Of a stretch of 26,678 nucleotides of DNA, positions 1 through 26,678 are shown one piece after another. Location: IMG/VR virus record IMGVR_UViG_3300042563_002132, positions 1-26,678 of that record; one strand, written 5' to 3'. The notes beneath the pieces were generated by a model that saw only the letters and a list, made by a program, of their open reading frames with translations, was not told the DNA's origin and searched no databases. Source of the DNA: a virus. Both the position numbers and the translations under genes were made by a program. Numbering within the stretch: the stretch's first letter is position 1; each line of letters opens with the position of its first letter.

Positions 1-276
1 CTTTAAAGTTTTTTGAGGATCTTTTTCCAATAAAAAAAGAAGAACTTTATCTTGTTGGGAATCTGGAACGTCCTCATAAGTTAACTTAACCCCTAATGAA
101 AATAAAAATTCAGGATTTGGAAATTCCTCGTAAGGTATTTGTGTTAAATCAACTTCGTCTAATGAGTTTCTTAGTTTAGCGTATTTTAAAAAGGCTGTGA
201 TTTTACCATTAAATTGTGATGAAATATCGTCCCAATCTCCATCATTAAACATCAATACTTCTCTAGGTATTTTCAT
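1..276 (-). CDS. hypothetical protein, C-terminus outside window
   Basis: The reading frame is open from an ATG at 276 down to the left window edge: 92 codons with no stop, so the C-terminus is missing. The protein begins MKIPREVLMFNDGDWDD and is rich in Asp, Glu and Leu, with no membrane segment or recognisable motif in the visible part. It lies downstream of the small gene at 345-479 on the same strand but is separated from it by a hairpin terminator, so it is probably transcribed on its own. I do not recognise the family. Confidence 0.75.
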   Translation of the reverse strand, partial: MKIPREVLMFNDGDWDDISSQFNGKITAFLKYAKLRNSLDEVDLTQIPYEEFPNPEFLFSLGVKLTYEDVPDSQQDKVLLFLLEKDPQKTLK

Positions 277-290
277 CTTTTAATAATAAA

Positions 291-324
291 TATAAAAAAA
301 GGTGGAAAAATAATCGTCCACCTT
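291..324 (-). terminator. Rho-independent terminator of the gene at 345-479
   Basis: A perfect 8-bp stem (AAGGTGGA at 299-306 with TCCACCTT at 317-324) encloses a 10-base loop. Read on the minus strand it is followed by seven T (complement of 294-300). It starts 21 bases past the stop of the gene at 345-479, the right position and orientation to end that transcript before the gene at 1-276. Confidence 0.75.
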
Positions 325-344
325 AATAATAGTCATAACATTTA

Positions 345-479
345 TTACTTTTTATTGTAATACTTCTCAACAATTTTTTTCACAGATTCTTGAACAGTAT
401 CATTTTGTTGTACTGGTTGAGTTTGTGCTTGTGGTTGAGCTGATGTTTGAGTTTGATTTTTTTTGCATCCACATCCCAT
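345..479 (-). CDS. small Gln/Thr-rich protein with Cys-rich N-terminus
   Basis: A 44-residue frame starts with ATG at 479 and stops at 345. It begins MGCGCKKNQTQTSAQ, continues with a low-complexity Gln/Thr/Pro stretch, and ends in a short charged helix (VKKIVEKYYNKK). The MGCGCKK start could be a metal-binding or acylation site, but there is no hydrophobic signal segment, so it is not a classical lipoprotein. Its own terminator directly follows, which supports it as a real gene. Function unknown. Confidence 0.6.
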   Translation of the reverse strand: MGCGCKKNQTQTSAQPQAQTQPVQQNDTVQESVKKIVEKYYNKK

Positions 480-528
480 AATAATAAAATTTATTTAGTT
501 TATTTATCTATAAATATCTAAAAAGTAT

Positions 529-536
529 TATATTTG
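529..536 (+). promoter_or_regulatory. putative -7 element TATATTTG for the gene at 562
   Basis: TATATTTG matches the Bacteroidota -7 consensus TAnnTTTG. The upstream -33 element is weak (only TTTA-like). The predicted transcript start is near 541, leaving a leader of roughly 20 bases before ATG 562. Confidence 0.45.
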
Positions 537-561
537 TAAATAATTGAATATTTATTATTGT

Positions 562-2109
562 ATGTTAAAAAATATAAAATTGAAGGAGAACAAATTACTT
601 ACATTGCTTAAAGATATAATTTTAGAACAATCTGATACTGAAGAGTATGTGGATATTACACCAGAACAATATCATAAATTATTAAATTCTGTTGGTTATA
701 ATTCAGCAAGTGTGATACCTATGTTACCTCAATTTAGAGGTAAAAAACTTAGGGTTAATGGTGATTTAAAAATAGATGGTTTACCTATAACAAAATTAGG
801 TAATTTAACGATTAATGGTATATTATCGTTTTCTAATAGTAATATAAAAAATTTAGATGGAGTTAAATATGTTACTCTTGGTGGATATTGGGGAACACCA
901 TATTATGATGTGTTAGAAAAAATTAGATTGGCAAAAAGAGTTTCTGATGCTAATTTAAGAAGAGAGGATTTTGAATGGAATTATAATAATGACGATATTA
1001 GTAAAGAAGGTTTAGAAGCGAATGCGGTCTTTAAAAGTTTGGTTGAAAATGGTGATTTAGATGAATTAAGTTATACAGAACGTGAAGATTTAAAAGATTA
1101 TGAAAGAAGAATGGAGGAACTTGAGGAAAGAATAGAAAATGAAGAAGACTCTGAAACTCTTGATGAATTAGATGGAGAACGTGTTGAACTACAGGAAGAA
1201 ATTGATGACCTTAAGATAAAGGATAACGACGTATATGGTCTAATACCGGAAACACAAGGACATTATGGTTTAAGTTTATTTACTTCAATACACGATGAAA
1301 CTGAAGGTAATACATATGCGGTTGGAACATTTGAAGAAGCGGATAAAGCTATTGAGGAGTATGTTGATAGTAGACTTGAAGAAATTGATTATTTTGATGA
1401 TAATACCTTATCTTATTATGTTAATGGTGATGAGGTTGCCAGATACTTTGAGGATGATATTAGGGGACAAGTTTATGAATCACCATCTGACTATGGAGTT
1501 ACTTTAGGGTTATCGGTACAACAAGATAATAAAATAAGTGAATTAGAGTTTGAAGGTAAAAAATTGGAGGCTGAATTATTTTTAATTAACTATGGTATAA
1601 AATTACCTTTAGAATATGTTAGTAATGAAAATAATGATTGGGAGTTTAATGATGGTGTTGGAAATAAAATAAATTTAAATATTGAATCTTTATCTGATGC
1701 ATCTAAGAATGTTGTTTTATTAAATGGAACACCAACCTTAAGTAATCCAGTTTATAAAGATGTTGATACGGAGGAAGAAGAAGAATTAAAAGACGAAAGA
1801 ATGTCTGAGATTGATAGTGAGATATATCAGATTGAATCAGAAATTGAAGATATTAAAGATGATCCTGATGGAGAACCGGATGAAGATGAAATTGAGGATA
1901 TTGTTTCAGATAAAATGTATGAAATTGAAAATGACCCAATGGATTATTTAAAGGAATATGATATGTCACCTAAAAATTTTATTGATTATGACAAATTAAA
2001 AGATTCTATGATAAGTGAAATTGGTTATGGGGACTTGAGTTTATATGATAATAATTACAACGAGATTGACATCAATGGTACAACTTATGTTGTAATAAGA
2101 GTGGAATAA
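562..2109 (+). CDS. large acidic hypothetical protein with leucine-rich and coiled-coil segments
   Basis: A 515-residue protein if started at ATG 562; a TTG start at 544 would add six residues but ATG fits better. Near residues 60-105 it has a short leucine-rich-repeat-like stretch (pattern GDLKIDG..ITKLGNLTINGIL). This is followed by two strongly Glu/Asp-rich regions, about 170-225 and 405-450, that look like coiled coils. It is very acidic, with no signal peptide or transmembrane segment, so probably soluble. A TATATTTG promoter element lies just upstream. I do not recognise a full-length family; acidic, coil-rich proteins of this kind occur in large phages, but no function can be assigned. 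Confidence 0.8.
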   Translation: MLKNIKLKENKLLTLLKDIILEQSDTEEYVDITPEQYHKLLNSVGYNSASVIPMLPQFRGKKLRVNGDLKIDGLPITKLGNLTINGILSFSNSNIKNLDGVKYVTLGGYWGTPYYDVLEKIRLAKRVSDANLRREDFEWNYNNDDISKEGLEANAVFKSLVENGDLDELSYTEREDLKDYERRMEELEERIENEEDSETLDELDGERVELQEEIDDLKIKDNDVYGLIPETQGHYGLSLFTSIHDETEGNTYAVGTFEEADKAIEEYVDSRLEEIDYFDDNTLSYYVNGDEVARYFEDDIRGQVYESPSDYGVTLGLSVQQDNKISELEFEGKKLEAELFLINYGIKLPLEYVSNENNDWEFNDGVGNKINLNIESLSDASKNVVLLNGTPTLSNPVYKDVDTEEEEELKDERMSEIDSEIYQIESEIEDIKDDPDGEPDEDEIEDIVSDKMYEIENDPMDYLKEYDMSPKNFIDYDKLKDSMISEIGYGDLSLYDNNYNEIDINGTTYVVIRVE

Positions 2110-2151
2110 TATCTTTACTGAATAATAAAAATTTATTATCTTTATAATATA

Positions 2152-2934
2152 ATGGTAAGAAAAAAAAAGATAGAGTTTTTAATGAACACCGAATGGATGT
2201 TTGAAAAACCAATTGATCAGGAACATAAAGAATATAAATTACTTTCTTATTTTCAAAAGATGGGAGAAAAACTTGATAATATGGAATTATATCCAGGATT
2301 TATTGAGTTGTCATTACATTTAGCGAACATTCAAACATTAATTAAAGATAAAAAAATCATTTATACTGATAAGAAATTCGCAACGATTGATGACGAATTA
2401 TTAGTGAAAGATCTTAAGATAAAAGAAATACCAGAATTAAGTATTGAAGAAAGACAAGAATTTGCAAAAATATTAACCTATAGTGCCCCAAGAATGTTGG
2501 AGTATTTTAATATTGCAAAATCTGTATGGGAAATTGTTTTTGATAGTATAATTCTAAAAATTAAAAAAAATAAAGAGGAAGTCCTACAAAAAAAAGGATA
2601 CTTCTATTATATCCATCCAAAAGACAAAACATTTTATGTTTGGGAGTATGAGATAAAATCTGTTAATAAGAAATCACCTGAAAGTAAAACTTTAGTAAAT
2701 TTAATTTATTCGGACAAAAAGACCAACTTGACTATCACAAAAATTATAAATACATTTAGTGAGTGGAATAAAGAAATTGAAACTAAGGTACCTATATTTG
2801 AAATGGTATGTGTGGGTGATTATCCGATTAATGAAACCTTACTTCCATTATTCAAACGAAAATTGATTACTTATGTTAATCAAACTCAAATGTTAGAAAA
2901 TTACAAAAAAAATAAGGAACAATTAAATTCTTAA
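2152..2934 (+). CDS. hypothetical protein, 260 aa
   Basis: A complete 260-residue frame, MVRKKKIEFLMNTEWMF onwards, lysine- and aromatic-rich, with no signal or membrane segment. The middle (about 100-140) is helical and hydrophobic; the C-terminal part holds a likely beta-rich region (GYFYYIHPKDKTFYVWEYEI). TATCTTTA at 2137-2144, seven bases before the ATG, resembles the phage's TAnnTTTG promoters with the last base changed. The next gene starts two bases after its stop, so they probably share a transcript. Family not recognised. Confidence 0.75.
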   Translation: MVRKKKIEFLMNTEWMFEKPIDQEHKEYKLLSYFQKMGEKLDNMELYPGFIELSLHLANIQTLIKDKKIIYTDKKFATIDDELLVKDLKIKEIPELSIEERQEFAKILTYSAPRMLEYFNIAKSVWEIVFDSIILKIKKNKEEVLQKKGYFYYIHPKDKTFYVWEYEIKSVNKKSPESKTLVNLIYSDKKTNLTITKIINTFSEWNKEIETKVPIFEMVCVGDYPINETLLPLFKRKLITYVNQTQMLENYKKNKEQLNS

Positions 2935-2935
2935 T

Positions 2936-3079
2936 ATGAAAATAAAAATCAAAAAGTTAATTGAAGACATCGCTAATGATACTCCAAATGATATGGACTT
3001 GGGTAGAAAAATTAGAAAATTAATTAACACCCAAAAGGAAATACAAACCGATGAATCTAAAGTCGATGGGTTTCAATAA
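2936..3079 (+). CDS. small hypothetical protein, 47 aa
   Basis: ATG at 2936, one base after the previous stop, opens a 47-residue frame (MKIKIKKLIEDIANDTPND, ending KVDGFQ). It is charged and helical. The stop-to-start spacing (taatATG) is the standard junction in this genome, which supports translation. Its 3' end overlaps the next gene by up to 29 bases. Function unknown. Confidence 0.6.
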   Translation: MKIKIKKLIEDIANDTPNDMDLGRKIRKLINTQKEIQTDESKVDGFQ

Positions 3080-3248
3080 AAGAATATTTACAAAAGAACA
3101 CATTTTAAGTCATATTGATAATATTGAAAAATATTTGGATGTTGACGCTGCGTTTTTAAAAGACGATTTTTCCCTTAATGTGTATAGAATGTTTAATCAA
3201 GGGAAAACAAAGGAAGAAATAATAAAATATATAAATGAAAATAAATAA
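3051..3248 (+). CDS. small hypothetical protein, 60-65 aa
   Basis: A frame ending at 3248 with two candidate starts: ATG 3051 (MNLKSMGFNKR) and ATG 3066 (MGFNKR). Both lie inside the end of the preceding gene. The protein is charged and helical (HILSHIDNIEKYL, then KTKEEIIKYINENK), which would suit a small protein-protein interaction module. No known family is recognised. The downstream DUF3310 gene starts one base after its stop. Confidence 0.65.
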   Translation: MNLKSMGFNKRIFTKEHILSHIDNIEKYLDVDAAFLKDDFSLNVYRMFNQGKTKEEIIKYINENK

Positions 3249-3249
3249 T

Positions 3250-3465
3250 ATGGAACAAGTAAATCACCCTGAACATTATGGTGGAGAGTCAAACCCATAT
3301 GAAGCAATCAAAGTTATTGATAATTGGGAGTTAGGGTTCTCGTTAGGTAATACGGTAAAGTATATCTCAAGAGCGGGAAAGAAAGATCCGACCAAAGAAT
3401 TAGAGGATTTAAGAAAGGCTAAATTTTATTTAGATTATCACATTGAAAAATTAGAAAATAAATAA
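3250..3465 (+). CDS. DUF3310 family phage protein
   Basis: A 71-residue protein started at ATG 3250, one base after the previous stop; an in-frame ATG at 3235 would overlap the upstream gene and is less likely. It shows the DUF3310 pattern: NHPEHY near the N-terminus, a central EAIKVIDNW..GFSLGNTVKYISRAG segment and a C-terminal DLRKAKFYLDYHI helix. DUF3310 is a small phage family, often annotated as nucleotide kinase-like because of T7 gp1.7, but direct enzymatic evidence is limited. Family assignment is confident; activity is not. Confidence 0.88.
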   Translation: MEQVNHPEHYGGESNPYEAIKVIDNWELGFSLGNTVKYISRAGKKDPTKELEDLRKAKFYLDYHIEKLENK

Positions 3466-3467
3466 AT

Positions 3468-3674
3468 ATGGAATTAACAGAAGAACAAAAAAATCAAATC
3501 CTTAATCTATATGAAGGATTAAAAAATGATGAACAAACATTGGGTGAGACACTTGAAACAATTGTTGATTTTTGTGTTGTCGAATCTATGGTTGACTTAA
3601 CGAATGATAAGGACGGAGACCTTTTTGAGGAGTTCTCAAATGAAGTGTGGGATTATTTAGAAACAATTAATTAA
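3468..3674 (+). CDS. small acidic hypothetical protein, 68 aa
   Basis: Starts with ATG three bases after the DUF3310 stop. Very acidic, all-helical composition (MELTEEQKNQILNLYEGL, then DLFEEFSNEVWDYLETIN), with no Cys motif or membrane segment. It sits between the DUF3310 gene and the methyltransferase in the same orientation. The combination of small size, strong negative charge and helical character is common among phage inhibitors of host proteins, but that is only a possibility. Confidence 0.7.
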   Translation: MELTEEQKNQILNLYEGLKNDEQTLGETLETIVDFCVVESMVDLTNDKDGDLFEEFSNEVWDYLETIN

Positions 3675-3694
3675 ATAAATAAAAAAAGAATATT

Positions 3695-4564
3695 ATGAAA
3701 GATACAAAGAATATAGAAGAAATGTTGAATCAGGTTATCAACGGGGATTGTGTGGAAGTTATGTCAAATCTTCCTGAGAACTCAATTGATTTAGTGGTTA
3801 CGAGTCCTCCATATTCGGTAAACATTAGTTATGATGTTTATGATGACAATACAACAATTGACGAATATTTAAACTTCACCAAAAAATGGTTGGAAGGTGC
3901 GTTTAGATTATTAAAAGATGATGGTAGAATATGTGTTAATGTTCCGTTTGAAATAAACCTAAAAGATAGAGGTGGTAGAATTTTTATTGTTTCGGAGATT
4001 TGGAATATAATGAAAGAAGTTGGTTATAAATGGTTTGGACTTATTGATTTGGAGGAAGATAGTCCTCATCGTAGTAAAACAACCGCTTGGGGGTCTTGGA
4101 TGAGTTGTAGTCAACCATATATTTATAACCCAAAAGAATGTCTTATCCTCGCATATAAACATAGCCCTAAAAAGTTAACTAAGGGAGAACCTCAATGGAA
4201 AGGAGTTCCAACTGAAATTGAACAGGAGGATGGAACATTAAAGAAAAAAGTTGTATATGAAGAAACAGATAAGAAGGACTTTATGGAGCTTGTTTTTGGT
4301 CAGTGGAATTACTTTGCAGATACTAAATCACTCACCAAAGCCACTTTTTCCATGGACATTCCGACCAAAGCAATCAAAATATTGTCCTACAAAAACGATG
4401 TAGTATTAGATCCATTTGCGGGATCAGGAACAACATTGGTCGCTGCTGAGATATTAGGACGTAGATGGTTAGGTATTGAGTTGAGTGAAAACTACAAACA
4501 AATCGCTGAGGTAAGGATTAATCATTTCAAGTCGTTAAATCAAATAAAAGAACTCCCACTATAA
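3695..4564 (+). CDS. orphan beta-class DNA methyltransferase, probably N4-cytosine
   Basis: A 289-residue site-specific DNA methyltransferase of the D12/N6-N4 type. Catalytic motif IV is TSPPY at residues 36-40, and the S-adenosylmethionine-binding motif I is DPFAGSGTT at 239-247. The order IV before I defines the beta class. The S-P-P-Y form of motif IV is most often linked to N4-methylcytosine, though adenine specificity is not excluded. The intervening 60-230 region should contain the target-recognition part. No restriction endonuclease is adjacent, so its likely job is to protect phage DNA from host restriction or to mark it. A hairpin overlaps the stop codon. Confidence 0.92.
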   Translation: MKDTKNIEEMLNQVINGDCVEVMSNLPENSIDLVVTSPPYSVNISYDVYDDNTTIDEYLNFTKKWLEGAFRLLKDDGRICVNVPFEINLKDRGGRIFIVSEIWNIMKEVGYKWFGLIDLEEDSPHRSKTTAWGSWMSCSQPYIYNPKECLILAYKHSPKKLTKGEPQWKGVPTEIEQEDGTLKKKVVYEETDKKDFMELVFGQWNYFADTKSLTKATFSMDIPTKAIKILSYKNDVVLDPFAGSGTTLVAAEILGRRWLGIELSENYKQIAEVRINHFKSLNQIKELPL

Positions 4565-4572
4565 TCAGTGGG
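4555..4572. terminator. hairpin between convergent methyltransferase and DUF192 genes
   Basis: CCCACT (4555-4560) pairs with AGTGGG (4567-4572) around a 6-base loop. It overlaps the methyltransferase stop codon and lies just beyond the stop of the convergent DUF192 gene. There is only a short T-rich tail on either strand, so it is a plausible but modest bidirectional terminator. Confidence 0.5.
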
Positions 4573-4578
4573 TTAAAT

Positions 4579-4935
4579 TTATTCGGTAATCAGAACTGAG
4601 TCACCCTCAACGATATCGTATTTAATGGTGTCACCACCATTAATTTCTAATATCATATCACCTACGCCTTCATATCGGGAACATTTCGTATCGTCTTGTT
4701 CCCGGCAAGGAGGACAATTAGTGTAAATCTTTTGAATCTTACCATCAGATATGAAAATAATATCAAGTGATATTATACAATCCTTCATCCAAAAAGAATG
4801 TACTCCTTCGTTCATTATGAATAACATTCCATTGAATGCATCATTAAACTTTTTATTTTTCATACCTTCTTCAACATCCTTTTCTGTAATTGCGGATTTG
4901 ACATTGAATAGATTATTGTTTATTATTATTTCCAT
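4579..4935 (-). CDS. DUF192 family protein
   Basis: A 118-residue protein with the DUF192 signature: GMLFIMNEGVHSFWMKDC near residues 36-53, SLDIIFISDGKIQKI, a Cys-rich CPPCREQDDTKCSRY stretch, and the final VGDMILEINGGDTIKY..EGD. Bacterial DUF192 proteins are often exported; this one has no signal peptide and begins directly with the domain (MEIIINNNLFNVKSA). The usual loop is expanded here with three extra Cys (CPPC...C), possibly a metal site. It is divergent from the Nudix gene, with 20 bases between starts. Function of the family is unknown. Confidence 0.88.
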   Translation of the reverse strand: MEIIINNNLFNVKSAITEKDVEEGMKNKKFNDAFNGMLFIMNEGVHSFWMKDCIISLDIIFISDGKIQKIYTNCPPCREQDDTKCSRYEGVGDMILEINGGDTIKYDIVEGDSVLITE

Positions 4936-4955
4936 ATTATATAAATATAAAAAGT

Positions 4956-5375
4956 ATGAAAAAAAATAAAAGATTTTCAGGGATATTGGTTAAATGTAAC
5001 GATAAAGTATTGTTGTGTAAAAGAAGTGACGATAATACATTACCTGGTGTATGGTCAATACCTGGTGGAGGAATAGAAGATGGTGAATCACCTGAACAGG
5101 CCGCTCGTAGGGAATTTTACGAAGAAACTAATCATAAAGTTAGTGGGGATTTAAATCTAATTGGGTTCATTGATAGGTTTAATAAAGACGGATCATTTTT
5201 AAAAGGTTTTATGTATGTGTATAGTCTTGAAGTTAATGAGGAGATATATCCTGATTTGGAAGGGGCTAAAGATGGTGGTGAACACACTGAATGTGGTTAT
5301 TTTGGTGTTGATGATTTACCTATTAAGGAAAAAAATGGTGAATTTTACAAAATTGTGTTAAATAATTTAAAATAA
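4956..5375 (+). CDS. Nudix hydrolase
   Basis: A 139-residue Nudix-fold hydrolase. The Nudix box spans residues 38-60 (G38, E44, R52-E-F-Y-E-E57). The usual Gly after the acidic pair is Asn59, a small departure from GX5EX7REUXEEXGU. The N-terminal beta strand (FSGILVKCNDKVLLCKR) and PGVWSIPGGG are typical of small MutT/ADP-sugar-type members. The likely substrates are nucleoside diphosphates linked to another moiety (X), such as oxidised dNTPs, ADP-ribose or capped RNA ends; the sequence does not decide which. A strong terminator lies about 90 bases downstream. Confidence 0.92.
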   Translation: MKKNKRFSGILVKCNDKVLLCKRSDDNTLPGVWSIPGGGIEDGESPEQAARREFYEETNHKVSGDLNLIGFIDRFNKDGSFLKGFMYVYSLEVNEEIYPDLEGAKDGGEHTECGYFGVDDLPIKEKNGEFYKIVLNNLK

Positions 5376-5464
5376 TTAAACTATTTGTAAACTTTGGTAT
5401 ATTTATACTATACAAAAACAACCAAAATCCCCCTTCTCGCTTATTAAATGGTTAATCAAAAGAT

Positions 5465-5503
5465 AATCCCATAAGTTTTTAAAAGATTTATGGGATTTTT
5501 TTA
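5465..5503 (+). terminator. strong Rho-independent terminator
   Basis: AATCCCATAA (5465-5474) pairs perfectly with TTATGGGATT (5488-5497) around a 13-base loop, followed by a T run to 5502. It ends the Nudix transcript or a short RNA from the 5376-5503 gap. An in-frame start at 5490 for the next gene falls inside this stem and can be dismissed. Confidence 0.85.
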
Positions 5504-5523
5504 TGCCGTGTTAATTTTATTTG

Positions 5524-5531
5524 TATATTTG
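5524..5531 (+). promoter_or_regulatory. -7 element TATATTTG for the gene at 5556
   Basis: TATATTTG matches TAnnTTTG and lies 24 bases before ATG 5556 and directly after a terminator, where a promoter is required. The -33 region is poor (TTTA within the terminator tail). Confidence 0.55.
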
Positions 5532-5555
5532 TGGAATAAATTAAAAAATATAAAT

Positions 5556-5888
5556 ATGTCAACTTACATTCACACCTTTAAAAAATCATTAAATAAGAAA
5601 GCAACAATTGATGGTAATCCTGTTATTGTTGGACGGGCAACATTTCTATGTAATGTAAATTGGAATTATATTTACTCAGCATCTGAAAGTAGAGAGATGA
5701 CAAGAGCTTACGCTTTGACGGAGAATGATCAACCTGATTACATTACATTTGATGATGAAATGGTTTACGTTAATAACAAGAAAGGAGTATGGAGTGATGG
5801 TTCTGGTTTTTGGGGTGGTATTGACCATAAAACAGATTTTATTGGAACTCTAAAGAAAGTGGGTAAGAAATTTGTTATTGAGAAATAA
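5556..5888 (+). CDS. hypothetical protein, 110 aa
   Basis: Start chosen at ATG 5556 (MSTYIHTFKKSLNKKATID) because upstream in-frame codons belong to the terminator and promoter. The protein is rich in aromatic residues and Gly (VWSDGSGFWGGIDHKTDF) and looks beta-rich and compact. It has no signal peptide or membrane segment. It is preceded by its own promoter and followed by another promoter at 5871-5901, so it is probably monocistronic. Family not recognised. Confidence 0.75.
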   Translation: MSTYIHTFKKSLNKKATIDGNPVIVGRATFLCNVNWNYIYSASESREMTRAYALTENDQPDYITFDDEMVYVNNKKGVWSDGSGFWGGIDHKTDFIGTLKKVGKKFVIEK

Positions 5889-5901
5889 TTTAGTATCTTT
5901 G
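5871..5901 (+). promoter_or_regulatory. complete Bacteroidota-type promoter, leaderless
   Basis: TTTG (5871-5874), 19 bases, then TATCTTTG (5894-5901). ATG 5906 lies four bases after the -7 element, so the predicted transcription start coincides with the start codon. The -33 box is inside the preceding coding sequence. Confidence 0.75.
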
Positions 5902-5905
5902 TTGT

Positions 5906-6181
5906 ATGAGTAGAGCAGGTTTTAATATAAAAGTAATAAATGATAAGTTCGGAGAGTTAATCAACGAAACATTTATGGATCAGACACAATTCAAAATATT
6001 TTTGAAGATGGTACACGGATCATTGGTATTGGATGAGGATTTAAGTTTCTTCAATGGAGATACATTCTTGGTTCACATTCCAAATAAGATATTGAAAGAA
6101 TCAGTTATCTTTACTAATGTAAAAGAAATATCATTAACTGACCAAGTTAAAAGTAAAATTGAATCTTTGGTAACTATTTAA
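5906..6181 (+). CDS. hypothetical protein, 91 aa
   Basis: A 91-residue frame, MSRAGFNIKVINDKFGELI onwards, soluble and probably alpha/beta, ending in a predicted strand and helix (EISLTDQVKSKIESLVTI). Its ATG is four bases from a TATCTTTG promoter element, implying a leaderless transcript. The lipoprotein gene at 6186 follows after four bases and likely shares the message. No family recognised. Confidence 0.75.
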   Translation: MSRAGFNIKVINDKFGELINETFMDQTQFKIFLKMVHGSLVLDEDLSFFNGDTFLVHIPNKILKESVIFTNVKEISLTDQVKSKIESLVTI

Positions 6182-6185
6182 AATT

Positions 6186-6632
6186 ATGAAACAAATATAT
6201 TTAATTATTTTTATTGGGGTTTTGATGATTACATTATCGTGTGAGAAGGCAACTATTACACCGCCACTTCCACCCCAACCAATTATTACAGATACTATAA
6301 TTGAAAGTATTCCATATTCATTGGCGGGTCAAACTTGGGTAATAAACCAATATAGGGTTGGTGAATTTGGAAATTACATTCCTAGTAACGATACAATTGA
6401 ATTTATAGATTTTAATTCTTATACTTATAATGGTTTTGAATCACCTTATTCTTTTTACCCGACATCGTCAACATATAATTTAACTCTTAATTTTACACCA
6501 TATGGTAATATAAGTGGGACGATATATCAAGGTAATTTAAATGCTGGGATTATAACTGGATTAAAATTTACGGACATTAGTATGGGTTCAGGTAATGGAA
6601 CTAATTATTATTTTTGGATGGAAAGATTATAG
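6186..6632 (+). CDS. predicted lipoprotein, 148 aa
   Basis: The first about 19 residues form a lipoprotein signal (MKQIYLIIFIGVLMITLSC) with Cys19 as the likely lipidated residue. The mature part starts with a Pro-rich linker (TITPPLPPQPIITDT) and then a Tyr/Thr/Gly-rich beta region that resembles small lipocalin-like lipoproteins of Bacteroidota, though I cannot confirm that fold. It would sit in the host inner or outer membrane, where phage lipoproteins commonly block superinfection; that role is inferred. It ends the plus-strand run before a structured terminator region. Confidence 0.8.
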   Translation: MKQIYLIIFIGVLMITLSCEKATITPPLPPQPIITDTIIESIPYSLAGQTWVINQYRVGEFGNYIPSNDTIEFIDFNSYTYNGFESPYSFYPTSSTYNLTLNFTPYGNISGTIYQGNLNAGIITGLKFTDISMGSGNGTNYYFWMERL

Positions 6633-6635
6633 TTT

Positions 6636-6682
6636 CCTTGTAACTTAAAAACAAGGTGGTGGAGTCCGTCAATTCATTGACG
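6636..6682 (+). other. two consecutive hairpins in the 3' untranslated region
   Basis: CCTTGT (6636-6641) pairs with ACAAGG (6651-6656), and CGTCAA (6667-6672) pairs perfectly with TTGACG (6677-6682) around a 4-base loop. Together with the terminator at 6695-6722 they make three hairpins in 87 bases. They could stabilise the 3' end of the lipoprotein message or form a small RNA. Confidence 0.55.
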
Positions 6683-6694
6683 ATCTAAAAAGTG

Positions 6695-6722
6695 GGGAAG
6701 AGTAATCTTCCCTTTTTTTTTT
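6695..6722 (+). terminator. strong Rho-independent terminator
   Basis: GGGAAGA (6695-6701) and TCTTCCC (6706-6712) form a perfect 7-bp stem with a GTAA loop, followed by ten T (6713-6722). It ends the plus-strand transcript exactly at the stop codon of the convergent gene at 6721-7167 and can also act on the minus strand. Confidence 0.9.
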
Positions 6723-6811
6723 AAATTGTAGACCTCATCCAACCTCCACCGAAAAAAGAAGTTGTTCGTCCATATGGTGTTATTCCCCTTAAATTGTAGA
6801 CCTCATCCAAC
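6721..6811 (-). repeat. mini repeat-spacer-repeat array at the 3' end of paralogue A
   Basis: On the coding strand a 36-base repeat (6811-6776: begins GTTGGATGAGGTCTACAATT, ends GGGGAATAACACC) is followed by a 32-base segment (6775-6744) and then a second copy of the first 23 bases of the repeat (6743-6721). The partial copy ends at the TTTAA that forms the stop codon. The same 36-base repeat occurs at 7560-7525 with a different spacer. See findings. Confidence 0.85.
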
Positions 6812-7167
6812 CACTCCTTTATAAGTTCCTGTATTTCAGAATAGTTAATCCCAAAATTACCACTTAAAACTAACCAAATATCATCATAAGACACATAAAC
6901 TTTATTATTTTCTCTATCGTAAACCATTAAATTATACTTTGATTTATATCTAAATAATGTCCGATCCTGTTTTTTTTCGCTCTGAACAACATCCAAATTA
7001 TCAAATAGATGTAGGAAGTCCATTGGGTTATTATTAAATGCGATTTTAGCAAGTTTATTTGATCCCCCAATAGCTTTTGAGGCTGCTTCCCACCCATAAT
7101 CCTTAACCAAGTCTTTTAACTTCGTCTGAAGGTTATTATTCTGATTTTCAGTTATGATTATTCGCAT
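6721..7167 (-). CDS. M(K/R)IIITE-tagged protein with duplicated, frame-shifted C-terminal repeat (paralogue A)
   Basis: A 148-residue protein, paralogue of the gene at 7485-7916: the first about 125 residues align almost without gaps (QTKLKDL.KDYGWEAASKAIGG, then IQELIKEWLDEVYNLRG). It begins MRIIITENQ, a tag shared with three other proteins here. The end is odd. The DNA encoding WLDEVYNL is duplicated 68 bases downstream, and the second copy is read in another frame to give WMRSTI and the stop. The residues between are unrelated to those of the paralogue. It overlaps the start of the gene at 7158-7460 by 10 bases. Function unknown. Confidence 0.8.
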   Translation of the reverse strand: MRIIITENQNNNLQTKLKDLVKDYGWEAASKAIGGSNKLAKIAFNNNPMDFLHLFDNLDVVQSEKKQDRTLFRYKSKYNLMVYDRENNKVYVSYDDIWLVLSGNFGINYSEIQELIKEWLDEVYNLRGITPYGRTTSFFGGGWMRSTI

Positions 7168-7460
7168 GATTCAAAAGCATTATGAAAAAATTTTATTAGT
7201 TTGTCGTAATAACCAATATCCTCAAAAAATTTATATAGGTCACTGTTATAATACGTATTATTATTAATAGAGGTATTAATTTCCCCAACAATCCCACCCA
7301 TAACATCATCAGAATAAAATAACGCATCGTTTTCGGTATTGCTCCAATATTTACAAATGTCTTTAGGGTTTAATTCAGAAATAATCTTATCTGCAATACT
7401 AAGTCGTCGTATAAATGAACGAATTTGATTATCTTGATCTTCTGTTATAATTATTTTCAT
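7158..7460 (-). CDS. MKIIITE-tagged hypothetical protein, 100 aa
   Basis: A 100-residue acidic protein starting MKIIITEDQDNQIRSFIRR. The first seven residues match the tag of its neighbours but the remainder (DICKYWSNTENDALFYSDD, then DLYKFFEDIGYYDKLIKFF) is unrelated to them, so only the tag is shared. It lies between paralogues B (upstream) and A (downstream) on the same strand, overlapping A by 10 bases, which suggests one operon. No known family. Confidence 0.75.
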   Translation of the reverse strand: MKIIITEDQDNQIRSFIRRLSIADKIISELNPKDICKYWSNTENDALFYSDDVMGGIVGEINTSINNNTYYNSDLYKFFEDIGYYDKLIKFFHNAFESCE

Positions 7461-7470
7461 ATTCTATTTT

Positions 7471-7560
7471 TTAAATTGTAGACCTCATCCAACGAAAAGC
7501 AAGTTTATCACTTGAGTAATCTGTGGTGTTACCCCCCTTAAATTGTAGACCTCATCCAAC
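7471..7560 (-). repeat. mini repeat-spacer-repeat array at the 3' end of paralogue B
   Basis: On the coding strand the 36-base repeat (7560-7525) is followed by a 31-base spacer (7524-7494) and a 23-base partial repeat (7493-7471). The repeat differs from that at 6811-6776 at only two bases (GGGGGG versus GGGGAA near its end), while the spacer shows no obvious similarity. The partial copy supplies the TGA stop of paralogue B and then runs into the intergenic gap. Confidence 0.85.
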
Positions 7561-7916
7561 CACTCCTTTATAAGTTCCTGTATTTCAGTGCGGTTAAGAC
7601 CAAAATTACTTTTTAAAAATATCCAAATATCTTCATAAGACACATAAACCCAATCATTTTCTCTATCGTAAACCATTAATTTATACTTTGGTTTATATCT
7701 AAATAAAGTCAAATCTTGGTTTTTTTCGTCCTGAACAACATCCAAGTCGTCGAATAGATGTAAGAATTCCATTGGATTGTTATTAAAAGCAATTTTTGCA
7801 AGTTTATTTGTTCCCCCAATAGCTTTTGAGGCTGCTTCCCACCCATAATCCTTAGTTAAGTCTTTTAACTTTGTCTGAAGTTTGCTATTTTGATTTTCTG
7901 TTATAATTATTTTCAT
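7485..7916 (-). CDS. MKIIITE-tagged protein with duplicated C-terminal repeat (paralogue B)
   Basis: A 143-residue protein, first gene of the minus-strand group. It begins MKIIITENQNSKLQTKLKDL and is clearly homologous to the gene at 6721-7167 up to about residue 127 (EWLDEVYNLRGVTP). After that it has its own tail (QITQVINLLFVG), encoded by a 31-base segment and the first bases of a duplicated repeat, where the stop TGA falls. A central GWEAASKAIGG..KLAKIAFNNNP stretch is the best conserved part. It may be a packaged internal protein if the tag is a capsid-targeting signal; otherwise function unknown. Confidence 0.8.
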   Translation of the reverse strand: MKIIITENQNSKLQTKLKDLTKDYGWEAASKAIGGTNKLAKIAFNNNPMEFLHLFDDLDVVQDEKNQDLTLFRYKPKYKLMVYDRENDWVYVSYEDIWIFLKSNFGLNRTEIQELIKEWLDEVYNLRGVTPQITQVINLLFVG

Positions 7917-7989
7917 ATTTCAGTTGTTATGTTAAAAAATTTTTATTATAATTAAACTAATTGTAGAACATAACTCAAATAATAAGTAT

Positions 7990-8424
7990 ATGGAGATAGA
8001 AAAAAACATAGCACTCCCCGAAAAGATTTTATATCTTGTTAGGGGAGTGCCTTAACTAGGGTCAGGAAAATCAACTTTTGCTAAATCATTAGGTGGTATT
8101 CATATTGAAGCCGACCAACATTTTATGATTGATGGTGTTTATAAGTTTGATGGGAGTCAAATAAAAAATGCTCACAATTATTGTCAAGGTCAAACAAGGG
8201 CTTGGATGAATGTAGAATCGGATCAAATAGATACAAGTAAAATTGTTGTTTCAAATACATTCACACAGGAATGGGAAATGCAACCATATTTTGATATGGC
8301 AAAAGAATATGGTTATAAAGTTTTTAGTGTCATTATTGAAAATAGACATAATGGTGTTAATGAACACAATGTCCCTGAAGAAAAAATAGAACAAATGCGT
8401 AACCGTTTTGAATTAAAATTATGA
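7990..8424 (+). pseudogene. N4BP2-like P-loop kinase interrupted by a TAA inside the Walker A motif
   Basis: From ATG 7990 the frame encodes MEIEKNIALPEKILYLVRGVP, then a TAA stop (8053-8055) and CTA, then GSGKSTFAKSLGG and the rest to 8424. Removing TAACTA gives an intact Walker A (RGVPGSGKST). The remainder matches the AAA_33/N4BP2-like kinase family: ADQHF, YKFDGSQIKNAHNYCQ, VVSNT, EMQPYFDMAKEYGYKV and VPEEKIEQMRNRFE. These kinases phosphorylate polynucleotide 5' ends or small molecules. An internal start at ATG 8125 would lack the P-loop and be inactive. It may be a recent pseudogene, a read-through gene or an assembly artefact. The stop overlaps the next start. Confidence 0.8.
8011..8050 (+). 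other. perfect inverted repeat just before the in-frame stop of the kinase
   Basis: GCACTCCCC (8011-8019) is the exact reverse complement of GGGGAGTGC (8042-8050), separated by 22 bases that can themselves pair partly (AAGAT with ATCTT). The 3' arm ends two bases before the TAA at 8053. A stable RNA hairpin here could affect decoding or translation. Confidence 0.7.
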
Positions 8425-9263
8425 GCAGATTAGATAAACTTAAAGAACAACATCCAGAATTAAATATTAGCATTATAGATATTATTGGTATGATAGATCC
8501 TACTGACACATATAAGTATTCGGAATTCCTAATTAAAATTTTAAAACGTTGGTATGATAATTTAGATATAAGATATGGGATGGGTGTGGACTTTATTGGT
8601 GAAGAAAATGTTGAGATTTTAAATGAGTTTGAAAAACATTGTAAAGCAAAAAGAATTGAGAAAAATGATATTAGTCAACATAGTGATTTTATAAGTTTAA
8701 AGAATGAAGTTAAAAAGGCTAATGAAATTCTCAGAGTGAAAGAGTCGGAAAAACAGACCAAAAAAATATTTGATAATGATGAATGGTTGGTTATAGTTCC
8801 TTTAAGTTATGAGGCATCAAAAATGTATGGTATGAATACAAAGTGGTGCACAACCGAGTTAAAATATTGGAATAAGTATATTACAAATTATAAATTAGTT
8901 TATATTCTCAATAAAAAAACAAATGATAAATATAGTATTTCTAGAGATAAGACAGACGATACGGATATAAAAGCTTGGTTATCTGACGATACGGAGATAA
9001 GCCCATTGTTATTGCCAATACCTCAAGAATTATGGTCATTAATAATTCTTGAATTACAAAAACAAGAATCGGTTATAGATTTAGTGGGTGGAAATATAAT
9101 AGATAACATTAAACCAAATGACTCAGTTATGAGAGTGGTTCAACGAGTAAAAACATATAGTAATCCTGATTTATTCGCTGACCCTGTATTTTCATATGAT
9201 AAAGAATATATGAATAAATTAATGAGCGAATATATAACATCATCATTATTTACTAACACTTAA
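8421..9263 (+). CDS. KWCT-motif phage protein (paralogue of 13308-14291)
   Basis: A 280-residue soluble protein whose ATG overlaps the kinase stop. It has an N-terminal DIIGMIDPTDTYKYSEFLIKILK segment (residues 20-42) and a central block PLSYEASKMYGMNTKWCT (residues 127-144). The same two blocks occur in the gene at 13308-14291. KWC motifs of this kind recur in phage and mobile-element proteins such as PcfJ-like ones, but the biochemical role is not established. A short internal duplication (GACGATACGGA at about 8955 and 8985) is present. No membrane or signal segment. Confidence 0.75.
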   Translation: MSRLDKLKEQHPELNISIIDIIGMIDPTDTYKYSEFLIKILKRWYDNLDIRYGMGVDFIGEENVEILNEFEKHCKAKRIEKNDISQHSDFISLKNEVKKANEILRVKESEKQTKKIFDNDEWLVIVPLSYEASKMYGMNTKWCTTELKYWNKYITNYKLVYILNKKTNDKYSISRDKTDDTDIKAWLSDDTEISPLLLPIPQELWSLIILELQKQESVIDLVGGNIIDNIKPNDSVMRVVQRVKTYSNPDLFADPVFSYDKEYMNKLMSEYITSSLFTNT

Positions 9264-9278
9264 TAAAAAATAATAAAT

Positions 9279-9944
9279 ATGTTAAAATTTAAAAAAATAA
9301 TATCCGAGGGAAACTCAGGAAGAGTGTGGATTAGCTCGGATACCCATTTCGGTCATAAAAATATTTGTCGTGGGGTAACAAATTGGAGAACTAACGAGGA
9401 TGAAATCCCTCTTAGTTCCACACGTGATTTTCAAACATTGGAACTAATGAACAATACTTTGGTTGATAATATCAATTATAAGGTTGGTCAGAATGATACC
9501 TTAATTCTATTGGGGGATGTTTCGTTTGGTGGGTTTGATAACATTAGAGTTTTTTTAGGTAGATTGGTATGTAAAAATATTCATTTGATTCTTGGGAACC
9601 ACGATCATCATATAAGAGATAATAGAGATAATATTAGAGACTTATTTTTATCTGTAAATGACTACCTGGAGGTTAATATTGACGGAGTTAACTTTGTTAT
9701 GTCTCACTACCCATTTCAAAGTTGGAATGGTCTTAATAAAGGTGTAATTCATCTTCACGGACACGTTCATTTATCTAATACGAATAAGTGGGGTAATGGT
9801 AAAAAATTAGATGTTGGTGTGGATGGAAATAATCTTCAACCATATAGTATTACGGAGATTGTACATATGATGGATAAGCGAAAGGTTGGGTCTGATGTTA
9901 TCAATGATCATCACTTGGATGATATAAATGGAATTGTAGGTTAA
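9279..9944 (+). CDS. calcineurin-like metallophosphoesterase
   Basis: A 221-residue two-metal phosphoesterase with all core motifs: D21-T-H23 (SDTHFGH), GD79-80 (GDVSFGG), GNHDHH at 106-111, S-H143 (MSHYP) and HGHVH at 160-164. The family hydrolyses phosphomonoesters, phosphodiesters or cyclic phosphates with Mn or Ni/Fe. Its size and motif spacing resemble stand-alone phage and bacterial enzymes annotated as metallophosphatases. The N-terminal MLKFKKIISE extends before the domain and resembles a T4-type capsid-targeting peptide. Next to a kinase relic and upstream of an RNA ligase, it could process RNA ends; this role is inferred. Confidence 0.93.
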   Translation: MLKFKKIISEGNSGRVWISSDTHFGHKNICRGVTNWRTNEDEIPLSSTRDFQTLELMNNTLVDNINYKVGQNDTLILLGDVSFGGFDNIRVFLGRLVCKNIHLILGNHDHHIRDNRDNIRDLFLSVNDYLEVNIDGVNFVMSHYPFQSWNGLNKGVIHLHGHVHLSNTNKWGNGKKLDVGVDGNNLQPYSITEIVHMMDKRKVGSDVINDHHLDDINGIVG

Positions 9945-9957
9945 TTTGAGATTTTAA

Positions 9958-9965
9958 TATATTTA
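9958..9965 (+). promoter_or_regulatory. putative -7 element TATATTTA for the metallopeptidase gene
   Basis: TATATTTA differs from TAnnTTTG by one base and lies five bases before ATG 9971, the same spacing as the better promoters here. A possible -33 TTG lies at 9934-9936, 21 bases upstream. Confidence 0.35.
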
Positions 9966-9970
9966 TTAGT

Positions 9971-11215
9971 ATGAAAATTATTATTACAGAATCTCAAGTT
10001 AAATTACTTAATGAAATATTAGGGGTACCAGACAATATAAATAAAGTTGCTGAAGAATTATTTAAAATAATATCCAAAGACATCCAATCTATTAATGAAA
10101 AAGATGAGGAATATGAATTTGATGGAAGAGTTAGTTTCATAATTGGGGGTAAGAAAAAAATCATTATTAATAAGTATGAATTAATTGTTAATGTTAAAGA
10201 GTTTGATGAGTATGTTGGAAAACCTGATATTATACAAATGGGTATGGGACAATCATTTATGTTTGATAGAGATGAGATGATGAAAAAAATCCGACCTTCA
10301 ACAACAGCGGAAATGACAATAACTTTTGCGGTATCACCCGAATCGGAGCCTTATGAATTATATGAAACATTAATGAATAAAAAAGATGAGTATGTAAGTT
10401 CTATTGCTCACGAGATAAAACATAAATATGACAAACAAGTCAAACAATTAGATTTAATTAGCCGGGATGTTAAGTATGTATCCACACAGAAAATAGGGAA
10501 TTTTGGGATTCCAGTAATTGATGGTAAATTCTTTAGATATATGTATTTCATTGAGGCTGCAGAAAATTTAGTGAGACCAACAGAAATTTCATCAGAAATG
10601 GAAAGTGGAAATATAACAAAATCCCAGTTTAGAGAATTTTTGGAAAATAATAAAGTTTATAAGGAACTGATGGATATTAAAAACTTCACATTTAACAAAT
10701 TTATTAATGAGTTAAATCAAAGTGAGGATAGGATGGATGCACTACTTGATCATATTGGTGAAGATCCATCAAGTATGACAAAACAAGAAAAAATTAAAAG
10801 AGTGTTGGAAATTGTTTTTATCAATTTAACAAATATTAGAGCAAATACATTTGATGATATGGTTCTTAATAAGGAAGATGAATTGAGAAAAATGTTTAGT
10901 TCGGTATTCTCAGAAAATTTACCAAGTTTTTTAAATGATGATGGTGGTAGTAAAAAAGTTGACGATTTAAGATCAAAATTTTTAACTAGACTTATGAGAT
11001 TTCAAAATGATCCTATTAAATTTTTTGAATATGAATGTGAAAAATTTAATTATGTTGCATCAAAAATGATAAAAAAGATTGGTAAACTTTATGGTTTGGC
11101 AAAAGATGATCAACCAATGAATGAATCTATACTCAATTGGGAGTTGTATCAACAACTTATGGAAAAAAAATACGGTAAAAGAAAAATAGAAACCGAATTT
11201 AAATTTAAAAAATAA
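9971..11215 (+). CDS. MKIIITE-tagged putative zinc metallopeptidase
   Basis: A 414-residue protein beginning MKIIITESQ. The sequence SSIAHEIKHKYD contains a HExxH zincin motif, H147-E-I-K-H151. A conserved acidic stretch follows at about 192-210 (YFIEAAENLVRPTEISSEM), where a third zinc ligand would be expected. Residues 240-400 are helical and unassigned. Phages of this type commonly carry such putative peptidases, and substrates are unknown. The tag may mean the enzyme is packaged with the virion or matured by the phage protease. It has a leaderless-type upstream element and is followed by a terminating gap and a new promoter. Confidence 0.82.
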   Translation: MKIIITESQVKLLNEILGVPDNINKVAEELFKIISKDIQSINEKDEEYEFDGRVSFIIGGKKKIIINKYELIVNVKEFDEYVGKPDIIQMGMGQSFMFDRDEMMKKIRPSTTAEMTITFAVSPESEPYELYETLMNKKDEYVSSIAHEIKHKYDKQVKQLDLISRDVKYVSTQKIGNFGIPVIDGKFFRYMYFIEAAENLVRPTEISSEMESGNITKSQFREFLENNKVYKELMDIKNFTFNKFINELNQSEDRMDALLDHIGEDPSSMTKQEKIKRVLEIVFINLTNIRANTFDDMVLNKEDELRKMFSSVFSENLPSFLNDDGGSKKVDDLRSKFLTRLMRFQNDPIKFFEYECEKFNYVASKMIKKIGKLYGLAKDDQPMNESILNWELYQQLMEKKYGKRKIETEFKFKK

Positions 11216-11247
11216 TTTGTTTTAATTAAAAAACTTTATTATCTTTG
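11216..11247 (+). promoter_or_regulatory. complete Bacteroidota-type promoter
   Basis: TTTG (11216-11219), 20 bases, TATCTTTG (11240-11247), seven bases before ATG 11255. Expected to drive the group of small genes leading to the RNA ligase. The leader would be at most a few bases long. Confidence 0.75.
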
Positions 11248-11254
11248 TCTTTAT

Positions 11255-11437
11255 ATGGAAAAACCCTGTAAAGAATGTCCCCACTTTAATAGTAATCGTC
11301 ACAACGATACTATTGTTGATTTTGCTGAAAGAACCGGTAAGAAACACAATTGTCATATGACAGAAGGGAAAAAAGATTTGTGGAATGTTAAAGATAAAAA
11401 ATTAGAATGTTATGGAAGTAAAGTTAACAAAGATTAA
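11255..11437 (+). CDS. small Cys/His-rich protein, possibly DUF6283-like
   Basis: A 60-residue protein with a metal-binding pattern: CKECPHF at 5-11, HNCH at 31-34, and a final C (LECYGS). The CxxCP...CH...C-G arrangement resembles DUF6283 proteins found in phages and actinobacteria; this is a pattern-level match only. Likely a small zinc-binding domain. It starts seven bases after a promoter -7 element and overlaps the following gene by 26 bases. Confidence 0.75.
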   Translation: MEKPCKECPHFNSNRHNDTIVDFAERTGKKHNCHMTEGKKDLWNVKDKKLECYGSKVNKD

Positions 11438-11804
11438 GTCCATTAAACGAATAAAATTAAGGTTTAATTTAGGTAAGGGTAAGAATTATATGCATTGGCA
11501 AATAACATATCCTAATGGAGTTAAAGAATATTTACATCCTGACGATACTAATATGGTTTTATATGGATGTGAATTAAAAAACAATAAAAAAACAGCTCAA
11601 AAAATTTATAGTGGGGAACATAAAACCGTATGTGCTTGGATATTGTGTGATAACATTGAAATGATTGATTCAACTAAAGAAGGTGAATCTATTAGGTACA
11701 ATCCTAAGATAATTCCAAATTGGACAATAAATGGTGTTATTTCTGATGATGTGAAAATTAATGAAATACATATTAAAAATAAAAATTTATATAAAATAAA
11801 CTAA
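11412..11804 (+). CDS. hypothetical protein, 130 aa
   Basis: A 130-residue basic protein. Start ATG 11412 lies within the preceding gene; a later ATG at the codon before HWQITYPNGV would remove a basic segment (IKRIKLRFNLGKGKNYM) that looks like part of the fold, so the longer form is preferred. Distinct features are HWQITYPNGVKEYLHPDDT and KTVCAWILCDNIEM, suggesting a compact alpha/beta domain with a CAWxxC pair. No membrane segment. Not assigned to a known family. Confidence 0.7.
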   Translation: MEVKLTKIKSIKRIKLRFNLGKGKNYMHWQITYPNGVKEYLHPDDTNMVLYGCELKNNKKTAQKIYSGEHKTVCAWILCDNIEMIDSTKEGESIRYNPKIIPNWTINGVISDDVKINEIHIKNKNLYKIN

Positions 11805-11806
11805 AA

Positions 11807-11914
11807 ATGGGAAATTTACATCCAGCAGCTCAAGTGGTTGCATTAATAGTGATAGGTGTTGTGATAAGTGTTGGGATTTTATCCTTATTTACTTCTTTCT
11901 TTGATAAACATTAA
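11807..11914 (+). CDS. small single-span membrane protein, 35 aa
   Basis: ATG 11807, three bases after the previous stop, opens a 35-residue frame (MGNLHPAAQVVALIVIGV onwards) with one hydrophobic helix at about residues 9-29 and a short FFDKH tail. It is the first of three consecutive tiny membrane-type frames before the RNA ligase gene. Function unknown; small membrane proteins of phages often act on host envelope processes. Confidence 0.6.
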   Translation: MGNLHPAAQVVALIVIGVVISVGILSLFTSFFDKH

Positions 11915-11930
11915 AATAAAATGGAAAATT

Positions 11931-12023
11931 ATGATAGTATATCTTGTAGGTGGGATTTGTATGGGTATTATGTTAAGACCATATGTAAATGAATTAATTA
12001 AAAATTACGTAAACAGAAAATAA
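11931..12023 (+). CDS. small membrane-associated protein, 30 aa
   Basis: A 30-residue frame from ATG 11931 (MIVYLVGGICMGIMLRPYV, then NELIKNYVNRK) combining a short hydrophobic helix with a basic C-terminus. Its stop overlaps the next start (taATG), the coupling seen throughout this genome. A competing 23-codon frame from ATG 11921 lacks any such features. Confidence 0.5.
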   Translation: MIVYLVGGICMGIMLRPYVNELIKNYVNRK

Positions 12024-12118
12024 TGGAAGTGGTGCAAGGTGTTGCGGTTATTATTCTCAGTATATGTGTATGTGTTTTGATATCGGATATTGAGAACGGT
12101 CACTTTAATAAAAAATAA
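12023..12118 (+). CDS. small single-span membrane protein, 31 aa
   Basis: ATG 12023 overlaps the previous stop by one base and encodes 31 residues (MEVVQGVAVIILSICVCVL, then ISDIENGHFNKK): an N-terminal hydrophobic helix with two Cys and a charged tail, predicted to face the cytoplasm or periplasm depending on insertion. The RNA ligase gene starts nine bases after its stop. Confidence 0.5.
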   Translation: MEVVQGVAVIILSICVCVLISDIENGHFNKK

Positions 12119-12127
12119 AATAAGAAA

Positions 12128-13261
12128 ATGGAAAATCAAAATAGTGTTGCGTATGTTGGTTTGATCGGTGAGGTCAAAGCAATTGAAGGGGCTGATAATA
12201 TTGAACAAGTTGTTGTTGGTGGTTGGAACTCCATTGCACAAAAAGGTGTTTATAATGTTGGGGATAAGGTTGTTGTTGCAACAACCGATGCGGTTATACC
12301 ACAAGCGTTATCTGATTTAATGGAGGTAACTAACTATCTTCGTAAAGGTCAGAGAGTTAGAACCGTTAAGTTGCGAGGAGTGTACTCTGAGTGTTTATTG
12401 ATCCCATTTAAGTTCTTAGCCCCAAAAGCATTAGAGAACAATGTCAGTGAAGGTCACGATATGATGAACATACTTGGCATTACTAAATATGAACCACCAG
12501 TTAAGACCATTCAACTAAGTGTCGGTGGACGTAAAGTAAAATACCACCAAAACCCTAATTTCAAAGTTTACTACAAGTTCCCTAACCAAAAGAATGTACC
12601 GGATATGTTCAATGAAGAAGATGAGGTTGTTATAACTCGTAAGTTACACGGAACAAATGCCAGATATGGAATAGTTAGAAAGAAAAAACTATCATTGTGG
12701 GATCGTGTTAAAATGTTATTTGGTAATAAATGGGTTTCCTTTGATTTCATTTATGGGTCTCACAACGTAGAGAAGGGTTCTGATAGTCAAGGATTCTACG
12801 ATACTGATGTATGGATGAATGTTGCCAAAAAATACGACATACGTCAAAAATTGTGGGATCACGTAAAAGACACTTACGAACCATTTGGGTTGACTGAAGG
12901 TGTTGTTATATATGGTGAGATATACGGAGCGGGGATACAGAAAAACTACGAGTACGGTTTAACTGATGTTAAATTTGTTGGTTTTGATGTTCAAGTTGAT
13001 GGAGTATACCAACCATACCTTGAAGAAACCGTTCATTTTGATTGTTTACAATTACCACAAGTTGAGTTACTTTATCAAGGTAATTGGAATAAAGAGGAAC
13101 AAGATAAATATGTGTTCAACAACAATATAGAAGGAACTAAAGTTCCTCACGAAGGTATTGTTGTTAAATCTGTGACAGGTGATCGTAGAAAAGTGAGTAA
13201 AGTTATTAACCCAGATTACTTGATTGCGAGTGAAAAACATAATTATGGTGATTCCCATTAA
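12128..13261 (+). CDS. RNA ligase with N-terminal OB-like domain
   Basis: A 377-residue ATP-dependent RNA ligase. The nucleotidyltransferase core has motif I K172-L-H-G (TRKLHGTNARYG), motif III YGEIYG at 262-267, IIIa FVGFDV at 283-288, motif IV EGIVVK at 342-347, and a basic motif V region (KVSKVI at 355-360). Residues 1-115 form a separate domain (YVGLIGEVKAIEGADNIEQ, then VGDKVVVATTDAVIP), like the OB domain preceding the catalytic core in the Deinococcus RNA ligase (Rnl5) group. It joins 3'-OH and 5'-phosphate RNA ends, probably to repair host-cleaved tRNA or other RNA. A kinase and a cyclic-phosphate receiver elsewhere in the window fit that role. Confidence 0.93.
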   Translation: MENQNSVAYVGLIGEVKAIEGADNIEQVVVGGWNSIAQKGVYNVGDKVVVATTDAVIPQALSDLMEVTNYLRKGQRVRTVKLRGVYSECLLIPFKFLAPKALENNVSEGHDMMNILGITKYEPPVKTIQLSVGGRKVKYHQNPNFKVYYKFPNQKNVPDMFNEEDEVVITRKLHGTNARYGIVRKKKLSLWDRVKMLFGNKWVSFDFIYGSHNVEKGSDSQGFYDTDVWMNVAKKYDIRQKLWDHVKDTYEPFGLTEGVVIYGEIYGAGIQKNYEYGLTDVKFVGFDVQVDGVYQPYLEETVHFDCLQLPQVELLYQGNWNKEEQDKYVFNNNIEGTKVPHEGIVVKSVTGDRRKVSKVINPDYLIASEKHNYGDSH

Positions 13262-13282
13262 CTTGATGAGATCACTTTTTTT
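13248..13282 (+). terminator. possible weak terminator after the RNA ligase gene
   Basis: GTGAT (13248-13252) can pair with ATCAC (13271-13275), followed by seven T. The stem is only 5 bp with an 18-base loop and overlaps the ligase stop codon, so it may be partial or inactive. Confidence 0.3.
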
Positions 13283-13307
13283 ACTTATATTTTAATAAAA
13301 AGATTAA

Positions 13308-14291
13308 ATGGGATTAAAAAACATAAAAAAAGAAAACGATATGATTAATATTAATTTTATTGATCTAATCGGTAATGTGGATTGTAGTAAAACTAAAAAA
13401 TACACACAATTTTTAATTAAAATGCTTAAATATAGTTTTAAGGAATATAATAATACTATTATACCATTAGATAATTCAGAACAAAAACCTTTTCAAAATC
13501 TAAACCTTGAGACTTATGAAGGTTGGTTAACACATAGATTAACACTTCTTTTGTTTGGGTGGGATGAAATGTGTGCATTCTCTGAGTTTTGTGAATATAT
13601 GGAAAAAGGTTTAGTTATTGAAAAGGACATTAGTAAATATGATAGTTGGGATATGTTGAAGATGGAAACCTATATGGCAAAAAATCGCAACTTATATAAT
13701 AATAGTAAAAAAGACATAAAAATTTTTTATGAGGATGATAGATTTTTATGTTTAAAACCTTTAAGTTATGAATCTTCTATTTCATACGGATATCAAACTA
13801 AATGGTGCACATCTTCCGTTAATGACCCTTCGTATTTTTATAGATATTCAAGAGATGGTGTTCTTGTTTATGTAATTGATAAAATTAATAACAAAAAATT
13901 TGGATTTTATTATTCTGAGATTAATATGCAGATATATGATGAAAAAGATAATAGAGTAGATTCAATGGAAACTAAAATACCATTTGATATATTATCGGTT
14001 TTATTTAAAGAAATGGAAATTGATTTTAATAATGGAAATTTAAATTATAAATTATTTGGTGAAGATACTTTAACAAAAATGAAAGACTTGGGATACATTT
14101 CAGTTCAGTGTAATCAAAGTGAACCCCAAGCGGAAGTAATTGGTGAATTTACCTTTGGACTTTACCCTGTGGATTATGTTGAACCGGATTATGATCCTGA
14201 TATGGAACGGCTAGCGAGACAAGAACTTCCTTTAATGGAAGACATTTTTAATGTACGAAGGGGTAGACCTGTTAATAGAGTACCATTTTAA
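13308..14291 (+). CDS. KWCT-motif phage protein (paralogue of 8421-9263)
   Basis: A 327-residue protein sharing two blocks with the gene at 8421-9263: FIDLIGNVDCSKTKKYTQFL near residues 17-36 and PLSYESSISYGYQTKWCT at 151-168. Between them it has a longer insertion. The C-terminal 60 residues are not shared and are acidic (DYVEPDYDPDMERL). ATG 13308 is used; ATG 13341 (MININF) is an alternative that still includes both blocks. TTATATTTT about 20 bases upstream could be a degenerate promoter. The two copies are in the same orientation about 5 kb apart, so they are old duplicates or separate acquisitions. Role unknown. Confidence 0.75.
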   Translation: MGLKNIKKENDMININFIDLIGNVDCSKTKKYTQFLIKMLKYSFKEYNNTIIPLDNSEQKPFQNLNLETYEGWLTHRLTLLLFGWDEMCAFSEFCEYMEKGLVIEKDISKYDSWDMLKMETYMAKNRNLYNNSKKDIKIFYEDDRFLCLKPLSYESSISYGYQTKWCTSSVNDPSYFYRYSRDGVLVYVIDKINNKKFGFYYSEINMQIYDEKDNRVDSMETKIPFDILSVLFKEMEIDFNNGNLNYKLFGEDTLTKMKDLGYISVQCNQSEPQAEVIGEFTFGLYPVDYVEPDYDPDMERLARQELPLMEDIFNVRRGRPVNRVPF

Positions 14292-14298
14292 ATAAGAT

Positions 14299-14484
14299 AT
14301 GGAGACATTAATAGAGATATTTGTTAGATTTGCAAATGAAAGTACGTATCATACTAGAATCAAAATAAACCCAAAAAATATTAAAAATCCTTTAGTTTTC
14401 CCTAATGAGGTATTTTTTGATATTGATGATATGAGGGTTGCAATTAGTAGAAAAGATTGGGAGTTAATAATTAAAAATAAATAA
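14299..14484 (+). CDS. small hypothetical protein, 61 aa
   Basis: A 61-residue frame (METLIEIFVRFANESTYHT, ending ISRKDWELIIKNK) starting seven bases after the previous stop. Mixed alpha/beta composition, no membrane segment. First of six tightly packed small genes (14299-15675) with spacings of -4 to 8 bases that are probably one transcript. Family not recognised. Confidence 0.65.
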   Translation: METLIEIFVRFANESTYHTRIKINPKNIKNPLVFPNEVFFDIDDMRVAISRKDWELIIKNK

Positions 14485-14487
14485 AAT

Positions 14488-14700
14488 ATGCAAACATTAG
14501 TTTTCAACACAACATTAAAAACGGTTAAACTTTATTCAAAAAATGAATCTGCGTCAGGAGTAATTTTTTATTATGATAATATACCAACGGTACAAGTTAT
14601 GGCAAATTATTATGAAGTTTATGAAAATGATAGTGATGGGAAAAAAGTACCAGTATTAAGAATTCCAATTTGTGGAACAAATATGAAAATTGTAAAATAA
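14488..14700 (+). CDS. small hypothetical protein, 70 aa
   Basis: A 70-residue frame (MQTLVFNTTLKTVKLYSKN, then VIFYYDNIPTVQVMANYYEVY) that looks largely beta-sheet with many Tyr and Val, ending PICGTNMKIVK. No signal or membrane helix. The next gene starts five bases downstream. Could be a small single-sheet domain that binds nucleic acid or protein; nothing in the sequence decides this. Confidence 0.7.
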   Translation: MQTLVFNTTLKTVKLYSKNESASGVIFYYDNIPTVQVMANYYEVYENDSDGKKVPVLRIPICGTNMKIVK

Positions 14701-14705
14701 AAAAA

Positions 14706-14975
14706 ATGAAATATAGAATTCAAATTAACGAGTTGTCTGATGGGACAAAAAAGTACATACCTCAAGTTTGTAAACCTGAGGTTACTGGATGGTTGTTTAA
14801 AAAATTAAATTTACGATGGAATAATATTGTAAATTATAAAAATGGTATATTCATATTGTTAGAGGTGAAGTACCAAGAGTATGAAACTGAAGATGAAGCA
14901 ATGTTTGTTATTGAAGAATATAAAAAATTTGAGGGTAAAAAAATAATTGCAACATCGTATAAATTCATTGGGTGA
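14706..14975 (+). CDS. small hypothetical protein, 89 aa
   Basis: Start chosen at ATG 14706 (MKYRIQINELSDGTKKYIP) because the longer in-frame extension to 14670 overlaps the preceding gene and lacks similar composition. The 89-residue product is basic with a pattern of strands followed by a helix (EDEAMFVIEEYKKFEGKKI). The segment QYETEDEAM-like helix with preceding strands resembles small phage DUF proteins, but no assignment is made. Its stop overlaps the next start (tgATG). Confidence 0.7.
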   Translation: MKYRIQINELSDGTKKYIPQVCKPEVTGWLFKKLNLRWNNIVNYKNGIFILLEVKYQEYETEDEAMFVIEEYKKFEGKKIIATSYKFIG

Positions 14976-15277
14976 TGAATAAAATTGTTTTAAGTGAAAA
15001 TTGTTTTGGTCCCGATGTTGAAATAGATGGTGAATCATTATTTATTCACGAATATGATATCAGAAGTGTAGAATCAATTGATAAGTTACAGGATGAATTA
15101 ATTGATGCATTGAGACTAGTGAAAGATAAATTAAGTATGAATGATTGGTCAGAAATTGCTCAACTAATTATTCACCATAATGATGAGTTTGAGTACGATG
15201 TTGATAATTCAAGGGAATATTCATCTTGTGATCAGTGCGGTAACTTCAACCATAATCATATATACAATAAAAAATAA
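14975..15277 (+). CDS. acidic hypothetical protein with C-terminal CxxC, 100 aa
   Basis: ATG 14975 overlaps the upstream stop by one base and is preferred over GTG 14972. The 100-residue protein is acidic and helical in the middle (SIDKLQDELIDALRLVKDK) and ends with a possible metal site, CDQCGNFNHNHIYNKK: a CxxC followed by two His. Such a tail may bind zinc. Family not recognised. Confidence 0.75.
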   Translation: MNKIVLSENCFGPDVEIDGESLFIHEYDIRSVESIDKLQDELIDALRLVKDKLSMNDWSEIAQLIIHHNDEFEYDVDNSREYSSCDQCGNFNHNHIYNKK

Positions 15278-15283
15278 ATAAGA

Positions 15284-15583
15284 ATGAATAAAATTATTAT
15301 AATAGAAAAAGAACCGTATTTAGTTTCAGATGAAGAAATACAAATTAACGATGTTGTAATCGTAACGGTAAATAATCAATATCCTTCAAAAGTGGTATGT
15401 GAAAATGAAATGGTTTTATCTTTGATAAAAGATTCAAAACTTACATTAACCAAAGGTTATAAGATAATAAGTAATCCTGATATGGTAAATATTCCAGAAT
15501 CTAGGATAAATGATATTATTTTAAATGGTGGAATTTGTGATGTGGTTATTGAAGGTTCTGAACTTAAATTTGTGTCGTTATGA
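15284..15583 (+). CDS. hypothetical protein, 99 aa
   Basis: A 99-residue beta-rich protein (MNKIIIIEKEPYLVSDEEI, then DVVIVTVNNQYPSKVV and KLTLTKGYKIISNPDMVNIP). This pattern of an initial strand, acidic turn, and VVIVT... followed by a basic loop recurs in small phage proteins resembling SH3-like folds; I cannot confirm it. Its stop overlaps the ATG of the next membrane protein (ATGA). Confidence 0.7.
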   Translation: MNKIIIIEKEPYLVSDEEIQINDVVIVTVNNQYPSKVVCENEMVLSLIKDSKLTLTKGYKIISNPDMVNIPESRINDIILNGGICDVVIEGSELKFVSL

Positions 15584-15675
15584 TGTTAATAGAAGGAATA
15601 CTTCATTTAATTGTTGTTAGTATGGTTTTTATTTTTTATCCAATATATTGTTTAATAAAAAAATATAAAAATTAA
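15580..15675 (+). CDS. small single-span membrane protein, 31 aa
   Basis: ATG 15580 (or ATG 15583) overlaps the preceding stop as ATGATG. The 31-residue product (MMLIEGILHLIVVSMVFIF, then YPIYCLIKKYKN) is one hydrophobic helix with a basic tail, expected to insert with the tail in the cytoplasm. It ends just before a strong promoter at 15682. Confidence 0.55.
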   Translation: MMLIEGILHLIVVSMVFIFYPIYCLIKKYKN

Positions 15676-15681
15676 AAAACA

Positions 15682-15713
15682 TTTGGCAGATTAAAAAAGA
15701 ATACATATCTTTG
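15682..15713 (+). promoter_or_regulatory. complete Bacteroidota-type promoter
   Basis: TTTG (15682-15685), 20 bases, TATCTTTG (15706-15713). ATG 15739 follows 25 bases later, so unlike several others this transcript has a leader of about 20 bases, which is A-rich. Confidence 0.78.
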
Positions 15714-15738
15714 TCAAAAGAAATTAAAAAGAAATAAA

Positions 15739-15960
15739 ATGTCAGAACCATTAATTATAACACAAACATTAAAAGTAACATTTAACCAAGATCCAGATTG
15801 TTGGTCAAAAGAAGATCAATTCTTATCTATTGAAACAATTGATTCTGGGGACGGAGATTTTTTTGTAATGAATACAGATAGATGGGCGTTTGATGATATT
15901 GATGAGGTGATCAATATTTTAAATACGTTTAAAGAAAAATACGAAAAACTTACTAAATAA
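15739..15960 (+). CDS. small acidic hypothetical protein, 73 aa
   Basis: A 73-residue acidic protein (MSEPLIITQTLKVTFNQDP, then FFVMNTDRWAFDDIDEVINIL). The pattern of strands, an aromatic-acidic turn, and a final helix with ILNTFKEKYEKL recurs loosely in the gene at 16476-16724 and in the N-terminal domain of the array gene at 19568 (NTDKSRWAIEF). They could share a small domain, which is a weak inference. First gene after the promoter at 15682-15713. Confidence 0.75.
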   Translation: MSEPLIITQTLKVTFNQDPDCWSKEDQFLSIETIDSGDGDFFVMNTDRWAFDDIDEVINILNTFKEKYEKLTK

Positions 15961-15963
15961 TAT

Positions 15964-16209
15964 ATGAAAAAAATAATTTTTATTATATTGTTGGTATTGG
16001 TCTCTTGTTCAAGTAAAGAATATAAATATGAAATACACGGACAAGTTTCAAATTCTAAAACAGGTGATAACTTAACTCACAATGCGATATGGTATACGAA
16101 TAACATTAGTTTTGATGGTGATACGATATTTTACATTAATAGTGATGGTAGTGAAGTAAGAATTAAACCACCTTACAAATTAATTAAAAAATCTTTTAAT
16201 AAAAAGTAA
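15964..16209 (+). CDS. small predicted lipoprotein, 81 aa
   Basis: MKKIIFIILLVLVSCSSKE is a clear lipoprotein signal peptide with Cys15 as the lipidation site (LVSC). The 66-residue mature part is polar and basic at its end (KPPYKLIKKSFNKK). It follows the acidic gene at 15739 by three bases and precedes a second lipoprotein gene by one base, so the two lipoproteins are co-transcribed. Probably anchored in a host membrane; role unknown. Confidence 0.82.
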   Translation: MKKIIFIILLVLVSCSSKEYKYEIHGQVSNSKTGDNLTHNAIWYTNNISFDGDTIFYINSDGSEVRIKPPYKLIKKSFNKK

Positions 16210-16210
16210 T

Positions 16211-16474
16211 ATGAAAAAATTGTTATTAATAATTATGATGGGTGTTATGGTAACATCTTGTACTGAGAATGCAAGAGTAAAGGCTTGGGGTGGTGAAGGA
16301 ACAATTAACCTACCAAAGGGTCGTAAATTGGTTAACGTTACTTGGAAAGAGACACAAGTTTGGTATTTAACACGACCTATGGATTCAAGTGATGTTGCTC
16401 AAACGTACCAATTCCACGAAGAATCATCTTGGGGTATGGTTGAGGGAACGTATAACATTGTAGAAACTAAGTAA
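16211..16474 (+). CDS. small predicted lipoprotein, 87 aa
   Basis: Signal peptide MKKLLLIIMMGVMVTSC with Cys17 as the predicted lipidated residue (VTSC). The mature part contains WGGEGTINLPKGRKLVNVT then WKETQVWYLTRPM, a conserved-looking tryptophan-rich beta segment. Homologues with this GTxNLPxGxKLVNVTWK pattern appear to be common in phages of Bacteroidota as far as I recall, but I cannot verify it here. Envelope location is likely; function unknown. Confidence 0.82.
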   Translation: MKKLLLIIMMGVMVTSCTENARVKAWGGEGTINLPKGRKLVNVTWKETQVWYLTRPMDSSDVAQTYQFHEESSWGMVEGTYNIVETK

Positions 16475-16475
16475 T

Positions 16476-16724
16476 ATGACAGAAAGAGAAATAATCCTTT
16501 TAGGGTTTAAAAGTCAACTAATTAACGAACACGATGAAGATGATTCTTACTATTATGTGTTGGACATTGTTAATGGGTTAACATTTATTACACCAACAAA
16601 TGAAGAAATTAATAATAATGAATGGTATGTTGAGTTTTTTAATACAGATCCATTAATTAGATTTGATAGTTTTGGTAAACTTCAAGGTTTAATAAATACT
16701 TTGAATTCAGCGGTAGTAAAATGA
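16476..16724 (+). CDS. small acidic hypothetical protein, 82 aa
   Basis: Starts one base after the preceding stop. Acidic, with an N-terminal MTEREIILLGFKSQLI helix, a strand-rich centre (SYYYVLDIVNGLTFITPTN) and a C-terminal helix (GKLQGLINTLNSAVVK). Its stop overlaps the next ATG (ATGA). The fold looks similar in outline to the genes at 15739 and 22723 (hydrophobic strands then a final LINxLN helix). No known family. Confidence 0.72.
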   Translation: MTEREIILLGFKSQLINEHDEDDSYYYVLDIVNGLTFITPTNEEINNNEWYVEFFNTDPLIRFDSFGKLQGLINTLNSAVVK

Positions 16725-16810
16725 AAGAAAAAGATTTAGAAAGTTTAATGGTTGTATTACTTGGAACCGTTACAATGATTTTGTATATTTGTATTTACAT
16801 AATAAAATAA
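16721..16810 (+). CDS. small single-span membrane protein, 29 aa
   Basis: ATG 16721 overlaps the upstream stop as ATGA. The 29-residue product has a short charged start (MKEKDLESL) and one hydrophobic helix (MVVLLGTVTMILYICIYII) ending in Lys. Size, coupling and composition match the other tiny membrane frames in this region (15580, 11807). Confidence 0.55.
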   Translation: MKEKDLESLMVVLLGTVTMILYICIYIIK

Positions 16811-16823
16811 AAAAATGAAATAG

Positions 16824-17042
16824 ATGTTTAAAGTAGAAAAGTTAGGAACGTGGGGAGTCATAACACTAACAGTAATTTATCTAACCCTTATTAGTGTATT
16901 TTTTGAATATGTTATTAATAGAGAAGTAAATTATTTAATTCAAATTGTGTCGTTGTTTATAGCTTTGGGCTACACAATTTTTACGATAAAGTTAATAGTT
17001 AATTTAGTGTATAATTTTATAAAAAAAGAACAAAATGATTAG
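16824..17042 (+). CDS. two-span membrane protein, 72 aa
   Basis: A 72-residue protein with two hydrophobic helices: about residues 9-29 (WGVITLTVIYLTLISVFF) and 39-63 (IQIVSLFIALGYTIF, then TIKLIVNLVY). The tail FIKKEQND is charged. The SPFH gene starts inside its last codons (ATGATTAG overlap), so translation of the two is coupled. It could be a partner of the SPFH protein in the membrane; that is inferred only from the coupling. Confidence 0.75.
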   Translation: MFKVEKLGTWGVITLTVIYLTLISVFFEYVINREVNYLIQIVSLFIALGYTIFTIKLIVNLVYNFIKKEQND

Positions 17043-17985
17043 TACTTTAATTTTTTTAGCAAGTTTAATAGCGGCAAGTCTTATCGCATTAAAAACAAGA
17101 GACAAGATGTATATAGTAGGGAAAGATAGATGGAATGACCCTAAAAACATTTTCCAACCTTCGTGGTTAATTAAACCAATTGTGGTTTTAATTGTCGGGA
17201 TTTTAATTTCTGCGATCCAACCATTCTCAGTTGAAAAGATTGATTCTGGACACAAAGGGTTAAAAATTAACTTAGTGGGTAATCAACGTGGTGTATCAAG
17301 TTATCAGTATAAGACAGGTTGGGTGGTTTATAACACTTGGACAGAACAAGTATTGGAGTTTCCAACATACCAACAACATATTGAATACGAAGATCAGGGT
17401 GTAATTCTTAAAGGAGGATTCTCAGCAACCATTAAACCAACATTCAACTATTCATTACGTGAAGATGCGATTGGGGATATGTTTGTTAACTTACGTAGAG
17501 ATATAAAAGAAGTAGAACAAGGTTGGCTAAAGAATGCTATCATTGGAGCTGTTAATGACGTTGCAAATACTTGGGAGGTAGATAGTATTTTTAATCACCG
17601 ACAATCGTTTGAATCTGCTATCGTACTTGAATGTAATCTACGTCTATCAAAGTGGTTTAATGTTTCACAACTACGAACTAATATTGTACCACCTGACGCA
17701 TTACAGGAATCAATTATAGCAAAAACTAAAGCAATCCAACAAGCGGAAGCGTCCGAACAACAGGCGATCGCGGCGTTCTCTGAAGGTAGACGAAAAGTTG
17801 CTGTGGCAAGAGCTGACTCTGCCGAAACTGTAATTAACGCAAACGCTTCGGCACTTGCAATTAAGATCAAACAGACACAACTAACACCTATGTATATTGA
17901 ATACTTGAAAGCACAAGCTTGGGATGGGGTTTTACCTACAACAATTGCAGGTGGTTCAGGGACATTCTTAAACATTAAACAATAA
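17035..17985 (+). CDS. SPFH/band 7 (prohibitin-like) membrane protein
   Basis: A 316-residue protein with two N-terminal hydrophobic segments (about 3-20 and 46-64). It then has the SPFH-type block: FSVEKIDSGHKGLKINLVG, TWTEQVLEFPTYQQHIEYED, GVILKGGFSATIKPTFNY, and a long helical region with IVPPDALQESIIAKTKAIQQ followed by an Ala/Glu-rich coil (about 235-285). This is the expected order for stomatin/prohibitin proteins, which form membrane-anchored ring assemblies. Phage-encoded SPFH proteins are known but their role is unclear; protecting or remodelling the host membrane and inhibiting host proteases are possibilities. Base composition here is higher in C and G than in neighbours. Confidence 0.9.
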   Translation: MISTLIFLASLIAASLIALKTRDKMYIVGKDRWNDPKNIFQPSWLIKPIVVLIVGILISAIQPFSVEKIDSGHKGLKINLVGNQRGVSSYQYKTGWVVYNTWTEQVLEFPTYQQHIEYEDQGVILKGGFSATIKPTFNYSLREDAIGDMFVNLRRDIKEVEQGWLKNAIIGAVNDVANTWEVDSIFNHRQSFESAIVLECNLRLSKWFNVSQLRTNIVPPDALQESIIAKTKAIQQAEASEQQAIAAFSEGRRKVAVARADSAETVINANASALAIKIKQTQLTPMYIEYLKAQAWDGVLPTTIAGGSGTFLNIKQ

Positions 17986-18254
17986 TGAAAAAAGGATTTA
18001 TCGGAGGAATGGTTATTATGACCTTCCTCCTTTTTCTAACAAGTTGTGGTTGTAATGACGAAGAATTTTATAAACGAAAGTTTAAATTTAATCCAGGCGA
18101 CTTTGTAACCCATAAGGTTAGTGGTAGTAAAATTCTAATCATTGACACTCTAAGATTTAATGGTGATTGTGAATGTAAAGTTGAATTAGACTATTACGGA
18201 GTAAATTCAAAAGAACTTAATGATCGTTATGGAGAAATTGAGTTAATCAATTAA
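17985..18254 (+). CDS. predicted lipoprotein, 89 aa
   Basis: ATG 17985 overlaps the SPFH stop by one base. Signal peptide of about 20 residues (MKKGFIGGMVIMTFLLFLTS) followed by Cys21 as the lipidation site (LTSC). The mature part has more Cys (CGCNDEE, CECKVEL) and a KFNPGDFVTHKVSGSKILI segment that resembles small SH3-like beta barrels seen in phage and bacterial proteins (GDxVxxKxSG). Probably a periplasmic lipid-anchored domain. A strong terminator follows. Confidence 0.83.
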   Translation: MKKGFIGGMVIMTFLLFLTSCGCNDEEFYKRKFKFNPGDFVTHKVSGSKILIIDTLRFNGDCECKVELDYYGVNSKELNDRYGEIELIN

Positions 18255-18265
18255 TAAGTGATATT

Positions 18266-18300
18266 AATCCCCAATCTTTTTTAGGTTGGGGATTTTTTTT
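18266..18300 (+). terminator. strong Rho-independent terminator
   Basis: AATCCCCAA (18266-18274) pairs with TTGGGGATT (18286-18294) around an 11-base loop, followed by T to 18300. The last T bases and G18301 also form the -33 TTTG of the next promoter, so terminator and promoter overlap. Confidence 0.9.
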
Positions 18301-18328
18301 GTTTATGTTAAATATTTAATTATCTTTG
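18298..18328 (+). promoter_or_regulatory. complete Bacteroidota-type promoter, leaderless
   Basis: TTTG (18298-18301), 19 bases, TATCTTTG (18321-18328). ATG 18333 is four bases after the -7 element, predicting transcription to start at or within a base or two of the start codon. Confidence 0.8.
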
Positions 18329-18332
18329 TGGT

Positions 18333-18692
18333 ATGGAAAAAGAATTTGTAAAATATATGGAAGCATTAGCTTTAAAAGAATTGGGATTTGATGAACCTTG
18401 TTTTGCTTGGTATGTTTCTGAGAAATATGGGTTGGAGTTTGGTAAAGTGATCCAATCTCACTTAATTGGGGATGCCGTTGTCGCACCAACATACTCACAA
18501 GCATTTAGATTTTTTAGGGAGAATTATGGGTTATGTCAAATAGTTATACAAAATACAGATAAAGATTGGACATACGAAGTTTGGGCTATTACAGGGATAA
18601 CATATTATGAAATATTAGACGTTTTGGATGAGTACGAAGAAGCAGAACAAGATTGTCTAAAAAAGTTAATTGAAATTGTAAAAGAAAAGTAA
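18333..18692 (+). CDS. hypothetical phage protein, 119 aa
   Basis: A 119-residue soluble protein (MEKEFVKYMEALALKELGF, then DEPCFAWY, APTYSQAFRFFRENYGL and a helical acidic tail with EYEEAEQDCLKKLIEIVKEK). The EALALKELGFDEPCFAWY...APTYxQAFRFFRExYGL pattern is, from memory, common in small proteins of Bacteroidota phages and prophages, function unknown. First gene after a leaderless promoter; two more genes follow with one-base gaps. Confidence 0.8.
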   Translation: MEKEFVKYMEALALKELGFDEPCFAWYVSEKYGLEFGKVIQSHLIGDAVVAPTYSQAFRFFRENYGLCQIVIQNTDKDWTYEVWAITGITYYEILDVLDEYEEAEQDCLKKLIEIVKEK

Positions 18693-18693
18693 T

Positions 18694-18945
18694 ATGGAAA
18701 AGTTAACACCTAAAGAAGAAGTAAAAATTATTTATGGTATATTTGTAATGCGTTACAAACGAATAGAATCAAACACTTTTATTCCTGGTAACATAAATAC
18801 GACAGAAATGGCAATGGCTACTGACACGATATTTGAAACAGAACAAAAAGCAATTGATTTTTTACCTATAATGAAAAAACTAGAAACATACTCAATTGTA
18901 GGCGTGTATATAATTTTACCAATGTATATCGTAAAAGAAAAGTAA
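18694..18945 (+). CDS. hypothetical protein, 83 aa
   Basis: An 83-residue frame starting one base after the previous stop (MEKLTPKEEVKIIYGIFVM, ending GVYIILPMYIVKEK). Mixed hydrophobic and charged residues; the end repeats the KEK tail of the upstream gene, which may be chance. No clear transmembrane helix. Co-transcribed with its neighbours; no family recognised. Confidence 0.68.
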   Translation: MEKLTPKEEVKIIYGIFVMRYKRIESNTFIPGNINTTEMAMATDTIFETEQKAIDFLPIMKKLETYSIVGVYIILPMYIVKEK

Positions 18946-18946
18946 T

Positions 18947-19297
18947 ATGGTAAATGTTGGAGCATTATTGATTGGGATGTTATTTGGGTTCTTAGCTCAG
19001 ATATCAACATTCTTTCAGTTACAGGGACAGATGAAATATGATTGGTTTAAGAACCATTATTGGTTGGTGGTTTTAATGGGGATTCCCATCTCAATGTTAT
19101 TTATGTATTCGGTTAAGAATATGATAATAGCCTTTGATGGTCAAATGTGGCCTTCCCGATTAATAGGTTTCAGTATTGGGGCTATGGTATTTACGTGGTT
19201 AAGTTGGGTGATTTTTAACGAACCGATAACGACAAAGACATTTGTGTGTTTATTTTTATCTTTTGTGATATTAATGATCCAATTGTTTTGGAAGTAA
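18947..19297 (+). CDS. four-span membrane protein, possibly drug/metabolite-transporter-like
   Basis: A 116-residue integral membrane protein with about four helices: residues 4-22, 40-60, 70-88 and 96-115. The last loop-helix pair (IFNEPITTKTFVCLFLSFV, then ILMIQLFWK) recalls the Glu-containing loop and final helix of small transporters of the DMT/SMR group, but an SMR-type Glu in the first helix is missing. It could therefore be a structural relative rather than an active transporter. An unusual gene for a phage, with host-membrane location certain from composition. The next promoter starts inside its last codons. Confidence 0.75.
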   Translation: MVNVGALLIGMLFGFLAQISTFFQLQGQMKYDWFKNHYWLVVLMGIPISMLFMYSVKNMIIAFDGQMWPSRLIGFSIGAMVFTWLSWVIFNEPITTKTFVCLFLSFVILMIQLFWK

Positions 19298-19317
19298 TTA
19301 AATAATTTGTATATTTG
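19287..19317 (+). promoter_or_regulatory. complete Bacteroidota-type promoter, leaderless
   Basis: TTTG (19287-19290, inside the end of the preceding gene), 19 bases, TATATTTG (19310-19317). ATG 19322 is four bases downstream. Confidence 0.75.
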
Positions 19318-19321
19318 TGAT

Positions 19322-19558
19322 ATGATGGAAAATAGAAGTAAGCACTACGGAGACGTGGAGAAATGGGTGATAAAGGTAATTGATTCTTGTGAGACATACG
19401 AACAAACTATTACGGTGTCAATATTGATTCGGAATTTTGAAAAACAAATGAGACGTAATGATGAATATTCCAAGTTAGCTTGGTCAATGCAGCATTCTTT
19501 AGTCATTATGTTGAATTTAAAGAGAAACGAAATTATGAATAGAAACGAAATTGTGTAA
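19322..19558 (+). CDS. hypothetical protein, 78 aa
   Basis: Started at ATG 19322 (MMENRSKHYGDVEKWVIKV), since upstream in-frame codons form the promoter; ATG 19325 is equally possible. It is basic and helical, with DVEKWVIKVIDSCETYEQT then a long helix containing RNFEKQMRRNDEYSK. It sits immediately before the repeat-array gene, nine bases apart, and very likely shares its transcript, so it is a candidate partner. Family not recognised. Confidence 0.75.
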   Translation: MMENRSKHYGDVEKWVIKVIDSCETYEQTITVSILIRNFEKQMRRNDEYSKLAWSMQHSLVIMLNLKRNEIMNRNEIV

Positions 19559-19567
19559 ATTTTTAGT

Positions 19568-21040
19568 ATGGATTATAAAGAATTAAAAAGAAAAGAGACA
19601 TTATTTGAAATCATTGATGATGTTATTTGTGGTATGGATGTCTATAATTATAATGGATCTTTATGGGTAATTAATACTGATAAATCAAGATGGGCGATTG
19701 AATTTAATAAAAATAAAACATTGTGGTTTAACTTTGGTTTATTTAAAACTTTATTTAAGTCAATGTCATTGGAGGTAATGGATAATCAAGAGTATGTGAC
19801 TGAATGGTTTGAGTCAAGATATCTTAAACCTGAGGTGGTTGAAGATACCATTCAAAATGGGGTTAAGTATACCCAGGGCAAAATGGTTTGGTTACCATTC
19901 AAGGTTGAAGATACCATTCAAAATGGGGTTAAGTATACCTTTGCGCATGAATTATGTTTTTCGGTCGAAGTTGAAGATACCATTCAAAATGGGGTTAAGT
20001 ATACCGGACCCGAAGGACTTAAGAAGTCTCTTGAAGTTGAAGATACCATTCAAAATGGGGTTAAGTATACCCTATCATTGCTTTCTAGTGCGAATGTTCT
20101 AGTCAAAGATACCATTCAAAATAGGGTGAAAGAAACTGGATTACACAAAGGAGTTAGACCGTTGTCCGTTGAAGATACCATTCAAAATGGGGTTAAGTAT
20201 ACCTCAGAACTTAATGATTTACAACTAACTGAAGTTAAAGATACCATTCAAAATGGGGTGAGACACACCAGCTTTCATTCTTTTGATTTCTTCATCAGAG
20301 TTGAAGCTACCATTCAAAATGGGGTGAAAAACACCGTAAACTGTACGTCCCCTCTTGATCAATTGGTTGAAGATACCATTCAAAATGGGGTAAAGCACAC
20401 CCATAGAAAAAAATACAAAGATTTACATACGGTTGAAGACACCATTCAAAATGGGGTGAAGCACACCCAAAGGTTGGGTAATAACAGAGTGGTTGATGAC
20501 ATTATCCAAAATGGGGTGAAAAATACTGATCCACGTCGAGACTTCATTTATGCGACAGTTGAATATACTGATCAAAATGGGGTGAATCATCCCAGAAAAA
20601 AAGTTATCTCTTTGGGAGGAGAAACCGTTGAAGAAATCATAAAAGATGGGGTAAAGGAAACTGAATTACATAAAGGGGTTAGACCTTCTTCGGTTGAAGA
20701 TGTCATTCAAAATGGGGTGAAAGAGACTATTGGTACACTACGACGTACTTCTGAGTGGGGAGTTGATGACATTATTCAAAATGGGGTGAAGAACACCTAC
20801 TCAGATAAAGTTCCTAATGAATATGATTGGAGTGACGAGTTTACAAAAGAAGTTGAAGATACCATTCAAAATGGGGTAAAACATACCTTCCCATTAATTA
20901 TAGAAAAATCGGATGCAGTTAGAGATATTATTCAAGAGGGTATGAAAGTTAAGGATACTTTTAAAGGTAATTTTAAACAAGCATTTATGGTAAATGAGGT
21001 TATAAATGATGGTGTTAAAGATATCAAACCAAAAATTTAA
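19568..21040 (+). CDS. repeat-array protein: N-terminal domain plus 18 VEDTIQNGVKYT units with variable linkers
   Basis: A 490-residue protein. Residues 1-90 are a normal-looking domain (ETLFEIIDDVICGMDVYNY, then WVINTDKSRWAIEF and LWFNFGLFKTLFKSM). From residue 91 to 486 it is an array of 12-residue units, consensus V(E/D)DTIQNGV(K/R)xT, separated by variable segments, usually 10 residues. The encoding DNA is a 36-base repeat with 30-base spacers, all in frame and without stops. Units 1-4 and 6 are identical in DNA; units 17-18 are degenerate. Many units carry Asp and Lys at fixed places, so the unit may form a short amphipathic helix or turn presenting the variable peptide. No family recognised; possible roles are multivalent binding or release of many peptides. 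Confidence 0.88.
   Translation: MDYKELKRKETLFEIIDDVICGMDVYNYNGSLWVINTDKSRWAIEFNKNKTLWFNFGLFKTLFKSMSLEVMDNQEYVTEWFESRYLKPEVVEDTIQNGVKYTQGKMVWLPFKVEDTIQNGVKYTFAHELCFSVEVEDTIQNGVKYTGPEGLKKSLEVEDTIQNGVKYTLSLLSSANVLVKDTIQNRVKETGLHKGVRPLSVEDTIQNGVKYTSELNDLQLTEVKDTIQNGVRHTSFHSFDFFIRVEATIQNGVKNTVNCTSPLDQLVEDTIQNGVKHTHRKKYKDLHTVEDTIQNGVKHTQRLGNNRVVDDIIQNGVKNTDPRRDFIYATVEYTDQNGVNHPRKKVISLGGETVEEIIKDGVKETELHKGVRPSSVEDVIQNGVKETIGTLRRTSEWGVDDIIQNGVKNTYSDKVPNEYDWSDEFTKEVEDTIQNGVKHTFPLIIEKSDAVRDIIQEGMKVKDTFKGNFKQAFMVNEVINDGVKDIKPKI
19838..21025 (+). repeat. translated CRISPR-like array: 18 x 36-base repeats, 17 spacers
   Basis: Repeat starts (36 bases each): 19838, 19904, 19970, 20036, 20102, 20168, 20234, 20300, 20366, 20432, 20492, 20558, 20627, 20693, 20762, 20852, 20918, 20990. 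The repeat starts GTTGAAGATACC, has the core CATTCAAAATGGGGT and ends AAGTATACC. Spacer lengths in order: nine of 30, then 24, 30, 33, 30, 33, 54, 30, 36. Repeats 1-4 and 6 are identical; repeat 5 and those from 7 on differ increasingly. CCATT (positions 11-15) can pair with AATGG (19-23) in the repeat RNA. No cas gene or leader is present. Confidence 0.93.
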
Positions 21041-21048
21041 GTAATCCG

Positions 21049-21351
21049 ATGGAAATAGATAAACTATACCAATTATGTAAATATATTTATGATTCTTCTG
21101 TAATAAGTTATAATGGAAAGAATAATCCCGCTAAACATATTCAAAATATTAAGGAAATGGTCAGGACTTATATTAGAACTGAGGTTACCCCTTGTGAGTT
21201 GACAGATGATGAAAAATTAATTTACATTGTTGAGAATGAAGGTAAAATGTTAACTAATAATCTAAATGGTCATCGGTGTAATGATTCAGATGAATTTCAG
21301 GAAACAAGAAATAAAATAAAAATATATCGGAAAGAGTTGGGTTTATTATAA
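21049..21351 (+). CDS. hypothetical protein, 100 aa
   Basis: A 100-residue frame starting eight bases after the array gene (MEIDKLYQLCKYIYDSSVI). It is helical and polar, with TPCELTDDEKLIYIVENEG and a HRCNDSDEFQETRNKI segment. No membrane or signal segment. It is likely co-transcribed with the array gene and could work with it, but nothing in its sequence shows this. Family not recognised. The next promoter overlaps its last codons. Confidence 0.7.
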   Translation: MEIDKLYQLCKYIYDSSVISYNGKNNPAKHIQNIKEMVRTYIRTEVTPCELTDDEKLIYIVENEGKMLTNNLNGHRCNDSDEFQETRNKIKIYRKELGLL

Positions 21352-21369
21352 AAAAAAATACTATATTTG
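21337..21369 (+). promoter_or_regulatory. Bacteroidota-type promoter, leaderless
   Basis: TTG (21337-21339), 22 bases, TATATTTG (21362-21369), with ATG 21374 four bases after it. The -7 element and its spacing to the start codon are as in the other leaderless promoters; the -33 spacing is slightly long. Confidence 0.65.
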
Positions 21370-21373
21370 TAAT

Positions 21374-21667
21374 ATGAAAAAATTATTATTTATCCCATTA
21401 CTTTTAGTGGGTATTACATCTTGTAGTGATGATCCTGAAACTGTACCACAAACAATAACTGAGTCGGTACCGAACAATCAATATAAAGAATTTGAATATA
21501 GTGATATGGATGTGTACCACATTCAAGAAATAGATGGATGTGAGTATATTTTAGTTAATGGTCGGGAAAATTCAGAACCGGCATTAACACACAAAGGGAA
21601 TTGTAAATATTGTTTGGAACGAAACAAACAAAGTGTAATTGAAGTTAACAAAAAAGAAGAATATTAA
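21374..21667 (+). CDS. predicted surface lipoprotein, 97 aa
   Basis: Signal peptide MKKLLFIPLLLVGITSC with Cys17 as the lipidation site (ITSC). Residues after it, SDDPET, match the acidic lipoprotein export signal described for Bacteroidota surface lipoproteins (Ser-Asp-Asp in Flavobacterium), so it may be exposed outside the outer membrane. The C-terminal half has HIQEIDGCEYILVNGREN and HKGNCKYC, a Cys/His-rich block that recurs in phage proteins. A role in superinfection exclusion is plausible but not shown. The gene end overlaps nothing; the receiver-domain gene starts one base after its stop. Confidence 0.82.
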   Translation: MKKLLFIPLLLVGITSCSDDPETVPQTITESVPNNQYKEFEYSDMDVYHIQEIDGCEYILVNGRENSEPALTHKGNCKYCLERNKQSVIEVNKKEEY

Positions 21668-21668
21668 A

Positions 21669-22079
21669 ATGGATAAAGTAAAAGTATATTTAGATGATGT
21701 TCGCACACCAGTTGATAAAGATTGGGTGGTAGTTCGTTCTTATGATGAGTTCGTACAAAAGATCAACACAATTGGTTTAGAGAATATTGAACTGATTTCT
21801 TTGGATCACGACTTAGGTGATAGTGCAATGACCGAGTGGTTATATGGTGTAACAAAAAACTATACAATCAATTACGATAATATCACTGAAAAAACAGGAA
21901 TGGATTGTACAAAATGGTTGGTGAATCAATGGTTAGATGGTAAACCTATTGTTGAGGTTGTTGTTCATTCGGCAAACGCTGTGGGTAGTGGTAATATGAT
22001 GGGATACATCAACAACTACCGACACTTAAATAGAATGGAACAAAATTGTGTAAGAGTTAAAATTGAACATACAGTATAA
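21669..22079 (+). CDS. cyclic-phosphate-processing receiver-like domain protein
   Basis: A 136-residue protein started at ATG 21669, one base after the previous stop (the longer frame from 21639 overlaps the upstream gene). It has a receiver-like pattern: KVYLDDVRTP with D9-D10 and R12, SYDEF, LISLDHDLGDS at 43-52 and TGMDC at 76-80, then VVVHSANAVG at 97-106. This fits the cREC family (cyclic-phosphate processing receiver domain), proposed to act on RNA or nucleotide 2',3'-cyclic phosphates rather than in phosphorelay. It thus complements the RNA ligase, kinase relic and phosphoesterase. Family call fairly confident; activity inferred. Confidence 0.82.
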   Translation: MDKVKVYLDDVRTPVDKDWVVVRSYDEFVQKINTIGLENIELISLDHDLGDSAMTEWLYGVTKNYTINYDNITEKTGMDCTKWLVNQWLDGKPIVEVVVHSANAVGSGNMMGYINNYRHLNRMEQNCVRVKIEHTV

Positions 22080-22089
22080 AAATAAAATT

Positions 22090-22350
22090 ATGGAATTAGA
22101 AAAATTTGAACAAGCAAAAAAAGTTAAAGAAGATCTTGATAGATTGGAAAGACAGAAGTATAAATTAGAATCTGCACTTAAATCTTGTGGTTTGAGTGTC
22201 ACGATTGGATTTACACATTCAGGGGGATTCAACAGAAAAGGTGAGGTCAGTTTCTATAATAAGGAGATTATAAAAGAAATGGTCAACAGAGAACTTGATA
22301 GGGTGAATGAAGAAATAGAGTTAACAAAAAAAGAATTTGAAAAAGTATAA
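22090..22350 (+). CDS. coiled-coil hypothetical protein, 86 aa
   Basis: Started at ATG 22090 (MELEKFEQAKKVKEDLDRL), eleven bases after the previous stop; an upstream start at 22063 would overlap it. Two charged helices (residues 1-35 and 58-86) flank a short strand region (SVTIGFTHSGGFNRKGEV), suggesting a helical hairpin or coiled-coil dimer. No family recognised. Confidence 0.75.
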   Translation: MELEKFEQAKKVKEDLDRLERQKYKLESALKSCGLSVTIGFTHSGGFNRKGEVSFYNKEIIKEMVNRELDRVNEEIELTKKEFEKV

Positions 22351-22353
22351 GAA

Positions 22354-22713
22354 ATGGAAAATTTAATAATGATATTGTTTGTGTTTATGTTTAACCAAAC
22401 AATTAATGCCCAAAATGGTGTAGTTAGTATAAATAATATTGATGATGATTTACCTGTTGGACAATGGTTTGTGGTAAAAGATGTTGTGTTTAATAATAAC
22501 TCATTCTTTTATGATAAAACCAGTATTGTGATGGATGAATTGGAATATATGTTAACATTTAACGGGCAAACATTTTTTAGTCCAATGGGATCAGATGATG
22601 ACCTTGACCCGTATTGGATTATCAGTAAGAAAAGTGGATTCACTACAGAAATTTATCTAATTAGAGGTAAAGATGGTGATGAATATTCGTCATTAAGAAC
22701 AATAACTTATTAA
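22354..22713 (+). CDS. secreted protein, paralogue of 23717-24067
   Basis: A 119-residue protein with a cleavable signal (about MENLIMILFVFMFNQTINA with cleavage before QNG). The mature part GVVSINNIDDDLPVGQWFV, NNNSFFYDKTSIVMDELEYM and PYWIISKKSGFTTEIYLI aligns with the gene at 23717-24067. No lipobox, so it would be periplasmic or outer-membrane. Function unknown. Confidence 0.78.
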   Translation: MENLIMILFVFMFNQTINAQNGVVSINNIDDDLPVGQWFVVKDVVFNNNSFFYDKTSIVMDELEYMLTFNGQTFFSPMGSDDDLDPYWIISKKSGFTTEIYLIRGKDGDEYSSLRTITY

Positions 22714-22722
22714 AATATAAAT

Positions 22723-23256
22723 ATGGAAAAATTAAATAAATTAGAAGAACAACTTGAGAATTTTGACTATGTTAGAATTAAAATGAATCAAGAAGGATTT
22801 GATTATTGTTTTAAACATTACTCAAGTTTTGAAGATGTTAAGGATGAAAATTTTCATAAACTTCGTAAAAAATATATAAAAGTTTCGGAAGAACTTGAAG
22901 GGTATGTGTATTCAAAAATTGACTCCATTCAGAATGAGATTGATAAGTATTACGATGAAAATGATTATTTGATAGCAAGTGAGGAAGAAACTCTTTTTCC
23001 TGAAAAATTAGGGTTAATTAATTACGAGGGTGATTGTTTAGTTGCGATCAAAAGTGATAATGTTATTATTATTAAAGACCAATATGGTGTGGAATTACAA
23101 ACAATTACCGTTCCTGAATTATATGGGTTTATTGATGGATTAATAAATATTGTTGATAGTAAAGGTAAATGGTGGAACTTTCAAAGTGAGCATAAAGATG
23201 CAAAACCTTCTTATTCTATGATATATAATTTTGTAAAAACGCTTAATAAAGATTAA
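22723..23256 (+). CDS. hypothetical protein, 177 aa
   Basis: A 177-residue soluble protein. The first about 85 residues are helical and charged (MEKLNKLEEQLENFDYVRI, then KKYIKVSEELEGYVYSKID). The second half is more globular, with LGLINYEGDCLVAIKSDNV, QTITVPELYGFIDGLINIV and GKWWNFQ. The last region resembles the small-domain pattern noted for the genes at 15739 and 16476. It lies between two secreted-protein genes in one transcript. Family not recognised. Confidence 0.75.
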   Translation: MEKLNKLEEQLENFDYVRIKMNQEGFDYCFKHYSSFEDVKDENFHKLRKKYIKVSEELEGYVYSKIDSIQNEIDKYYDENDYLIASEEETLFPEKLGLINYEGDCLVAIKSDNVIIIKDQYGVELQTITVPELYGFIDGLINIVDSKGKWWNFQSEHKDAKPSYSMIYNFVKTLNKD

Positions 23257-23258
23257 AT

Positions 23259-23714
23259 ATGAAAAAGTTATTATTGTTAATTGTGATACTAATATCAAAT
23301 ATTAGTATTGCTCAATGGAAGTATGAGATAGTTAATAGACCATTCTCAACACCATACCCAATTGCATATAATCAAAACGAAGCAAACGCTTTACTTAAAT
23401 TAGAAAATTCGGATGGAACAATGGTTTTCTATCTAACTGATGAGTATTTTTGTACGGAATATCCTGAGGTGGATATTTCATTTTTAATAAATGGTAAACG
23501 AGTTGAATATACAAAAAGTTGTTTTAGATCTGAAGATGGTGAAACCATATTTATTTCGTTAGACGCAGAATCGTTGACTAATTTTGTTCCTGATTTTAAA
23601 TCTGCAACTTCAATTTCCATTAGGGTAAATGAGACAGAAAATTGTGTTACTTATATTTACACATTTAGTATGAAGGGAAGTGCGGCAGCTTATAATTTTA
23701 TGAAAACAAATTAA
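23259..23714 (+). CDS. secreted hypothetical protein, 151 aa
   Basis: Signal peptide MKKLLLLIVILISNISIAQ with likely cleavage after SIA. The mature part is beta-rich, with paired Cys residues (FCTEYP, KSCFRSEDG, ENCVTY) that could form disulfides in the periplasm. Not similar to the flanking secreted proteins by eye. Starts two bases after the preceding stop and ends two bases before the next gene. Confidence 0.78.
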   Translation: MKKLLLLIVILISNISIAQWKYEIVNRPFSTPYPIAYNQNEANALLKLENSDGTMVFYLTDEYFCTEYPEVDISFLINGKRVEYTKSCFRSEDGETIFISLDAESLTNFVPDFKSATSISIRVNETENCVTYIYTFSMKGSAAAYNFMKTN

Positions 23715-23716
23715 AT

Positions 23717-24067
23717 ATGAAAAAGTTATTTTTAATAGTAATATCGGTTCTACTTACTTTACAATCGTTCTCCCAAGTTGGAGTCATCACAATTGAGAAA
23801 GACGCTACAGAAGTACCTATGGGTCACTGGTATGTATCCAAAGACAAAGATTTGAACAACCATGCTTTTTACTATGACGAACAAAAGTTGGTTGAGTCTT
23901 TATTACAAAATATTCTTTTAGGTGAAGGTCAGGATATTGATTTTCCTGAAGGTAAAGATAAAGATGGTGATCTATATTGGGAAATAGTGTGGGAAAGTGG
24001 ATTTGTGTCCACAATATATCTTACAACCACAGATGGGTTTAGTTTACTAACCTGTTTCACTGAATAA
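23717..24067 (+). CDS. secreted protein, paralogue of 22354-22713
   Basis: Signal peptide MKKLFLIVISVLLTLQSFSQ, then a mature part GVITIEKDATEVPMGHWYV, NNHAFYYDEQKLVESLLQN and GDLYWEIVWESGFVSTIYL that aligns with the gene at 22354. The two share the order G-V-(I/V)-x-I, P-(M/V)-G-x-W, NN-x-x-F-(Y/F)-YD and S-G-F. A small weak hairpin (TTGTG with CACAA near 24073-24088) follows its stop. Confidence 0.78.
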   Translation: MKKLFLIVISVLLTLQSFSQVGVITIEKDATEVPMGHWYVSKDKDLNNHAFYYDEQKLVESLLQNILLGEGQDIDFPEGKDKDGDLYWEIVWESGFVSTIYLTTTDGFSLLTCFTE

Positions 24068-24104
24068 TATAGTTGTGCTATAACACAAGAAGTAAATCAA
24101 TAAT

Positions 24105-24359
24105 ATGAGTAGTCAATATAGAAAAATAAAATACGAAACTGAAGGATCATACGGTACTACTGAAGATAAATATTTGTATATTTGGTCTCACGATACCGTA
24201 GATATTACTCACATATTTGATAATGATGGTGAAGAGTTATTTTCATTTTCAGAGACTGGATTTGATATGGGGGATGCTTTGGCGGTTGTGTTTACTAATT
24301 GGAAAGACGATAGGATGGAACAACTAACTCCCGAAGATAGAAAATTAATACGAAAATAA
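24105..24359 (+). CDS. hypothetical protein, 84 aa
   Basis: An 84-residue acidic protein (MSSQYRKIKYETEGSYGTT, then LYIWSHDTVDITHIF and MGDALAVVFTNWKDDRMEQL). Soluble, mixed alpha/beta, no motif recognised. It follows a 37-base gap after the secreted protein gene. Confidence 0.7.
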   Translation: MSSQYRKIKYETEGSYGTTEDKYLYIWSHDTVDITHIFDNDGEELFSFSETGFDMGDALAVVFTNWKDDRMEQLTPEDRKLIRK

Positions 24360-24375
24360 AAAAACTGAAATAATA

Positions 24376-24444
24376 ATGAACACAAGAACACTAATTCATT
24401 TCAAAATAACAGATAGTGAATATAAATTACAATACTTTGATTAA
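24376..24444 (+). CDS. possible small protein, 22 aa
   Basis: A 22-codon frame from ATG 24376 (MNTRTLIHFKITDSEYKLQ, then YFD) between two real genes, filling the gap with the usual spacing. Short frames like this can occur by chance, so support is limited to position. Confidence 0.3.
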   Translation: MNTRTLIHFKITDSEYKLQYFD

Positions 24445-24447
24445 ATT

Positions 24448-24738
24448 ATGATGTTTTACTCACCAACAAGACCAGAGCGACCAAACTCATCTAAAAAGAA
24501 AAATAATATGGTAGCACACTACCCACAACCCGGAGAAAAATGGCAACACTATAAAGGTGGTCAATACGAAATCGTTTGTATGTGTAATCACACAGAAACA
24601 AATGAAGTACTTGTAGTATATCGTTCACTTTCATTTGGGGGGTTCCACGCTCGTCCGTATACTGAATGGTATGACGAAGTTGAATGGGAAGGAATTAGAG
24701 AATATAGCATTCCTATTTTTCGTTTTAAAAGAATATAA
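24448..24738 (+). CDS. DUF1653 family protein
   Basis: A 96-residue protein whose residues 30-94 show the DUF1653 pattern: EKWQHYKGGQYEIVCMCNH, TETNEVLVVYRSL, ARPYTEWYD and a final FRFKRI. The N-terminal about 20 residues are Pro/Lys-rich (MMFYSPTRPERPNSSKKK). ATG 24508-24510 (MVAHYPQPGEKW) would remove this extension, and either start is possible. DUF1653 is a small SH3-like family frequent in phages and bacteria, function unknown. Family call is confident. Confidence 0.85.
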   Translation: MMFYSPTRPERPNSSKKKNNMVAHYPQPGEKWQHYKGGQYEIVCMCNHTETNEVLVVYRSLSFGGFHARPYTEWYDEVEWEGIREYSIPIFRFKRI

Positions 24739-24741
24739 ATT

Positions 24742-24825
24742 ATGAAATTTAAAAAAGTAGTATTTTTTATAGCACTGTTATTTAACAGGTTAAAGAGAAA
24801 AAGAAAATCAATATGGGATCTGTAA
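24742..24825 (+). CDS. small basic membrane-associated protein, 27 aa
   Basis: A 27-residue frame from ATG 24742 with a short hydrophobic stretch (VVFFIALLF) in a strongly basic context (MKFKKVVFFIALLFNRLKR, then KRKSIWDL). It overlaps the next gene by 13 bases. Real but low-information; could be a membrane-anchored basic peptide. Confidence 0.4.
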   Translation: MKFKKVVFFIALLFNRLKRKRKSIWDL

Positions 24826-25085
24826 ACAAATGGGCAAATTATGGAAAGTGGAGACACGGTAAAAAACGTAATGAACTGTTAAATATAGTTACTAAACCTG
24901 AAGATGTTCCTGACGAAATTATGAATCCAATAATGGAGGATGTAGCTAGACAAGTTGAAAATTGGGAAAATGCAAAGAAAGCAGATATGCTTAAACCGCC
25001 ACCACCACCACCAAAAGATAGAATATTTAAGGAATCGTCGTGGTTGGAAACAATTACATTTGGATTATATAAAAGTAAAAAATAG
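24813..25085 (+). CDS. basic protein with polyproline segment, 90 aa
   Basis: A 90-residue protein beginning MGSVNKWANYGKWRHGKKR, with an acidic helix (EDVPDEIMNPIMEDVARQ), then six prolines (KPPPPPPKDR) and a C-terminal amphipathic end (WLETITFGLYKSKK). The polyproline tract may be a linker or docking site. ATG 24813 lies within the preceding small frame. Confidence 0.68.
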   Translation: MGSVNKWANYGKWRHGKKRNELLNIVTKPEDVPDEIMNPIMEDVARQVENWENAKKADMLKPPPPPPKDRIFKESSWLETITFGLYKSKK

Positions 25086-25091
25086 AAAATT

Positions 25092-25490
25092 ATGAGTAAA
25101 GAAAGATACAACCAGATTATTGAAGAGGTGTATGAGAATTATAAAACGGTTCACAAACACGCCATTAGAACCGAAGGCAATAGAAATAAACTTGCAATGG
25201 AATCTTTGGAAAAACAACTAATATACACACAAGAAGAATTCATAGACAAATGTAAAGCTGATAATAATTTCTCTGAAAGATGGGGACTAATCATCGAAGA
25301 ACGAGAGTTGAGTTTGGATGAAAGACATGAATTATTAAATAAAGCAACAGACCGTAATCATAAAAGAGAGAACTGCTTTAGTGATGAAGAATTTGAAAGA
25401 GAAACATTACAAGATTGTAAAGCATTTAACATCCCAACCAAACTAATCACGACAACATACAACGATAAAAAAATAGAAAATTATGAGTAA
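25092..25490 (+). CDS. RELSLEER/IPTKLIT family protein, paralogue 1
   Basis: A 132-residue protein, first of three paralogues. It shares the start MSKERYNQIIEEVY with the next gene, a middle QEEFIDKCKADNNFSERWG block, RELSLDERHELL, and the C-terminal NIPTKLITTTYNDKKIENYE. The stop of this gene lies within the start region of the next (ATGAGTAA). Highly charged and helical, then a terminal strand pair. Function unknown. Confidence 0.8.
   Translation: MSKERYNQIIEEVYENYKTVHKHAIRTEGNRNKLAMESLEKQLIYTQEEFIDKCKADNNFSERWGLIIEERELSLDERHELLNKATDRNHKRENCFSDEEFERETLQDCKAFNIPTKLITTTYNDKKIENYE
25428..25490 (+). repeat. 63-base 3'-end repeat, copy 1
   Basis: DNA encoding NIPTKLITTTYNDKKIENYE and the stop. 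It differs from copies at 25795-25857 and 26491-26553 at only a few bases, while the middles of the three genes differ much more. Confidence 0.8.
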
Positions 25491-25857
25491 AGAAAGATAC
25501 AACCAGATTATTGAAGAGGTGTATGATAACTACAGAGCCAAAGTAAAACTAAGTCAAATTCCAACAGATTTAACAAAGGAAGAATTTGTAGAATTATGTA
25601 AGAATGATATAACTTTCTCTGTTTATCGGGGACTAAAGCTTGAGGAGCGAGAGTTGAGTTTGGAAGAACGCATAGAATTAGTTAATAAATCAATCACAGC
25701 AACAGATGGTGTTAATGCTGCTTTACTTTGGGAATTATCATGTCAAGGTAAAAGTAAATCTAAAATATTAAATGCTCTTAATAATTCACCAAGAAATATC
25801 CCAACCAAACTAATCACAATAACATACAACGATAAAACAATAGAAAGTTATGAGTAA
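25483..25857 (+). CDS. RELSLEER/IPTKLIT family protein, paralogue 2
   Basis: A 124-residue protein whose ATG overlaps the previous stop by eight bases. It starts MSKERYNQIIEEVYDNY, has KEEFVELCKNDITFSVYRG, RELSLEERIELV, and ends NIPTKLITITYNDKTIESYE. The region between RELSLEER and NIPTKL differs from paralogue 1 in length and sequence, so this is the variable part of the family. Function unknown. Confidence 0.8.
   Translation: MSKERYNQIIEEVYDNYRAKVKLSQIPTDLTKEEFVELCKNDITFSVYRGLKLEERELSLEERIELVNKSITATDGVNAALLWELSCQGKSKSKILNALNNSPRNIPTKLITITYNDKTIESYE
25795..25857 (+). repeat. 63-base 3'-end repeat, copy 2
   Basis: Encodes NIPTKLITITYNDKTIESYE plus stop; nearly identical in DNA to copies 1 and 3, including synonymous positions. 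Confidence 0.8.
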
Positions 25858-26128
25858 AGAATATGATAATTTGAGTGAACTATTGGAAAAACTAAAAGAT
25901 CCTGAGTTTGCGGAACACTATAAAAAAGGGTGGGATTTTTCACACTATAAATCAATGGTGTTTGATCCTAATAAAAAAAAGTGGACTGAAGAACCAGATC
26001 CAATAATGGATGAGTTTGATAAGACATTAAAAATGTTACACGAATCAACTCACGATGGTAAAATAAGAGAATCCATATTGTTGGTACAAAGATATAAAAC
26101 AGAATACTTAGATAAAAAACAAAGATGA
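25850..26128 (+). CDS. acidic hypothetical protein, 92 aa
   Basis: A 92-residue protein with start overlapping the previous gene by eight bases (MSKEYDNLSELLEKLKDPE). Only the first four residues resemble its neighbours; the rest (KGWDFSHYKSMVFDPNKKK, then LLVQRYKTEYLDKKQR) is unrelated. It has probably been inserted or retained between two family members. The next gene starts four bases before its stop (ATGA). Confidence 0.7.
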   Translation: MSKEYDNLSELLEKLKDPEFAEHYKKGWDFSHYKSMVFDPNKKKWTEEPDPIMDEFDKTLKMLHESTHDGKIRESILLVQRYKTEYLDKKQR

Positions 26129-26553
26129 ATAAAGAACAACAAGAATTATTGAATGAGGCTTATGAGAAATATCTTGAATACACTATAAATGGAATTGAAA
26201 CAGGGTTAGATAAAATTAAGGGGTATTTAGATGGATGTTTAGTTGAGTATGATGGATATTATGAACATTTCACAAATCCATCTTTTGCATATGGGTATAG
26301 AACATATAACCAAGAAGAATTCATCAACAAAATTAAAACAGATACAGAGTTCTCTAAAAAGTGGGGGCTAAAGATTGAAGAACGAGAGTTGAGTTTGGAA
26401 GAGAGACATTATATTTTAACTAAAACTAAATTGTTAATTCCTATTTCAGATGATGTAAAAGATAATTGGATTGAAACATTAAATGAAAAAAACATCCCAA
26501 CCAAACTAATCACAATAACATACAACGATAAAACAATTGAAAGTTATGAATAA
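26125..26553 (+). CDS. RELSLEER/IPTKLIT family protein, paralogue 3
   Basis: A 142-residue member. Its N-terminal half is longer (MNKEQQELLNEAYEKYLEY onwards), but QEEFINKIKTDTEFSKKWG, RELSLEERHYIL and NIPTKLITITYNDKTIESYE match the other two. It ends the tandem group and overlaps the last gene by eight bases. Function unknown. Confidence 0.8.
   Translation: MNKEQQELLNEAYEKYLEYTINGIETGLDKIKGYLDGCLVEYDGYYEHFTNPSFAYGYRTYNQEEFINKIKTDTEFSKKWGLKIEERELSLEERHYILTKTKLLIPISDDVKDNWIETLNEKNIPTKLITITYNDKTIESYE
26491..26553 (+). repeat. 63-base 3'-end repeat, copy 3
   Basis: Encodes the same C-terminal 20 residues as copy 2 and differs from it at a handful of bases. Confidence 0.8.
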
Positions 26554-26678
26554 TGATAAAACAACCTTAGACATACTTATCAATGCTCTATCAGAGCAAG
26601 AATGGACAGAACTAAAATTTAGAGCCGAAACAAAAAAAGTATGGCAAAAAACAGACTTGTTTAGATCTAAACGTGAAT
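26546..26678 (+). CDS. hypothetical protein, C-terminus outside window
   Basis: ATG 26546 overlaps the preceding stop by eight bases. 44 codons are open to the window edge (MNNDKTTLDILINALSEQE, then WTELKFRAETKKVWQKTDL), charged and helical. Same coupling as the preceding paralogues, so part of the same transcript. No family visible in this part. Confidence 0.65.
   Translation, partial: MNNDKTTLDILINALSEQEWTELKFRAETKKVWQKTDLFRSKRE

Follow-up and report, generated by a model that had tools for sequence, protein, structure and literature searches.

A phage gene with a CRISPR-like array in an open reading frame and several spacers that match host chromosomal DNA

The viral DNA analysed here (IMG/VR record IMGVR_UViG_3300042563_002132, 26,678 nucleotides, referred to as the window) carries repeats and spacers spaced like those of a CRISPR array, inside a gene. 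The locus raises the question of whether such an array can serve as a protein, and of where its spacers come from. A preliminary description had claimed an in-frame array of 18 repeats and 17 spacers, 12 of them of 30 nt, and this was confirmed from the open frame and a unit profile, which placed 18 units and 17 spacers between 19838 and 21025. The spacers measure, in order, 30, 30, 30, 30, 30, 30, 30, 30, 30, 24, 30, 33, 30, 33, 54, 30 and 36 nt; 12/17 are exactly 30 nt and every length is divisible by three. As to extent, the units and the 490 codons had been described correctly, but the gene starts ahead of the array, at 19568 (19568-21040, + strand, 490 codons and a stop), and its first ~90 residues form a separate folded domain. 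The coding frame runs through the array without a stop, whereas the two remaining forward frames contain 20 and 55 stops and the reverse frames 14-34, and a stop-free outcome was obtained in 0 of 20,000 shuffles of the window's spacer DNA.

The N-terminal domain (19568-19837, +) is followed by units 1-4 (19838-20101, +), the freshest part of the array, in which identical 36-nt repeats (GTTGAAGATACCATTCAAAATGGGGTTAAGTATACC) alternate with unique 30-nt spacers; the GC content of these first four spacers is 0.41, against 0.30 for the window. Units 5-10 (20102-20467, +) include the cassettes GLHKGVRPLS and SELNDLQLTE, both of which have relatives in other phages. The older units (20468-20917, +), with spacers of variable length, hold the recurrent cassettes ELHKGVRPSS, IGTLRRTSEWG and YSDKVPNEYDWSDEFTKE, which are also present in divergent arrays. 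Two decayed units, VRDIIQEGMKVK and VNEVINDGVKDI, terminate the array (20918-21025, +) with unit scores of 11 and 18 vs 44 in fresh units, and units 12, 17 and 18 are highly degenerate. The 36-nt repeat, in the window (19838-19873) and in homologues, holds a degenerate 12-nt direct repeat (GTTGAAGAYACC / GTGAAACACACC), and the first unit in several phages consists of VxxT and a 10-residue spacer alone, as if the 12-nt direct repeats had recombined.

This layout is no assembly artefact of the one contig, as homologous arrays were obtained from 124 IMG/VR loci. IMG/VR DNA was searched with a back-translated EDTIQNGVKYT pattern and with a second pattern ending in E/D/N/K-T, which matched 86 and 103 stretches respectively, and a script detected 143 arrays (98 unique) in the 124 loci; the VEDTIQNGVKxT-type unit, which the preliminary description had proposed to look for in relatives, is therefore widespread. 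More than 140 IMG/VR contigs carry both the N-domain and an array, and an identical 633-aa array is present in about 20 separate contigs. The N-domain signature was found in 88/98 unique arrays; in the other 10 no signature could be detected, some of these arrays at least being truncated where the fetched DNA ends. A DNA pattern for the N-domain alone matched 113 IMG/VR stretches with the same kind of units after the domain, some fully decayed, and apart from these decayed arrays it uncovered no further repeat type. In the N-domain proteins of loci L273 and L280 the units are almost wholly decayed, and acquisition in these arrays may have stopped. The array was not found in 84,980 bacterial and archaeal genomes searched with the same kind of back-translated pattern, was not found by protein or by DNA among INPHARED phages, and had no match in Rfam. 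The carrier contigs reach up to 308 kb and the largest arrays have ~26 units inside ORFs, while L010, L016, L047, L050, L059, L061 and L062 each bear two array genes in tandem with unrelated cassettes. The carrier phages probably infect Flavobacterium and relatives; a segment of the window (21682-22001) is 73% identical in DNA to Flavobacterium phages immuto 3-5A and 13-6C, which supports a Flavobacterium-type host.

Whether the frame is used could be assessed across this family. All but two of the 1434 repeats detected at DNA level in the 124 loci are in the open frame (1432/1434). Homologous spacers from different phages (360 pairs) gave a pN/pS of 0.40 in frame, compared with 1.24 and 1.06 for the two remaining forward frames. 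A value of 0.54 in one reverse frame is what shared codon positions would produce, and the contrast was smaller with one pair per family (0.62 vs 0.88 and 1.07). Judged by the open frame and by this selection, the array is translated and kept in frame, as the preliminary description had proposed for a genuinely translated CRISPR-like array, and the older spacers are under purifying selection as peptides. For fresh spacers, the frame test fell between random sequence and in-frame coding. Some cassettes, among them ELHKGVRPLA and EDGDWLDGDER, reappear across N-domains <75% identical, mostly in the C-terminal half of the array.

The N-domain, residues 1 to about 87, was modelled by AlphaFold2 with high confidence (pLDDT about 87-96 over residues 1-80) as a helix, four strands and two helices, and W33, I35, W42, E45, L52, W53, N55, F59 and W80 are conserved in 47 relatives. 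It belongs to no known family, and Pfam, PHROGs and PDB returned no convincing match to either the domain or the repeats. In a full-length model every 12-residue repeat, VEDTIQ-NG-VKxT, forms, with moderate confidence, a beta-hairpin with an NG turn (pLDDT about 70), so modelled spacers would be loops of a repeat scaffold; in a shorter model the repeats were disordered. A small gene upstream (19307-19558, +) and another downstream (21049-21351, +), neither with a PHROG, belong to ORF clusters that lie near arrays in 40 loci (24 distinct arrays) and 51 loci (27 distinct arrays) respectively, and among the ORF clusters around the loci no acquisition gene was recognised adjoining the arrays. Elsewhere the window encodes an N6/N4 DNA methylase (3695-4564), an RNA ligase (12128-13261), a Band_7/SPFH protein (17035-17985) and a cREC_REC (cyclic-phosphate processing receiver) domain (21639-22079).

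The likeness to CRISPR was measured against 27 real VI-B array loci recovered from Bacteroidota genomes, of which 21 distinct repeats were compared. Reverse-complemented, the phage repeat matched these at a mean of 22.0/36 in exact register, whereas random phage 36-mers matched at 13.2 +/- 1.8 and only 0.03% of them reached the value of the phage repeat. The likeness is located in the 5' 22 bases (15.6/22), the last 14 being near chance (6.5/14), and when these 22 nt were compared with Flavobacterium II-C repeats, none of 2000 shuffles matched as well. II-C and VI-B repeats have one end in common (PMC8092290), and it is evidently this half, common to both kinds of host repeat, that the phage repeat resembles at the sequence level. 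The type VI-B geometry claimed in the preliminary description is likewise supported, real VI-B spacers being 30 nt in 129/153 cases and II-C spacers mostly 30 nt. A second repeat type, VERILQKEVKDT, found in one phage, has 27/36 DNA identity to the first, keeps the 36/30 geometry and has a similar VI-B likeness. In the real VI-B loci L135, L136, L138 and L142, copies with the direct-repeat 3' half alone behind an unrelated 5' half were seen amid full repeats.

The terminal inverted repeat is incomplete in the phage repeat. At the level of RNA the resemblance is poor: the window repeat lacks the hairpin of a CRISPR repeat, its folding z-score being +0.4 vs -3.7 for a real VI-B repeat. The suggestion in the preliminary description of a dual-use element whose RNA mimics a CRISPR array is weakened accordingly. 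It is also very improbable that the transcript or its antisense is a CRISPR decoy, sponge or guide whose translation is incidental: while the VI-B geometry, the partial repeat similarity and the host sequence in the spacers (see below) would suit such a device, the repeat fold, the purifying selection on the peptides and the strict frame do not, and the mixed orientation of the spacers offers no consistent antisense targeting.

The repeats and spacers were then compared along the arrays. In the first three repeats of arrays from 30 relatives with N-domains <75% identical, Thr is encoded by ACC in 74/78 cases and Val by GTT in 74/75, whereas at conserved Thr positions of the N-domain the usage is divided 13/8/5/3 among codons in those 30 relatives. 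The repeat DNA is therefore conserved beyond the need of the peptide, whereas the codons of the N-domain drift. Close to the N-domain the repeats are about 0.92 identical to the consensus, but at the array end 0.70; in the same direction spacer GC3 declines from 0.33 to 0.23, and spacers of exactly 30 nt make up 96% of first spacers but 61-83% of those further along. Taken together, these three trends indicate that the cassettes proximal to the N-domain are young on average. Under the published rule (Hoikkala et al., PMC8092290), the repeat orientation would make this fresh end the leader-distal side, which counts against a CRISPR mode of acquisition. Strict growth at the leader end was expected, but pairwise comparison gave only a weak bias: between close relatives, private cassettes were weakly biased towards the N-domain (0.46 vs 0.56 for shared cassettes, first and last quintile), and perfect, fresh units were also found inside arrays. 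We thus claim an ageing gradient, and not a strict polarity.

Close relatives keep shared cassettes in the same order in 1004/1015 cassette pairs, yet differ by whole cassettes. The comparison of spacers between relatives, advised in the preliminary description, thus revealed differences of whole cassettes and not a slow joint divergence of spacer and repeat. In addition, 91 cassettes are common to arrays with divergent N-domains, the array at L107 combines perfect repeats with unshared spacers, and one cassette, DYFEYTNNTL, is tandemly duplicated (twice in L062). The cassettes are therefore gained, lost and exchanged between phages as units.

The source of new spacers was sought by searching about 260 spacers against host genomes, and most had no match. 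The genome search scores two candidates per genome, which makes the protospacer count a lower bound; the genomes searched are stand-ins for the true hosts, and host gene names are a reading of the translated host sequence. Among 66 young spacers, KHHVGLNRFV matched 29/30 bases of Flavobacterium pepP (Xaa-Pro aminopeptidase) in antisense, with weaker matches to pepP in many other genomes. Among 91 other spacers, RYAVPRRWNA matched rpoB at 28/30 on the sense strand in a different frame in five genomes, KACGRLPSCS matched a DUF4159 gene at 28/30 in antisense, and TALATSFTSA gave a probable match to pyruvate kinase, also antisense, with 24 identical bases (27/30). A search of 395 Bacteroidia genomes added TELEDLSIKY, which matched spoT/relA at 27/30 in the sense direction and in frame in four genomes, and two further spacers of the same phage with probable antisense matches at 27/30, in one genome each, to a Glu/Leu-type dehydrogenase and a YyaL-type gene. 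The total is at least seven host matches, four strong (pepP, rpoB, spoT/relA and DUF4159), which span the entire spacer and occur in several genomes, and three probable, with 3/7 of the matches confined to single genomes. Reversed spacers gave no match in 199 genomes at E <= 0.001, and arithmetic from the per-genome E-values predicts ~0.1 chance spacers at the level of the best four.

Further spacer sets gave no match at E <= 5e-4 in 399 Flavobacterium genomes. Spacer sources were also sought in about 1 Mb of DNA flanking the arrays, which yielded nothing but array fragments, and among INPHARED phages, where there were just weak matches (E 0.6). In the converse search, host VI-B and II-C spacers had no match to the array phages above a reversed control, which was run for II-C. 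As the strand and frame of the host matches vary, the spacers were captured as DNA, and the peptides they encode are mostly not host peptides. The spacer-against-host DNA search proposed in the preliminary description thus led to host chromosomal genes at 27-29/30, and we take the spacers to be captured host chromosomal DNA, from either strand and in any frame, a feature which that description had not foreseen.

These matches bear directly on two other explanations. An ordinary tandem-repeat protein, expanding by slippage and diverging by point mutation, could account for the duplicated DYFEYTNNTL cassette of L062, but new spacers are unlike their neighbours and match host genes at whole-spacer register, and the repeats are constant at silent sites. 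This explanation is contradicted, since its survival would require all host matches to have arisen by chance, and we regard it as scarcely credible. The other supposes that a CRISPR array was captured in antisense long ago and turned coding, that capture has ended and that the present variety reflects cassette reshuffling at the repeats. The sharing of 91 cassettes between arrays with divergent N-domains, the conserved cassette order and the VI-B resemblance of the repeat would all fit such a fossil. However, fresh spacers match living host genes at 27-29/30, their host-like GC ameliorates with array position, and perfect-repeat arrays with unshared spacers (L107) point to ongoing capture, which together make an extinct origin improbable.

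How, then, could host DNA enter the gene? The reading that we favour, at about an even chance, is of a phage protein gene that would diversify by uptake of host DNA via host Cas1-Cas2 and be selected as a multivalent loop scaffold. More specifically, and tentatively, at somewhat less than an even chance, phages may hijack host spacer acquisition, which would write 30-bp pieces of the chromosome into a coding gene, with selection screening the resulting peptide loops against the host. A 66-bp cassette would comprise the fixed 36-bp repeat (12 aa) and a 30-bp spacer copied from the host chromosome. For the adaptation step we infer that host Cas1-Cas2, or a different enzyme that measures out the same length, would use the phage repeat as substrate, insert a 30-bp host fragment and duplicate the repeat; as 66 bp is divisible by three, the frame would survive the insertion. 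Insertions that bear a stop or break the frame would be purged with the loss of the phages that carry them. The protein would thereby become a multivalent scaffold showing loops of random sequence, and loops that happened to bind a host factor or to block it, for instance a protein of host defence, would be kept, their cassettes drifting towards the C-terminus and spreading between phages. As to function, we favour a scaffold of changing loops that would inhibit host factors.

Searches for Cas1 found none in the window and none in 29 phage records, which reach 308 kb, and on the favoured reading it would therefore be supplied by the host. In F. columnare, spacers are reported to enter VI-B repeats in trans via the II-C Cas1, and a substantial part of the VI-B spacers in that species is host chromosome (Hoikkala et al. 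2021, PMC8092290). The seven protospacers, in genomes that are stand-ins for the hosts, have no shared PAM, including that of the F. columnare type (TAAA/TTTA). A competing account retains the peptide array fed by host DNA but attributes the cassettes to a phage enzyme or to replication and recombination, for example through template switching or the end-joining of degraded host DNA between repeats. Infected cells are rich in host chromosome fragments, and phage records without cas1, the lack of a PAM, the internal fresh units and the weak polarity would all sit well with such a route. Neither the exact 30-nt spacer and 36-nt repeat in two repeat types nor the likeness to host CRISPR repeats would be expected from illegitimate recombination, however, and no acquisition gene was recognised beside the arrays. 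We therefore consider this route unlikely, although a serious competitor to capture by host Cas1-Cas2.

Compared with known systems, the phage arrays share with the type VI-B (Cas13b) and II-C arrays of Bacteroidota a 36-nt repeat, 30-nt spacers, the common repeat half GTTG-N7/8-C-N-TTCAAAAT, and spacers that are short DNA captures, in F. columnare including those from the host chromosome (PMC8092290). They differ in being translated in frame, with peptide-selected spacers and no crRNA hairpin, and in having no cas1 on the tested phage records and no PAM seen, although many real VI-B loci are also without cas1. Racrs, solitary repeat units (PMC10651486), similarly imitate CRISPR repeats on phages, but are small, non-coding single repeats, whereas the phage arrays are long, coding and furnished with spacers; the Racr survey masked predicted ORFs, and none was reported for type VI (PMC10651486). 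Diversity-generating retroelements likewise place hypervariable residues within a fixed scaffold at a dedicated phage locus. They mutate adenines from a template repeat, however, whereas here whole 10-residue segments would come from host DNA, each bringing a repeat copy, and the spacers vary at every position, with matches to host genes. The tandem-repeat proteins of Borg elements have units divisible by three that expand within coding genes, but these repeats are near-identical and without foreign spacers, unlike the phage array.

If the favoured reading is right, this CRISPR-like capture feeding a protein would represent a route of making protein that to our knowledge is known in no other system, in which a fragment of fixed length is captured in any frame and from either strand, immediately translated, and retained when it proves useful. 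It would tie CRISPR adaptation to protein evolution, provide a natural record of host DNA captured during infection, and allow the birth of new peptides to be watched directly in populations of phages. The protein would further be a natural scaffold for the display of exchangeable loops of 10 residues, and the spacers could help to identify the hosts of uncultured phages.

A different arrangement of the same parts was observed in the 190-kb phage record behind L107, where the loci L192, L193 and L194 encode tandem N-domains together with VERILQKEVKDT units. These units are parted by LNE/INE-SEE stretches that resemble T4-type prohead protease sites, and the modules are fused to other C-terminal domains, one of them nucleotidyltransferase-like as judged by eye. 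From these sequence features, the L192-L194 modules may be taken up into the virion and then injected.
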